Assembly: GCA_013298715.1 (NCBI GenBank)
Contig: JAAFIQ010000007.1
Span: 90,661 to 154,660 of the forward strand
DNA length: 64,000 bases
Direction of reading: 5' to 3'
Source of the DNA: Bacteroidota bacterium
Lineage (GTDB): Bacteria > Bacteroidota > Bacteroidia > B-17B0 > Aurantibacillaceae
Part shown: positions 1 to 64,000 of the stretch, one piece after another
Layout of the letters: each line of letters begins with the position of its first letter
How positions within the stretch are numbered: position 1 is the first letter of the stretch
Made by a program: the position numbers and the translations under genes
The notes under the pieces: generated by a model
Told to the model about the DNA's origin: nothing
Databases searched by the model: none
Seen by the model: the letters and a program-made list of their open reading frames with translations, nothing else

Positions 1-2478
1 CACGATTATATTGGCATAGAACACCTAATGTTAGGAATGATTAGAGATGGCGATGGTGTTGGTATGCGTTTATTAAAAAACTTAGGCATTGATGTGAATG
101 AGTTTAGAAAGACAATTGAGCAAAACCTTACACCAGGTATGCGCAAATCGAACAATTTGGCAAACATACCGTTGGTAAAACAGGCAGAAAAAACTTTGAA
201 ATTAACATATTTAGAAGCAAAAACCTTTAAATCTATTCAAATAGGTACTGAACATTTGCTGTTATGTATTTTAAAAGATAATGATAATGTAGTTACAAAA
301 ACATTGTTGCGCTATGGCGTAGATTACGATGCTGTGCGTGCTGAATTAGAAGGCTTTTTAGATAACCCAAGCAAAATTGAAAATGCCACACCTAGCGATA
401 GCGATGGCGATGAAGATGATAACTTTGGCGGACAAAAAAACGATCCAAATGCTAGTAAAAAACCTGGTGAGAGCAAAAGCAAAACGCCAGTGCTTGATAA
501 CTTTGGCAGAGATTTAACCAAAATGGCTGAGGATGGGAAGTTAGATCCTGTTGTTGGACGTGAAAAAGAAATTGAGCGTGTATCGCAAATTTTATCGCGC
601 AGAAAAAAGAACAACCCAATTTTAATTGGTGAGCCTGGAGTTGGTAAAAGTAGTATTGCCGAAGGTTTAGCTTTACGAATTGTTCAGCGCAAAGTGAGTC
701 GCGTATTGTTTGGTAAACGTGTTGTAACACTAGATTTAGCAAGCCTTGTGGCTGGAACAAAATACCGTGGTCAGTTTGAAGAGCGCATGAAAGCTGTAAT
801 GAATGAACTTGAAAAAAGCCCTGATGTGATTTTATTTATTGATGAGATTCATACAATTATTGGCGCAGGTGGTGCTAGCGGAAGTTTAGATGCAAGCAAC
901 ATGTTTAAACCAGCCTTAGCGCGTGGCGAAATACAATGTATTGGTGCAACAACGTTAGATGAGTACCGCCAATATATTGAAAAAGATGGTGCTTTGGAGC
1001 GTCGTTTCCAAAAAGTAATTGTTGAACCAGCAACACAAGATGAATCGTTACAAATTTTAAACAACATAAAATCTAAGTACGAAGACCATCATAATGTAAT
1101 TTACACCCCAGAAGCTATCAAAGCTTGCGTGGCGTTAACAGCAAGGTATATAACAGATAGGCATTTGCCAGATAAAGCAATTGATGCGTTAGATGAGGCT
1201 GGGAGTAGGGTTCATATCACCAATATTACGGTGCCTGATGAAATTTTAGAACTTGAAAAAAAGATGGAAGACATTAAGGAGTTAAAAAACCAAGTTGTCA
1301 GAAGTCAGAAATACGAAGAAGCAGCCAGACTGCGTGATACAGAAAAACAGTTACAAGCGCAATTAGAAGCAGCTAAAAAATCTTGGGAAGAGGCCACAAA
1401 ATTAAATCGTGTAACAGTTACCGATGAAAATGTGGCGGAGGTTGTTAGTATGATGAGCGGTGTGCCTGTGCAACGTGTTAATCAAAACGAAAGTGAGAAG
1501 TTGGTTAAAATGAACGATTTACTAAAAGGCAAGGTAATTGGGCAAGACAAAGCATTAGAAAAAGTAGTAAAAGCAATTCAACGTAACCGCGCCGGATTAA
1601 AAGACCCCAATAAACCAATTGGTTCGTTTATATTCTTAGGCCCGACTGGTGTAGGTAAAACGCAATTGGCAAAAGTATTAGCTCGTCATTTATTTGATAA
1701 CGATGATGCGTTAATACGAATTGACATGAGTGAATACATGGAAAAATTTGCTGTAACACGCTTAATTGGAGCGCCTCCTGGATACGTTGGTTACGAAGAA
1801 GGTGGACAGTTAACCGAGAAAGTTCGTCGTCGACCTTATGCGGTTGTATTGTTAGATGAAATTGAAAAAGCACATCCAGATGTGTTTAATATGTTGTTGC
1901 AAGTTTTAGATGATGGCATGCTAACCGATAGTTTAGGAAGAAAAATTGATTTTAAAAACACCATTATTATTATGACAAGTAATATTGGTGTACGTCAGTT
2001 AAAAGATTTTGGAACAGGTGTAGGATTTGGTACAGCTGCCCGAAATGATAACCAAGATGAGGCTTCGAAAGGTGTAATTGAAAATGCGCTTAAGAAAGCC
2101 TTTGCACCGGAATTTTTGAATAGAATTGATGATGTGATAATGTTTAATAGCTTGGCTAAAGAAAGCATTCATAAAATTATTGATATTGAATTAGCAAACT
2201 TATTTGGACGAATTACTGGCCTAGGTTACTCTATTAAAATTACTGATGCTGCAAAAGATTACATAGTAGACAAAGGCTACGATGCTAATTACGGTGCAAG
2301 ACCATTAAAACGCGCCATTCAGAAATATTTAGAAGACCCTATGGCAGAAGAAATTATCAAAAATAATTTAGCCGAGGGTGATGAGTTAGAAGTAGATTAC
2401 AAAAAAGATACTGATGAAATTGTAATAACAGCTAACAAAGCAAAAACCAAAAAAGGCAAAAAAGAAGACAAAGCTTAA
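1..2478 (+). CDS. clpC: ATP-dependent Clp protease ATP-binding subunit ClpC (5' end outside window)
   Basis: Frame is open from base 1 ([17 protein letters not shown]). Clp N-domain, two AAA+ modules ([27 protein letters not shown]), UVR-like middle segment. Confidence 0.95.
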
Positions 2479-2480
2479 TA

Positions 2481-2510
2481 AAAAAACCCTCGCATCTGCG
2501 GGGGTTTTTT
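2481..2510 (+). terminator. Rho-independent terminator after clpC
   Basis: AAAAAACCCTCGCA-TC-TGCGGGGGTTTTTT hairpin directly after the clpC stop. Confidence 0.85.
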
Positions 2511-2541
2511 GTTGGGTTAATTCTTTGCTTTACCAACACTA

Positions 2542-3630
2542 CTAAACAAACTTCTCACCTTTGTTTACTTTAACATCGTTTACAAAATTGCGTATTTGCT
2601 GTTCGTCTTCTTTTTTGCAAATCATTAAAACTCCTTCGCTTTCTACTACAATATAATCTTCTAAGCCTTGTAAAACAACCAATTTATCGGTTGGTACGTG
2701 TACAATGCAATTTTTGCTATCGTAGGTCATTACATTTTTTCCTACCAAGGCATTTCGGTTTTTATCTTTATCAATGTGTGTGTACAAACTTCCCCAAGTT
2801 CCTAAATCACTCCATCCAATTATACTAGAACGCACGTAAACATTTTTAGCTTTCTCCATCACACTGTAATCAATAGAAATATTTTTGCAAGTTGCATAAG
2901 CAGTTTCTATAAATTGTTGCTCGGTACTGGTATTGTAATGTTTAATTCCATCTTTAAAAATATTTCCTAATTCTGGGTCATGTGTCTCAATAGCATTAAT
3001 AATACTTTTAGTACTCCAAATAAAAATTCCGCTGTTCCATAAAAAATCGCCACTTTCTAAAAAGAATTTGGCCATTTGATGATCTGGTTTTTCGGTAAAT
3101 GTTTTTACTTTAAAAATACGTTTGTCTTTATCTTTTAAGTCGTTATCAACAAATTGTATATAACCGTAACCTGTATCTGGTCTTGTTGGTTTTATACCCA
3201 AGGTAATTAACGATTGATCTGCTTCAGCCTTTTTAAAACAACTTTGTACCGCTTTTACAAATGTATCTTCCTTTTTTATTAGGTGATCGCTTGGCGCAAC
3301 CAATGTTATTGCATTTGGGTTAAGTTGATGGATTTTGTAACTTGCATAAGCTACGCAGGGCCCTGTGTTTTTGCGTGCAGGTTCGGTTAAAATATTTTCT
3401 GGTGGTAAATTTGATAACTGTTCTTTTACTAAATTTTTATATTCTTTACTCGTTACAACAAAAATATTATTGGGTTTACAAAGTTTAATTAGTCGGTTGT
3501 AAGTTTGTTGAATTAACGTTTCTCCGCTTCCTAATACATCTAAAAACTGCTTAGGGTGCTGACTTGTACTCATAGGCCAAAAGCGCGACCCAATGCCGCC
3601 AGCCATTATAATACCATAATATTTGTCCAT
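2542..3630 (-). CDS. manC: Mannose-1-phosphate guanylyltransferase
   Basis: MDKYYGIIMAGGIGSRFWPMSTSQHPKQFLDVLG nucleotidyltransferase signature. The supplied ORF extends to 3678, but the ATG at 3630 fits the family start. Confidence 0.9.
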   Translation of the reverse strand: MDKYYGIIMAGGIGSRFWPMSTSQHPKQFLDVLGSGETLIQQTYNRLIKLCKPNNIFVVTSKEYKNLVKEQLSNLPPENILTEPARKNTGPCVAYASYKIHQLNPNAITLVAPSDHLIKKEDTFVKAVQSCFKKAEADQSLITLGIKPTRPDTGYGYIQFVDNDLKDKDKRIFKVKTFTEKPDHQMAKFFLESGDFLWNSGIFIWSTKSIINAIETHDPELGNIFKDGIKHYNTSTEQQFIETAYATCKNISIDYSVMEKAKNVYVRSSIIGWSDLGTWGSLYTHIDKDKNRNALVGKNVMTYDSKNCIVHVPTDKLVVLQGLEDYIVVESEGVLMICKKEDEQQIRNFVNDVKVNKGEKFV

Positions 3631-3694
3631 AATTGTAAAAAAGGTATAATTTAAAAGGGTTACTTTAAAATCATACACTTACAAAAATAATTAA

Positions 3695-4384
3695 TTATTG
3701 GTTATCACGTGTGAATTTATACCCTACTCCGCGGATAGATTGAAAATATTTAGGTTCTTTTGGGTTTTCTTCAAAAATTTTACGAAAATTTAATATAAAA
3801 TTATCGATAGTTCTGCTACTCGCATTTTCGTTCGCTGTCCAGAGTGTGTCAATAATTTCCTCCCGCGAAACAACTTTATTACATCTATTTGTAAGTAATT
3901 TTAGTAAACCAATTTCGCGTTTTGATAAAGTGAGTTTTTGTTGTGGTGTAATAATTTCAAATGTTTCAAAATTGATACTGTTATTTTCAAATTCAAAAAT
4001 TTTCTGGTCTACTGATGGGTTGCTGCGTTTTATGAGGTTATTAATTCGCAAAAGCAATTCTTCTAACTCAAAAGGTTTGGTAATGTAATCATCTGCACCA
4101 AGTTTTAAACCTTCAATCTTATCAATACTTTGAGCTTTGGCCGTTAAAAAAATAATAGGTACTTTTTGATTAATTGCTTTCAATTGTCTACACACATCAA
4201 ATCCATTAATTTCGGGTAACATTACATCTAACAAAACCAAATTAATATGGTGCTTTTGTGCCTCAAATTCTTTAATAGCCTGCGATCCGGTTTTTGAAAT
4301 AAGTGTTTTGTACCCTTCTAAATTAAGGTTTAATTGTATGGTTTGAGCCAGCGCTAACTCATCTTCAACTATTTGTATTAGCAT
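3695..4384 (-). CDS. OmpR/PhoB-family response regulator transcription factor
   Basis: Receiver domain (VLLDVMLPEINGFDVCRQL, K in FLTAKAQ) plus winged-helix output domain (RTIDNFILNFRKIFEENPKEPKYFQSIRGVGYKF). Confidence 0.92.
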   Translation of the reverse strand: MLIQIVEDELALAQTIQLNLNLEGYKTLISKTGSQAIKEFEAQKHHINLVLLDVMLPEINGFDVCRQLKAINQKVPIIFLTAKAQSIDKIEGLKLGADDYITKPFELEELLLRINNLIKRSNPSVDQKIFEFENNSINFETFEIITPQQKLTLSKREIGLLKLLTNRCNKVVSREEIIDTLWTANENASSRTIDNFILNFRKIFEENPKEPKYFQSIRGVGYKFTRDNQ

Positions 4385-4497
4385 TGTAACAAAGTTACAT
4401 ATTTTTTGGTAGCCATTAAAAACACGATTCTAACCATTTGAAACATAAATACCTTATATATGCTTTTTTTTAATACATTTGATCTAAAATAACTTAC

Positions 4498-5520
4498 ATG
4501 AAAAAAATTATACTAGGAATTTTATTTTTACTAGGAACAGTTAAAATTCAAGCGCAATCTGTTACGTTAACCGAAGGAGCTAATATGCCGATGGTTGGCG
4601 ACAGTGTAAAATATTATTTAGTTGATAGCTTAGGAATTAATATCTCATCTATAAACAACATTAGTGGTACAAACGTTACCTGGAATTATTCAAGTTTATC
4701 TCTTTTAAGTAATTCTTTAATTACAACACGTTACAAGGCACCATCAGCTGTGCCAAGCGCCAGCGCCTACCCCACTTGCAATGTGGTAGAAGGAACAACA
4801 AACTTTTATAAAAATACCAATGGGGCAAATGCTCAAACTGAATTAGTTGGAAACTCACTTACAGGTTTTACTGCGGCCTTAAATTTTTCAAACCCAGTAA
4901 TAACAGCAAAATATCCCTTTACAAGTACAAACACATTCACGGATTCGTTTAGTGGTTCAGTTACATTTACTTCAAACGGCACATTTAACGGAACAAGCAC
5001 TCTAACTGCAGATGGAACTGGCACAATCGTTTTACCTGGCGGACAAACTATTCCTAACGTTTTGCGTGTAAGATCAAGACAGAATTCAACAATAAGTGGT
5101 ATTATTCCGATTGTTCCTATAGCGGTTAGACTTACCAACTACGATTATTATGCGGCAGGAATAAAATTCCCTGTATTCTCTGTTGCATATACATCAATCG
5201 CTATTTTAACACCAACCGTTACAGGCCAAATTACAAGTAACACGGCAAACGCATTTGTTGGAATTGAAGAAAAGAATTTAGAAGTATCGAATGCAATTAT
5301 CACTTATCCTAACCCTGCCAGTGATATTGTAACCATTTTCAATACCAGCCAAGCAATTGATATTAAAAACATTAGTATTTACAATCAATTAGGCCAACTG
5401 ATAAATATTAATTCATCCTCGTTATCAGAAATTTCTGTTAAAGCGCTAAGTGCTGGTGTTTATTATTTAAGGATAGAAACAAATAAGGGAATTGCCAATA
5501 AGCGATTGGTAAAAGAATAA
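4498..5520 (+). CDS. Secreted T9SS type A sorting-domain protein
   Basis: Signal peptide (MKKIILGILFLLGTVKIQAQ) and C-terminal YPNPASDIVTIF...GVYYLRIETNKGIANKRLVKE sorting domain. Confidence 0.85.
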   Translation: MKKIILGILFLLGTVKIQAQSVTLTEGANMPMVGDSVKYYLVDSLGINISSINNISGTNVTWNYSSLSLLSNSLITTRYKAPSAVPSASAYPTCNVVEGTTNFYKNTNGANAQTELVGNSLTGFTAALNFSNPVITAKYPFTSTNTFTDSFSGSVTFTSNGTFNGTSTLTADGTGTIVLPGGQTIPNVLRVRSRQNSTISGIIPIVPIAVRLTNYDYYAAGIKFPVFSVAYTSIAILTPTVTGQITSNTANAFVGIEEKNLEVSNAIITYPNPASDIVTIFNTSQAIDIKNISIYNQLGQLININSSSLSEISVKALSAGVYYLRIETNKGIANKRLVKE

Positions 5521-6192
5521 CTAAACTTTTACAGCCCTTGTAACCTCAACCTTTCCAGGAGGCCCTAAAAGTTTATCAACCCTAAAGCCAATTTCTTTTA
5601 GCATCCGTTTATAAATACCTTTTGAGCATTGGGTAACAATACAAGCACCAATTGGTAGTTTATTAAATAATTTCTCAAATAGTACCTTCTCCCACATTTC
5701 GGGTGTAACTTGGTGCGAAAAGCCCGAGTAATAAACAACGTGGTAAGGTTTACTCAATTTAAACTCATAAATATCTTTTTCAATTTTTTTAAAATTAAAT
5801 TGCCTATTAATTTGGAGTGGAACGTTCCAAGGAGAATAAATTAAATCAAAGTAATTTAGGCTTAATTCCTTTGTTGGAGCAAGCTCATCATATTTTAACA
5901 ATTTACAAATAGAGGTAGGTATTGGAAATTTATCAATACTGGTGTAACTAACTTTATAATTTCTTTTTGTTGCTTCAAGTAAAGTTAAATAGGCGTGCAA
6001 GCCAGTTCCAAAGCCAACCTCAAGTAAATTAATTGCTTTACCAAAGTTCGCTATGGCGTAATTTAAACCATTTTCTACATAAACCAAATTGCCTTCTTGT
6101 GCGGCACCGTAAATAGAATGGTAAGTTGTGTTTAAATCAGAGTCGTGAAGCGTTAATGTACCATCATCAGTTCTTATAATTTCTAGGTTCAT
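5521..6192 (-). CDS. mnmD: tRNA (mnm5s2U34)-methyltransferase MnmD-like
   Basis: MNLEIIRTDDGTLTLHDSDLNTTYHSIYGAAQE...LLEVGFGTGLHAYLT matches the MnmD family. Start revised to the ATG at 6192. Confidence 0.8.
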   Translation of the reverse strand: MNLEIIRTDDGTLTLHDSDLNTTYHSIYGAAQEGNLVYVENGLNYAIANFGKAINLLEVGFGTGLHAYLTLLEATKRNYKVSYTSIDKFPIPTSICKLLKYDELAPTKELSLNYFDLIYSPWNVPLQINRQFNFKKIEKDIYEFKLSKPYHVVYYSGFSHQVTPEMWEKVLFEKLFNKLPIGACIVTQCSKGIYKRMLKEIGFRVDKLLGPPGKVEVTRAVKV

Positions 6193-6206
6193 TTTGGTAG
6201 GGCTAA

Positions 6207-8474
6207 CTATTCTTTTTTCTTCTTTTTGTAAATTAAAAATAGTAGTACAGGCAGTAAAAATATATCCGCTAAAACTGCTACAATAACTGTGATACAAATT
6301 AAAAAGCCAAAATAAAAGGTGCTTTGAAAATCGCTCAGCATAAGACTCATAAAGCCTCCCATTAAAATAAAGGTGGTTAAAATAATTGGTTTTCCGGTTT
6401 CAAAATAAGTGCGTTTAAAGGCATACATTAAACTTTTACCATAATCTAATTCTATTTTTAAACGCGAAATAAAGTGGATTGTGTCATCTGTTGCAATACC
6501 AAAAGCAATGCTAAATACCAAAGATGTTGCTGCCTTTAACTCAATGCCCGCATAGCCCATAAAACCTGCTATTACAAGTAAAGGAAACACATTTGGAATA
6601 AAAAACACCAAAACCATACGCCAACTTTTATGCAGAAAAAAAGTCAGAATTGCAATAATAATTAAGGAAAAAATAAATCCTTGCACCATATTATCTACCA
6701 TGTATTCGTTGTTTCTATCAATTAAATGAGCGGCTCCCGTAATTTTAAAATCTAGTAAGCTTGTATCGCATTTGGTTGCAATAAATTGCATTAAATTTTT
6801 GTTTCGTTGGTTTATTAAAAGACTTCCCTCATCGCGAATTTTAGAACTGATGCGTGTTTGTTTTAAATCCTGTGTGAGTAACCTTTTTATCTCTTTATTT
6901 TTTTTATTCTCCTTTAGCAGTTCCGTGATGTCAAATAAATCATCGCCAATTGGCATCTTCATAGATTTTGTTTCATTTGCACTAAAATGAATATTACTAA
7001 TTAAACTAGGAAGCGAGAGCACAAACCCAGCCTTGTACTCATTTTTAATAAACGTTTCAACCTTATAAATTTCTTTTAAAACAGAGGTATCTAATACATT
7101 GGCTTTTTTGCAATTTACCAATATTTCAAAAGGTCTAACCCCGCTATAATAGTTGTCAAAAAAATTAAAGTCTTGTTTAATTTTAACCTTCTCACTTAAA
7201 TCTTCCAACAAAATATTGTTTACTTTAATTTTGGATAAACCATATACAGACAATGCAACAATGGCAATAGATGCAAGTAAAATTGTTTTTTGATTTCTAA
7301 AAATCCAAAATAAACCACCACGCATAAGGTTTGTAGTTTTGCTGTTTCCTTGATGCACTGTAATTAACTTTTTAGGTGTAAAGAAATATAAAATTGCTGG
7401 CAATAAGGTGTAACTCAATACAAATGCTATAACCACCCCAATTGAGGTGTATATTCCAAAATCGCGAATGGGTTGGATAGAAGAAAATAGTAGCGATAAA
7501 AATCCAACCACGGTGGTAAGCAACGTTAAAAAGGTAGGAAATCCAACTTCTTTTAAAATCAAGGGATAAATTTTTTCACGTGCAGTTCCTTTGGCTAACT
7601 CTTCAAAATACTTTGTAAAAAAATGCACCACATCGCTCATACCTGCAATAAAAACCATTGTTGGCAACATGGTGCACATTATATCTATTTGTTTTCCAAT
7701 TAAGCTCATTATACCTAAAGTCCATAAAACTGAGAGCAAAACAATGGTAATTGGAACAAGTATACCATACAAACTTTTAAAACTAAACCATAAAAAAATT
7801 ACTACTACGGCAAATGAAAGAATTAAAAACAGAGTAAATTCTTTTGAAAGGTTGGTTAAATAAACGTCTTGAGCGAAAATTCTTCCAACATAATGCACCT
7901 CATCAAACTTAAAATCATTAATCAATTTTTTTAAATTTTTTGCTAAATCGTCGCACTCTCTTTTGGATAGCACGTCCTCGGTTTTTATAAACACACTAAG
8001 CGATTTTCCATTTTCAGGAAAAAATGAACCAACCAGGTAATGCGAATTATAAATAGTAGCGCTATCACTTTTGTAGAGCGACTCGTCATCAATGTGTAAA
8101 ATTTTTGTTTGAACTGGAATTAAACCACCTAAACTTATGTTTTTTAAATTAGTTGGTGAATTAACTCGAACTACATGCTTTACACGCTCAATCTGTTTAC
8201 AAAAACTATCAACTTTTAATAAAAATGGCTTATTAAAAATACCTTTGCTATTCTCAATTGCAACTAGGGCAAACTCGTTGTCGTATTCAAAAGTTTTTCG
8301 ATAATTGTTATAAACCTCTAACTCATGATCTTCATTAGGAAAAAAAGATTCAAAATCGTAGTTAAAACTTAAATTAAATAATCGAAAAACGCTGAGAAGC
8401 GAAAAAAGTACAACAAAAACAAGTACAATTAAATAATATCTTTTTTGATTTTTAATGGTGCGCAAAATTAACAA
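6207..8474 (-). CDS. RND-superfamily (MMPL domain) transporter
   Basis: Two MMPL/SSD-like transmembrane blocks (IGKQIDIMCTMLPTMVFIAGMSDVVHFFTKYFEE; GIATDDTIHFISRLK). The start codon is uncertain. Confidence 0.88.
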   Translation of the reverse strand: MLILRTIKNQKRYYLIVLVFVVLFSLLSVFRLFNLSFNYDFESFFPNEDHELEVYNNYRKTFEYDNEFALVAIENSKGIFNKPFLLKVDSFCKQIERVKHVVRVNSPTNLKNISLGGLIPVQTKILHIDDESLYKSDSATIYNSHYLVGSFFPENGKSLSVFIKTEDVLSKRECDDLAKNLKKLINDFKFDEVHYVGRIFAQDVYLTNLSKEFTLFLILSFAVVVIFLWFSFKSLYGILVPITIVLLSVLWTLGIMSLIGKQIDIMCTMLPTMVFIAGMSDVVHFFTKYFEELAKGTAREKIYPLILKEVGFPTFLTLLTTVVGFLSLLFSSIQPIRDFGIYTSIGVVIAFVLSYTLLPAILYFFTPKKLITVHQGNSKTTNLMRGGLFWIFRNQKTILLASIAIVALSVYGLSKIKVNNILLEDLSEKVKIKQDFNFFDNYYSGVRPFEILVNCKKANVLDTSVLKEIYKVETFIKNEYKAGFVLSLPSLISNIHFSANETKSMKMPIGDDLFDITELLKENKKNKEIKRLLTQDLKQTRISSKIRDEGSLLINQRNKNLMQFIATKCDTSLLDFKITGAAHLIDRNNEYMVDNMVQGFIFSLIIIAILTFFLHKSWRMVLVFFIPNVFPLLVIAGFMGYAGIELKAATSLVFSIAFGIATDDTIHFISRLKIELDYGKSLMYAFKRTYFETGKPIILTTFILMGGFMSLMLSDFQSTFYFGFLICITVIVAVLADIFLLPVLLFLIYKKKKKE

Positions 8475-8542
8475 CTATTGTTGTTAAATAGGATTAAAAA
8501 AACGTGAAATAAAACTTATATTTAGTGCTTAAAAAAATAGTT

Positions 8543-10177
8543 ATGCCAAAAGGAATTTATAAAGTACCAACACCCATAAACGAACCAATAAAACAATACG
8601 CTGCTGGAAGCCCTGAACGTAAAGAATTACAAGCCACTCTTGCAAAATTAAGAGGTATTGAGCTCGATATCCCTATGTATATTGGTGGAAATGAAGTTAG
8701 AAGTAACGTAATAGCTCGCTTGCACCCACCACACGACCATAAACACACCTTAGGTCATTTTCATAAAAGTGATAAAAACCACGTGCAACAAGCCATAGAA
8801 GCAGCGCTGGCAGCAAAAGAAAAATGGGCAAATTTACCATGGGAACACCGTGCAAGTATATTTTTAAAAGCCGCTGATTTAATTGCTGGTCCTTACAGAG
8901 CCAAATTAAATGCAGCAACCATGCTAGGACAGAGTAAAAATGCGTTTCAAGCCGAAATTGATAGTGCCTGCGAAATAATTGACTTTTTACGATTTAATGT
9001 ATCGTTTATGACCGAAATATATTCTGAACAACCAATAAGCGGGCCAGGTATGTGGAACAGAATTGAATGGCGACCATTAGAAGGATTTATTTATGCACTT
9101 ACACCATTTAACTTTACCGCAATTGCAGGTAATTTACCTACAAGTTGCGCTATGATGGGGAATACAGTTGTTTGGAAGCCCAGCAATACGCAAGTTTATA
9201 GCGCAAGTGTGTTGATGGAAGTTTTTCAAAAAGCAGGTGTACCAGCTGGTGTAATTAATTTAATTTACCCAAGCGGGCCAGATGCTGCCGAAGTTATTTT
9301 TAACCATAAAGATTTTGCAGGTATACATTTTACTGGCAGTACAGAGGTTTTTCAAAATATTTGGAAAAGCATTGGAAACAATATTCACAAATATAAATCG
9401 TATCCTAAAATTGTAGGAGAAACTGGTGGAAAAGATTTTATTGTAATTCACAATTCGGCTGATGTAAAAGCAAGTGCTGTGGCTGTTGCCCGCGGAGCAT
9501 TTGAATACCAAGGACAAAAATGCAGCGCATGCTCAAGAGCTTACATCCCAGCAAGTATGTGGCCTTCATTTAAAGAAGAATTTGTTAAGGATGTAAAATC
9601 TATGAAAATGGGAGGTACTGAAGATTTTACCAATTTTGTAAATGCGGTAATTGACGAAAAAAGTTTTGATAAACTGAAAGCTGCAATAGATAAAGCTAAA
9701 AGCGACAAGGGCACAGAGATTGTTGTTGGAGGTAATGCGGATAAATCTGTTGGTTATTTTATTGAGCCAACAGCCATTAAGGTAGAGGATCCGAAATACA
9801 CAACTATGTGCGAAGAATTGTTTGGACCAGTACTTACAATTTATGTTTATGATGATAACAAATTTGAAGAATTGTTGGACGTAGTTGATTCTACAAGCAT
9901 CTATGCGCTAACCGGTTCAATCATCGCTAATGATAGATATGTGATTGATTTGGCAACAAAAAAATTAAGTAACGCTGCTGGTAATTTTTATATTAACGAT
10001 AAGTGTACTGGTGCGGTTGTTGGGCAGCAACCATTTGGTGGCGCACGTGGCAGCGGCACTAATGATAAAGCAGGGCACAAGGTTAATTTATTACGTTGGG
10101 TTAGTCCTCGCACTATTAAAGAAACCTGGGTGCCACCAACAGATTACCGTTACGCCTTTTTAGAAGCGGATAAATAA
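8543..10177 (+). CDS. pruA: L-glutamate gamma-semialdehyde dehydrogenase (delta-1-pyrroline-5-carboxylate dehydrogenase)
   Basis: ALDH fold with KIVGETGGKDFIVIH and GQKCSACSRAY active-site motifs. ATG start at 8543 (MPKGIYKVPT). Confidence 0.93.
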   Translation: MPKGIYKVPTPINEPIKQYAAGSPERKELQATLAKLRGIELDIPMYIGGNEVRSNVIARLHPPHDHKHTLGHFHKSDKNHVQQAIEAALAAKEKWANLPWEHRASIFLKAADLIAGPYRAKLNAATMLGQSKNAFQAEIDSACEIIDFLRFNVSFMTEIYSEQPISGPGMWNRIEWRPLEGFIYALTPFNFTAIAGNLPTSCAMMGNTVVWKPSNTQVYSASVLMEVFQKAGVPAGVINLIYPSGPDAAEVIFNHKDFAGIHFTGSTEVFQNIWKSIGNNIHKYKSYPKIVGETGGKDFIVIHNSADVKASAVAVARGAFEYQGQKCSACSRAYIPASMWPSFKEEFVKDVKSMKMGGTEDFTNFVNAVIDEKSFDKLKAAIDKAKSDKGTEIVVGGNADKSVGYFIEPTAIKVEDPKYTTMCEELFGPVLTIYVYDDNKFEELLDVVDSTSIYALTGSIIANDRYVIDLATKKLSNAAGNFYINDKCTGAVVGQQPFGGARGSGTNDKAGHKVNLLRWVSPRTIKETWVPPTDYRYAFLEADK

Positions 10178-10184
10178 CTATTAT

Positions 10185-12359
10185 TTGAAAAATAGTTTTA
10201 AAATATTGCTGTTTGTATTTGTTTTTTTATTTAACAGCGCTTTTGCAATTCATGATTCTTTGATTTTTAAATTTAATGAAAAATTAAATCATGATGACGA
10301 CTTATCGTTGAATTTTAATGGTACAAAAATTCGTTTATCTGGCGGACTTAAGTTTAATGGATATGCAAAGTACATTAATAATTTTTCACCGCATTACACC
10401 CACTTAAATTTTAACGACAGTACTTGGCAAACTATTAATTTTTATGAAGAGATTGGTTTTAATAATAGTTCGGACAAAGAATTTACGGTACGCTTTTATT
10501 TTAAAGTAGAGCCATCGTTTAAAACTGATGACCTAATAGCAGAAGTAAATCATATTGGCGCATCTGCCTTATATTTGAATGGAACCACTCTAAAGAAATT
10601 TGGAAAACCTTCAAACAATTCAGACCATGAGGTGTGTGAAATACCAATTCAAGACCCTTTGTATTTCAACCTAATGTACGATTCCGTTTATGTTTTGGTT
10701 GCTCATTATTCAAATTCAAAAAAATTAGAATCTGAATTTTATTCAAGTGGCTTAGCACTTAAATTTTATAAAGTTGATAATTTTATTACTGAAAAAAAAT
10801 CTTACGAATTATTTATAAAATTTCTATTATCAATCGGTTGTATCTTATTTGCATTATCCACTGTTTACTTTCATTTATTTATATTTAATAGGGGCTTAAA
10901 ATATAATTTGTACTACTTTTTATTTTTACTTGCCCTAAGTTTTTGTTTTTTAACACCTCAGCTGTATTGTTTAGTAAGTAATCCAACAGCATTATTAATC
11001 ATTGAAGGACTATTGGGGTTTTTTGTTCCAGCATCCTTATGCGCCTTACTACTTATGGTTTATTCATTATTTCAAATTAAACGCAGCTGGTATTTTTATT
11101 TGATGATTATTTTATTTGCAATACTATTTATTTCATCACTAATGAAAGAAAGCGATTTTAGCATCGTTATTTTCATTTTACTTTTTTTGTTAGGATATTT
11201 TGGAATCACAATTATTGCGATTAAAGCGTTACTCAAAAAATTAAACGGAGCAAACTACCTAGGAGCTGGTATAGTTGCATTTACCGTGTTTATTTTTATT
11301 GCATTAATTGTTGCCAAAAACGGAAACAATATGGCATTTTCTATACTATTTATTGCGCTAAGTATTTTAGCCTTACCTCTTTTTATGAGTTCATTTTTAA
11401 GCAAACAATTCGCAACCATAAATAAATCGCTTAAAGCTGAACTAAAATTAAATGAAGAACTTGCTCAAAAATCACTACAACAAGAAAAAGAAAAACAAGA
11501 AATTTTGGCAAATCAAAATAAGCATTTAGAAGAACAAGTAATTAACAGAACAATAGAAATTACAGAGCAAAAGAAAGAATTAGAATGTAAAAATATTGAA
11601 ATAACAGATAGTATAGTTTACAGTAAGCACATACAAGATGCTTTGTTACCTGATGAAAGTGAAATACTAAAGTACTTTATCAACAGTTTTATACTTTTTA
11701 AGCCAAAAGATATTGTAAGCGGCGATTTTTATTGGTTTAAGAAAAATAGCGACAATGAATTTTTAATTGCCGCCGCAGATTGCACCGGGCATGGCGTACC
11801 CGGAGCCTTAGTAAGTTTAATTGCTATACAAAGTTTAAATAGAGCAACCGAATTAGAAAGCGATGTGTGCCAAATTTTAAAACAAACAAACAATGTAATT
11901 AAATCTACTTTAAAACAAAACGACCCAGAAAACGCGAAAGATGGGATGGACATAGCACTTTGCAAAATCAACTTTTTGCAAGATGGAAAAATTTCGCTTT
12001 CTTATGCTGGCGCTAATAGGCCAATGTATCTTTTGAAAAAAGGAAATACAGAAATCACTGAAATTAAAGCCACTAAATTTGCCATTGGAGGATTTACTGA
12101 ATACAACCAAGATTTTAACCGAAGCGAATTTATTTTTGAATCAGGTGATAGCGTTTACTTAACCAGCGATGGCTATGCCGACCAATTTGGTAGCGAGAAA
12201 AATAAAAAATTAACTACAAAACGCTTTAAAGAATTATTAGCAAAATTAAATTATTTGAAGGGAAGAGAACAAAAATCTGAATTAGAAAAGTTCATCAACT
12301 CTTGGTGTGGTAAGCTCGAACAGATTGACGATATACTCATTGTTGGTCTAAAATTTTAG
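10185..12359 (+). CDS. 7TM sensor-type protein with C-terminal SpoIIE/PP2C phosphatase domain
   Basis: Signal peptide, extracellular beta domain, about 7 TM segments, coiled coil, then SpoIIE domain (FKPKDIVSGDFYWF...AAADCTGHGVPGALVSLIA). TTG start. Confidence 0.85.
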   Translation: MKNSFKILLFVFVFLFNSAFAIHDSLIFKFNEKLNHDDDLSLNFNGTKIRLSGGLKFNGYAKYINNFSPHYTHLNFNDSTWQTINFYEEIGFNNSSDKEFTVRFYFKVEPSFKTDDLIAEVNHIGASALYLNGTTLKKFGKPSNNSDHEVCEIPIQDPLYFNLMYDSVYVLVAHYSNSKKLESEFYSSGLALKFYKVDNFITEKKSYELFIKFLLSIGCILFALSTVYFHLFIFNRGLKYNLYYFLFLLALSFCFLTPQLYCLVSNPTALLIIEGLLGFFVPASLCALLLMVYSLFQIKRSWYFYLMIILFAILFISSLMKESDFSIVIFILLFLLGYFGITIIAIKALLKKLNGANYLGAGIVAFTVFIFIALIVAKNGNNMAFSILFIALSILALPLFMSSFLSKQFATINKSLKAELKLNEELAQKSLQQEKEKQEILANQNKHLEEQVINRTIEITEQKKELECKNIEITDSIVYSKHIQDALLPDESEILKYFINSFILFKPKDIVSGDFYWFKKNSDNEFLIAAADCTGHGVPGALVSLIAIQSLNRATELESDVCQILKQTNNVIKSTLKQNDPENAKDGMDIALCKINFLQDGKISLSYAGANRPMYLLKKGNTEITEIKATKFAIGGFTEYNQDFNRSEFIFESGDSVYLTSDGYADQFGSEKNKKLTTKRFKELLAKLNYLKGREQKSELEKFINSWCGKLEQIDDILIVGLKF

Positions 12360-12433
12360 ATAAACAATTTTGTTAAACGGTTTGGTGTTTGGTTTTAGTT
12401 TTATTAAATTTACATTAATAAAAACACAAACTA

Positions 12434-14827
12434 ATGAAAAATAACTTACTACTAACATCTGCGTTAGCTTTTACAATGCTTGCAAACGCTCAAAGCGGCA
12501 AAAAAGCAATCGTTACTAATGCCGACGTGTCCACTATCTCCAAAGAATTAATAAACGGCAGAGGGTGCGCAACTGCTATTCCGGGAGAAGAATGGAATAA
12601 ATGGTTTAACGAAAAAGTTGAAGAATTTGTAAAAAATCAACAACAAAATAAAACCCAACTACCAAATTATACAATTCCTGTAATTGTGCATGTTGTGCAT
12701 GGTGGGCAATCTGTTGGAACTTACCCCAACGTTAGTCAAGCGCAAATTAATTCTCAAATTGCAATTTTGAATAATGACTACGCCGGAATTGGATTAAACA
12801 ACGGAAATGCCCCTGCTCCTTTTGCTCCATTAAAAGCTAATTGTAATATAACTTTTTGTTTGGCTCAAAAAGACCCTACTGGCGCCACTTTGTTAGAACC
12901 TGGTATTGAACGCATTAACTATATTTCTAAAGGATGGGCTAACCCAACAACACCAACTACACCTGCGGCATTTCAAACATTCGTAAATGGTACAATTAAG
13001 CCAAATTCAATTTGGGATCCTACCCGCTATTTAAACATCTGGCTTACGGATTGTAATAATAACGTTGGTCTATTAGGTTACGCTACGTTCCCCGCAGGAA
13101 CAGGACTTGCAGGTGTGTCAAGTTTTTTAGGCACGGCATCAACCGATGGCATTTGGAATTGGAGTAGAGCATTTGGAAATGTTGGTACACTTCAAGCACC
13201 ATACAATCAAGGTAGAACTGCTTCTCATGAAATTGGCCACTGGCTAGGATTAATCCATATTGGTGGAGATGGAAATGGTAACATCGCTGGAGACTGCAAT
13301 GCTACTGACTATTGTGCAGACACTCCACCACAAAAAGGTGGATTTGCGAGCGGGCAATATGGGCAAAATTATGGTGCACCTACTTATCCTTTATATGCAA
13401 CAGGTTCAAACTCTTGTGCTGGTGCACCAAACGGCAATATGTTTATGAACTTTATGGATTATACCGATGATGCTGCAATGTATATGTTTACAAACGATCA
13501 ACGTACACGTATGCAAACTGCTATGGCAAATGGTACGTTTAGAAGTTTATTAACCACAAGCGCAGCCTCTTTATGTAATATACCTGCCGCAACTCCTTCC
13601 GCAAGCTTTAATATGGCTAGCAATGGGTGTATTAATTCAGCAGTTACTGTAAACAATTTAAGTTCTGGTAACCCAGTACCAACTTTTGCTTGGTCGTCAA
13701 TACCTGCAACTGGTGTTACTTTTAATCCAAATAACACAGCACAAGCACCAACTATTAATTTTGCAAATCCTGGTTCGTACACAATTACAGTGGTAGCAAC
13801 TAATAGTTTAGGTAGTAACAATAATAGTAAAGCAATAGTTATAAACAACTGTGCAGTAGCTTCAACTTGTCTTGATACATTAGTAAATTTTGACGGTAAC
13901 GATACCTTGAATGCTTTTAGAGCTGGTGCCGATGTGGCTGTAAACGGATGCTCACCAAATGCCGGATACATACTTGGTAACAATTGTTACGATGATTTAG
14001 AAAAAGCTGAATACTTTCCGGCATCAACTTATACACAAGTTACAGCCGCTCAAGCTACTGGTGTAATTGTGCTATTCTTTAAAAATGGTAGTCGTGGTAC
14101 TGGCGGAAATGCAAGTTCAGCCGTAACAATGCGCTTGTACGACCAAACAGTAAACACCTTTACAGGCACACCAAGCGGCATTAAACCTAATAACTCAATT
14201 GGAAGTGCTAGTACAACAATAGGAAATATTTTGGCGGTAACTTCAGTAAGTAATGTAACCTATTGTGGAAGTCCTAATCTAGCTTTCGGCACGCCAATCA
14301 TCAAACCTTTTAAATACACTTTTGCTACACCTATTAACTTACCTGCATCTGGCGGATTCTTTGCATCGGTTGTTTTACCAACAGGGGCGCAAGATACAGC
14401 AGTTATCTTTAATAACGGACCAAGTGCAGCAGCAAATCGTTCGTTTGAAAAATGGAGTAATAATGTTTGGTACGAAGTTAAAACTGCTTGGAGCAGCAAC
14501 TTTAATTATGCAATGGCTATTTTACCTATTATTCAATGTGCATCGGTTACTGCTATTTCAGACAAATCTATACTTAACACAAATATTAATTTGTACCCTA
14601 ATCCTTCAAGCGGTGATGTTAGCATTATTGCAACGTTGCCAAATGAACAAACACTTGATGTACAAGTTACAAATGTAATGGGACAAGTTTTATATGGTTC
14701 TAAATTTACAGGAGTTACTAACAACGTGTTCAACTTAAATTTAGGTGAATATAGCAATGGCGTTTACTTTGTAATCATAAACAATGGTTCAGAAAAAATT
14801 ACCAAACGTGTTATATTGAATAAATAA
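12434..14827 (+). CDS. M43-family zinc metalloprotease with PKD-like region and T9SS type A sorting domain
   Basis: HEIGHWLGLIH metzincin motif; C-terminal LYPNPSSGDVSI...NGVYFVIINNGSEKITKRVILNK. Confidence 0.88.
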   Translation: MKNNLLLTSALAFTMLANAQSGKKAIVTNADVSTISKELINGRGCATAIPGEEWNKWFNEKVEEFVKNQQQNKTQLPNYTIPVIVHVVHGGQSVGTYPNVSQAQINSQIAILNNDYAGIGLNNGNAPAPFAPLKANCNITFCLAQKDPTGATLLEPGIERINYISKGWANPTTPTTPAAFQTFVNGTIKPNSIWDPTRYLNIWLTDCNNNVGLLGYATFPAGTGLAGVSSFLGTASTDGIWNWSRAFGNVGTLQAPYNQGRTASHEIGHWLGLIHIGGDGNGNIAGDCNATDYCADTPPQKGGFASGQYGQNYGAPTYPLYATGSNSCAGAPNGNMFMNFMDYTDDAAMYMFTNDQRTRMQTAMANGTFRSLLTTSAASLCNIPAATPSASFNMASNGCINSAVTVNNLSSGNPVPTFAWSSIPATGVTFNPNNTAQAPTINFANPGSYTITVVATNSLGSNNNSKAIVINNCAVASTCLDTLVNFDGNDTLNAFRAGADVAVNGCSPNAGYILGNNCYDDLEKAEYFPASTYTQVTAAQATGVIVLFFKNGSRGTGGNASSAVTMRLYDQTVNTFTGTPSGIKPNNSIGSASTTIGNILAVTSVSNVTYCGSPNLAFGTPIIKPFKYTFATPINLPASGGFFASVVLPTGAQDTAVIFNNGPSAAANRSFEKWSNNVWYEVKTAWSSNFNYAMAILPIIQCASVTAISDKSILNTNINLYPNPSSGDVSIIATLPNEQTLDVQVTNVMGQVLYGSKFTGVTNNVFNLNLGEYSNGVYFVIINNGSEKITKRVILNK

Positions 14828-14845
14828 AATTCTTAATGCATTTAT

Positions 14846-14882
14846 TAAAAAGTCTGCTTCGTTAAACAAGCAGACTTTTTTT
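14846..14882. terminator. Bidirectional intrinsic terminator between the convergent M43 protease gene and coaE
   Basis: AAAAAGTCTGCTT-CGTTAAAC-AAGCAGACTTTTTTT. The right arm lies within the last codons of coaE. Confidence 0.85.
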
Positions 14883-15455
14883 ATTCATTAAACTCTCGTA
14901 AACAGAAATTACTTGAGGAATCAGTAACTCATCTTCGTTATTTGTAATTACAAAATTGCTTTTACTTGCTTTCAATTCTTGAGGCATTTGGCTATTGATT
15001 TTTTTTAAAGCCATTTCCCTATCAATTCCATCGCGCTTCATAACTCTACTTAAACGTAAGTTTTCATCGGCCACAACAGTAATTAGTTTATCTAAATTGT
15101 TTGTAAGATTTACCTCAAAAAGTAAAGCGCTTTCTTTTATAATAATTTTATTTTGATTGACATCAATAAATTTTTCAAATTCACTTTTTACTACAGGATG
15201 AATAATTGAATTTATTTTTTCGAGTAGAATTTTATTGGAAAATATTTTTGAGCTGATGTACTTTTTGTCGATTTCAGATTCAGTTAAGTAAACTTCTTTT
15301 CCCAAAAGATTTAAAATTTGTTTTTTTACTAACTCATTAAAATAAACTTTTTTGGCACAAGTATCACTATCAAACACTTTGCAGCCCAATGTTTCAAAAA
15401 TTTTAGCAACCGTGCTTTTACCGCTTCCTATATTTCCTGTTAATCCAATTACCAT
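14862..15455 (-). CDS. coaE: Dephospho-CoA kinase
   Basis: MVIGLTGNIGSGKSTVAKIFETLGCKVFDSDTCAK P-loop and family signature. Confidence 0.93.
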   Translation of the reverse strand: MVIGLTGNIGSGKSTVAKIFETLGCKVFDSDTCAKKVYFNELVKKQILNLLGKEVYLTESEIDKKYISSKIFSNKILLEKINSIIHPVVKSEFEKFIDVNQNKIIIKESALLFEVNLTNNLDKLITVVADENLRLSRVMKRDGIDREMALKKINSQMPQELKASKSNFVITNNEDELLIPQVISVYESLMNKKSLLV

Positions 15456-16393
15456 TACTTTTTCATTAATACTAGTTCTACCTGTTCTGGATCGATTTTG
15501 ATAACATTAACGTAACCAGGTTTTGTAACCAATACAACTTGGTGCTTGCTTGATTTTCCAATATTTACTTTTGCTTTAAACAAATTTTCATCATTATCAA
15601 CCACTTGATTTTGTAAGGTAGTATAGGTTAATTTTACTTTGTTCGGAAAAATATTTACACTTTTATAACCCTCTTCATTCATTAAACTTAAAGGCAATTC
15701 AATACTTTTCTCTATAAGCTTGTTTACTTTTATAGAATAATTTAAAACCGACTCACTTAAAATTAAATTTGAATTTGGAGAAATTAAGTTTAAAACCCCA
15801 TTGCAATCTAAAGAAACTTGATTGATAGCTAATACTTGAGAATAAATTGTATCAATACTGGCAACTAACTCTTTTTGGCCATAAACGGTAATAAATTTAG
15901 GGCTTACATTTTCAATTTCAAAGCCATATCCTCGTTTGCAATTTATTCGTGTTTCTAATTTTACAATAACATTTTTTTGAAATCCTTTTGGTTCAATAAA
16001 AACCAAAGTGTCTGGGTTAATACTATTTATCTTTACTTTGTTTCCTAAAGCATTACCTAAACTTAAATTACTAGTACCAATTGCATACTTGGTTGCATTA
16101 GCATTTGATGATAAATTATTAAAGTCTATTGTAATGTTTTTCTCCTTGGTTACTTGCATTAATAGCAACTTTAAACCATTGCTGGCAACTTGCAAATTTA
16201 TTTTAGTTGGCAAGGCTTGTAAAGGAATTTTACTTTTTGGAACATTTATAAAATTAACATTACAATTAATGGCAACTGTGTAGGCTGAATTTAGCGCATT
16301 AAATAACCAAAGCAGCGCTGCAATAATTACACAAATAAAAAAAGCCGTGGTTTTACTCGGCTTTTTAGTTGAATTATTTGAAATTTGATTCAA
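15455..16393 (-). CDS. YbbR-like domain protein
   Basis: N-terminal TM segment followed by YbbR-type repeats (FQKNVIVKLETRINCKRGYGFEIENVSPKFITVYGQKELVASI). Located between coaE and yajC. Confidence 0.75.
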   Translation of the reverse strand: MNQISNNSTKKPSKTTAFFICVIIAALLWLFNALNSAYTVAINCNVNFINVPKSKIPLQALPTKINLQVASNGLKLLLMQVTKEKNITIDFNNLSSNANATKYAIGTSNLSLGNALGNKVKINSINPDTLVFIEPKGFQKNVIVKLETRINCKRGYGFEIENVSPKFITVYGQKELVASIDTIYSQVLAINQVSLDCNGVLNLISPNSNLILSESVLNYSIKVNKLIEKSIELPLSLMNEEGYKSVNIFPNKVKLTYTTLQNQVVDNDENLFKAKVNIGKSSKHQVVLVTKPGYVNVIKIDPEQVELVLMKK

Positions 16394-16399
16394 TAAAGA

Positions 16400-16720
16400 T
16401 TAGCTTTTGTTTAATGCAGCAGAACCCTCGTTAGAAATTGCAGTTTTAGCAATTTTCATTTTAGTCCCATCTTCTACTTCCATTATAAATGTTGCATCTT
16501 CTCTAACTTCCACGATTTTTCCATAAATGCCACCAATGGTAAGCACTTTATCTCCTTTTTTTAATTCTTCAATATATTTTTTTTGATCTTTAGCTTTTTT
16601 CATTTGTGGTCTAATCATAAAAAAATAAAATACTACCACAATAAGCCCCATCATAATTAAGCTTTGCATTCCGCCACCACCTTGCCCCTGAGGAGCCATT
16701 AAAATAAAAAGTTGATTCAT
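16400..16720 (-). CDS. yajC: Preprotein translocase subunit YajC
   Basis: FYFFMIRPQMKKAKDQKKYIEELKKGDKVLTIGGIYGKI. Confidence 0.93.
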   Translation of the reverse strand: MNQLFILMAPQGQGGGGMQSLIMMGLIVVVFYFFMIRPQMKKAKDQKKYIEELKKGDKVLTIGGIYGKIVEVREDATFIMEVEDGTKMKIAKTAISNEGSAALNKS

Positions 16721-16763
16721 GTTTTTTGCTTTGTTTTTGTTTTGTTTTTAAATAAGTTGTTTA

Positions 16764-17213
16764 TTACCGTGCAACTTCCGCCACAATAATTTCTGTTTTT
16801 ATTCTTAGTATTCGTGTTGCAGGTTCACAATTTGTAATGACTGTTATTGTTTTTTCTTGATAATCTCTTTTACCCTCACTATTAAATACTACATTAATTT
16901 TTCCTTCTGCACCAGGTAGTATTGGCTCTTTAGGCCACTCTGGAACTGTGCAACCACAACTACCGCTAGCGCCGCTGATAATTAAACTTTTTCCACCTAT
17001 GTTTTTAAATTTGAAGGCATGACTTACTTGTTCTCCCTGAGTTATTTTCCCAAAATCAAACTCTTCTTCTTCAAATTTAATTTCGGCTTTATTTTTTAAA
17101 TCTTTATCGCCCACCGTATTGTTTACAATATTAGAATCTATTTCATTTGTTTCTTTACTCTCTTGGCAAGAAAAACAAAATACTATAAAAATAAACGCAA
17201 ATACTTTTTTCAT
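16764..17213 (-). CDS. DUF1573 lipoprotein
   Basis: Lipobox (FCFSCQESK), DUF1573 motif (FKFKNIGGKSLIISGASGSCGCTVPEWPKEPILPG). Start set to the ATG at 17213. Confidence 0.85.
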   Translation of the reverse strand: MKKVFAFIFIVFCFSCQESKETNEIDSNIVNNTVGDKDLKNKAEIKFEEEEFDFGKITQGEQVSHAFKFKNIGGKSLIISGASGSCGCTVPEWPKEPILPGAEGKINVVFNSEGKRDYQEKTITVITNCEPATRILRIKTEIIVAEVAR

Positions 17214-17255
17214 AATAGGCTGCAAATATAATTTTAATTAGGGGTTATTAAAAAC

Positions 17256-17284
17256 AAAAAATCCCAAATAATTGGGATTTTTTT
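17256..17284 (-). terminator. Putative intrinsic hairpin terminator near the DUF6089-like gene
   Basis: AAAAATCCCAA-ATAA-TTGGGATTTTTTT just 3' of the 17297..18214 gene. Confidence 0.7.
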
Positions 17285-17296
17285 AATATTTATTTT

Positions 17297-18214
17297 TCAG
17301 AATTTCGCTCTGATTTTCCGGCTCTTCTTTTTATTTTTTGAGAAGAAATTGCCTTTGTATCTTGTTCTGTAAAAACTGCTTTTACCACGAATAACGTAGC
17401 TATAAGATAAACTCAAAGTCATATAATTATCTTTATTTGTTTTATCACCACGTTTCATTCCCCATGTATGCGATAAAAATGCGCCTTTATTCCCATCAAT
17501 GGTAGATTGATCCAACTCTGTGGTTCTTAAAGCTAAACCTTGCGTGTAAGCATCACTTGGCGGAGTATCGGGATAGTTACCGCTAATATCATCAATATAA
17601 TCAGTAAATGTTTTACGCCAGTTCGCTTCAAAACCTATGCGGTGTTTTTTATCAAACGTAAAATAGAAACCAAAACCACTCGGCAAGTTTAAAACTATGC
17701 TTTTGTAGTCATAACCCTCAACGTTGTAATCTTTCATTTTTACCCATTCACCTTGGTATAAAGATTTTGGATTGGTATAAAAACCGCCAACACCAGCAAA
17801 AACATAAGCCCTAAAGCTATTTCTGTAACGGTAAGTATTGCCCAAATCATTATCTTCAAAAAAGAACCAATGCCCTGTAAAACCTAAATCAAAAACATCA
17901 TTTCTAAAATTAAAATTTCTAAACCTACGGCCTGGATTAGAGGATAGAGCATCTTTCCCTTCAATTCTTAAATAATCAAAGGCTAATCTTAATGAAACTT
18001 TAGGACGTAATTTATAGCGCACAAAACCGCCAACATTCCAGCGTGTTTGAGATAATTTCATATCGGCAATAAAATCTCGACGAGTTTTTTCTTTACCTCC
18101 AATGTCACCTAAGTAGTTCGTGGCACCAACGCTAATCCCATAATCCCAAAGCCATTGCGCTTTTGAGCTGAAGGATATAACTAACACCAGTAAAATTATA
18201 TATATGTTTCTCAT
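17297..18214 (-). CDS. DUF6089-like outer-membrane beta-barrel protein
   Basis: Signal peptide plus WDYGISVGATNYLGDIGGKEKTRRDFIADMKLSQTRWNVGGFVRYKL, a typical Bacteroidota barrel family. Confidence 0.75.
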   Translation of the reverse strand: MRNIYIILLVLVISFSSKAQWLWDYGISVGATNYLGDIGGKEKTRRDFIADMKLSQTRWNVGGFVRYKLRPKVSLRLAFDYLRIEGKDALSSNPGRRFRNFNFRNDVFDLGFTGHWFFFEDNDLGNTYRYRNSFRAYVFAGVGGFYTNPKSLYQGEWVKMKDYNVEGYDYKSIVLNLPSGFGFYFTFDKKHRIGFEANWRKTFTDYIDDISGNYPDTPPSDAYTQGLALRTTELDQSTIDGNKGAFLSHTWGMKRGDKTNKDNYMTLSLSYSYVIRGKSSFYRTRYKGNFFSKNKKKSRKIRAKF

Positions 18215-18320
18215 TTCTAGTTTAATAGATTCAAAATTAGTATATTTTTGTTAATAGTCATAAAAAATTTGTCTAAATAAACACTTATTTTTGCTTTTGT
18301 TAAAAAACTCTTTAAAAACC

Positions 18321-19271
18321 ATGCAAAGTAATAGAATTTGTAACCTGTTTAAAATTGAAAAGCCCATTATTCAGGCAGGAATGATTTGGTGTAGTGGTTG
18401 GGAATTGGCGAGCGCTGTAAGCAATGCTGGAGGCTTAGGTTTAATTGGCAGCGGAAGCATGTATCCTGAAATTTTAAGGGAGCAAATTAAAAAATGCCAA
18501 GTTGCTACCAACAAGCCGTTTGGTGTAAATGTGCCTTTACTTTACCCAAATATTGAAGATCATATAAAAATTATTTTAGACGAAGGGGTGAAAATTGTAT
18601 TTACAAGTGCAGGGAATCCTAAAACGTATACTAAACTTTTAAAAGAAAACGGAATAACTGTTGTACATGTTGTGAGTGGTGTGAAATTTGCGGTTAAATG
18701 TGCCGAAGCTGGGGTTGATGCCATTGTTGCAGAAGGTTTTGAAGCAGGTGGCCATAATGGACGAGAGGAAACAACGACAATGGTTTTAATTCCTGAAGTA
18801 AGAAAAGCAGTGAATTTACCATTGATTGCTGCTGGTGGAATAGGTTTTGGAAGCCAAATGGCCGCTGCATTTTGCTTAGGCGCTGAAGGTGTGCAAATTG
18901 GCAGCCGATTTGTTGCAACACCCGAAAGTAGTGCGCACATTAATTTTAAAAATGCTGTAATTACAACGCCTGAAGGCGGCACACAGCTTTCTTTAAAACA
19001 ATTAACGCCCGTAAGATTAATTAAAAACGATTTTTTTAATAAGGTTTCAGCCCTCGAGCAACAAGGTGCTTCAACTGAAGAACTAAGCATTTTATTAGGC
19101 CGAGGCCGCGCAAAAAAAGGCATGTTTGAAGGCGACCTTATAGAAGGCGAATTAGAAATAGGACAAGTTAGCGCAAGTATTAAAGAAATAAAACCCGCGG
19201 CAGAAATTGTAGATGAAATTTACAACGACTTTTTGCAAACGATTAATTGTGTAGCGAAAGTTGTTAGTTAA
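18321..19271 (+). CDS. Nitronate monooxygenase family flavoprotein
   Basis: KPIIQAGMIWCSGWELASAVSNAGGLGLIGSG...AIVAEGFEAGGHNGR...PLIAAGGIGFGSQ. Confidence 0.9.
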   Translation: MQSNRICNLFKIEKPIIQAGMIWCSGWELASAVSNAGGLGLIGSGSMYPEILREQIKKCQVATNKPFGVNVPLLYPNIEDHIKIILDEGVKIVFTSAGNPKTYTKLLKENGITVVHVVSGVKFAVKCAEAGVDAIVAEGFEAGGHNGREETTTMVLIPEVRKAVNLPLIAAGGIGFGSQMAAAFCLGAEGVQIGSRFVATPESSAHINFKNAVITTPEGGTQLSLKQLTPVRLIKNDFFNKVSALEQQGASTEELSILLGRGRAKKGMFEGDLIEGELEIGQVSASIKEIKPAAEIVDEIYNDFLQTINCVAKVVS

Positions 19272-19313
19272 ACTAAATTCTGGTCAACAATTACATTCTT
19301 TCTCTACTCTACT

Positions 19314-22300
19314 CTACTCCACTTTTACCCTCACACCCTCGCTGTTGCTTGTAAATTCAGGTGCATACATACATTGTATACTTGTAATGCCATTGCTAAA
19401 ATTACCACTGTGGCTAACGAACACATCGTACTCAAAAACAAAAGTGCCTTTAGGTAAATACGAAATAAAAAAGTTAGTGCTTGCATCTTTAGTAGCTTCG
19501 TAATAGCCCAAACCATCTTGGTACTTGTAAGAACTTAAAACATTTGTTGGCTCAAAACCGCTAGCACGCATATCTTTTAAATGCACGTATTCTAAATTTC
19601 TATCGCATCGCAATTCAATTCTAATTCTTACTTTGTCGCCAACTTTTAATGGCGCGCCAGCATCAATTGGTTGCATTACTGGTCCGCTTTTACTTGGTTT
19701 TACTACAAATAATTTTTTAGTTAATTGCAATGGAGTAGCGCTTGGTGTAATTTTATCTAATTGTTCAAAGTATTGCCAATAAACGCTGCCGTAACTTACA
19801 CCAGCATCCTTTTTCACAACTTTTATTTTGCCCATGTCTGTTTTTATATCAGAACCCGTGTAAGTTTTTTTAAAGTAACCTGTTCCTGCATCTGCTTTTA
19901 AGCTTTTATCTGTTGCTGGATTTAACACGTTGCCTCCCATTGTAATTTCAACATTGGGTTCGGAGCTTAACCAATCCGTACCGCGCAGCATGAGCGCATA
20001 AACTGCTTCTGTTGTGGCTTTGGTGGTACTCCAATTTTGAGTTTGTTTATTTTTAATTAACCAGGTTTTTAAATCATCAACTGTTTTTGTATCGTTTGCA
20101 ATTTCATCAAATGCTTCTATCATTAATGCCTGTGTTTCTATTGGGGCTTGGTACCAGTAGTAACCGCCATTGTTATCTTTCCAATACATTCCCATCTCTT
20201 CACTTACAATCGCATTTTGTTTTAATGATTTTAAAATTCCGCTAGCGGTAGTTTTATCATTAAATCTGTTTAATGCCAACGATAGCATGGCTTGCATGTA
20301 ACGTGTGTTGCTTAACCAAAATGTTTTTGCTTGAGCCAAATAATAATCAATGGCCTCTTTTAAATCTTTACTCATTGGTTGGTTGGGATAATAACTTCTT
20401 AAATACAAATACTGAATAGCCATGTAATCTAAATGATTATTTTTTTTGAAATCTTTATCGTATTTTTTTAAGTCGCGGTATTGTTTTGCTAATTGGTTAT
20501 CGCAAAAGCGTATGCCGTTGTTAATCATCGCATCAACCTCGTAATTATCTGATTCTTTAATTACTCCTAATTTTTTAAGATGTGCAAAGCCAGTAATGAT
20601 GTGTTGTGTAATATACCAGTCCTCTGGACAGTTTTTAAACCAAGGCCACCCGCCGTTTACTGTTTGGTTTTGTTTTAATTTATTAAAGGCACTTTGCAAC
20701 TCGTTGCTCATTTTGTTTAAATCGAATAATAAGGCAACACGTTTTTTATTTTCGGTTTCATTTTTGCTACATAACACCCAAGGTGTTTCTTCTAATAACA
20801 CTGCCTTTAATTCTTGGTTTTTTTCGAGGTTCGATAGCAACGATTCGCTATTTGTTTGTTTCCACAAATCAAATACTTGTTTAATTTTTGGTTTAGAATT
20901 TACAACATGACTTGCTAAAGCGTTTGCATAATAACGTGAAAATGTTTGCTCACTACACTCGTAAGGGTATTCCATTAAATAGGGTAAACTCTGAATGGCA
21001 TACCATACTGGATTAGCAGTAAATTCAAGTGTATAAGCATGATTTTTTAAAGTAGTGCTTTTGTTATTTTGATTAATAAATTTAGTAAATGTAAACTCCT
21101 TTGTCTGATTAAAACGAATTGGCAGCGGTAAACTCTCGGTAACCAACATGCGGTTAGTAAGCACTGGAACAACTTGTTCTTCGCCATCACTAAATTGACC
21201 AGCCTTTGCAACCACTTTGTATTTTAATGCTTGAAGCGTTTCTGGAATTGCTAATTTAAAACTTATTGGTGTACTTTGTCCAGCAGGGATAGAGAAGTTT
21301 CTTGTACTATTATCTATAATAATATTTGAAACTGGTTTGTCGGTTAGCGCATCAAACAACTGCAATTCTGCAACACCCGTAATTGCATTTTTTGAAAGGT
21401 TTGAAATTTTTGAAACAAAAATTAACTCATCATTTTCTCTTAAAAAGCGCGGGGCATTGGGTTGCACCATTAATTCTTTTTGCGTAATAACATCTTTTTC
21501 TGTTTTACCAACCACTAAATCTTTAGTATGAGCCAGTGCCATAAACTTCCATTTGGTAAGACTTTCGGGCATGGTAAAACTAATTACTAATTCCCCATTT
21601 TCGTTGGTTTGTAAGGTTGGAAAAAAGAAAGCTGTTTCGTTAAAATTTTTGCGAGGAATAACGGATGAAGGGTTGTTTGGTTTGCCTTCTCCATTCTTTA
21701 ATTCGCCACCAGTTTTGTCAGTATCGCCTTTGTTTGTGCTCCAAGAGAACGACTGCTGGAGTTGATTTGAAGCCTTTGTTAAAGTGCTACCATTTGATGA
21801 TGCAGCATATAAAGCCTCATCCTTCATTACTGGCGCTGAAAATTGCACCATTTCTTTTGATGGCATTGCTTTTTTTTCAGCTTCCTCAGTATGAACATCA
21901 CCACCTCTAAATGAATAGCCATCGCCTGGGTAACCATAAGAATAAAATGAACCAAAACCAAACATGTTTAATTCATCGTATCTAACATCATCTATTAAAA
22001 TATAATTTGGATTTTCATAATCAAAGTTTCTTGAATTTTGTACCTCAGCTAAATTATTTTCCCAGCCTTGGTAATTGTAGTATGAATTGTACAAACTTAA
22101 ATCCCAATAGTTGGCTTTAAATTTATCCAAGCTGGCATCGTACATGGCAGCAAGCATTTCGGCCGCTACCTTATCTCCTTTTTTATTTTTAATTATTAAG
22201 CGCCATTTCTCTTTTTCGCCAGGCAATAATTTATTCCTAAAGGTGCTATATTCTATGTTCAATTCTTTATTGCTAAAAGGCACTGTTATATATTCTTGGT

Positions 22301-25300
22301 GTGTGTAAAATCTTCCATTTTTTACAAAATAAAAATTTGCTGCCAAGCCGCCTCTGTGCTTTTCGTTTATAACAAACTGGTTTAGTTTTAAACTTGGATT
22401 ATATATAGTTTTTTGATTTTCGTTTTCGCCAGTTAAGTCATAAAAAACATGTAAATCGGTGTAAGAGGAAGCATAAACAAACTGAGCGGTATCGTTTGGT
22501 TCGCAATACGTTTTTAAGCCCATGCTCCATTGCGCCGTTTTTTCGGGCAATTGATTTAAATTAGTGTTGTAAATAGTAACGTATTGTATGTCTTTAATAT
22601 CATTTCCAAATTTATCTTTACAAGTAGCTTCAAATAAATAAATTCCTGGCGTACATTTTTTTAAATCTGATAAATCAATTTCTTTTTGTGATTTTGTATC
22701 AAATGGTTTTGAGTAAACTTCTTTATCTTTTTCCCACTTGTATTTGTTGGTTTCATCTGCATATAAATCATTCGGAAATAATTTATAATACTCGTCTTTT
22801 GTGTATAGATACTTATCTGCCTGTACCCATAATCTATCTCTAAATACTTTGTTTGGTTGCTTTAAGCTGTAAATGATGAGTTTCCCATTTGCATTTTCTG
22901 GAACACCATTCAAATTACTTGCTGTAATTCCGCATTTTAATTTTTTATTTTGTTCTAAAATTTGTTCTACACTTATGTTTAAAGTAATGGCTGTATACCC
23001 AACTCTAAAATTGGTAGTGGTGCTTTGCGTTTCGCCATTAATATCTGTAACATCTGCTATTAGATTGTAATCATACGTAGGATTATCGCTTGCTTTATCT
23101 TTAGGATTTGGCAAGGCTTTAAACTTAATTTCGTATTCTCCTTTTTCGTTTGTTTTTAATTCTCCATTTGTAATTTCTACCTCACTACCTTGGTTGTAGT
23201 AATAAGGTCTGCACCAATACCACCACGTAGGAAAACTGGTGGAGCGCACCACTCTGTATTTCACCTTTGCGCCATCAACCACATTGCCTGCATAGGCTTT
23301 TGCAATACCTTTTACGATAACTTCCTCGTTAATTTTATAACTACCTCTAAGCGTATCAAAATACGTTTCAAATTTTGGGCGCTTGTATTCTTCAACGCTA
23401 AAGTAGTGTGTATTTTCTCCATCACTTAAATACATTTGACCGGTTAATAACCCTTGAGGCAAGGTAAACGCACCATTTACGGTACCGTAATCATTACTGG
23501 TTAATTTTAAGTCAGATACTTTTTGACCATTCACATCGTAAAGTGTAATTGTAATCGATTTGTTAGGTAAAATTTTAGCAGATTCTTTTTTGTTAATATT
23601 CAATAGAAGCGCTTTAAAGTAAACGGTTTGTCCTGGTCTGTATATAGCTCTATCGGTAAAGAATTTAGTTTCGTTGCGTGCATTATTATAATCGTAATTA
23701 TCATTGTATGAATAAAAATTTCTTCCATTAAATAAAACATCGTTGCCGCTTTTTATTTCAACCATAAAATTAGAGTTGTAATTATTCACAACTTCTCCTT
23801 TAATATTTGAAAAACCATTTTCATCTGTTACAAATTCTTTGCCTTTTACAAACTCATAACTATTTGTATTATAATTGTAGCGGTTAAACCATACTTGTAA
23901 TTTGGCTTCTTTTATGGGTTTTCCCGTAGTTCGGTGTAACACATAACAATCTATACTATTATTTTTTTTGTTTTGATTTATTAATGACAAGTTAGAAACA
24001 TGAAACTTTTGATACGTGCATTTTTTTTCATCGAAGGTTTCATCGTGGCACGCAATAAGGTAATAATATCCATAATTCAAATTAGGTAATTTCACTTCTA
24101 CATTGTGCGAGTTATAATCTTCATCAACTGGCAAGGCTTGATTAAATTGAGCTTCTAGTGGCAAATTCAAAATCTTGTTCTTTAATTCCTTTTCGGAATG
24201 TTTTCTTTCTAATTCATTGCTTTGAAAATAGTTTGTTTTAAAAATTTTAAAATAAACTTGCTTAACATTCTTATAACTTACCAGGCATCGGTTGGGTTGA
24301 TTAGGTTCTAAGACTGATTCAGTTGTTAATGATAGTTTCTTTTCATTTAACCGTAATAATAAATTTTTCGCTAATTTTTCTCCGTCAGTACCTACATGCT
24401 TTTCTAAAATAAGATTAGAAATGTCTTTGGCTTTTTTCAAATCCCATTTGTGTTCATCACTATCAAGCGGTTTATAAAGTGGCGCTTTCTCAAAATAATA
24501 GTGTGCAGTTAAATATTTAATTTCTGCTACACGTTTAGAAGATGAAAAATCTTTTTCAAGAGTACTTAGTGTGTTCAAATAAATACTATCCTTAATTTCA
24601 TTATTACTATTTGCATAGGTAAACGCTATACGCTTCAGTTCTAAATCAATCAACGCCTCGGTATCTTTAAGTTTTGAGTTTAGGTTATACAATTGTTGGT
24701 ATAACTCTAGTGCGTAAAATTTGGTTTCTAAACTATCACTTGGCTTATCTAATTTTAGTTTAGAGAAAACGGTATACGGTTTTAAAAAACGTTCATCGTT
24801 CAAGGAAAATTGGTCGGCGGCTTTGGTTACATCAACCTCTGAACTTTTAAAAAATTCTAAAGCTCTGTGTGCTAAAAAATGGTATAATGTTGGTCGGTAT
24901 TGGCGTGCTACATTTGTTCCTTTTATAATAATGGCATCAAATTCGTTTAGAGTAATACCAATTAATTCTTGTTGGTTCTCTAAAGCGGCTTTGTGGTGTT
25001 TAATAGCTGCATTAGCAATTGCTTTTAAATCCCAAGTTGCCACGTCATTGTTTTTAAACTGAACAGTGGTACTTCTATTATTAAATTGCCAACGGTTGTT
25101 TTGGTAGTATTGCCAGTAGGCGTCGGCCAATAGGCTGTGCAAAATGGCGTTTGTAGGAAAAGGAGAAGCTTCAATTTCTTTTTTAAGTTCTTCAATGTTT
25201 TTCTCCTGACTAAAATCTTCAGTAAACTGTGTGTACTTGAGTTTATAGATAACCGTTTTTACAATTTGAGGGGCATTATTTTCTTTTTTTGCCTTCGTAT

Positions 25301-25505
25301 AAATTTCTGCCAATATTGCAAAAGCTTCTTTGGTTAAACCTTTCTTCTCTAAAGCATCTATTTTCTCCCAATAGCTTTTGTAATTATCGTAATTGCCGTA
25401 ATACTTCATACCTTTTTTTGGTTTAGTTGTGTACGCTAATCCAATAGCCACGGCTGAACTGGCTATAATTAGCAAGAATAATAGAATAGATTTTTTGAAT
25501 ATCAT
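19314..25505 (-). CDS. Alpha-2-macroglobulin family protein (MG2 domains, thioester motif)
   Basis: 2063 aa: FFTDRAIYRPGQTVYFKALLL (MG2), TAFFFPTLQTNENGELVISFTMPESLTKWKFMALAHT (A2M domain), YPYECSEQTF (CxEQ). Confidence 0.92.
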   Translation of the reverse strand: MIFKKSILLFLLIIASSAVAIGLAYTTKPKKGMKYYGNYDNYKSYWEKIDALEKKGLTKEAFAILAEIYTKAKKENNAPQIVKTVIYKLKYTQFTEDFSQEKNIEELKKEIEASPFPTNAILHSLLADAYWQYYQNNRWQFNNRSTTVQFKNNDVATWDLKAIANAAIKHHKAALENQQELIGITLNEFDAIIIKGTNVARQYRPTLYHFLAHRALEFFKSSEVDVTKAADQFSLNDERFLKPYTVFSKLKLDKPSDSLETKFYALELYQQLYNLNSKLKDTEALIDLELKRIAFTYANSNNEIKDSIYLNTLSTLEKDFSSSKRVAEIKYLTAHYYFEKAPLYKPLDSDEHKWDLKKAKDISNLILEKHVGTDGEKLAKNLLLRLNEKKLSLTTESVLEPNQPNRCLVSYKNVKQVYFKIFKTNYFQSNELERKHSEKELKNKILNLPLEAQFNQALPVDEDYNSHNVEVKLPNLNYGYYYLIACHDETFDEKKCTYQKFHVSNLSLINQNKKNNSIDCYVLHRTTGKPIKEAKLQVWFNRYNYNTNSYEFVKGKEFVTDENGFSNIKGEVVNNYNSNFMVEIKSGNDVLFNGRNFYSYNDNYDYNNARNETKFFTDRAIYRPGQTVYFKALLLNINKKESAKILPNKSITITLYDVNGQKVSDLKLTSNDYGTVNGAFTLPQGLLTGQMYLSDGENTHYFSVEEYKRPKFETYFDTLRGSYKINEEVIVKGIAKAYAGNVVDGAKVKYRVVRSTSFPTWWYWCRPYYYNQGSEVEITNGELKTNEKGEYEIKFKALPNPKDKASDNPTYDYNLIADVTDINGETQSTTTNFRVGYTAITLNISVEQILEQNKKLKCGITASNLNGVPENANGKLIIYSLKQPNKVFRDRLWVQADKYLYTKDEYYKLFPNDLYADETNKYKWEKDKEVYSKPFDTKSQKEIDLSDLKKCTPGIYLFEATCKDKFGNDIKDIQYVTIYNTNLNQLPEKTAQWSMGLKTYCEPNDTAQFVYASSYTDLHVFYDLTGENENQKTIYNPSLKLNQFVINEKHRGGLAANFYFVKNGRFYTHQEYITVPFSNKELNIEYSTFRNKLLPGEKEKWRLIIKNKKGDKVAAEMLAAMYDASLDKFKANYWDLSLYNSYYNYQGWENNLAEVQNSRNFDYENPNYILIDDVRYDELNMFGFGSFYSYGYPGDGYSFRGGDVHTEEAEKKAMPSKEMVQFSAPVMKDEALYAASSNGSTLTKASNQLQQSFSWSTNKGDTDKTGGELKNGEGKPNNPSSVIPRKNFNETAFFFPTLQTNENGELVISFTMPESLTKWKFMALAHTKDLVVGKTEKDVITQKELMVQPNAPRFLRENDELIFVSKISNLSKNAITGVAELQLFDALTDKPVSNIIIDNSTRNFSIPAGQSTPISFKLAIPETLQALKYKVVAKAGQFSDGEEQVVPVLTNRMLVTESLPLPIRFNQTKEFTFTKFINQNNKSTTLKNHAYTLEFTANPVWYAIQSLPYLMEYPYECSEQTFSRYYANALASHVVNSKPKIKQVFDLWKQTNSESLLSNLEKNQELKAVLLEETPWVLCSKNETENKKRVALLFDLNKMSNELQSAFNKLKQNQTVNGGWPWFKNCPEDWYITQHIITGFAHLKKLGVIKESDNYEVDAMINNGIRFCDNQLAKQYRDLKKYDKDFKKNNHLDYMAIQYLYLRSYYPNQPMSKDLKEAIDYYLAQAKTFWLSNTRYMQAMLSLALNRFNDKTTASGILKSLKQNAIVSEEMGMYWKDNNGGYYWYQAPIETQALMIEAFDEIANDTKTVDDLKTWLIKNKQTQNWSTTKATTEAVYALMLRGTDWLSSEPNVEITMGGNVLNPATDKSLKADAGTGYFKKTYTGSDIKTDMGKIKVVKKDAGVSYGSVYWQYFEQLDKITPSATPLQLTKKLFVVKPSKSGPVMQPIDAGAPLKVGDKVRIRIELRCDRNLEYVHLKDMRASGFEPTNVLSSYKYQDGLGYYEATKDASTNFFISYLPKGTFVFEYDVFVSHSGNFSNGITSIQCMYAPEFTSNSEGVRVKVE

Positions 25506-25688
25506 AACGTTTTTTTATATGAGATGCTTGTTAGGGTTGTTTTCCACAAAGTGATTTTAACCTAAGTGAAACTAAAAATACAAACGAATTTTAAAAGAAA
25601 ATAGTGTAATTATGAGTAATTAATTAAAATAAATTACGAAATTAGAAGCTAATATAGTAACCAATTTTGGATACAACATTATACATTT

Positions 25689-26213
25689 ATGGAAGCAATT
25701 GTAGAAATTTTAAAAATTATTTTACCAGCTGTCGCCGTTTTTTTAGCTGCATTTTTTTTAGTGAATCGTTTTTTAGAAAGTGACCGACAAAAACGAGAAC
25801 ATGAATTAAAAAAAGAAGCCCAAAAAAATATAACTCCTTTAAAAATACAAGCATATGAACGTATTATTATTTATTTAGAACGGATTCATCCAAACACAAT
25901 GATAGTGCGAGTAAACAAGCATGGCATGACATCACACCAATTGCATCAAGAACTAATTAAAGCAATAAAAACTGAATATGAACACAATTTAGCGCAACAA
26001 ATTTATATGAGTTATGGTGCTTGGGAAATGGTTAAAAATGCCAAAGAAGAAATAATTAAGTTAATTAATATTAGCTCAACAAAAATTGCGCCTGATCATA
26101 ACAGCAACGAATTGGCAATGATGATACTAAACGTGAGTGCCAACTTGGATAAAAAAATGCCAAGCGAAATGGCAATTGAATACATTAAAAAAGAAATAGC
26201 ACAAATATTTTAA
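25689..26213 (+). CDS. Conserved hypothetical membrane-anchored protein (DUF7935-like)
   Basis: N-terminal TM helix then a charged helical domain. Abuts mutA. Confidence 0.65.
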   Translation: MEAIVEILKIILPAVAVFLAAFFLVNRFLESDRQKREHELKKEAQKNITPLKIQAYERIIIYLERIHPNTMIVRVNKHGMTSHQLHQELIKAIKTEYEHNLAQQIYMSYGAWEMVKNAKEEIIKLINISSTKIAPDHNSNELAMMILNVSANLDKKMPSEMAIEYIKKEIAQIF

Positions 26214-26214
26214 A

Positions 26215-27549
26215 ATGAGTTTGTTTACTGAATTTGAACCAACAAGCGCTGAACAATGGAAACAGCAACTAGTAAAAGATTTAAAAGGAATAACTTTTGA
26301 GGATTTAAAATCTACTAATCAATCAGGTATTGAAATTTTACCTTTTTATACAGGAGAAAATTTAGAAAAAAAAGAACCAATTTTTAACAATAAAGGATGG
26401 GACATTTGTGAACATATTATCGTTGATGATGAAACTCAAGCCAATGCGCAGGCCTTAGAAGCCTTAAAAGGCGGATCAAGCGGATTGAGTTTTTATATTC
26501 ATAAAAAAATAAAAACTGAAACTTTAATAAAAGATATTTCATTAGAACATATTTACACTCAATTTTTTATAAGTAACGATGCCTTGCATGTGTTAGAGGA
26601 TTTAAAAAATGAGTATGCTAAACCAAACGCCTTTGATGCGAAAGTAAAATGTTTTGTAAACTGTGATGTGCTTAGTTTATTAGCCTTTTATGGTGAATGG
26701 CATAAGAATAAAGAAGAAGATTTAAGCACCATTACAAAGTTTAAACATATTTCTATTAATAGCGATTTGTATCAAAATGCTGGTGCAAATGCTGTAAATG
26801 AACTGGCAATAGCCCTATCACAACTAAATGAGTATTTACATTTTTTAACCGAAACAAAACAATTTAATCACGAGTTGATACATTTAAATTCTGCAATTGG
26901 AAGTGATTTTTTTGGTGAGATAGCAAAACTAAGAGCTTACAGAAATTTAATTGCCAATTTGTTTAATGAATACGGATTGCAACATGAATTGGTTATACAA
27001 GCCAACACCACTCAACTAAATAAAAGTCATTTGGATGCTTACACTAACATTTTAAGAAGCAGCACAGAGGCGATGAGCGCTATAATTGGTGGTTGTAATA
27101 GTTTGACAATAGTCCCTTATAATTCAACTTATGAGGCAAGCACTCCATTTTCTAGAAGGATGGCGAGGAATCAGCAACACATTTTAAAAGAAGAGAGTTA
27201 TTTAGACAAAGTGGCGGATATAGCAGCTGGCTCTTATTTTATAGAAACTTTAACAGAACAACTGTGCGAAACAGCTTGGGAAAAATTTAAAGAATTAGAG
27301 AGTAAAGGCGGATTTATAAAATGTATTGAGAGTGGCTTAATACAAGAATTAATTGAAAAAGATGCGCTGCAATTGATTGAGAAAATAAAAAGCAACGACC
27401 TAGTTTTAGTTGGTGTAAATAAGTTTCAAAACGCATTAGAAAAAACTGTTACCATAACTAAAAAAGCTGAAACAAAAATGGGTGGACAGTTTAAAAATAT
27501 TAAGCCAATTAATTTAAGTGATTGTTTTTTGAGCGATTTAGCTAACTAA
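26215..27549 (+). CDS. mutA: Methylmalonyl-CoA mutase small/beta subunit
   Basis: LFTEFEPTSAEQWKQQLVKDLKGITFEDLKSTNQSGIEILPFYT...STPFSRRMARNQQHILKEESYLDKVADIAAGSYFIETLTEQLCETAWEKFKELE. Confidence 0.9.
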   Translation: MSLFTEFEPTSAEQWKQQLVKDLKGITFEDLKSTNQSGIEILPFYTGENLEKKEPIFNNKGWDICEHIIVDDETQANAQALEALKGGSSGLSFYIHKKIKTETLIKDISLEHIYTQFFISNDALHVLEDLKNEYAKPNAFDAKVKCFVNCDVLSLLAFYGEWHKNKEEDLSTITKFKHISINSDLYQNAGANAVNELAIALSQLNEYLHFLTETKQFNHELIHLNSAIGSDFFGEIAKLRAYRNLIANLFNEYGLQHELVIQANTTQLNKSHLDAYTNILRSSTEAMSAIIGGCNSLTIVPYNSTYEASTPFSRRMARNQQHILKEESYLDKVADIAAGSYFIETLTEQLCETAWEKFKELESKGGFIKCIESGLIQELIEKDALQLIEKIKSNDLVLVGVNKFQNALEKTVTITKKAETKMGGQFKNIKPINLSDCFLSDLAN

Positions 27550-28955
27550 AATTTAACACCAAAAACAGTAATATCATCGGTTTGATCTAATTTTCCGATC
27601 CATTCTTTTAAGGTTGAGTTAAGTATTTCGTATTGTTCTTTCATTGACTTTTTATGAATTTTAGTTAGCAAGTCATTTAAATTTTTGCGTTTGAACTTCT
27701 TTCCTCCATTTTTTCTTTTTTCAGAATCGTTTCCACCAAACTGATCGAAGTAACCATCGGTGTAAATATAAAGTACATCACCTGCTTTTACTTTAAACTT
27801 ATGCAACGAAAATTTTGATTGCTTTCCTTCAGACTCGCCCATACCTACATGCATTTTATCTTTATTAAGTGTATGTGCTTTATTATCACTAATAAATAAG
27901 CCATAAGAATTGGCAGAAGTATATTCTATTTTTTTCTTGCTAACATCGTAATTTAAAATCAAACCATCCATTCCGTGACTAGAAAACTCTTTACTCAATG
28001 TTTTTTGAAGTTTAGTTTTCACAAAATCAAAAATTAAATTCGGCTGTTCAATATTTTTTTCATTGATAGCTTGAAATAAATAGGTAGTGTTTAAAATGCT
28101 TATAAACGCCCCAGGCACGCCGTGTCCAGTACTATCACATATCGCAAGTATTAATTTTCCATTTTTATTTACAGAAAAACAAAAATCGCCACTTATAATA
28201 TCCTTTGGTTTAAACAATAAAAAATGTTCTGAGCTGAACTTATCAATAATATCGTGGTTGCTTAAAATAGTAGATTGTATTTTTTTCGCATAGTAAACTG
28301 AATCTTTTAACTCTTTATTTTTTAAATCAACTTCATTTTTTTGTTCAATAATTCTTGATTTTTGTTTTTTTATTTCTTGAATTAAATTGTTTTTTTCTGA
28401 TACCATTTTTTCTAATTCATTTTGAGCGGCTCTTCTATACCTGCTCTCTAAATTAGAAGCTAAGACGAAGGACACACTAAACGCAAAACTAATTTCATCT
28501 TGCGAAAAAGTTTTATACGATCCTGTTTTCTCGCAACACATAACACCCATTAAGTCACCTCCAATTCTTAATGGAATATCGAGTAGCGAATAAACATCGT
28601 TTGGTTTAGAATAAAGTTCATTCAACTCTTTTGTAAGTGGATTTGTGTGAATATTATCAGCGTGAATAATTTTATTTTCTGAAAGTCCTTTAAAATAACT
28701 CGGAAAATCTTTCTTTTGCAAAACGCTATCTTTAGAAAATTTTTTGCTACGCTTATCGTATTCACCTATCGAAATCATAGCAGTTTTTTCTGAATTAAAT
28801 AACCAAGCACTTAAGCGCTCAATCTTTAAAGCAAGTACAACCTTTTTAGAAATATCAGTCATGATTAAATCAATGTCTGAGCGCTCGAGAATATGAATCT
28901 TTGAAACATTATCTAGTTCCTTTAATAAATCTACTTCAACTTTAATAGGTGCCAT
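27546..28955 (-). CDS. GAF-domain SpoIIE/PP2C-type phosphatase
   Basis: N-terminal GAF-like domain, coiled coil, then FKPKDIISGDFCFS...AICDSTGHGVPGAFISIL. Confidence 0.85.
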   Translation of the reverse strand: MAPIKVEVDLLKELDNVSKIHILERSDIDLIMTDISKKVVLALKIERLSAWLFNSEKTAMISIGEYDKRSKKFSKDSVLQKKDFPSYFKGLSENKIIHADNIHTNPLTKELNELYSKPNDVYSLLDIPLRIGGDLMGVMCCEKTGSYKTFSQDEISFAFSVSFVLASNLESRYRRAAQNELEKMVSEKNNLIQEIKKQKSRIIEQKNEVDLKNKELKDSVYYAKKIQSTILSNHDIIDKFSSEHFLLFKPKDIISGDFCFSVNKNGKLILAICDSTGHGVPGAFISILNTTYLFQAINEKNIEQPNLIFDFVKTKLQKTLSKEFSSHGMDGLILNYDVSKKKIEYTSANSYGLFISDNKAHTLNKDKMHVGMGESEGKQSKFSLHKFKVKAGDVLYIYTDGYFDQFGGNDSEKRKNGGKKFKRKNLNDLLTKIHKKSMKEQYEILNSTLKEWIGKLDQTDDITVFGVKF

Positions 28956-29056
28956 AACAAAATATTAAACTTAATATTATGAAATGTTGATTAATATATG
29001 GAAACATTAACTTTTTGTTAAGTTTAAAATTAATTCTAACCTAATCCAAGATTTGG

Positions 29057-29581
29057 TTAAACTTTAAATTTAACAACCTCACCATACTTAACATCCAACA
29101 TCATAATTTCTTCCATAGGAACTTTGTTAATGATGTTGTAGCAGGCTTTTATAACGCCAGCGTGGCTTATAAGCAAAACAGATTTTAGGTTTTGCTTTTT
29201 TAAATCCTCAAAAAAATGTGTAACGCGTTTTATTAAATCTAATAAACTTTCGCCGTTTGTTGCAGGTACTTTGATGTAGTTTTGCATCCAAAAATTAAGA
29301 TCTGTTTCATCAATTTCATTCCATGCTTTGCCTTCCCAATCACCAAAATTAAGCTCACTAATCCTATCATCGGTAATAAAATTTTCATTAAACACTTCTG
29401 CCAACAATCTGCAACGTATTAAAGGACTGCTATAAACTTTATCAAAACTAGCACTGACTAATTGTTGTTTTATTTTTTCGTGTTGCTCATGGTAATTATC
29501 AATCAAAGGAACATCCAATTGTCCATAACAAATTCCTTTGGCAATGTTTGGTTCAATATGCCTTACTATAGTAATTTCCAT
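29057..29581 (-). CDS. cobC: Alpha-ribazole phosphatase (histidine phosphatase family)
   Basis: MEITIVRHIEPNIAKGICYGQLDVPL; next to cobS. Confidence 0.85.
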   Translation of the reverse strand: MEITIVRHIEPNIAKGICYGQLDVPLIDNYHEQHEKIKQQLVSASFDKVYSSPLIRCRLLAEVFNENFITDDRISELNFGDWEGKAWNEIDETDLNFWMQNYIKVPATNGESLLDLIKRVTHFFEDLKKQNLKSVLLISHAGVIKACYNIINKVPMEEIMMLDVKYGEVVKFKV

Positions 29582-30336
29582 AATAAAATATAAAAAAAAT
29601 AAAACGCAACCTCAACCACTTGCTGCGTTGCGCCTAGGCAATCACCTGTGTAGCCGCCAATCCACTTTTTAAAATAGCGAGCTAGTAAAATTGTGATTAA
29701 ATATAAAGGCGCAAGTAAAACAAATATGTAGGCACTTTTAAACACTAACAACCCAGCAAGCCCAAAGAGCAAAGTCACACCGACATTTGTTATTGAAATA
29801 CTTTTTGCAACAGGTTTCGCCTTACTATCTTCGTTTTCGCGTACGTAGTTGTGTGTAAAAATTATTGTTGATGCCATAAATCTGCTCACTGAATGCGCAC
29901 TAAAAATTACAAATGGTAGTATTTTAGAATCAATACTCATTAAACAAAAAAATTTAAATAATAAAATTGAAACTATACCAATAACGCCGTAAGCCCCTAC
30001 CCTACTATCTTTCATTATGTCTAAAATTTTTTCTTTTGTCCAACCTCCACCAAAGCCGTCGCATACGTCTGCAAAACCATCTTCATGAAAAGCACCTGTA
30101 ATAAACACACCACAAATCATTGACGCAATTAATGCTATCTCTTTTGTAAAATAGAAACTAAGCAAATAAAATACGAGGGCACAAGTGCCTCCAACAATAT
30201 ACCCTATAAGCGGAAAGTAACGTGTTGCCTTGTTTAAAAGAATCGCATCATGATTAACCCAATTTGGACAAGGAATGCGTGTATAAAACATTACAGCTGT
30301 TAAAAACACTTGTATTTCGTGTTTCAAAAATTTCAT
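29566..30336 (-). CDS. cobS: Adenosylcobinamide-GDP ribazoletransferase
   Basis: FYTRIPCPNW...GAFHEDGFADVCDGFGGGWTKEKILDIMKDSRVGAYG. Confidence 0.93.
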   Translation of the reverse strand: MKFLKHEIQVFLTAVMFYTRIPCPNWVNHDAILLNKATRYFPLIGYIVGGTCALVFYLLSFYFTKEIALIASMICGVFITGAFHEDGFADVCDGFGGGWTKEKILDIMKDSRVGAYGVIGIVSILLFKFFCLMSIDSKILPFVIFSAHSVSRFMASTIIFTHNYVRENEDSKAKPVAKSISITNVGVTLLFGLAGLLVFKSAYIFVLLAPLYLITILLARYFKKWIGGYTGDCLGATQQVVEVAFYFFYILLWKLL

Positions 30337-31358
30337 GCTAATTCAACTTCTTTGTTTGATACGCCAGCGCTCTCAAAACTTGCCATATTATTTATAAACT
30401 CAACTGCACTTTTTATTATAGGATAAGCTATTGCACAGCCCGTTCCTTCGCCCAGGCGCATATTCAAATTTATTAATGGAGTCGCTTTAAAATATGCTAA
30501 AAGATATTTATGTCCGTTTTCATTGCTTTGATGACAAAAAATTGCATTATCAATTATTTTTGGTTCGAATTTGTTAGCGCATAAAAATGCCGCACTGGCA
30601 ATAAACCCATCCACTAATATTAATTTATTTTGGTTATAGCAGGCAATCATTGCAAAACATATTGTTGCAATTTCAAAACCGCCAAAATAGTGTAGTACTT
30701 CTAAAACATTTCGCTTGTCTAACTTGTGCTTATTTAATGCGTGAGTGAGTATATCTATTTTTTTTGAGTACTGTTCATCGTTTAATCCTGTTCCACGTCC
30801 AATACAATCTTTTAATGCAATACCTGTAAGGCAATGAATGATTAAAGCCGCAGATGAAGTATTTCCAATCCCCATTTCACCAAAGCCAAATACATTGCAA
30901 CTTGTACTACTAGAAATATCATTTATTATTTTTTCTGCGTGGTTTTTAGCAATAGTTAATTCTGGTTCTGTAATTGCTGGTTTGTATAAAAAATTAGCTG
31001 TACCATTTGCTACTCTGGCATCAATAAGTTTAGTGTGTGCTTTTAATTCCTTTTTCACTCCTGCATCTACAACCAAAACATTTATATTGTGTTGTTTTGC
31101 AAATACATTAATTGCTGCACCTTCTTTTAAAAAATTATAAACCATTTGCCAGGTTACATCTTGCGGATAAGCACTAACTCCTTCTTCAGCAATACCATGA
31201 TCTGCTGCAACGACCAAGATGTGTGGTTCAATTAATTTTGGATTTAGTGTGTTTTGAACTTTACAAATTTTAAGAGCAATTGCCTCAAGCATTCCCAAGG
31301 CTCCTAATGGTTTTGTTTTAGAATCTATTTTATTCTGAATATCTTTTTCTTTTATCAT
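30333..31358 (-). CDS. cobT: Nicotinate-nucleotide-dimethylbenzimidazole phosphoribosyltransferase
   Basis: KTKPLGALGMLEAIALKICKVQ...VVAADHGIAEEGVSAYPQDVTWQMV...FGFGEMGIGNTSSAALI. Confidence 0.93.
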   Translation of the reverse strand: MIKEKDIQNKIDSKTKPLGALGMLEAIALKICKVQNTLNPKLIEPHILVVAADHGIAEEGVSAYPQDVTWQMVYNFLKEGAAINVFAKQHNINVLVVDAGVKKELKAHTKLIDARVANGTANFLYKPAITEPELTIAKNHAEKIINDISSSTSCNVFGFGEMGIGNTSSAALIIHCLTGIALKDCIGRGTGLNDEQYSKKIDILTHALNKHKLDKRNVLEVLHYFGGFEIATICFAMIACYNQNKLILVDGFIASAAFLCANKFEPKIIDNAIFCHQSNENGHKYLLAYFKATPLINLNMRLGEGTGCAIAYPIIKSAVEFINNMASFESAGVSNKEVELA

Positions 31359-32333
31359 TTAAAGTTTGGTGATTTTTTTGTGCAGAGTTGTGTTACTTTC
31401 CGTTTCAATTTCTAAAAAATAGAAACCTTTGCTAAGACTTGAGATATCAACATTTTCCGAAACACTTTTCAATATTTCTTTTCCGTCTGATGAGATTATT
31501 TTTATAGATTTAATTACTTCTAACTCACCACGTATTGTAATTTTATCTTTTGCTGGATTAGGATAGATTGTAATAGATGCAAATAAATCGTTTTTAGTAA
31601 TTGCTGTTGGCGCCTCGTGAATTACCCCAACGGCATCCAAATCAAAACCACCACTGGCAAACAAGGTTGGATATGGATCGTTTATTGGTTTGTTGTCATT
31701 ATCAAAACTTACATTCGAGCCAGTAACTTTTCCAACAACATCAATAATTCTAACGTGTGTAATGGCGTTTATATTTAAGGAAGAAAACAAAGCCAGCTCC
31801 TGCAAGTCAAATGGTGTGCCGTAATTTCCACGGTACTTGCCTGCCAAATTATTTAATTTTGTTGCATCACTTGTATTGTCGAAAGGACCAATTTGTGTTA
31901 TGGTTTGTGTGTTAGATGTTGCAGGAAATCGTTTGTAATTTAAGCCATCGCTGCTTACCTCAACAAAAGCAAGTTCTAAAAAAACGTCGCTGAACGAATT
32001 TTCGAAAACTGCAAAATCATAACCAGGGCCATTTTTAATAGGTTTATCAAACGTTAGCACTGCAATGCCGCCGTCGCCCAAACTTACTACTGGATTAAAT
32101 CCAGCTTTTTTTGTGGCGTTTGTATCATGGCCAACGGTAACAAAGCCACTATCTGGCAACATAACATCTTTATAACCTCTTATAACGGTGCATGTTTTAG
32201 CCCACGACTTAAAAGCGCTACTATCTTTATACATAGCAGTGGTATTAATACTACCTACTGGCCCAGCAAACTGAGCAATAGAATGTGCGCACAAAAAAAT
32301 GCCAACACAAAAAAATAAATTTAATTTTCCCAT
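31359..32333 (-). CDS. T9SS type A sorted cell-surface protein, first gene downstream of a cobalamin riboswitch
   Basis: Signal peptide at MGKLNLFFCVGIFLCAHSIAQ (start revised to 32333; the longer supplied ORF runs into the riboswitch). C-terminal IYPNPAKDKITIRG...GFYFLEIETESNTTLHKKITKL. Confidence 0.85.
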   Translation of the reverse strand: MGKLNLFFCVGIFLCAHSIAQFAGPVGSINTTAMYKDSSAFKSWAKTCTVIRGYKDVMLPDSGFVTVGHDTNATKKAGFNPVVSLGDGGIAVLTFDKPIKNGPGYDFAVFENSFSDVFLELAFVEVSSDGLNYKRFPATSNTQTITQIGPFDNTSDATKLNNLAGKYRGNYGTPFDLQELALFSSLNINAITHVRIIDVVGKVTGSNVSFDNDNKPINDPYPTLFASGGFDLDAVGVIHEAPTAITKNDLFASITIYPNPAKDKITIRGELEVIKSIKIISSDGKEILKSVSENVDISSLSKGFYFLEIETESNTTLHKKITKL

Positions 32334-32373
32334 AATTTTAAACCTACCCCAATCGCGAGGGTGTTGTTTTTTC

Positions 32374-32518
32374 ATTGGCAGGTTTCCTGACTTTTTGCTT
32401 AGTTTAATGCTCCTTCTCAAGTTTGGGAACTTAATGGTATTTGCAAAAAACTTATATCAAATTACAGTTGCGCGACAGTTAAGGACTTTCACCTTATTCC
32501 CATTAGCACCAATTAGCA
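32374..32518 (-). promoter_or_regulatory. Cobalamin (AdoCbl) riboswitch
   Basis: Minus-strand sequence reads AATTGGTGCTAATGGGAATAAGGTGAAAGTCCTTAACTGTCGCGCAACTGTAA...AAGTCAGGAAACCTGCC, the conserved B12-box/receptor features, immediately upstream of the cob operon. Confidence 0.95.
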
Positions 32519-32526
32519 CAAATATA
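32519..32526 (-). promoter_or_regulatory. Candidate Bacteroidota -7 element (TATATTTG) for the riboswitch transcript
   Basis: Minus-strand TATATTTG matches TAnnTTTG just 5' of the riboswitch core. No clear -33 TTG. Confidence 0.45.
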
Positions 32527-32543
32527 ACAAAAGAATTTTGAAA

Positions 32544-32559
32544 TTAAGTTTAAACTTAA
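32544..32559. promoter_or_regulatory. 16-bp perfect palindrome TTAAGTTTAAACTTAA in the feoA/cob-operon divergent intergenic region
   Basis: Read directly; lies between the riboswitch 5' end and feoA. Confidence 0.4.
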
Positions 32560-32618
32560 AATACCCTATTTAAGGTATGCTCAAAATTCAAAAACACTTA
32601 ACTTTGAAGTGATTTATT

Positions 32619-32846
32619 ATGACCACGTTGGCAATTTTGAATAAAGGTGAAAGGGGTATTATATCAACTTACTTAAATAACGATTTAAGTACAAAATTAA
32701 TTGATATGGGCTGTATTCCAGGCGAACGTTTTTCAATTACAAATATTGCTCCGCTTGGTTGCCCAATATCAATTGATGTGCAAGGATACCAACTTAGTAT
32801 TAGAAAATCAGAGGCAGAAAACGTTCTAGTTGAGAGAGAAAAATAA
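32619..32846 (+). CDS. feoA: Ferrous iron transport protein A
   Basis: 75 aa FeoA/SH3-like domain (IISTYLNNDLSTKLIDMGCIPGERFSITNIAPLGCPISIDVQGYQLSIRKSEAENVLVE), next to feoB. Confidence 0.9.
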   Translation: MTTLAILNKGERGIISTYLNNDLSTKLIDMGCIPGERFSITNIAPLGCPISIDVQGYQLSIRKSEAENVLVEREK

Positions 32847-34856
32847 TTGAATTCGCTTAAAGAAAATAAATTAAAAATTGCTTTACTAGGCAATCCAAAT
32901 GCTGGCAAATCTACTTTGTTTAATGCGTTAACTGGTCTCAATCAAAAAACTGGCAATTATGCTGGTGTAACGGTTGATAGGATTGACGGGAAATTTAAAA
33001 TTAACCAAGAAAACATAATAACAGAATGTACGATTACAGATTTGCCTGGCACTTATAGTTTGTATCCTAAATCTTTAGACGAAAGGGTAACCTGTGGTTA
33101 TTTGTTATTAGAAAATATTGACGTGGCTTTGGTGGTTGTAGATGCTACCAATTTAAAACGAAATTTATTGTTAGCCACACAAATAATCGATTTAAAATTT
33201 AGAACAGTTATAGCCTTAAATTTTACAGATGAAACCAATTTGCAAAATATAAAAATTGATGTAAATGGCTTGGAGCAAGACTTAGGCGTACCAATAGTTT
33301 GTATTGATTCAAGAAATAAAGTTGGTTTTAACGAACTACATATTGCGCTTTTAAAAGCAAAAGTTAGTACCAGCATTTTTTATGACGTGGCCTCGTTTCC
33401 TAATTTAACCTACAAAGAATTTGTTAGTAAAGGGCTTTCAACCGCACTAAACACAGAAGAAAATAAGGATAAAATTTTTAGATTTAGTCAGCTCAACTAC
33501 CTAACAAAAAAGCATGTTAAAAGTCCTAATGAGTTATCACTAAAAATACTATCAAATAAAATTGATAAAATAACAACCCATAAGGTGTTAGGATACCTTG
33601 TTTTGCTGGCGGTTTTATTTACTGTATTCCAATTAATATTTTTTGTGGCAGAGTACCCAATGGGTTGGATAGAAAATGCTTTTTTAGCACTTCAAAATTT
33701 TGTACACGATAATCTTCCCGAAGGAAAAATTAATGATTTGGTTGTAAATGGCATTATTGCTGGCATTAGCGGTGTAGTTATGTTCATTCCACAAATTGCA
33801 TTGTTGTTTTTATTTATTGCCGTTTTAGAAGATAGCGGTTACATGGCACGCGCAAGTTTTATAATGGATAAACTTATGCGCGGTTTTGGTTTAAATGGTA
33901 AATCAGTAATCCCGTTAATTAGCGGAACAGCTTGTGCAGTGCCCTCTATAATGGCAACAAGAGGCATTAGCAATTTAAAAGAGCGCTTAATCACAATTTT
34001 TATCCTCCCATTAATCAGTTGTAGTGCTCGCCTGCCAGTATATACACTCCTTATAGCAGTTCTTTACCCAAACGATTATTTTTTAGGGATTTTTAATTTA
34101 AAAGGACTTGCTTTAATGGCTCTTTATTTTGTTGGTTTTATTATGGCTTTGCTTATCGCTTTAATAATGCATTTGTACATCAAACCTAGTGAAAAAAGTT
34201 TTTTCATAATGGAAATGCCTGTATATAGAATTCCGCAGGCACGAAGCATTTTTTTAACTGTTTTAAATAAAGTAAAAGTATTTGTGATTGACGCTGGGAA
34301 AATAATTTTTGCGCTGTCAATAATTCTTTGGTTTTTGGGGAGTTATGGTCCGGGAGATAATTACTCAGATTTAGCAAAACAAGAGTTGGAAGTAAAAGCG
34401 CGACCAATGCATCCTTTGAATGATTCATTAAGAAAAGTTATTCAAACTCAAAAATTAGAAAACAGTTATATTGGTGTTTTTGGAAAAGCAATTGAGCCGG
34501 CAATTAAACCTTTAGGTTTTGATTGGAAAATTGGAATAGCGTTAATTACCTCTTTTGCAGCACGAGAGGTTTTTGTTGGCACCATGTCAACCATTTATCA
34601 AACGGGTGATAGTGAAGATTTAATGAGTATAAAAGAAAAATTAATATTTGAAAGAAGAGAAAATGGGAGCCCAACTTACTCCACAGCTACTTGTTGGGCG
34701 CTACTTATTTTTTATGCGTTTGCTATGCAATGCATTAGCACCGTGGCTACCACCAAACGCGAAACCAAGAGCTGGCGGTGGGCCGCGATACAATTTTTTT
34801 CGTTTACAGCGCTTGCTTACTTAAGCGCCTTTTTAGTATATCAACTATTAGCTTAA
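32847..34856 (+). CDS. feoB: Ferrous iron transport protein B
   Basis: GNPNAGKSTLFNALTG, DLPGTYSL, FeoB Gate domains. TTG start directly abutting the feoA stop. Confidence 0.95.
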   Translation: MNSLKENKLKIALLGNPNAGKSTLFNALTGLNQKTGNYAGVTVDRIDGKFKINQENIITECTITDLPGTYSLYPKSLDERVTCGYLLLENIDVALVVVDATNLKRNLLLATQIIDLKFRTVIALNFTDETNLQNIKIDVNGLEQDLGVPIVCIDSRNKVGFNELHIALLKAKVSTSIFYDVASFPNLTYKEFVSKGLSTALNTEENKDKIFRFSQLNYLTKKHVKSPNELSLKILSNKIDKITTHKVLGYLVLLAVLFTVFQLIFFVAEYPMGWIENAFLALQNFVHDNLPEGKINDLVVNGIIAGISGVVMFIPQIALLFLFIAVLEDSGYMARASFIMDKLMRGFGLNGKSVIPLISGTACAVPSIMATRGISNLKERLITIFILPLISCSARLPVYTLLIAVLYPNDYFLGIFNLKGLALMALYFVGFIMALLIALIMHLYIKPSEKSFFIMEMPVYRIPQARSIFLTVLNKVKVFVIDAGKIIFALSIILWFLGSYGPGDNYSDLAKQELEVKARPMHPLNDSLRKVIQTQKLENSYIGVFGKAIEPAIKPLGFDWKIGIALITSFAAREVFVGTMSTIYQTGDSEDLMSIKEKLIFERRENGSPTYSTATCWALLIFYAFAMQCISTVATTKRETKSWRWAAIQFFSFTALAYLSAFLVYQLLA

Positions 34857-34895
34857 CATGCAATTATCACTTATTTCTTATTTTTATAAATTTAT

Positions 34896-36548
34896 ATGAT
34901 AAATAAACTTAAATTTTCTTTGTGTTTTTTTATTTCAGCTCTTACTGGCTCGGGTCAATCAAAGCCAAGCACACAAATTGTAACAAAACCAAAATTAGTT
35001 ATTGGTATTGTAGTTGACCAAATGCGTAACGATTACATTTACCGCTACTGGAATAGATTCGGGAATGGCGGGTTTAAAAAATTAGTAACGCAAGGTTATT
35101 ATTTTAAAAATGCGCATTTTAATTACATACCAACTTACACTGGCCCTGGGCATAGCAGCATTTATACAGGAACCACGCCCCGCACACACGGAATAATTGC
35201 CAACGAATGGTTTGATAAAAACACCAAAAAAGAAGTTTATTGTGTTACAGATACAGCCATGAAAACAATTGGATCGAGTAATAAATCTGGACAAGTATCA
35301 CCAAAAAACCAAATAAGTTCAACTATTGGCGATGAGTTACTAATGAGTTCGAACAAACAATCGAAAGTTTTTGGCATTGCTTTAAAAGATAGAAGTGCTG
35401 TGTTACCCGCAGGCCACGCTGCCCAAGGTGCATTTTGGTTGGATGAGCAAGCAGGTAATTTTGTAAGCAGCTCGTGGTATTGCAACGAGTTACCAGCATG
35501 GGTGAATGCTTTTAACGAAAAAAAAATAGCAAAAACATATTTAGAAAAAGGTTGGGAAACTATTTATCCGATTAGTACTTACACCAATTCTATTGCCGAT
35601 TTGAATACTTATGAAAGCGTGCCCAACAAACAAGATAAACCAATTTTTCCTTACAACTATAAAAATTATTTAGAAAAAAACAATGTAGGCATCATACGCG
35701 CCACACCTTATGGCAATAGCATTACCAAAGACTTAGCCCTTGCGTGTATAAAAGCAGAAAATTTAGGGAAAGATGATTTTACAGATTTATTGTGTTTAAG
35801 TTTTTCGAGTACGGATATAGTGGCGCATTCTTATGGACCAAGGGCTGTAGAGGTTGAGGATATTTATTTACGATTGGATAAAGACTTAGAGGAGTTAATT
35901 AATTTTTTAGAGAAAGAAGTTGGAAAAAATAATTTTACTCTTTTTTTAACGGCCGATCATGGTGGAGCAGATGTACCAAGGCACTTACTAGACAATAAAA
36001 TTCCGGCGGGCTATATTAAAGAAAAAAAACTACAAGCCAATGTGAAAGCCTACTTCCAAAAAAATTACAACGATTCTACTTTGGTGGTGAATATTAGTAA
36101 CGAACAAATTTTTTTAGACACCGATAAAATAGATAATTTAAAATTAAACAAGGATGATGTAGAGAATAAATTATGTTCATTTTTAATCACCCAAAACGGC
36201 ATTGCAGAAGCCTTTCCAAGTACCGTTTTAAAATTTAATAATTTCGATACTAAAAATTACGCTTCCTTACTACAGAATGGTTACAAACATAACATGAGCG
36301 GTAATGTAGCGTACATTCTAAATCCGGCTTGGATGGATTATGCTGAAAAAGGCACAACGCATGGGGCTGGCTATAATTACGATACGCACGTACCCATAAT
36401 TTTTTATGGTAATTCCGTTCCAAAAGGAGAGAATTATAATTACATTACCATAACCCAAATTGCGCCAACCGTTTGCGAGCTTATTCAGATTAACCAAACA
36501 AATGGATGCACCGCTCTGCCCTTGCAAACCTTGTTTGAAAAAAAATAA
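34896..36548 (+). CDS. PafA-like alkaline phosphatase family protein
   Basis: VVDQMRNDYIYRYWNRFGNGGFKKLVTQGYYFKNAHFNYIPTYTGPGHSSIYTGTTPRTHGI; TADHGGADVPRHL. Confidence 0.88.
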   Translation: MINKLKFSLCFFISALTGSGQSKPSTQIVTKPKLVIGIVVDQMRNDYIYRYWNRFGNGGFKKLVTQGYYFKNAHFNYIPTYTGPGHSSIYTGTTPRTHGIIANEWFDKNTKKEVYCVTDTAMKTIGSSNKSGQVSPKNQISSTIGDELLMSSNKQSKVFGIALKDRSAVLPAGHAAQGAFWLDEQAGNFVSSSWYCNELPAWVNAFNEKKIAKTYLEKGWETIYPISTYTNSIADLNTYESVPNKQDKPIFPYNYKNYLEKNNVGIIRATPYGNSITKDLALACIKAENLGKDDFTDLLCLSFSSTDIVAHSYGPRAVEVEDIYLRLDKDLEELINFLEKEVGKNNFTLFLTADHGGADVPRHLLDNKIPAGYIKEKKLQANVKAYFQKNYNDSTLVVNISNEQIFLDTDKIDNLKLNKDDVENKLCSFLITQNGIAEAFPSTVLKFNNFDTKNYASLLQNGYKHNMSGNVAYILNPAWMDYAEKGTTHGAGYNYDTHVPIIFYGNSVPKGENYNYITITQIAPTVCELIQINQTNGCTALPLQTLFEKK

Positions 36549-36714
36549 AACGCAGTAGGGTATTAAATGCCGATTGAGATGGATTGAGTTAAGCGGTGGA
36601 TTAAAGTTTTAATTAGAAGTCTAAACAAGATGAAACTTCTCCTTTTAAATCGTTGTTAGCATTTCAAATTATTTGATAAACAATCAATTTTAATTCTAAC
36701 TTAGTAAAAAAAAC

Positions 36715-38652
36715 ATGAAAGAAAATTACGCTCTATTTTTATTAGTTTTAATTACTTTATTTAGTAGTCAAAATTCTATAAATGCACAGTGTGCTGTGCC
36801 TCCAACACCAACAGTTACAGCAACTGGGGCCTGTGGCAACAATTTCCCAATAACGCCAACTTTAACCGCTACAGGTGCTTCAACTTTACAAACAAGCTGG
36901 TATGCTAATTCCTTTGGTGGAAATGCTGTTGGAACTGGTAGCACTTATGCAACACCAAGTTTAACTGCGGCTACAGTATTTTATGCTGCGCAATTATCAG
37001 CAACATCTAACGCATCGTTAACATTACCCTCACAGAGTAGCACCTTCTCAGGAAATAGTAGAGGGTACTATTTTACTGCTCCTGTATCTTTTGTTATTAC
37101 AGGTGTTAGGGTTCCAACAGATGCTAGTTCGGGTAATTCAAACATTGCTATTGTTAAGTTTCAAGGTAATGTGCCACCGCCTTTATTTGCGGCCACAACC
37201 AACTCGTTCGATATTTTGTATCTAACCCAAAATAATACGAGTGGTACTGGTACAATTGCCGTTAACATTCCTGTATATGCAGGCGAGGTAATTGGTGTTT
37301 TAGGAGACAGAGGCAGTATCAATTCTTATGCTTCGGGGCCTACAACTCAAAGTTTAGGCAGTAATACGCTTATATTAAATCGTTTAGGTATGCAATTTCC
37401 GCTTCCATCAACTGTGCCGCAACAATTATGGGCAGAGGCTTCAGGAAGTATTTCAAGAGTTGAATTATATACCACTTTAGGTTGTTTAAATTCATTAACT
37501 GCTTATACGGTTAATATAAATCCAAACCCAACGGTAAGCATTGTTGGTGGTTCGTCTCCTATTTGCGCTGGGGGTACGGTTAACTTAACAGTTTCAGGAG
37601 CCGATACCTATAGCTGGAGCACAGGTGCAAGCGGTTCAACGATTGCGCCTGCACCCGCAGTAAGTACCACCTACACAGCCGTTGGAACTTTAACTGCTAG
37701 TGGTTGTTTTGCAATGGCAACCAAGGTTGTTACTGTCAATCCAAACCCAGTAATTTCGATTAGTAGCCCAAGTGCTATTTGTAGTGGTAATTCGTTAAGT
37801 TTAACGGCGAGTGGTGCTAGCACTTATACTTGGAATACAGGAGCAACTACTGCTTCTATTAGTGCAACGCCTACTGCAAATATTACTTATACTGCAAGCG
37901 GCACCAATACAGTAACTGGTTGTGTTGGCAATACAACGAAGTCTATCACAGTGAACTCAAACCCAGTAATTTCGATTAGTAGCTTAAGTGTTGTTTGTAG
38001 TGGTAATTCGTTAAGTTTAACGGCGAGTGGTGCTAGTACTTATACTTGGAATACAGGGGCAACTACTGCTTCTATTAGTGTAACACCTACTATAAATATT
38101 ACTTATACTGCAAGCGGCACCAATACGGTAACTGGTTGTGTTGGCAATACAACGCAAGCAATAACCGTCAATCCAAACCCAACGGTTATAGCCACAAGCA
38201 ATACAAGTTTAATTTGTGTGGGTCAATCAGCAACCATAAGCTCATCGGGTGCAAGCACTTACTCTTACTCTCCTGCTATTCCATTGTCTGGAGTTATTTC
38301 GCCATCGGCTACCACCACCTATACAATTATGGGAACGAGTTTGCTTGGTTGTTCGGGAATGACAACGTTAACACAATCCGTTTCATTGTGTACAGGTATT
38401 GAAGCTAATTTTAGTAATTCAAGTTTGATTTCTATTTATCCAAATCCAACATCTGGTATTTTAAATATTAATTATCTAAGCGGCTCAACCAAAAATTTAC
38501 AAATTTTGGATATCAGTGGTAGAATTGTTTTAGAAACTTCGGTAGCGGATGATACGAGTACGTTAAACATTTCTAACTTACAAAGTGGGATTTACTATTT
38601 AAAAATTCTATCCACTACTAAAGTAGATTGTTTGAAGATAGTTAAAGAGTAG
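36715..38652 (+). CDS. Secreted repeat (Ig/PKD-like) protein with T9SS type A sorting domain
   Basis: Signal peptide; repeated SLTASGASTYTWNTGATTASIS modules; C-terminal IYPNPTSGILNINY...SGIYYLKILSTTKVDCLKIVKE. Confidence 0.85.
   Translation: MKENYALFLLVLITLFSSQNSINAQCAVPPTPTVTATGACGNNFPITPTLTATGASTLQTSWYANSFGGNAVGTGSTYATPSLTAATVFYAAQLSATSNASLTLPSQSSTFSGNSRGYYFTAPVSFVITGVRVPTDASSGNSNIAIVKFQGNVPPPLFAATTNSFDILYLTQNNTSGTGTIAVNIPVYAGEVIGVLGDRGSINSYASGPTTQSLGSNTLILNRLGMQFPLPSTVPQQLWAEASGSISRVELYTTLGCLNSLTAYTVNINPNPTVSIVGGSSPICAGGTVNLTVSGADTYSWSTGASGSTIAPAPAVSTTYTAVGTLTASGCFAMATKVVTVNPNPVISISSPSAICSGNSLSLTASGASTYTWNTGATTASISATPTANITYTASGTNTVTGCVGNTTKSITVNSNPVISISSLSVVCSGNSLSLTASGASTYTWNTGATTASISVTPTINITYTASGTNTVTGCVGNTTQAITVNPNPTVIATSNTSLICVGQSATISSSGASTYSYSPAIPLSGVISPSATTTYTIMGTSLLGCSGMTTLTQSVSLCTGIEANFSNSSLISIYPNPTSGILNINYLSGSTKNLQILDISGRIVLETSVADDTSTLNISNLQSGIYYLKILSTTKVDCLKIVKE
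37744..38175 (+). repeat. Two near-identical 216-bp tandem repeats (37744-37959, 37960-38175) inside the T9SS protein gene
   Basis: Direct alignment by eye: about a dozen mismatches over the first ~190 bp. Unit is exactly 72 codons. Confidence 0.9.
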
Positions 38653-38688
38653 TGAAAATTTTAATGTATCACCAAATAAGTATATATT

Positions 38689-39699
38689 TTATTTAAAGTA
38701 TTTTCTTAGAATAATCTTTAATAAAAGTTTTATCTTTATGTTCAAACTTGTACGCATGAGTTTACTTAAGGTAGAACTTTTATAAACCTTGAAAGCTGAA
38801 AAACCAAGATTATTATAACCGCAACTATCTATCCAAAACTTGTAAACTATTGCATCCAAGTCTTTTTCAGGAGCAAAATTTAATTTTCTATTTTGCGAAA
38901 CTAACTTCATTAAAAGTTTTTCTATTTGATTTAATAATTCAATTGAGTTTATAAAATCATTGTTACCTAGTTTATTAAGTGTGTTTATATCCTCTGCATT
39001 TAAATCAAAATTAGCTTTAGATAAATAGTCTAATCTAATTTTATTGTTAATCTCAAGTTGATTTAGACGATGTTTCACGGATACTTGGTTAGTATGATGC
39101 CTGTATTTTAACAACGGCTTAGCTAGATATACAAATTCACCCTCAAAGGCTAATTCTGTCCATAACTTATAATCCTCGGCGTGTAAGAACTCAGAATTAT
39201 AATAACTACGGTTGCTCTGCTTTTTAAACATAACTGTAGGGTGACAAAAACAAGTAGCGAATAACAAAAGTGTTTTTAACTGGGAATTTGAATAGCTTGA
39301 CTTAATAAGTTGAAGTTTTGAATCGGTTAACAAAAAATAATTACTGCTTACTACAATAGAGCTTGTATTAGATTGAAATGCGTTATATTGCTCTTGTAAT
39401 CTTGTGGGTAAACTAATATCATCCGCATCCATACGAGCAATATATTGGCCTTTGCTTTTGCTAATACCTTCGTTTAAAGAAAAAATTAACCCTTTGTTAG
39501 TGCTATTTTTTAAGTAAACAATTCGTTTATCATTAAAACTCAAAATAATTTTTTCTGTTTCATCTTTAGAACCATCGTTTACAATAATGAATTCAAAATC
39601 AGTGTATGTTTGACTTAAAATACTTTGAATTGCTTCAGCTAAATATTTTTCGGCATTATAAGCCGCCATTACTACAGATATATTTGGTTTAGCTTCCAC
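38689..39699 (-). CDS. Glycosyltransferase family 2
   Basis: ISVVMAAYNAEKYLAEAIQSILSQTYTDFEFIIVNDGSKD...ARMDADDIS. Confidence 0.9.
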   Translation of the reverse strand: MEAKPNISVVMAAYNAEKYLAEAIQSILSQTYTDFEFIIVNDGSKDETEKIILSFNDKRIVYLKNSTNKGLIFSLNEGISKSKGQYIARMDADDISLPTRLQEQYNAFQSNTSSIVVSSNYFLLTDSKLQLIKSSYSNSQLKTLLLFATCFCHPTVMFKKQSNRSYYNSEFLHAEDYKLWTELAFEGEFVYLAKPLLKYRHHTNQVSVKHRLNQLEINNKIRLDYLSKANFDLNAEDINTLNKLGNNDFINSIELLNQIEKLLMKLVSQNRKLNFAPEKDLDAIVYKFWIDSCGYNNLGFSAFKVYKSSTLSKLMRTSLNIKIKLLLKIILRKYFK

Positions 39700-40561
39700 A
39701 ATAATTTTTAAGTTTTAAAATAACTTCATTATCAACCGCTTCATCAAATTTTCTTCCAAAAAATTTATTTTCAGAGTTAATCATTTTCTCATAATCTTCT
39801 AGTCTTAATATTTTAGGGTATTCAGGTCCATCGCTCCAATTAATGTAACGTAAATCTTCAGAAATAACTTTATTTTTAAACTCGGAATTGAGAATTATTG
39901 ATTGAATAAAAATTTCATCGGCGCATAACGAATGCTTGAAAGATTTTAAATAGGAAGGATTTTTTTCAACGTAATTTACAATAAGTTTAAGCGCATCAAG
40001 TGGCAGATTAAACCAATTTGAACCACCGTATTGCTGAAACTTAACTTTACGTACAAACCCAAGTTTACTTTGAATACAGGAAATTAAATTAGTTAATTTG
40101 TTGCTTAGCCAGGGGTGATTCTCTAAAAGAATTCTGTAGTGTCCTAATCTATTTAACCCATTATACTTCCATGATTGGTTAGGTAGCTTAAAATTTAGTA
40201 AGAACAATTCAGTTATATTCGCTTCAAAAAAATTCATTAAGTCGATTGGCTTTTTTATTAAAAAATCCTGACCGCTTAATAACATAAAATAATTTTCAGA
40301 ATTATTTTTTACTGCTGTTTTAATTAACTCATAAGTAGCTAAAATTTGACTATAGCTTCCCCAAAAAACTTTGTACTTTTTTTCAATAAACACAACACGG
40401 TTGTTAGTTGAATAAAATTTAATTAACTCATTAAAATTGTTTAGTGCCTTTAAATCTATGTGTATATAAATTTTACTACTATTAACAAGCAATAATGATT
40501 CTATTAAATTTTTTAATTGTTTGGGGTAACGATGAGCAAGTATTAAAAAACCTAATTTCAT
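39689..40561 (-). CDS. Beta-1,6-N-acetylglucosaminyltransferase-like protein (GT14/core-2 branching family)
   Basis: LGFLILAHRYPKQLKNLIESLL...IYIHIDLKA...YFMLLSGQDFLIKKP...GGSNWFNLPLDALKLIV. Confidence 0.8.
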   Translation of the reverse strand: MKLGFLILAHRYPKQLKNLIESLLLVNSSKIYIHIDLKALNNFNELIKFYSTNNRVVFIEKKYKVFWGSYSQILATYELIKTAVKNNSENYFMLLSGQDFLIKKPIDLMNFFEANITELFLLNFKLPNQSWKYNGLNRLGHYRILLENHPWLSNKLTNLISCIQSKLGFVRKVKFQQYGGSNWFNLPLDALKLIVNYVEKNPSYLKSFKHSLCADEIFIQSIILNSEFKNKVISEDLRYINWSDGPEYPKILRLEDYEKMINSENKFFGRKFDEAVDNEVILKLKNYCGS

Positions 40562-41422
40562 TTAAAGCGCTATCCAATTTTGTGGTAAAATATCTATACT
40601 TTTTGATTCCACATTAGTGAACCAATATTTTGGTGCAATAACAATTTTTTGTGGGTTTTGATTTAACCATGCACCCCACCAACTGAAGCTACTATTAGCA
40701 ATAATGTTGTGTTTACATTTACTCATTAAAAATAAATCTTCAGCAGCAGATTTTGTGTCCAAAAAAATAAAATACTCAGAAGTGAAGTTTTTCTTGCACC
40801 AATCAATGTCATCTGAAAAAACATATATCTTGCTCTCACCTATTTTACTTTTTAATAAATCAATTGCTGCTTGATAATAATCCAATGAACAAATACCATG
40901 GAAATCGTTTGCTGATTTCAAATTTACATAATCGCCACGCCTAATATGCATTGAAACGCTATTTTGTTTTAGCTCATCTAAATGAGTAAACGTATTCTTA
41001 ATGAATTCTTCTTTTATTGTAAACGCTTTTAGCAAAATATTGGATATATCTTTAAAGTACAATTCGCTTTGCCAAAAGCCATTTAAATAGGTGCGTGCAG
41101 GAAAATTTGAGAAACCTTTGTTGTAAGCAGAACCTCTTTCGTTGGCAACGAGCTTATTACTTGGCAAATTTAATTTTTGAATTAAAAAATTTTGAAATTT
41201 ATTTTTATTAAACGCCTCAATATCTTGTTGATTGGCAATTTCTAGATTCAGATTAAAAATAGATAATTCCAAATTTCTTTTTGTATAAGCGCCGTTTGGA
41301 TTTTTATTTAAATCAAAAGTATCAACCTTTAAAGGCACGTTCCGCTTAGCCGCTAAGGCTTTCCCCGCAGCGTATTGAAACATTTGGTTCCCCAAACCAC
41401 CTATTAATTTAGTAACTATCAT
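40562..41422 (-). CDS. Alpha-1,2-fucosyltransferase-like glycosyltransferase (GT11)
   Basis: MIVTKLIGGLGNQMFQYAAGKALA; SMHIRRGDYV; NSSFSWWGAWLN. Confidence 0.9.
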   Translation of the reverse strand: MIVTKLIGGLGNQMFQYAAGKALAAKRNVPLKVDTFDLNKNPNGAYTKRNLELSIFNLNLEIANQQDIEAFNKNKFQNFLIQKLNLPSNKLVANERGSAYNKGFSNFPARTYLNGFWQSELYFKDISNILLKAFTIKEEFIKNTFTHLDELKQNSVSMHIRRGDYVNLKSANDFHGICSLDYYQAAIDLLKSKIGESKIYVFSDDIDWCKKNFTSEYFIFLDTKSAAEDLFLMSKCKHNIIANSSFSWWGAWLNQNPQKIVIAPKYWFTNVESKSIDILPQNWIAL

Positions 41423-42591
41423 TTTGAAATCAAGCTTTTATATAGCTGTTCGTATTGCAACGTTATTTTTTCCCAACTGTATTTTTCTTTCCAAATTTTA
41501 TGAGCCGTTTCTGCCATTTGTAAACGCTCTTTTTCGTTTAAATAAAAGTCGTTTAATAATTTTACTGATTCTTTTATTTTGGCATGAGAAAATCCGTTGG
41601 CATCAAAAGTAGTTGGTAAAATTTTACCACCCATTGTCCAGCTGGCAATTTCAAAGGAATTGCCGACATCTGTAGCCAAAAAAGGTAACTTGGCAGCAGC
41701 ACATTCAAATAAAACTATTGGCGAACACTCTATATTTGATGGGAATAAAAATAGATTTGATTGTTTGTAAGCAGCAACAGTAAACTCTCTATTAGTATTT
41801 TTAAAAATAATTTTTTTATCCCCAATAAATGTATTTGTCAGATAAAGAATTGCTAAGCGTGGATTTTTTATAAAGATTCGAGCAAAATCTAATTTAATAT
41901 TGCTAACGCATAGCAGCACAGCATTCTTTACTTTTGAATGCAAAAAAATATCTAAAACTTCTTTATGTCCTTTTCTTCCTGTGTAGCTCCCTACATGTAA
42001 AATTATAAACGCATTTGAGTTAAGTTTTAATTCGCTTCTGATTGATATTTCACTTTCTGCTTCAAACTCATCTTGAGCAGCGCCATTAGGAATTAGGGTA
42101 ATGTTTTGCACCTTATTAGCTCTGGCAAAATTTATATCTCTATAATCATTGCTCAAATATACATTCATATCATAATTTAAAATGTTGGTTTTCATTTCTC
42201 TATAATATTGCTCAAATTCTGGCCAATTTAAGCCAGAGTAGCCAGTAGGTACAGATATCTTTTTTGCTTTAATATTTTTCAAAATAGGTAACGCAAAATT
42301 AGTAGCCCATTGTTGTGCGGCAAAAAAAGTTATAACGTCACACTTCAAGTTTAGCAAGTAGTTTTGATAGCGGAAATCTTCTTCTTTAGTTGGAGTAATT
42401 TCATTACCTATTATTTTAAACTGTATTACTTCAACACCATTATAAGTTTCAAAATCTCTGGCAGTATGAAACCTTGTTAGAACTATTACAGAATGCCCAA
42501 GTTTAACTAATCGCTCGGAAAGTTGCTTCACAACCTCTTGCATGCCACCAATAGATGGGTAATACGATTCAACACAATGAATAATTTTCAT
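41419..42591 (-). CDS. Glycosyltransferase family 4
   Basis: CVESYYPSIGGMQEVVKQLSERLVKLGHSVIVLT...LHVGSYTGRKGHKEVLDIF...FLFPSNIECSPIVLFECAAAKLPFLATDVGN. Confidence 0.88.
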   Translation of the reverse strand: MKIIHCVESYYPSIGGMQEVVKQLSERLVKLGHSVIVLTRFHTARDFETYNGVEVIQFKIIGNEITPTKEEDFRYQNYLLNLKCDVITFFAAQQWATNFALPILKNIKAKKISVPTGYSGLNWPEFEQYYREMKTNILNYDMNVYLSNDYRDINFARANKVQNITLIPNGAAQDEFEAESEISIRSELKLNSNAFIILHVGSYTGRKGHKEVLDIFLHSKVKNAVLLCVSNIKLDFARIFIKNPRLAILYLTNTFIGDKKIIFKNTNREFTVAAYKQSNLFLFPSNIECSPIVLFECAAAKLPFLATDVGNSFEIASWTMGGKILPTTFDANGFSHAKIKESVKLLNDFYLNEKERLQMAETAHKIWKEKYSWEKITLQYEQLYKSLISK

Positions 42592-43571
42592 ATTAAACCA
42601 GTTAATTTAATAAAGTAATATTGAATGTTGATAAATAGTTTCATTAGGTAACTACGCTTAGCTAATTTAAGTAAATACAAGCGATAATAAAGGAACTCTT
42701 TAAAATTTTTCTCTGCCGAATTTAGAGTCTCTTTCGATTCGGGGTATAAATTAATGAGTGTGGCAGTTATTTCTTTTAATTTAGAATTTATGTATTTATA
42801 TTTAGGATAATTAGTGATTTCTATTCCGTGGTAGATTTTCAATAAATCAGTGTAATTTGCGCTATCTAATGCTAAAAAATTTTCTATATTGTTTGCGCCA
42901 TTTTTTGCTAGGTGGATGGCATTAAATTGGTTGGTTTTTTTCGATAATCCCTGCTCATGATGTCTGTATAAAACCAACTGGTTTTCTAAGTTAACTACCT
43001 CTTTTTTGATAGCAATTTTAGACCACAAATCATAGTCTTCAAATTTATTAATATTAGAATCATAGCCGCCACAACTCATATATATTTCTTTCTGAAAGAT
43101 AACAGAGGAATGTATAAAAGGGTTATCAAAAATTAAATGATATTTTATTTCAGGATATGATGTAGGGTGATTATGAATTCCAATGTGTTTGTTATTTTCA
43201 TCAATTATTTTACCTCTTGTTCCGATTAGAGCTACTCTTGGATTTTGCTTTAAATAACTAATTTGTTTTTCAAATCTATCAGGTAAAGAAATATCATCTT
43301 GATCTTGGCGGGCAATAAAACTTGATTTACTTAAGGAAATCGCTTTGTTAAGAGTTGCTCCTAATCCTAAATTGTTTTGATAAAGATACTTTATTCGTTC
43401 GTCTTTATAAGATTTTATAATAGCTTCTGATGCGTCAATCGAGCCATCATTAATAATAATAAATTCAAAATTTTTAAATGTTTGATTCAAAATAGAATCA
43501 ATTGCCGCTTTTAAATAAGGTTCGCCATTATATACTGGTAGTATGACAGATATTTCCGGATTTGTATTCAA
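42588..43571 (-). CDS. Glycosyltransferase family 2
   Basis: ISVILPVYNGEPYLKAAIDSILNQTFKNFEFIIINDGSID...ARQDQDDISLPDRFEKQ. TTG start at 43571. Confidence 0.9.
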   Translation of the reverse strand: MNTNPEISVILPVYNGEPYLKAAIDSILNQTFKNFEFIIINDGSIDASEAIIKSYKDERIKYLYQNNLGLGATLNKAISLSKSSFIARQDQDDISLPDRFEKQISYLKQNPRVALIGTRGKIIDENNKHIGIHNHPTSYPEIKYHLIFDNPFIHSSVIFQKEIYMSCGGYDSNINKFEDYDLWSKIAIKKEVVNLENQLVLYRHHEQGLSKKTNQFNAIHLAKNGANNIENFLALDSANYTDLLKIYHGIEITNYPKYKYINSKLKEITATLINLYPESKETLNSAEKNFKEFLYYRLYLLKLAKRSYLMKLFINIQYYFIKLTGLI

Positions 43572-43655
43572 TTAAACTGTAAATTTTAGGATGAAATTGA
43601 AAAGGAATTTTGGTTGAGGAATACCAAATCCAAGCTCCTCAACTTCTTTAAGTGA

Positions 43656-44432
43656 TTAAATTTTATAACTAATAAAACGCCAGCGCAGAAACCTTACAAC
43701 ATTAATTGGAGGGATTTTTCCTTTAAATAATTTATTACTCATATAAACATATTCGCCTACTTGGGTTTTAATATCAAGAGATTCAGCGGTTACTTGCGTT
43801 TCTTGATTTGAGGTATTCACTATTAAATCATTTTTAATAAAAATAAAGCTATTATTCAAATTTAATAGCCGAATATAAAAATCAACGTCTACCAAATATT
43901 TTATTTTAGTGTCAAATAAAATAGTTGGTTTTTTGAACATAACTGCGCTTGGCGAGCCTATTAAGTTATTTAAAAAACATTCTTCAGGTTTTTGCTGTAT
44001 AGTTGAAATAAAATCATTGTTTGGTAAATTAAAGGTGAAAGTATCGGTTTTAACGTTTAATATTTTACTAGTACAAAATACAAAATTCAACTTTCTATCT
44101 TTTATAAATTCGCCTACAAAAATTTCTAATGCTGTACTAGAATTAAACCAATCATCGTGGTGCATGAACTTAATAAGTTCGCCATTTGCGTATTGTAAAC
44201 ACTCATTCCAGTTTGATGGAGTACCTAATTGTTTTAAATTTTTTCGATAAATAATTTTTTTTCCTTTTTTTTCGTATTCTTCAACAGTTTTTAAAACAAA
44301 ATTATTATTCGAATCATCTGTAATTATAATTTCATAATTTGTATAAGTTTGCTCAAAAATAGAATCTAATAGGCATTTAAAATAGTTTGTGCTATTATAG
44401 GTGGGAATGCATATACTAACCAAAGGCAACAT
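43656..44432 (-). CDS. Glycosyltransferase family 2 (possibly C-terminally truncated by an in-frame stop)
   Basis: VSICIPTYNSTNYFKCLLDSIFEQTYTNYEIIITDDSNN...KFMHHDDWF. In-frame readthrough would continue to 43572. Confidence 0.88.
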   Translation of the reverse strand: MLPLVSICIPTYNSTNYFKCLLDSIFEQTYTNYEIIITDDSNNNFVLKTVEEYEKKGKKIIYRKNLKQLGTPSNWNECLQYANGELIKFMHHDDWFNSSTALEIFVGEFIKDRKLNFVFCTSKILNVKTDTFTFNLPNNDFISTIQQKPEECFLNNLIGSPSAVMFKKPTILFDTKIKYLVDVDFYIRLLNLNNSFIFIKNDLIVNTSNQETQVTAESLDIKTQVGEYVYMSNKLFKGKIPPINVVRFLRWRFISYKI

Positions 44433-45382
44433 TATTTAAACAAATATTGAAGTTTTAATTTAATTTTTAGCATGGTTTTATTAACCTTTTTTTTATTAAA
44501 AAGTAAATAACACAAATTGTATTTTTCTAATTCATCTATTTTTTCAATAAAGTCATTTCTACTGAGTTTTGAGAGTGTTTTCTTTATTGCCTTGATGTGT
44601 TCAGAAATTCTAACTTTTAATTGTTCGTTCAAATTAAATTTATGAATAGCTTCTTTATTTTTTAGCAATACACGTAACCCATTTATTTGCATTTTAAATA
44701 AATTATTACTGGCACTGGTTTTATGAACCCTTATTAATGAAAGTGCATTTTCGTTTCCATCAAAAATATAGTTGTTATTTTGTAATGTTAATCTTAACCA
44801 AAAGTCCCAATCTTCATTGTGCGATAAGGTATTATCAAAAGGCATAGCCTTATTTAAAATACTTTTCTTAAAAATTGGAGATGATATAACAAAGTTATTA
44901 CCGCCTAATTGCATTTTAACTAATTCGGTACCATAACCTGAAATCGTTTTCATCCAAGGCTTATCATTAAAATCATCACAGTTGATGTTAAAATATAGTT
45001 TACTTCTACTAGCCTCTTTAAAATAGCGCGCTTCAGAATAGACTAAATCTATTTTATGGTTAAAACTAAATAAATTTACAGCACTTTCTAATTTATTAAT
45101 TTGTATTAAATCGTCTGCATCTAAAAATAATATTAAGTCTCCTGTTGATTGTTGAACGCCAAAGTTACGTGCATTGGAAACGCCTTTGTTTTCTGTTTCA
45201 AAATATTTAAAATTAGTTAGTTCCAGAAACGGTTTTATCATTTCCTTTGTATTGTCAGTTGAACCATTATCAATTATTATGCACTCAATATTTTTATACG
45301 TTTGATTAAATACAGAATCAATGGCATCTTTAATAAAATGACCATAATTATAAGTAGGTATAATAACACTAACCTTTTGCAT
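44432..45382 (-). CDS. Glycosyltransferase family 2
   Basis: VSVIIPTYNYGHFIKDAIDSVFNQTYKNIECIIIDNGSTDNT...LFLDADDLI. Confidence 0.9.
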   Translation of the reverse strand: MQKVSVIIPTYNYGHFIKDAIDSVFNQTYKNIECIIIDNGSTDNTKEMIKPFLELTNFKYFETENKGVSNARNFGVQQSTGDLILFLDADDLIQINKLESAVNLFSFNHKIDLVYSEARYFKEASRSKLYFNINCDDFNDKPWMKTISGYGTELVKMQLGGNNFVISSPIFKKSILNKAMPFDNTLSHNEDWDFWLRLTLQNNNYIFDGNENALSLIRVHKTSASNNLFKMQINGLRVLLKNKEAIHKFNLNEQLKVRISEHIKAIKKTLSKLSRNDFIEKIDELEKYNLCYLLFNKKKVNKTMLKIKLKLQYLFK

Positions 45383-46154
45383 AAAAAAATTTCAATAGCC
45401 GTTTAAAAAAGTTTAGTTTGTTGTTTGAATTTTCCTTATTCTTTTCATTCTTTATTTCATAATTTTTCACGAGTTCCTCACCAAATACTGCTAATTGTGA
45501 TTTTTTTCTTTCAATTTTAATGGTGTGTGCATTTTTTGCTAAAGAACTTAAGCCATCTAAATAAAATTTTGAGATAGTTATATCAGTATGAAATAATTTA
45601 GCATTATATTTAAAAATGGCCTTCAAAAACCAATCATAATCTGCAACAATTTTATAGTTTGTATCATAAAAACCTACTTTTAAAAACAATGTTCTACTAA
45701 TAAAAGAAACAGGATGCCACAAGGTATCATTCATCATGTGTTCGAAAGTTAATTTTTCAGGCATAGTACCTAAATATGAGGTTAGATCTTTATTTACAAT
45801 AATCATGTTACCATAAATAATATCATAGTTAGTATCTATTTTTTTAATTATTTCCGAAATCACTTCCTCATTTGCAAGTTCATCTCCCGAATTTAGAAAT
45901 AATAAATATTTTCCATGACTTAATTTTACGCCCTTATTCATAGCATCATAAATCCCATTATCTAATTCTGAAACAAAGCAATTAATTTTTTCTTTATATG
46001 ATTCAATAACTTTTAGGCTATCATCAGTTGAGGCGCCGTCTATTACAATAAACTCAAATGAGCCAAAAACCGTCTGTTCAACTACACTTTTGATTGTTTT
46101 TACTAATCCTGGTGAATTATTTAGATTTATAGTAATTATACTAACGCAAATCAT
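45369..46154 (-). CDS. Glycosyltransferase family 2
   Basis: VSIITINLNNSPGLVKTIKSVVEQTVFGSFEFIVIDGASTDDS...GIYDAMNKGVKLSHGKYLLFLNSGDEL. Confidence 0.9.
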   Translation of the reverse strand: MICVSIITINLNNSPGLVKTIKSVVEQTVFGSFEFIVIDGASTDDSLKVIESYKEKINCFVSELDNGIYDAMNKGVKLSHGKYLLFLNSGDELANEEVISEIIKKIDTNYDIIYGNMIIVNKDLTSYLGTMPEKLTFEHMMNDTLWHPVSFISRTLFLKVGFYDTNYKIVADYDWFLKAIFKYNAKLFHTDITISKFYLDGLSSLAKNAHTIKIERKKSQLAVFGEELVKNYEIKNEKNKENSNNKLNFFKRLLKFFYAKG

Positions 46155-47298
46155 TAAAAAAATTAGTTTTATTTATTTCATTTATTACATTTTCTGAAGA
46201 AATATTATTGATATTAATTTTAGAACCTTCAATTTGTAAAAGTCGTAATTCATTATTGTTAATCGGCTTACTGTAAAATGAATTTGGAAAAATTTCCAAC
46301 GTTTTTTTATTGTATTCTTTAGGATATGGGCAAAATCTTTTATAGTGGTTGCCATTGGAGATACAGACGGTTGGCACATTTATTGCGGCGGCAATATGGT
46401 AAGGCCCAGAATCGTTACACAATACCAGTTGGGATTTGGAAATAAGATTTAATAATTCAAGTAAATTTATCTCACCACATAAATTAATTGTTTTAATTTC
46501 TGGATTTAATTCATGAATAATTTTTTCAGCTAATACTTTTTCTGCTTTGTTTCCACAAATTATAAATTGATACGATGGATGTTTTGAATAAATAAATTTT
46601 ATAAGCTTGGCGAAGTTTTCAGGTGCCCAGCGTCTAAATTCAACCTTGGCGCCAGGGCAAATTACAACTTGATTTATTTTATCATTTTTTAATTCGATAC
46701 TCGGAAATTTATTTGATGAAATAGATATTTCAAGTAAGTTTTCGAAAAACCTCCTATTTCTTTCAAATTCAAAATCTAGACTGTTGTTTATTGTAATAAT
46801 TTTTGTGAATAATTTATAATTAATTTTTTCAGTTAAATTAACGGAATCCCCAACTTGAACAACTTTATTTTTTGCACCACTTTGAATAATCAGTCTACAA
46901 GTCTTGTTGCATATAGAATAACTTGGACTAATAGCAGTATCAAAGCCTAAATCGTGTAGTTTTTGACACGTTTCAATTTCATAGTCTATATCATCTAATT
47001 TATTTACATCAAGCCATATAAAATCATGGACTAAATCCTTATCTAAATACTCACTTAATTCTTTCCAAATAATATTACCACAAATGCTTAGGCTGTATCC
47101 TTTATATTTAGTACTACTAATAATTTCGGAAATAAAATTTCTAAATAAAATGTAGTCTCCAATGGAGTCTAATTTAACTATTAATATTTTTTTTACAGCT
47201 TGCGGTGTATTACTCAATTTATAAAATACCCTACGCCTTTTATAAACTTTGAATCTGTACCTCCAATTCCATAATATTTTTTTTATGTCATTAATCAT
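46141..47298 (-). CDS. Glycosyltransferase family 9 (heptosyltransferase-like)
   Basis: KKILIVKLDSIGDYILFRNFI...VVICPGAKVEFRRWAPENFAKLI...LVLCNDSGPYHIAAAINVPTVCI. Confidence 0.85.
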   Translation of the reverse strand: MINDIKKILWNWRYRFKVYKRRRVFYKLSNTPQAVKKILIVKLDSIGDYILFRNFISEIISSTKYKGYSLSICGNIIWKELSEYLDKDLVHDFIWLDVNKLDDIDYEIETCQKLHDLGFDTAISPSYSICNKTCRLIIQSGAKNKVVQVGDSVNLTEKINYKLFTKIITINNSLDFEFERNRRFFENLLEISISSNKFPSIELKNDKINQVVICPGAKVEFRRWAPENFAKLIKFIYSKHPSYQFIICGNKAEKVLAEKIIHELNPEIKTINLCGEINLLELLNLISKSQLVLCNDSGPYHIAAAINVPTVCISNGNHYKRFCPYPKEYNKKTLEIFPNSFYSKPINNNELRLLQIEGSKININNISSENVINEINKTNFFNDLR

Positions 47299-48110
47299 TT
47301 TTTATGGAGCATACTTTTTATATAATGATAATCTTGCTGTAATAATGAGGTTTTATTTGCTTTGTTTTTTGATTCATCTTTGCCAAGTAAAATGTTCATT
47401 ATTCTTTTTTTTCTACTAATATATTTTTCAGTTTCAAAAATTTCATTTTGTGAAATACTTTTCTTAGTAAATAAGTGCAAATTATAATTATTAGTGTAGA
47501 AATTAGTTGAATGTTTTTTTGCAATAAATTCTAATGTTTTTTTAGAATAGAAGGCAATGTGTTGCCCTGTTTCTTCAGAAATGTACCACCAGTCTTCTAA
47601 ATTTTCTGCATTATCCGTTAATTCAGTACTAAAAATAATAGTGTTTGAAAAATCAAAGAGTCTTTCAATTCCCACAAGGGGATTAGGAAAATGCTCAAAT
47701 ACTTCAAAGGCAGTAGCTACATCAAATTTTTTTTCTTTTATGTTATTTATATCAAAATAATTTGCAAAAATGTTATCACAATAATCATCTTGTCTATAAA
47801 AATTATACCCTTTGTCCCTCATTAACCTCACAAATAAACCATAGCCACCTGCAAAGTCTAACATAATTTTACTGTCAGTAAAATGCTTTTCAATAAGTTT
47901 AGATACCTCTTCAACCAAATAAATATTTCTGCTTGCCAAGCCTATATCAAGGTTGGTTATGGCATTTGCATAAGCCTCTTTTAACCAAATAGGGTTGCTG
48001 GTTTGCATAAAATTACAATTGCTGCACTTGTAATATGAAGCCCCATATTTATTGAGAATAACTTTCTTAAAAATTATTTCTGTTTGGCTATTACAAATTT
48101 TACAATTCAT
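47295..48110 (-). CDS. Class I SAM-dependent methyltransferase with N-terminal Cys motif
   Basis: MNCKICNSQTE...YYKCSNCNFMQ; IMLDFAGGYGLFVRLM; FDVATAFEVFEHFPNP. Confidence 0.85.
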   Translation of the reverse strand: MNCKICNSQTEIIFKKVILNKYGASYYKCSNCNFMQTSNPIWLKEAYANAITNLDIGLASRNIYLVEEVSKLIEKHFTDSKIMLDFAGGYGLFVRLMRDKGYNFYRQDDYCDNIFANYFDINNIKEKKFDVATAFEVFEHFPNPLVGIERLFDFSNTIIFSTELTDNAENLEDWWYISEETGQHIAFYSKKTLEFIAKKHSTNFYTNNYNLHLFTKKSISQNEIFETEKYISRKKRIMNILLGKDESKNKANKTSLLQQDYHYIKSMLHKK

Positions 48111-48113
48111 TAT

Positions 48114-48962
48114 TTAATTACAGTATTCATGTGATGTTAAATCTGCCTCGGCATCAATTTTTAATTCAGTGGGATGTATAATATTTTCAATTTTATATGT
48201 AACTAAATTAGAAAACTTACTATTTGCGTCTGTTGTATGGGTGGCATTACCATTAAATCCTATGTTTCTAATTAAGTTTGTATTTGGAGTTATTACTGAG
48301 CCATTGCTATTCCAAATGGCATAATTCCATTGATAATCCCATGTATCAATCCATTTCCTATTCATTTTAAAAAATATTTCTAACCAATGTTGTTGAATAT
48401 TTTTTTGCTGGAAATAGTTATTTATTTTTTTAAGGTTATAAAAATAATTTAAGTCTGATAAATTGAAGTCATAATTTATCCAAGCTCTTCGCCAAGATGC
48501 CCAGCCCCATACATGTGGTAATGCGCTAAAATAATAACTTCCATTGCCTCGCTTTACGCCATTTTGAAAATTACAACCATTTATGTGCATTACATTACTA
48601 TTGGTTTTATACTTCTCAAGCATTTCTTCAGCAAACGTAAAAAAACTTAGGTCTGCAATTATATCATCTTCTAAAATAATTCCTTGTTCTTCATGTTCAA
48701 AAAACCAGCTTATGGCTTTGCTCACAGCTTTGCCACAGCCTAGGTTAATTGGTTGATAAAGTTTATTTACTGCACACTCCCAAGAAATGTTTTCTACTAT
48801 TTTTTTTACTGCATTACATAATGCGTCGTCGTTTGGTTTATAGGCGCGCGGACCATCAGCGGCAATGTATAATTTTTTTGGTTTAATTTGTTCTAGCACT
48901 TTAAACGATTCGCCTGTTACATCAGGCCTATTAAACACAATATATAAAACAGGAGTATTCAT
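48114..48962 (-). CDS. GNT-I-like nucleotide-diphospho-sugar transferase
   Basis: TPVLYIVFNRPDVTGESFKVLEQIKPKKLYIAADGPR...GIILEDDIIADLSFFTFAEEML...HVWGWASWRRAW. Confidence 0.78.
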   Translation of the reverse strand: MNTPVLYIVFNRPDVTGESFKVLEQIKPKKLYIAADGPRAYKPNDDALCNAVKKIVENISWECAVNKLYQPINLGCGKAVSKAISWFFEHEEQGIILEDDIIADLSFFTFAEEMLEKYKTNSNVMHINGCNFQNGVKRGNGSYYFSALPHVWGWASWRRAWINYDFNLSDLNYFYNLKKINNYFQQKNIQQHWLEIFFKMNRKWIDTWDYQWNYAIWNSNGSVITPNTNLIRNIGFNGNATHTTDANSKFSNLVTYKIENIIHPTELKIDAEADLTSHEYCN

Positions 48963-48965
48963 TCT

Positions 48966-50195
48966 TTAAGTTTGAGTAATTTTAAAATTAGGCAGCACGC
49001 TTCCTTGTATTTGATTGGTATCGTTAAATTCATAAGGATTACCATCTAAAATTTCTACTCCAACTCTATTAATTAAAAAATCTTGTATTTGATCGGCAGT
49101 TCTTAAAAATAATATCAAATTATAGAAACCTGGCTTCAAATTGTTATCTAAATTAAATTCATAAACACTGTCGTCAGTACAATGCGTAAAATTTTTATTT
49201 ATAAATCTGTTACTAACGTGATAAATACAATTGTAATTATTATCACAAAAATTAATACCGAAATCCAAGTCGCTAAATTGTTTGGCATTTATTTTATTTT
49301 TAAGTTTTATTTTAAATTTAATTTGTTCACCATAAGGTATGGGTACTTTATTAAATGTAATTTCTTTAAATATAAGCTCTTGTTTATGCTCGTATCGTGC
49401 CAAATTTTCTAAGTCAAAAGAAGTTTCGGTTATCTTTTGAGTTTGATAGTAATGATTAAATACATCAGTAACAATTCCCTGCGTTTTTACTTGCCCTTTC
49501 TCCAACAAGATACCAGTATTACACAGCGAATTGATGGTAGAAAAATTGTGCGATACAAATAAGATGGTATTTCCAAGTCTTGAAATATCCGTCATTCTAT
49601 CAATACATTTTTTTTGAAATACAGAGTCCCCCACTGCTAAAACTTCATCTACGATTAATATTTCAGGCTCTAAATAGGCTGCAATTGCAAAACCCAGTCT
49701 AACATACATGCCACTACTGTATCGCTTAACGGGTGTATCCAAAAACTGTTCTATTTCACTAAAATCTACAATAGCATCAAACTTAGCGTCAATTTCTGCT
49801 TTTTTCATGCCAATTAATGACCCGTTTAAGTATATGTTCTCTCTGCCAGTTAAGTCGCCATGAAAACCTGTTCCTACTTCCAAAAGACTTGCCATCCTGC
49901 CATAATATTCAATTCTACCCGTAGTTGGCTTTACAATTCTACTTAAAATTTTTAGTAAAGTTGATTTTCCTGCACCATTTCTGCCAATTATTCCAACCCT
50001 TTCTCCTTTAGTAATTTCAAAGTTGATATTTTTTAACGCCCAAAAATCTTCAATTGCGCGGTTACTTTGAGGCGATAATCCGTTTTTTATTTTTTTGCTA
50101 ATAGCTTTTACAAATGATTCTTCTGTATCATTTGTTTTATGACCTAGCTTATAGCATTTGCTTAAATTCTCAACTTTAATTACAACTTCACTCAT
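48966..50195 (-). CDS. Polysaccharide ABC transporter ATP-binding protein with Wzt-type C-terminal domain
   Basis: GIIGRNGAGKSTLLKILSRIVKPTTGRIEYYGR...VKRYSSGMYVRLGFAIAAYLEPEILIVDEVLAVGD plus about 170-aa C-terminal beta domain. Confidence 0.92.
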   Translation of the reverse strand: MSEVVIKVENLSKCYKLGHKTNDTEESFVKAISKKIKNGLSPQSNRAIEDFWALKNINFEITKGERVGIIGRNGAGKSTLLKILSRIVKPTTGRIEYYGRMASLLEVGTGFHGDLTGRENIYLNGSLIGMKKAEIDAKFDAIVDFSEIEQFLDTPVKRYSSGMYVRLGFAIAAYLEPEILIVDEVLAVGDSVFQKKCIDRMTDISRLGNTILFVSHNFSTINSLCNTGILLEKGQVKTQGIVTDVFNHYYQTQKITETSFDLENLARYEHKQELIFKEITFNKVPIPYGEQIKFKIKLKNKINAKQFSDLDFGINFCDNNYNCIYHVSNRFINKNFTHCTDDSVYEFNLDNNLKPGFYNLILFLRTADQIQDFLINRVGVEILDGNPYEFNDTNQIQGSVLPNFKITQT

Positions 50196-50197
50196 GG

Positions 50198-51022
50198 TTA
50201 TATATAATCAGCAAACGTTTTTTCGAATTTTAAAAAATAGCGTACGGCTAAAAAACATAGTATCAAAGTAACAAAAATACTACCTGCATAGTAAACTAAA
50301 TTTATGTGAGCGGCATTATTACCTAACATACAAAATTTATAGGCATCAATAATGTGAAGTAATGGATTAAGTTGATAAACAATTTTTAACCACTCTGGTA
50401 TATTTAGTTGAAGTACATCAGAACTTGATAAAAAAACGGGAGAAGCGTAAAATAATATTTGGATAATGAATGGTAAAATAAATTTCACATCCCTATATTT
50501 TACAGAGGCAACAGAAAAAATTAATCCGATTCCTAAACTGAATATTATAGAATGTAAAATAATAAGTGGTAAAAAAATAATATGCCAGCTAATTCCTTGA
50601 TAAAATAATACACAAATAAAAAATAGTATAAACGAAATTAAAAAATCAACCAAACATGGAAATAAAGTAGATAGCGGTAAAATTAGTTTAGGAAAATAAA
50701 CTTTTGTAAGAATATTAGCATTAGCTGAAAGCGAATTACTTGAATCGGATATTACTGTAGAAATCAATTGCCAAAAAATTATACCACAACCAACGCGAAC
50801 AAAATTTTCTATACTTGAATTTTTAATAATTAACATTGATAAAGTACCAAAAATGAAAATATTAATTAGCGGGCGAACAATAGACCAAGCAAAACCCATC
50901 CAGGTTTGTTTATACCGCACCAAGATATCACGAAGTGATAAATATTTTAATAATCCAAAAAAACCTTGCAGCTCCTTAAAATTTATAAAACTCTTATCCT
51001 CACTGGTAATTACAGTTTTCAT
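50198..51022 (-). CDS. Polysaccharide ABC transporter permease (Wzm-like)
   Basis: LSLRDILVRYKQTWMGFAWSIVRPLINIFIFGTL; ABC-2 type TM pattern. ATG start set at 51022. Confidence 0.9.
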   Translation of the reverse strand: MKTVITSEDKSFINFKELQGFFGLLKYLSLRDILVRYKQTWMGFAWSIVRPLINIFIFGTLSMLIIKNSSIENFVRVGCGIIFWQLISTVISDSSNSLSANANILTKVYFPKLILPLSTLFPCLVDFLISFILFFICVLFYQGISWHIIFLPLIILHSIIFSLGIGLIFSVASVKYRDVKFILPFIIQILFYASPVFLSSSDVLQLNIPEWLKIVYQLNPLLHIIDAYKFCMLGNNAAHINLVYYAGSIFVTLILCFLAVRYFLKFEKTFADYI

Positions 51023-51091
51023 TTTATTAAGCCTTAAATATACACTTTTAAAGCAATTTTTTAACCATAAATAATTGTAATTTTGCACACT

Positions 51092-52870
51092 ATGAATACC
51101 AATAATATACTCACCATTTCTGTAAATAAAGCTTTAAAGGAATTATATGCAATCGATAATTTTCAACCTTCTTTTCAAAAAACAAAACCCGATTTTGAAG
51201 GCGACCTTACCTTAGTTACATTTAACCTTACTAAAGAAACCAAACTTAGCCCTGATGCTATTGGCAAAGCTATTGGCGACTTTATTGTACAAAACGAACC
51301 ACTTGTGAAAAGCTACAATGTTGTTAAGGGATTTTTAAATATTAGTTTCACAAATACATTTTGGTTGGATTATTTTGTAGCAACTTGTAATAACACAAAC
51401 ATTGGAATTAAAGAATTTGGCAGTTCTGGCAGAACAATAATGCTAGAATACTCCTCGCCAAACACCAACAAGCCTTTACATTTAGGCCATGTTCGTAATA
51501 ATTTGCTTGGTTTTTCTGTTGCAAAAATACTCGAAGCAAACGGGCACAAAGTAATAAAAGCAAATTTAGTAAATGATAGAGGCATACATATTTGCAAAAG
51601 TATGCTTGCATGGAAAAAATTTGGTAATGGCGAAACACCTGCAACTAGTGGCTTAAAAGGCGACCATTTGGTAGGAAAGTATTATGTTGAGTTTGATAAA
51701 ATTTACAAGGCGCAAATAAACGAATTACTAGAAAAAGGCATTCCAAAAGACGAAGCTGAAAAAAAAGCAGATATTATTATAGAAGCGCAAACTATGCTTC
51801 AACAGTGGGAAGCCGGTAATAAAGAAGTGATTGATTTATGGAAAACCATGAATGGCTGGGTGTATGATGGCTTTAAAGAAACGTATAACAACTTAGGTGT
51901 AAGCTTTGATAAAATGTACTACGAAAGCAATACCTATTTGCTTGGAAAAGAAATTATTAAGGAAGGATTAAATAAAACTATTTTTTACAAAAAAGAAAAT
52001 AACAGCATTGCTATTGATTTAAGTAGTGAAGGTTTGGATGAAAAAATTGTTATGCGCGGTGATGGAACCAGTGTTTATATAACGCAGGATATTGGCACAG
52101 CTATTGAGCGTTTTAAAGAATTTCCTGAATTGAAACAATTAATTTATACCGTAGGGAATGAGCAAGATTACCACTTTAAAGTATTATTTAAAATTTTAGA
52201 AAAACTAGGGCATGTCTGGGCTAAAGAGTGTTATCATTTAAGCTACGGAATGGTAGAATTACCAGAAGGGAAAATGAAAAGCCGCGAAGGCACTGTGGTG
52301 GATGCCGATGATTTATTAAACGAGATGTATAATACCGCCGCAAAAACTACCGCCGAACTAGGAAAGGTTGATGGATTTACTGAAGATGAATTAAAACACC
52401 TTTACAAAACAATTAGTTTAGGCGCCCTAAAATATTTTATTTTAAAGGTAGATCCTAAAAAGAAAATGTTGTTTAATCCGGCCGAAAGCATAGATTTTAA
52501 TGGTCATACAGGACCTTTCATACAGTATACGCACGCGCGTATAAAATCGCTGATACGAAAAGCTGAAACAACTAATTCGTTTGATAACTCAAAAATTGAA
52601 TTAAATAAAATTGAAACTGAACTTATTAAATTAATTTACGATTTTGACGCCGTGGTTGAAGAAGCAGGTAAATTGTATAACCCAGGCATAATAGCAAATT
52701 ATGTTTACGAATTAACAAAGCTTTATAACAGATTTTATCACGACCATAATATTTTAAAAGAAGAAAATAAGGATGTGAAAAACTTTAGACTGAGTTTAAG
52801 TAAAACCTGTGCATCTATTATTTCAAACGCTATGGGAATGCTTGGTATTATTGTACCTGAAAGAATGTAA
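51092..52870 (+). CDS. argS: Arginine-tRNA ligase
   Basis: MLEYSSPNTNKPLHLGHVRNNLLG; GKMKSREGTVVDADDLL; DALR C-terminus. ATG at 51092. Confidence 0.95.
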   Translation: MNTNNILTISVNKALKELYAIDNFQPSFQKTKPDFEGDLTLVTFNLTKETKLSPDAIGKAIGDFIVQNEPLVKSYNVVKGFLNISFTNTFWLDYFVATCNNTNIGIKEFGSSGRTIMLEYSSPNTNKPLHLGHVRNNLLGFSVAKILEANGHKVIKANLVNDRGIHICKSMLAWKKFGNGETPATSGLKGDHLVGKYYVEFDKIYKAQINELLEKGIPKDEAEKKADIIIEAQTMLQQWEAGNKEVIDLWKTMNGWVYDGFKETYNNLGVSFDKMYYESNTYLLGKEIIKEGLNKTIFYKKENNSIAIDLSSEGLDEKIVMRGDGTSVYITQDIGTAIERFKEFPELKQLIYTVGNEQDYHFKVLFKILEKLGHVWAKECYHLSYGMVELPEGKMKSREGTVVDADDLLNEMYNTAAKTTAELGKVDGFTEDELKHLYKTISLGALKYFILKVDPKKKMLFNPAESIDFNGHTGPFIQYTHARIKSLIRKAETTNSFDNSKIELNKIETELIKLIYDFDAVVEEAGKLYNPGIIANYVYELTKLYNRFYHDHNILKEENKDVKNFRLSLSKTCASIISNAMGMLGIIVPERM

Positions 52871-52924
52871 GATATACCAAGTTCAACTTACTTTTACAAA
52901 ATTTAATAATTGACTAAATGATAA

Positions 52925-53986
52925 TTAGTAAAGTTTATTCAAACTTTCAAAAATCATAATTAGTTTACTTACGTAGGTGTGATTTAACTCCACGTAGCGT
53001 TGCTGCTCCCTTACACAGCTTAGGTACGTTTCTTTGTCAAGAGTTAAAGACTGACCAACAAGTGCACTAATATTAGTTGCGTTTTTTAGCATAAAATTGT
53101 ACCGATTAAAGTATTCAATATTTGAAATCCCTAGACAACCATAAGAAATGTTTTTGTAAAATCTGCAAGGTAGATAATCCACTTTTACTTGGTATCCACC
53201 GCCAATAGCAGGTGCGATTCTCGATTCACGCATATACTGTATATTATCACTTAATGAAACATTTTCTTTATGTATAAATTCTAAATCATGTTTTCTTAAA
53301 ATTGCTTTTAATACCTCAATAATTTCTGCATTCCCATGCTTATGTTCCGTGTCCCAAATACTTCCAACCCAATATACTTTTTCACTCGCCGAATTGAAAA
53401 CTGGTTCTAAAAACTCACCTGGCAAAAGATCTGTCCCCCACGACTGGTAAAGCGTTCTATCCTCCCTATGAAAAAAAGTGCTGGCTTCAAGTTCTTCTAA
53501 ATTTGTTATTTTAAAAGCATCGTTATTAAATACCTGGAGGTTGAGATAACTGCCATTATTTGGCCTATTGGCAACGTTATGTAAACAATAAAATACATCG
53601 TGCCTGTAAATTATATTAGCAACAGCATGATTCATTGCAAACACCAAATCGCTTTTGTTTATTAGTTTGTTATTTTCAACTGTATCATCTAACCAAACGC
53701 TTGGTATTTTTAGTTTTTGAAGGGTTTCGAAAAAAGATTTATGAATATAACGATGGGTGTGTAATTCATTTTTTAAGCCCCAAATAACAATCTTAGAATA
53801 TCGCTGAGATAAAAGCACACATTTGTTTAATAACCCAACTAATTCAGGGTCTGAAATATTCTTTCTAATGGACTCATAATTCGAAATATAGCTCTTACTA
53901 TCAGCATCTATCTGAGACGAAATTATTTTTTCTTCTTGTCGTTTTACATAGTATTTTCTGTAAATATTTTTTAGAAGATTTATCAT
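52925..53986 (-). CDS. Glycosyltransferase-like protein of unassigned family
   Basis: Rossmann-like segments (KIVIWGLKNELHTHRYIHKSFFETLQKLKIPSVWLDDTVENN; EKVYWVGSIWDTEHKHGNAEIIEVLKAILRKHDLEFIHKENVS). No definite family recognised. Confidence 0.5.
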   Translation of the reverse strand: MINLLKNIYRKYYVKRQEEKIISSQIDADSKSYISNYESIRKNISDPELVGLLNKCVLLSQRYSKIVIWGLKNELHTHRYIHKSFFETLQKLKIPSVWLDDTVENNKLINKSDLVFAMNHAVANIIYRHDVFYCLHNVANRPNNGSYLNLQVFNNDAFKITNLEELEASTFFHREDRTLYQSWGTDLLPGEFLEPVFNSASEKVYWVGSIWDTEHKHGNAEIIEVLKAILRKHDLEFIHKENVSLSDNIQYMRESRIAPAIGGGYQVKVDYLPCRFYKNISYGCLGISNIEYFNRYNFMLKNATNISALVGQSLTLDKETYLSCVREQQRYVELNHTYVSKLIMIFESLNKLY

Positions 53987-54085
53987 AATTTCAAATGTAA
54001 TTAAAATTTAGGGTTAATCTTGGAGCGGAAATTAACATACAAAAAAAATTTAGTAATAATTAGAATTGCATCATTACTTTGATAT

Positions 54086-54616
54086 TTAAAATGCCTCCAA
54101 CCCATTTACCATTTCAAACAATTCCTTCTCAACATTTGGGTTAAGCACTTCTTTGCTTTCCTGCCAAGCATAAATTATAAAGTACAAATCGTCTTTTTTT
54201 GCAATATAACGCAGTACTTCAAACGACTTACTTTTTGTTTTTATATCTGTAAAATAAGAGTCTTTTTTATCAAATTGAAAAAAAGCATTCTTAGCTCTAT
54301 CATATTTTACAACGGGTTCAAATCGTAAATTTCCAACCATATTTCTTTTGTTCGAATCCAAACCACCTTTTGTTGTAGGGTAAACAACAATATTCATTTT
54401 TCCGTTTGTATGTTGCTTAAAAAAATAAATGGCACCACAATTACAAAATTCATTTGTTCCCTTTTCCCAAGGAAATTCAGATGAAAAAACTTTAGCGGTC
54501 CAATTTGAAGGTAACGTGTATTTCAGTTTTAGTTCCTTTACTTTTACTGTATTCTGAGCTACACTCATTAAAGAAAATAAAACCAGCAAGCAAGTAAATA
54601 AATTGTATTTTTTCAT
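54086..54616 (-). CDS. Hypothetical secreted protein
   Basis: Signal peptide MKKYNLFTCLLVLFSLMSVAQ; intact 176-aa ORF. Confidence 0.65.
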   Translation of the reverse strand: MKKYNLFTCLLVLFSLMSVAQNTVKVKELKLKYTLPSNWTAKVFSSEFPWEKGTNEFCNCGAIYFFKQHTNGKMNIVVYPTTKGGLDSNKRNMVGNLRFEPVVKYDRAKNAFFQFDKKDSYFTDIKTKSKSFEVLRYIAKKDDLYFIIYAWQESKEVLNPNVEKELFEMVNGLEAF

Positions 54617-54738
54617 TTTTTAAAATTGAATTTGAAATCCTCAACTAACAGAAATACGAATATAATTATTACTCTTAAACATAGTAAAAATAATTTTAAA
54701 CATGAAGTACTTTCACACTTTAACAGTAAATTTGGAGG

Positions 54739-55962
54739 ATGAAAAAAACACAATTAGTTCTACTATTTTTAATTGCACATATTAGCCTATTTAGTCAAAG
54801 CAATCAAAAGTTAATTCAGGCGCATATAAAATACCTTGCTAGTGATAGTCTTAAAGGGAGAGGAACCAGTAGTAAGGAAGAATTACTTGCTGCTAATTAC
54901 ATTGCTAAACAATTCAAATTGTATAACCTAAAATCATTTACTCCTAATTATTTAAAGCCGTTTACATTTAAACGAGCTAAAAATCCACACGATACTTCCA
55001 CAGCAAATTTAATTGAAGAAAAGGCTAACAATGTGGTTGGATTTATTGATAATAAAGCCGAAAACACCATTGTAATTGGTGCGCATTACGATCATTTAGG
55101 TTTGGGGCACGACCATAATAGCTTAGATGCTAACCCTGAAAATAAAATTCATAATGGCGCCGATGATAATGCCAGTGGAACAGCTGGTGTTATAGAATTA
55201 GCAAGGTATTTTGCTACAAATAAAAAAAACGAGCCATTTAATTTTTTGTTTATTTGTTTTAGTGGTGAAGAACTAGGTTTACTCGGTTCAAAAAAATACG
55301 TTGAAGATTCTGACATTCCTTTAAGCAAAATAAATTACATGCTCAATATGGATATGATTGGAAGATTAAATGATTCTACTAAAAAACTATTAGTTTATGG
55401 TGTTGGCACCTCAAGCAATTGGGTAAAATTAGTGGATGAAACTAAATCACAATTCAGTATTAAAAAAGATAGCAGTGGCATTGGGCCAAGCGACCAAACA
55501 TCTTTTTACTTGAAAGATATTCCTGTATTACACTTTTTTACCGGACAACACAGCGATTATCATAAACCTAGCGATGATATTGAAAAAATAAATATAAAAG
55601 GTGAAGTTGCAGTATTAAATTATATGATAACCCTCATTGAAAAAACATTTTTGCTTCCAAAATTTGATTTTCTAAAAACCCGGAATCCTGATACTGGAAA
55701 AAGCAGTTTTAAGGTTACTCTAGGCATTATGCCCGATTATGCCTTTGATGGCGAGGGATTGAGGATAGATGGGGTTACAGATAACAAGCCTGCATTTAAA
55801 GCCGGAATTTTAAAAGGAGATATAATTGTAGAAATGGGAATAGAAAAAATTAAAAATGTACAAGATTACATGAAACAACTTTCTAACTACAAAAAAGGCG
55901 ACGCATGTAGTTTAAAAGTGTTAAGAGAAAATAAAATAATTGCATTACAAGCAACTTTTTAA
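54739..55962 (+). CDS. M28-family peptidase with C-terminal PDZ domain
   Basis: IVIGAHYDHLG, HNGADDNASGTAGVIELARYF, FSGEELGLLGSKKYV, then PDZ (GLRIDGVTDNKPAFKAGILKGDIIVEMG). Confidence 0.92.
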   Translation: MKKTQLVLLFLIAHISLFSQSNQKLIQAHIKYLASDSLKGRGTSSKEELLAANYIAKQFKLYNLKSFTPNYLKPFTFKRAKNPHDTSTANLIEEKANNVVGFIDNKAENTIVIGAHYDHLGLGHDHNSLDANPENKIHNGADDNASGTAGVIELARYFATNKKNEPFNFLFICFSGEELGLLGSKKYVEDSDIPLSKINYMLNMDMIGRLNDSTKKLLVYGVGTSSNWVKLVDETKSQFSIKKDSSGIGPSDQTSFYLKDIPVLHFFTGQHSDYHKPSDDIEKINIKGEVAVLNYMITLIEKTFLLPKFDFLKTRNPDTGKSSFKVTLGIMPDYAFDGEGLRIDGVTDNKPAFKAGILKGDIIVEMGIEKIKNVQDYMKQLSNYKKGDACSLKVLRENKIIALQATF

Positions 55963-55988
55963 TAAATTTAAAATCTATAAATCTACGT

Positions 55989-56444
55989 ATGAAAAAAATA
56001 ACATTATTATTCAGCTTATTATTAATTCTTTTTACTAGCAAAGCACAAACCACCGAAGAAGCCGATAAAATTATAGGGCTTTGGGAAGTTGGTAGCGGTA
56101 AAGCCCGTATAAAAATTACCAAATACGGCGATAAATTTGGAGGAAAAATTGTTTGGTTAAAAGAACCAAATTATGAAGATGGTACAAAAAAAGTAGATAA
56201 AAACAATCCTGATGAAAGTAAACGAACCAACCCTACCTTGGGCTTAAATAATTTATTAGGTTTTTCTTATAAGGAAAAAGGCGAATACAGCGGAGGAACC
56301 ATTTACGACCCTGAAAATGGAAGCACCTACAATTGTGTAATTACATTAGAAGACGATAATACTTTAAAAGTAAGGGGTTACATTGGCGTACAATTATTTG
56401 GCAGAACAGATACTTGGAAACGTGTAATACTTAAAGCCAAGTAG
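55989..56444 (+). CDS. DUF2147 domain protein
   Basis: IIGLWEVGSGKARIKITKYGDKFGGKIVWLKEPN...LLGFSYKEKGEYSGGTIYDPENGSTYNCVITLEDDNTLKVRGYIGVQLFGRTDTWKRV. Confidence 0.9.
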   Translation: MKKITLLFSLLLILFTSKAQTTEEADKIIGLWEVGSGKARIKITKYGDKFGGKIVWLKEPNYEDGTKKVDKNNPDESKRTNPTLGLNNLLGFSYKEKGEYSGGTIYDPENGSTYNCVITLEDDNTLKVRGYIGVQLFGRTDTWKRVILKAK

Positions 56445-56448
56445 TTTT

Positions 56449-57519
56449 ATGAGAATTAGTGGATTCGTTTTCTTGTTTTTATTTTCGGTTCAATTATTTT
56501 CTCAACAAAAAGATAGTATTCCTGCCGAAGAAGACTTTTCGCAGTATGCAGATGTTGAAGTTGCCACATCAACAATAGTTGTTAAAAAATATTGCTCTCA
56601 AAAAATTATTGGTTTAAGCCCAGCAAAATTAATATCTGCTGGTTACGATTTTGTTTTTAAAAATAAATTAACCGCCGATACACTTGGTAATTTTTTAGGA
56701 AATGTAGATACCATTTACAACAATTATGGTGTTAGGTTTGCTGCAAACTTCCCAGTAATATCAAACAACAAACTCATTTTAAACTTAGGCGTAAATTATT
56801 TAGATTTTAAATACAGTTTTGAACGGCCAATTAATAACGTGCATCCGCTTAATTACAATTTGGCAACTTATGGTTTAAGAAGTTATGGATTAAACGGCAC
56901 CTTATTTAAACCATTAAACGAAAAACAATTTTTAATAATACAGGCACAAGGCGATTGGAATGGCGATTTTAAAATGAACGAACTACCTGCAGGGAATTCT
57001 TTAAAAATTTCTGGCGCAGCAATTTATGGTTTTAAACCCCATGATAGAAGGCAATACGGATTTGGTGTTACGAGAACGTATAGAGCTGGCGAAGTAAATT
57101 ACATTCCGGTATTTTTATATAATTACACGTTTCAAAACCGTAAAATGGGCTTTGAAATGTTACTACCTGCGCGTGCAAATTTCAGATATACAATTAATTC
57201 AAGAAACATGTTATTTGCAGGTTTTGAGTTAGAAGGAAATTCTTATTTCTTAAAAAACATCGAAAAAAATTACAACTTCGGTTTATACAATAACGTTCAA
57301 CTAAGGCGCAGCGAAATTCGTCCACGCCTTACTTACGAATTTAGCGTTTACAAATTTATTTGGGCAAGTGTGCAAGTTGGCTACCGTTTAAATTACAGGT
57401 TTAATATTGATGACGGGGAATACTACAGAGCCTTTGGAGACGAGCCGCCTTATTTAATGAACAACTCTGTAAGCGGTGCGCCTTATTTTAATGTGAGTAT
57501 TAATTTGGTGTCGCCTTAG
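56449..57519 (+). CDS. DUF6268-like outer-membrane beta-barrel protein
   Basis: Signal peptide and repeating amphipathic strands, ending PPYLMNNSVSGAPYFNVSINLVSP. Confidence 0.7.
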   Translation: MRISGFVFLFLFSVQLFSQQKDSIPAEEDFSQYADVEVATSTIVVKKYCSQKIIGLSPAKLISAGYDFVFKNKLTADTLGNFLGNVDTIYNNYGVRFAANFPVISNNKLILNLGVNYLDFKYSFERPINNVHPLNYNLATYGLRSYGLNGTLFKPLNEKQFLIIQAQGDWNGDFKMNELPAGNSLKISGAAIYGFKPHDRRQYGFGVTRTYRAGEVNYIPVFLYNYTFQNRKMGFEMLLPARANFRYTINSRNMLFAGFELEGNSYFLKNIEKNYNFGLYNNVQLRRSEIRPRLTYEFSVYKFIWASVQVGYRLNYRFNIDDGEYYRAFGDEPPYLMNNSVSGAPYFNVSINLVSP

Positions 57520-57877
57520 TAAAGAATCTGATAATCCGAAAAATCCAAATTCTATTCTTTGATAAGCAAATTTTTAAGCAACACTATTAGTAGAATAGTA
57601 TTATCGTAACAATTTGGTTAGGATTAGTAATATTTCTCGCACGCTAAATGTTGAATTTTAAGTTTTGTTTATATTTAATAGTGTAAACATTAAACAAACA
57701 CAAAAATAAATTTGTATTTCCAATTTTATTTTTTTAAATTTACTTTGCAAAGTCTCTTATAAAAACAAAATTAACCCCCATGAAAAAGCCTCTCACAAAA
57801 AGTTTGTATACAAACTAACATCTATTGATGTAAATGCTTATTTAAATATTAAAATTATATAACCACATAATCGATAC

Positions 57878-59287
57878 ATGAAAACAACAAAACCAAAAAG
57901 ATTTTTAACCTTACTAAAAGCTCAAAAAATTATTGTATTAGTTTGCGTTAGTTTATTAAGTATTAATGCCATTAAAGCGCAATCGCAAAACTGGTGGCGT
58001 ACTAGTGGCAACACGCCAGCTACAAATGAATTTTTAGGAACAACCAATAACACTGGCTTAGATATTAAAACCAATAATACACAACGCGTTTTTATTGATG
58101 CCAACGGCAGTATTAAAATTAATAGCTTTTTAGGAACTGGCTCTAGACTTTTACAAACAGATGCCCTTGGTGTAATAAGTCCGTTTATTATGGGTAATTC
58201 TAATCAAGTACTCTACGGAAATGGCACGTGGGGAGCCCTACCTGCTGCGGCCACAATTTTTACAGTAAATGGGAGTAGTCTTGCGCTGCCCAACACAACT
58301 ACGCTAAGTGCCGGTACACTTAGAAGTAGTAACTTATCTGATAACACTATTGGGTTAGTTTATGCAGATGCGGCTGGAAATCTTTTTAAAGGTCCAGGCT
58401 CAGGTAGTGGAGGGCCTAACGGAATAAACGCCCCTTGTATAAACGGTGCCTTACCATGGTTCACTGGCGGTAATATATTAAACTCATTGGGCTTTGATGC
58501 TGGAACTTGCAACAACTACGATTTTATATTAAAAGCAAATAACCTACCTTCTGTTTTTATTAAACCCAGTGGTTCTATTGGCTTTGGCGCAAATTTTACA
58601 AGCAACAGTGGCGACCCTGTGCAATATATTTTTGATAGTGGGATTTTAAGAACAAAAGGCAACAATGCATTTGGTGGGCCACAACTTGTGTTTGATGGAC
58701 CAATAAGCCCTTATGGCGATTGGGGTATGGAGTATACTGGAGGAACAAGTGCACCACAACCAGGCATTAACTTTTGGAAACCTTTTGGAAGCGCAAATAG
58801 CAACAACAATATTTTATTTTTGCATGATAATAATAAAATCGGTATTGGAACAGATAATCCAAGTTCAAGGCTTACTATTGATGCATGGGCTGATAATGCC
58901 TTGTTAATTTTAACTAATCCTAATAAAAATGTAATTGATGTGCAAGATAAATCTAACAATAAAATTAACTTTAGAGTAAAAGCTAATGGCTATGTATATG
59001 CTCGAGAAATTAATGTAATGCCTACTACGATTACTTTTCCCGATTATGTTTTTAATAAGAACTATAATCTAAAAACAATCAGCGAACTCGAAAATTACAT
59101 TCAAACAAACAAACATTTACCAAACATACCGTCTGCCAAAGAAGTAGAAGCAAACGGCATTAATGTTGCCGAAATGCAAGTAAAACAAATGGAAAAAATT
59201 GAAGAAGCATTTTTATATATTATACAATTGAAAAAAGAAAACGAGGAGCTAAAATTGCGCTTACAAAAGTTAGAGTCTAAACACTAA
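57878..59287 (+). CDS. Secreted protein with Bacteroidota tail-fiber/adhesin-like C-terminal coiled-coil domain
   Basis: C-terminus YVYAREINVMPTTITFPDYVFNKNYNLKTISELENYIQTNKHLPNIPSAKEVEANGINVAEMQVKQMEKIEEAFLYIIQLKKENEELKLRLQKLE. Confidence 0.75.
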   Translation: MKTTKPKRFLTLLKAQKIIVLVCVSLLSINAIKAQSQNWWRTSGNTPATNEFLGTTNNTGLDIKTNNTQRVFIDANGSIKINSFLGTGSRLLQTDALGVISPFIMGNSNQVLYGNGTWGALPAAATIFTVNGSSLALPNTTTLSAGTLRSSNLSDNTIGLVYADAAGNLFKGPGSGSGGPNGINAPCINGALPWFTGGNILNSLGFDAGTCNNYDFILKANNLPSVFIKPSGSIGFGANFTSNSGDPVQYIFDSGILRTKGNNAFGGPQLVFDGPISPYGDWGMEYTGGTSAPQPGINFWKPFGSANSNNNILFLHDNNKIGIGTDNPSSRLTIDAWADNALLILTNPNKNVIDVQDKSNNKINFRVKANGYVYAREINVMPTTITFPDYVFNKNYNLKTISELENYIQTNKHLPNIPSAKEVEANGINVAEMQVKQMEKIEEAFLYIIQLKKENEELKLRLQKLESKH

Positions 59288-59306
59288 TAATTTAACATTT
59301 AATAAA

Positions 59307-62300
59307 ATGAAAAAATTACCTCTTTTTCTGCTATTGCTTTTGTTAGTCTCATGTTTTAGCAAAGCACAAACCCCAAATTATGCCCCTGTAAACGATACAA
59401 TTACTGTTAATAGATGGGAAGATGCAATGGAACTAACCTTTGGATTATTGAATAAATCAAATTTTCCTAGCGGTTATTTATTTAACAAAGCTAATCCATT
59501 ACCAAAAATTGATTATGCAAATGGAATGTTAAATGACAGCTCATTTAATATGACAGAATTTTATTATTTACTAAATTTTATAAAAATGAGTTATAATAAA
59601 CATGATAGTATTTTAAGTTACATAAAATTAGATAGTCTAAAAAATGTTTACATCGAAACAAACAATATTCTTCCATTGGGTTTAATTGATATTAAGGGGC
59701 AGGCGATCAAATATTCCGCTTTTGCCAATAGAAATATTAGCGTTGTAAATCATAGATTAATAGAAAATACAAGCGATGCAAGCATAATATATGAAAACAA
59801 AAGACTTTTCTGTGTTGCCCCATTAAACATGGAAGTTAATACACTAAATCCGCAATTTATTTTAAAACCAAATGAAATGTTTTCAAATTCAACTTTTTCT
59901 ATTAATGCTATCCAAATAAATCTTGACGATGGCATGGGTTATAAAACTATACAAATTAATGTTCCATTTCAAGCAAGTTATAACACAGACGGATTTAAAA
60001 TATTTACAACAAGGGTTATTTATAGTAACGGAGATACGCTTTATAGCAGAAGCGAATTAAAAGTAAATAATCCAAATATTATAGAAGTTTTAAGTAACAA
60101 TTGGAATTATTACGACTATACATATAATGTTTATGGTAATGGGAATAATCATTCTAACGGTTTTGGCGATTACCCAGTTGTTGAATTTACTGGATTAACT
60201 TATGATAATGTTCAAAACGATATTTACGCTCAAGTAGGTGTATGGTATGGTTGCGGCAATAATACAAACGGTTTAAGAAAGCCGTATATTATATTTGCTG
60301 GGTACAATCCCAAGAACGGTAAAGCACTAGAACCTAGCGGAGTTTCCTCTTGGATTAATCAAACTTTTGGGGCCTTAAACCCGTTTAATTGGCTAGAAGG
60401 ATGGCGTGGCCCTTTATACGAAACGTATAATGGATTTTTTACTGATTTTTCAAAGAATGCCCCTGGTCAAAGTTTTGGCGATAATGGTGCAAGACTTCTT
60501 GACAAATTGAGAAGGGAAGGCTATGATATTTGCATTGTTAGATTTAAAGAAGGAATTGGCTATTTGCAAACAAACGCTTATTTGGCTAGTTTAGTAATTA
60601 AAGAAATTAATTATAAAATACTTAATGATGCATATGGTTATAACATAATTGATGCTGGCGCCGCGCTTGACCCTGAAGCACCTGGTTATCCTAACTCAAC
60701 AAAAATTAAAAGGGCTAAACACGAGTTGGTGGTTGGTGGTTACAGCGCAGGAGCCTTAAGTGGAAGATTAGCACTTACGTTAATGGAATATGAACATAAA
60801 ATGCGTAACCAATGTACCTTTGAAACAGCTTGGAAAAGTACGCACCATCGCACAAAAATTTGGGTGGGGATTGACCATGAATGTCAAGGAAGTAATACCC
60901 CAATTGGTATGCAAATGTTTTGGGATTTTCAAGAAAGTTTACAATTAATTCCAGCAAATTTTGTTGATATAACCAATTCATTAATCAGTAAAAAAGCTTT
61001 AGAGTTATTAAATACTGGTGGAGTAGCAACTCAAAACACACTTTATAATATTTCCTCGTCTTTCGATCAAGGAGGCAGTTGGGCATTAAAACCGCATCAA
61101 GATTTTGTGAAATACTTTACTGATTTAGCAAATGTTACTTTAACAAGTACACCTCAAAATTTAAAAGGTTACCCAACCTTTCCTTACAGAATTTCTGTAT
61201 CTCAAGGCAATGCAAATGGAATTGAACAGACGATTAATTATAGCACAGATTTAGTATATAACCAGTCGCCAAGCTTTTGGTGTGTTAGCCCCCTTGGAAC
61301 ATCATTTGGAGTTGGTAATTGGGCATTAAAAGTTACACCGTTTAGAGAAGCAACAGCAAGAATAATTAGTAGTTGGAATAATGATGCTTTTGATTGTAAG
61401 GTTGGTATTAGCTTTAAAACTTTGTTTACGAGTTGGCATGTAAATTTTGGACATTGGAAATATTACACGCAAAACCCAAGTAATGATTGGTGGCTTGGTG
61501 GTATTGCAAAGCATTACGATTTGGCAGCAGGTAGTTCAATACCATCAAATTTAATTTTTGCAAATAATTTGCCTTTAGTTGCAAACACGCCAGGTGCTGC
61601 TGCGTTTACGTTTTGTAACCTTATTCAATTCCCAAAAAATCATATTGGTTTTAGCCCAACAGGCAGTGGTTTAGATTTGCATCTCCCAGGCCAAAATGCC
61701 CTACCCCGTTTTCCTAACCTTAGTATAGTGCCTGGTAATGTAAGCGGTGGCTTGCACTTGATGCAACAAAATAATTATAATAATGGAAATAACACACCAC
61801 CAAATAATGATTTTGGCTACCCACATTTAACTTTCCCCAACAACCATTACGATTACACACCTTACGATGCTATATGGGCCAATACCACAAATGATGCTAA
61901 TTACGACGATAACACCATGCATGTGGAAGACCCAAACCCTCTTATAGGTTCTTTTTTAACCGAAGAATTAGCGCCGCATACCTTGTATTTAAGCAACCGC
62001 CTAATACAGGATCAATTAATTTATTGTGGCGAAGATGCTATACGCCAAAAATACTATGCCGATTTTGAAGCCCGTAACTCCATTTTAGCAGGAGACCAAA
62101 GTATTTATGAGAATGACCCTACGAATAAATATTTAAGAAAACGATCTTCACAAGGAGATTTTGTAGTTGGTGATGGGGCTGTGGTAACATTTCATGCAAA
62201 TAATTACAATAGCACAAGTAAAATTACTTTGGGCGCAGGTTTTAGTAGCAAACATGGTAGTATTTTTAGGGCTTATTTATTTACTGATCCAAATTTATGT

Positions 62301-62660
62301 GAACCTTTTTTTTACGATAATGCAAAGCTAGCATCAAATAATCCGCAAGTATTTGAGCCAAAAAAACAAAGCAGACCAATTTATACCAAACGCGGTAATG
62401 CTTTAAAAATAGGTGAGCCAATTACCAAAATAAATATCATGCTATACCCTAACCCAACTAATGGCGAGCTAATTTATGTATTGAGCGATAATGTAGAATA
62501 TGATTATGAAATTACCAGCATTTTGGGGCAAACTTTACAAAGCGGTAAATTAAATACTCAAATAAATAAAATAAATTTAGAACAATTACCAAAAGGACTT
62601 TACCTTATTACTATAAAAAATAGTACTTACAAACAAACCGATAGAATAATTTTAGAATGA
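59307..62660 (+). CDS. Large secreted alpha/beta-hydrolase-like protein with T9SS type A sorting domain
   Basis: ELVVGGYSAGALSGRLAL (GxSxG nucleophile elbow); ITLGAGFSSKHGSIFRAYLF stack-like domain; C-terminal LYPNPTNGELIYVL...KGLYLITIKNSTYKQTDRIILE. Confidence 0.8.
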   Translation: MKKLPLFLLLLLLVSCFSKAQTPNYAPVNDTITVNRWEDAMELTFGLLNKSNFPSGYLFNKANPLPKIDYANGMLNDSSFNMTEFYYLLNFIKMSYNKHDSILSYIKLDSLKNVYIETNNILPLGLIDIKGQAIKYSAFANRNISVVNHRLIENTSDASIIYENKRLFCVAPLNMEVNTLNPQFILKPNEMFSNSTFSINAIQINLDDGMGYKTIQINVPFQASYNTDGFKIFTTRVIYSNGDTLYSRSELKVNNPNIIEVLSNNWNYYDYTYNVYGNGNNHSNGFGDYPVVEFTGLTYDNVQNDIYAQVGVWYGCGNNTNGLRKPYIIFAGYNPKNGKALEPSGVSSWINQTFGALNPFNWLEGWRGPLYETYNGFFTDFSKNAPGQSFGDNGARLLDKLRREGYDICIVRFKEGIGYLQTNAYLASLVIKEINYKILNDAYGYNIIDAGAALDPEAPGYPNSTKIKRAKHELVVGGYSAGALSGRLALTLMEYEHKMRNQCTFETAWKSTHHRTKIWVGIDHECQGSNTPIGMQMFWDFQESLQLIPANFVDITNSLISKKALELLNTGGVATQNTLYNISSSFDQGGSWALKPHQDFVKYFTDLANVTLTSTPQNLKGYPTFPYRISVSQGNANGIEQTINYSTDLVYNQSPSFWCVSPLGTSFGVGNWALKVTPFREATARIISSWNNDAFDCKVGISFKTLFTSWHVNFGHWKYYTQNPSNDWWLGGIAKHYDLAAGSSIPSNLIFANNLPLVANTPGAAAFTFCNLIQFPKNHIGFSPTGSGLDLHLPGQNALPRFPNLSIVPGNVSGGLHLMQQNNYNNGNNTPPNNDFGYPHLTFPNNHYDYTPYDAIWANTTNDANYDDNTMHVEDPNPLIGSFLTEELAPHTLYLSNRLIQDQLIYCGEDAIRQKYYADFEARNSILAGDQSIYENDPTNKYLRKRSSQGDFVVGDGAVVTFHANNYNSTSKITLGAGFSSKHGSIFRAYLFTDPNLCEPFFYDNAKLASNNPQVFEPKKQSRPIYTKRGNALKIGEPITKINIMLYPNPTNGELIYVLSDNVEYDYEITSILGQTLQSGKLNTQINKINLEQLPKGLYLITIKNSTYKQTDRIILE
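62565..62660 (+). repeat. Copy 1 of the duplicated sorting-domain tail (32 codons)
   Basis: NKINLEQLPKGLYLITIKNSTYKQTDRIILE*; matches 63405-63500 at an offset of exactly 840 bp. Confidence 0.9.
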
Positions 62661-63364
62661 AAAAATTAATTTTAATACTTTTGCCAATATTAATTATTCT
62701 TACTGCGTGTCGTAAAAAAAGTGATATTAGCATTACTGCCTGGAATTATGCCTTAGCCGAACCTATAGCTGGTGCAGAAATTGCAATTTTTGAGGTAGAA
62801 TATCAAGGTGGTTTGTTCAATCCTGGTATTAACTGTAAAGAAATTGCACACGCTACAACCGACAATAATGGTAAATGCATTTTTAACGATTTAAAATTGA
62901 AAAAAAATAAAAAACTACAACACGCTGCCAAAATTAAATATGCTTATGGTAAAGAGCAATTTTATAATTGTAATGTAACTAAGAACAGCGAAGTAAAGTT
63001 AGGTAACAACAATTTAATTCTAAACTCAAGCGACTTCAGTTGTTTTTTTAAAGTGCAATACAATAATTTATTAACCCCTTCGCAACTTGGTGATAGTTTG
63101 ATTGTGTCATTATCCACACCCAAATACGAAGTGCCAGGTCAACCTTATCCCTTTGGGGGGGGGGGGGTATTTGGTGCATCGCCTTATTATGGTTGTAACG
63201 GGTTTCCTTTTCCAATACAATTTCAAATTGATGAGATAAAAAAATCAAACGCTGGCAAGCATGTTCTAAAAATATATAAAAAGAAAATGGGTATTGTAAG
63301 TCAAACAATAGATACAGTAAAAATATACCCATACGAAACTAAAACAATTGAGATAAATTGGTAG
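62657..63364 (+). CDS. Small lipoprotein containing a G13 homopolymer tract
   Basis: MKKLILILLPILIILTACRKKSD lipobox. ATGA overlap with the upstream T9SS gene. Codons 167-170 are GGG x4 followed by GTA. Confidence 0.85.
   Translation: MKKLILILLPILIILTACRKKSDISITAWNYALAEPIAGAEIAIFEVEYQGGLFNPGINCKEIAHATTDNNGKCIFNDLKLKKNKKLQHAAKIKYAYGKEQFYNCNVTKNSEVKLGNNNLILNSSDFSCFFKVQYNNLLTPSQLGDSLIVSLSTPKYEVPGQPYPFGGGGVFGASPYYGCNGFPFPIQFQIDEIKKSNAGKHVLKIYKKKMGIVSQTIDTVKIYPYETKTIEINW
63155..63167 (+). repeat. G13 mononucleotide tract (candidate phase-variation switch)
   Basis: CTTT-GGGGGGGGGGGGG-TATTTGG read directly in a strongly AT-rich background. Confidence 0.9.
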
Positions 63365-63404
63365 CGTATTAGTGGTAAGTGATGAGAGTTGATTGCTTAG
63401 CCTA

Positions 63405-63500
63405 AATAAAATAATTTTACTAACTTTACCTAAAGAGGTGTATTTAATTACTATAAAAAACACTACCTACACCCAAACCGATAGAATTATTTTAGAATGA
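63405..63500 (+). pseudogene. Remnant of a duplicated T9SS sorting-domain gene (last 32 codons)
   Basis: NKIILLTLPKEVYLITIKNTTYTQTDRIILE* aligns with the C-terminus of the 59307..62660 product. Ends in the same ATGA overlap with the following lipoprotein ATG. Confidence 0.85.
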
Positions 63501-64000
63501 AAAAATTAATTTTTTTAATACCAGTAATAATTTTATTATGCACTTGCCGCAAAAAAAGCGACATAAGTATTACCGCTTGGAACTACTCCATGGGCGAGCC
63601 TATTGCCAATGCGGAAGTAGGTATTTTTGAAGTAGAATACCACGGCGGTTTATTTAATGCAGGCACTAATTGTAAAGAGGTGGCACACGCCACCACCGAC
63701 CAAAATGGCAATTGTATTTTTAACGATGTAAAATTAAAGAAAAATAAAAAAGTGCAGTATGCGGCAAAAATTAAATACAGTTATGGTAAAGATGATTTTT
63801 ACAATTGTAATGTTACCGAGAATAGTGAAGTCAAACTTGGCAATCATAACTTAATTCTAAACTCTAGTGATTACACGGCGTATGTTTTAGTTCATTTCAA
63901 CAACATTTTAAATCCTTCAATTGCTGGAGATAGTTTATGGTGTATTTTAAAGACAAGGCAATACTCTCTTCCCGAGAGTCCTTATCCATATGGGGGGGGG
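63497..64000 (+). CDS. Second small lipoprotein, paralog of 62657..63364 (3' end outside window)
   Basis: MKKLIFLIPVIILLCTCRKKSDISITAWNYSMGEPIANAEVGIFEVEYHGGLFNAGTNCKEVAHATTDQNGNCIFNDVKLKKNKK...SPYPYGGG; open to the window end, so missing from the supplied ORF track. Confidence 0.88.
   Translation, partial: MKKLIFLIPVIILLCTCRKKSDISITAWNYSMGEPIANAEVGIFEVEYHGGLFNAGTNCKEVAHATTDQNGNCIFNDVKLKKNKKVQYAAKIKYSYGKDDFYNCNVTENSEVKLGNHNLILNSSDYTAYVLVHFNNILNPSIAGDSLWCILKTRQYSLPESPYPYGGG
63992..64000 (+). repeat. Poly-G tract (at least 9 G, cut by window end) in the second lipoprotein
   Basis: TATCCATAT-GGGGGGGGG at the codon homologous to the first tract (codon 166 versus 167). Confidence 0.85.

Follow-up and report, generated by a model that had tools for sequence, protein, structure and literature searches.

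Poly-G and poly-C contingency loci are described in Neisseria, Campylobacter and Helicobacter, where pure tracts of about 8-16 bases lie in or at the start of genes for exported proteins, one-base changes break the reading frame and both ON and OFF copies are found. The locus analysed in this study is like them in each of these respects and differs in belonging to uncultured, probably free-living Bacteroidota, in residing in an unnamed lipoprotein family and in being known from assemblies alone. In Helicobacter canadensis, C-terminal phase variation was proposed for 3'-ward poly-G tracts of at least 10 (PMC2823697). A poly-G tract of at least 10 toward the 3' end of the gene, with an altered C-terminus, is also found here; in contrast to H. 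canadensis, the short alternative ends break a predicted domain, and tandem paralogues as well as other species share the tract. Bacteroides, in the same phylum, reversibly controls exposed structures (capsule and others) by phase variation, but through DNA inversion and not tract slippage; in the passages located in a 2025 review, Bacteroides is mentioned for inversion-type systems (PMC11868660). No case of homopolymer phase variation in Bacteroidota came up in the open-licence literature searched. The slipped-strand mechanism is of a known kind; its use in Bacteroidota, in an unnamed lipoprotein family and as a multi-gene set appears to be new within that literature.

The G13 tract and the lipoprotein gene

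The window analysed is a 64 kb stretch of DNA from a genome of 4.01 Mb (G000; relatives are coded G001 onward). All tract lengths are assembly consensus values. The features at the centre of the analysis are as follows.

62657..63364, + strand: gene g1, lipoprotein of 235 aa with lipobox LTAC and two predicted beta-sandwich domains
63155..63167, + strand: G13 tract, candidate contingency locus, g1 codons 167-170 (GGGG), assembled in frame (ON)

The run of thirteen Gs claimed in the preliminary description is real and lies within the 235 aa ORF, in the peptide context PYPF-GGGG-VFGASPYYG. Recomputation of the ORFs for each tract length revealed that 10, 13 or 16 Gs give proteins of 234, 235 or 236 aa, respectively, that 11 or 14 Gs give 179 or 180 aa ending in IWCIALLWL and that 12 or 15 Gs give 193 or 194 aa ending in FKLMR, exactly reproducing the outcomes given earlier for 12, 13 and 14 Gs. 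Losing one G would shorten the 235 aa protein to 193 aa and gaining one would shorten it to 180 aa, as in a contingency locus. Only two runs of G or C of at least 6 are present in the window, at 63155-63167 and 63992-64000, and GGG makes up 10% of the glycine codons in its long ORFs. Because the only two such runs are these tracts, and because runs exceed Markov expectation genome-wide (see below), the G13 tract is not a product of chance.

Inspection of g1 revealed a signal peptide and a lipobox cysteine (MKKLILILLPILIILTAC). Known surface lipoproteins of Bacteroidota carry an acidic export signal, K-(D/E)2, SDDDD or SDDFE (PMC5080379); compared with these, the mature N-terminus of g1 (CRKKSD) has no acidic lipoprotein export signal at positions +2 to +6. 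Surface exposure of g1 is therefore not established, so that the earlier label of a surface-type lipoprotein is supported by half, for the lipid anchor. Lineages outside those with known acidic signals may rely on different ones. Comparison of g1 with Pfam and NCBIfam gave no match above cut-off, and with PDB sequences no notable match. The structure model (pLDDT 79, pTM 0.70) places two beta-sandwich domains behind the lipid anchor, and a fold search returned generic prealbumin/pilin-like beta domains only, with TM-scores of at most 0.36 among the matches listed. In the model the tract encodes the loop and first part of a strand midway through the second domain; slippage would thus break this domain and spare the anchor and the first domain. 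Phage origin of g1 was considered and rejected: viral contigs contained no relatives, and comparison with PHROGs gave no convincing match.

Homologues and gene neighbourhood

The lipoprotein is present in 10 of the 40 genomes of the genus (source genome counted) and in none of 60 more distant relatives, and the motif PYPFGGGG is largely conserved among its homologues. The homologue alignment proposed in the preliminary description revealed pure-G tracts at the g1 tract codon in six copies from three species, one of them frame-shifted. Their lengths are 13 (g1) and at least 9 (tandem paralogue g2), 10 on contig C7 of G014, 12 and 12 on contig C11 of the same genome and 10 in copy b of G015; four copies are ON, one is OFF and g2 is cut by the contig end. 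The same GGGG peptide is encoded by mixed glycine codons in G018, G015 copy a, G022 and G013, which indicates that the tract was gained and lost and is not universal. Mixed codons had been named beforehand as evidence against a switch; they apply to these four copies and not to the six with pure G. Switchable and locked copies coexist, even inside one genome (G015).

The OFF copy is the second one on G014 contig C11. It is out of frame at 12 Gs, a single base away from restoration, would be ON at 10 or 13 and has a total length of 213 aa as assembled. The 63 codons behind its tract are intact in another frame with a dN/dS of about 0.17, about equal to the value of 0.19 between in-frame copies; by this measure the downstream part is still under purifying selection.

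The neighbourhood of g1 comprises the following features.

59307..62660, + strand: type IX secretion cargo of 1117 aa with Por_Secre_tail, directly upstream of g1
63426..63500, + strand: 24-codon remnant duplicated from the cargo-gene end (LPKEVYLITIKNTTYTQTDRIILE and stop), overlapping the start of g2
63497..64000, + strand: tandem paralogue g2, 70% identical to g1, cut by the contig end
63992..64000, + strand: second poly-G tract, at least 9 Gs, at the same codon as G13 in g2; the contig ends within it

The g1 ATG overlaps the stop of the cargo gene (ATGA), and a type IX cargo gene also lies directly upstream of the lipoprotein in G014, G015 and G022; type IX sorting tails number about 150 in the source genome. 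Since the duplicated cargo-gene end precedes g2, it follows that g2 arose by tandem duplication. Its tract was missed in the preliminary description. At the start of contig C34 (L037:125-217) a remnant of 31 codons shares 94% identity with the C-terminus of the lipoprotein and adjoins a tract-less relative at 30% identity (247-954); this contig may come after C44 in the tandem array.

G/C runs across the genome

Analysis of the 4.01 Mb genome revealed seven G/C runs of at least 10, against 0.06 (order 3) to 0.39 (order 1) expected from Markov models fitted to this DNA itself; for runs of at least 13 the genome-wide expectation is at most 0.003. Six of the seven sit in two families of exported proteins, the lipoprotein and an adhesin-like family in which poly-C is placed between the ATG and the signal peptide. 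The loci of this 5'-tract family in the source genome are L040, L042, L043, L045 and L049, with contig ends at L039 and L048, and one tract-less member is present in the window.

57878..59287, + strand: tract-less, in-frame member of the adhesin-like 5'-tract family of exported proteins (QSQNWWRTSGNTP)

Four C10 tracts and one C8 (C23:210149) were found in the 5'-tract genes of the source genome. All five fully assembled genes are OFF (15-29 aa), and a shift of one or two bases would restore 238-712 aa; their downstream ORFs are intact, with dN/dS of 0.11-0.41. One further gene is split at its tract between contigs C14 and C12, whose ends we infer from the flanks to belong to one gene. In sister genes of G040 and G060, tracts of 12 or 16 Cs give the ON state and tracts of 10-14 Cs the OFF state. 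All six tracts of at least 10 in G014 fall in the same two families, the contig-end one (C16) being assigned by its flank only. In G060 (L180:2302-2317, 7654-7667 and 13704-13717) overlapping starts in two frames, ATGTATG, immediately precede the poly-C, so that translation could proceed in two of the three tract phases, as it does in contingency genes with multiple starts.

The seventh run lies near the 3' end of a gene for a Cro/C1-type HTH regulator.

L038:6092-6103 (C34:205398-205409), - strand: tract of 12 Cs in the HTH regulator gene

As assembled, the regulator has 89 aa, and 10 or 13 Cs would give 115-116 aa; the longer form likely has a coiled-coil tail. It is a candidate phase-variable regulator. 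Runs of 8-9 Gs in the source genome (for example in ClpP-like and nucleotidyltransferase-like genes) look like ordinary glycine/proline codons and were excluded as switches. A G8 run in a 2187-codon RHS/SpvB-like ORF (L040, contig C12:96543-96550), about 200 codons before its end, has a length expected by chance.

Readings of the tract and occurrence in the class

Overall, our analysis suggests that the G13 run is probably a slipped-strand phase variation tract and part of a multi-gene set of switches. The switch proposed in the preliminary description is supported by same-codon tracts of differing length, a natural OFF copy and five poly-C switches in the same genome. During replication the run would gain or lose a G at a presumably high rate. 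Lengths of 10, 13 or 16 Gs would yield the whole lipoprotein, and other lengths would break the frame midway through the second beta-sandwich domain, giving a product of 179-194 aa. This product would keep the lipid anchor and the first domain but not the final strands or the conserved KKKMG...TIEINW terminus; a subsequent slip could restore the frame, presumably also in living cells. The proposed ON/OFF toggling holds as far as the frame breaks, but the off form would be a truncated, still lipid-anchored protein without its second beta domain and not complete absence. The broken form of g1 is taken as OFF for the function of the second domain, which the short form would be expected to lose. 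The tract sits in a cassette that consists of a type IX secreted protein and, behind it, one or two of these lipoproteins. It would be one of a larger group of poly-G/C switches in genes for exported proteins of the lineage, with a putative role at the surface and a presumed selective benefit. Contigs break at three tracts, which also counts for phase variation, and the breaks are only suggestive of length variation within one population. Against this reading, four of the five length-resolved tract-bearing lipoprotein copies are ON, several homologues have mixed glycine codons or no tract, ON/OFF control less often relies on a tract towards the 3' end and the mature N-terminus of g1 has no known surface export signal.

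The in-frame majority, together with a GGGG peptide that is conserved even where codons are mixed, would fit a hypermutable but non-adaptive tract, in which a flexible Gly4 loop is needed, chance GGG codons were lengthened by slippage and frame changes are merely harmful. We consider this unlikely, as GGG is a minority glycine codon, pure tracts of at least 10 recur both among three species and between tandem copies, the frame-shifted copy retains its conserved downstream frame and switch-like tracts occur in a second exported family of the same genome that has no Gly loop. Alternative C-termini could also be functional variants instead of an off state. The late position of the tract (codon 167 of 235), as in the H. 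canadensis cases (PMC2823697), and the fairly long alternative end of the G014 OFF copy are in keeping with such switching; it is nevertheless improbable, since most alternative ends are short (the glycines are followed by about 3-45 aa) and unrelated between homologues, and they interrupt the predicted beta domain halfway.

Both products could also arise from one DNA length if transcription slipped, or ribosomes shifted frame, at the tract. Long homopolymers can cause slippage, but the usual sites are A/T runs (PMC3711429), and tract length differs among homologues with no fixed shift distance kept, which makes this explanation very improbable. An assembly or two-colour sequencing artefact was considered because G/C runs of 82, 94 and 53 occur at contig ends in G034, G025 and G038, respectively, these being probably two-colour artefacts, and because the g2 tract is itself at a contig end. 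For the G13 tract, which is internal with conserved coding sequence on both flanks, an artefact is hardly conceivable and was rejected, since independent assemblies carry the tract at the same codon; caution is kept for contig-end runs.

Whether poly-C adhesin-like genes, the poly-G type IX-coupled lipoprotein and the HTH regulator together provide combinatorial surface variation in free-living bacteria of this lineage, and perhaps of much of the class, is an evenly balanced question. If true, a multi-gene set of tract switches on exported proteins in environmental Bacteroidota would suggest that phage or predator pressure, besides host immunity, maintains such loci, and it would help to explain contig breaks or apparently frame-shifted genes at G/C runs in these genomes.

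Other families of the class likewise often have tracts of at least 10, some of them at the starts of exported proteins. In G086, from another family, several long ORFs for exported proteins have poly-C of 10-12 close to their starts (L193, L194 and L200), which suggests that the tract habit extends across the class. A separate protein family has mid-gene poly-G at a homologous position in two species, with 16 Gs in L072 (G001) and 12 Gs in L080 (G011), both out of frame. Two runs of 12-13 Cs in G015 (L164:2350-2361 and L169:2294-2306) lie outside long ORFs with similar flanks (aatt before the Cs and acaataaacccc after them) and are possibly promoter-located tracts or a repeated element.
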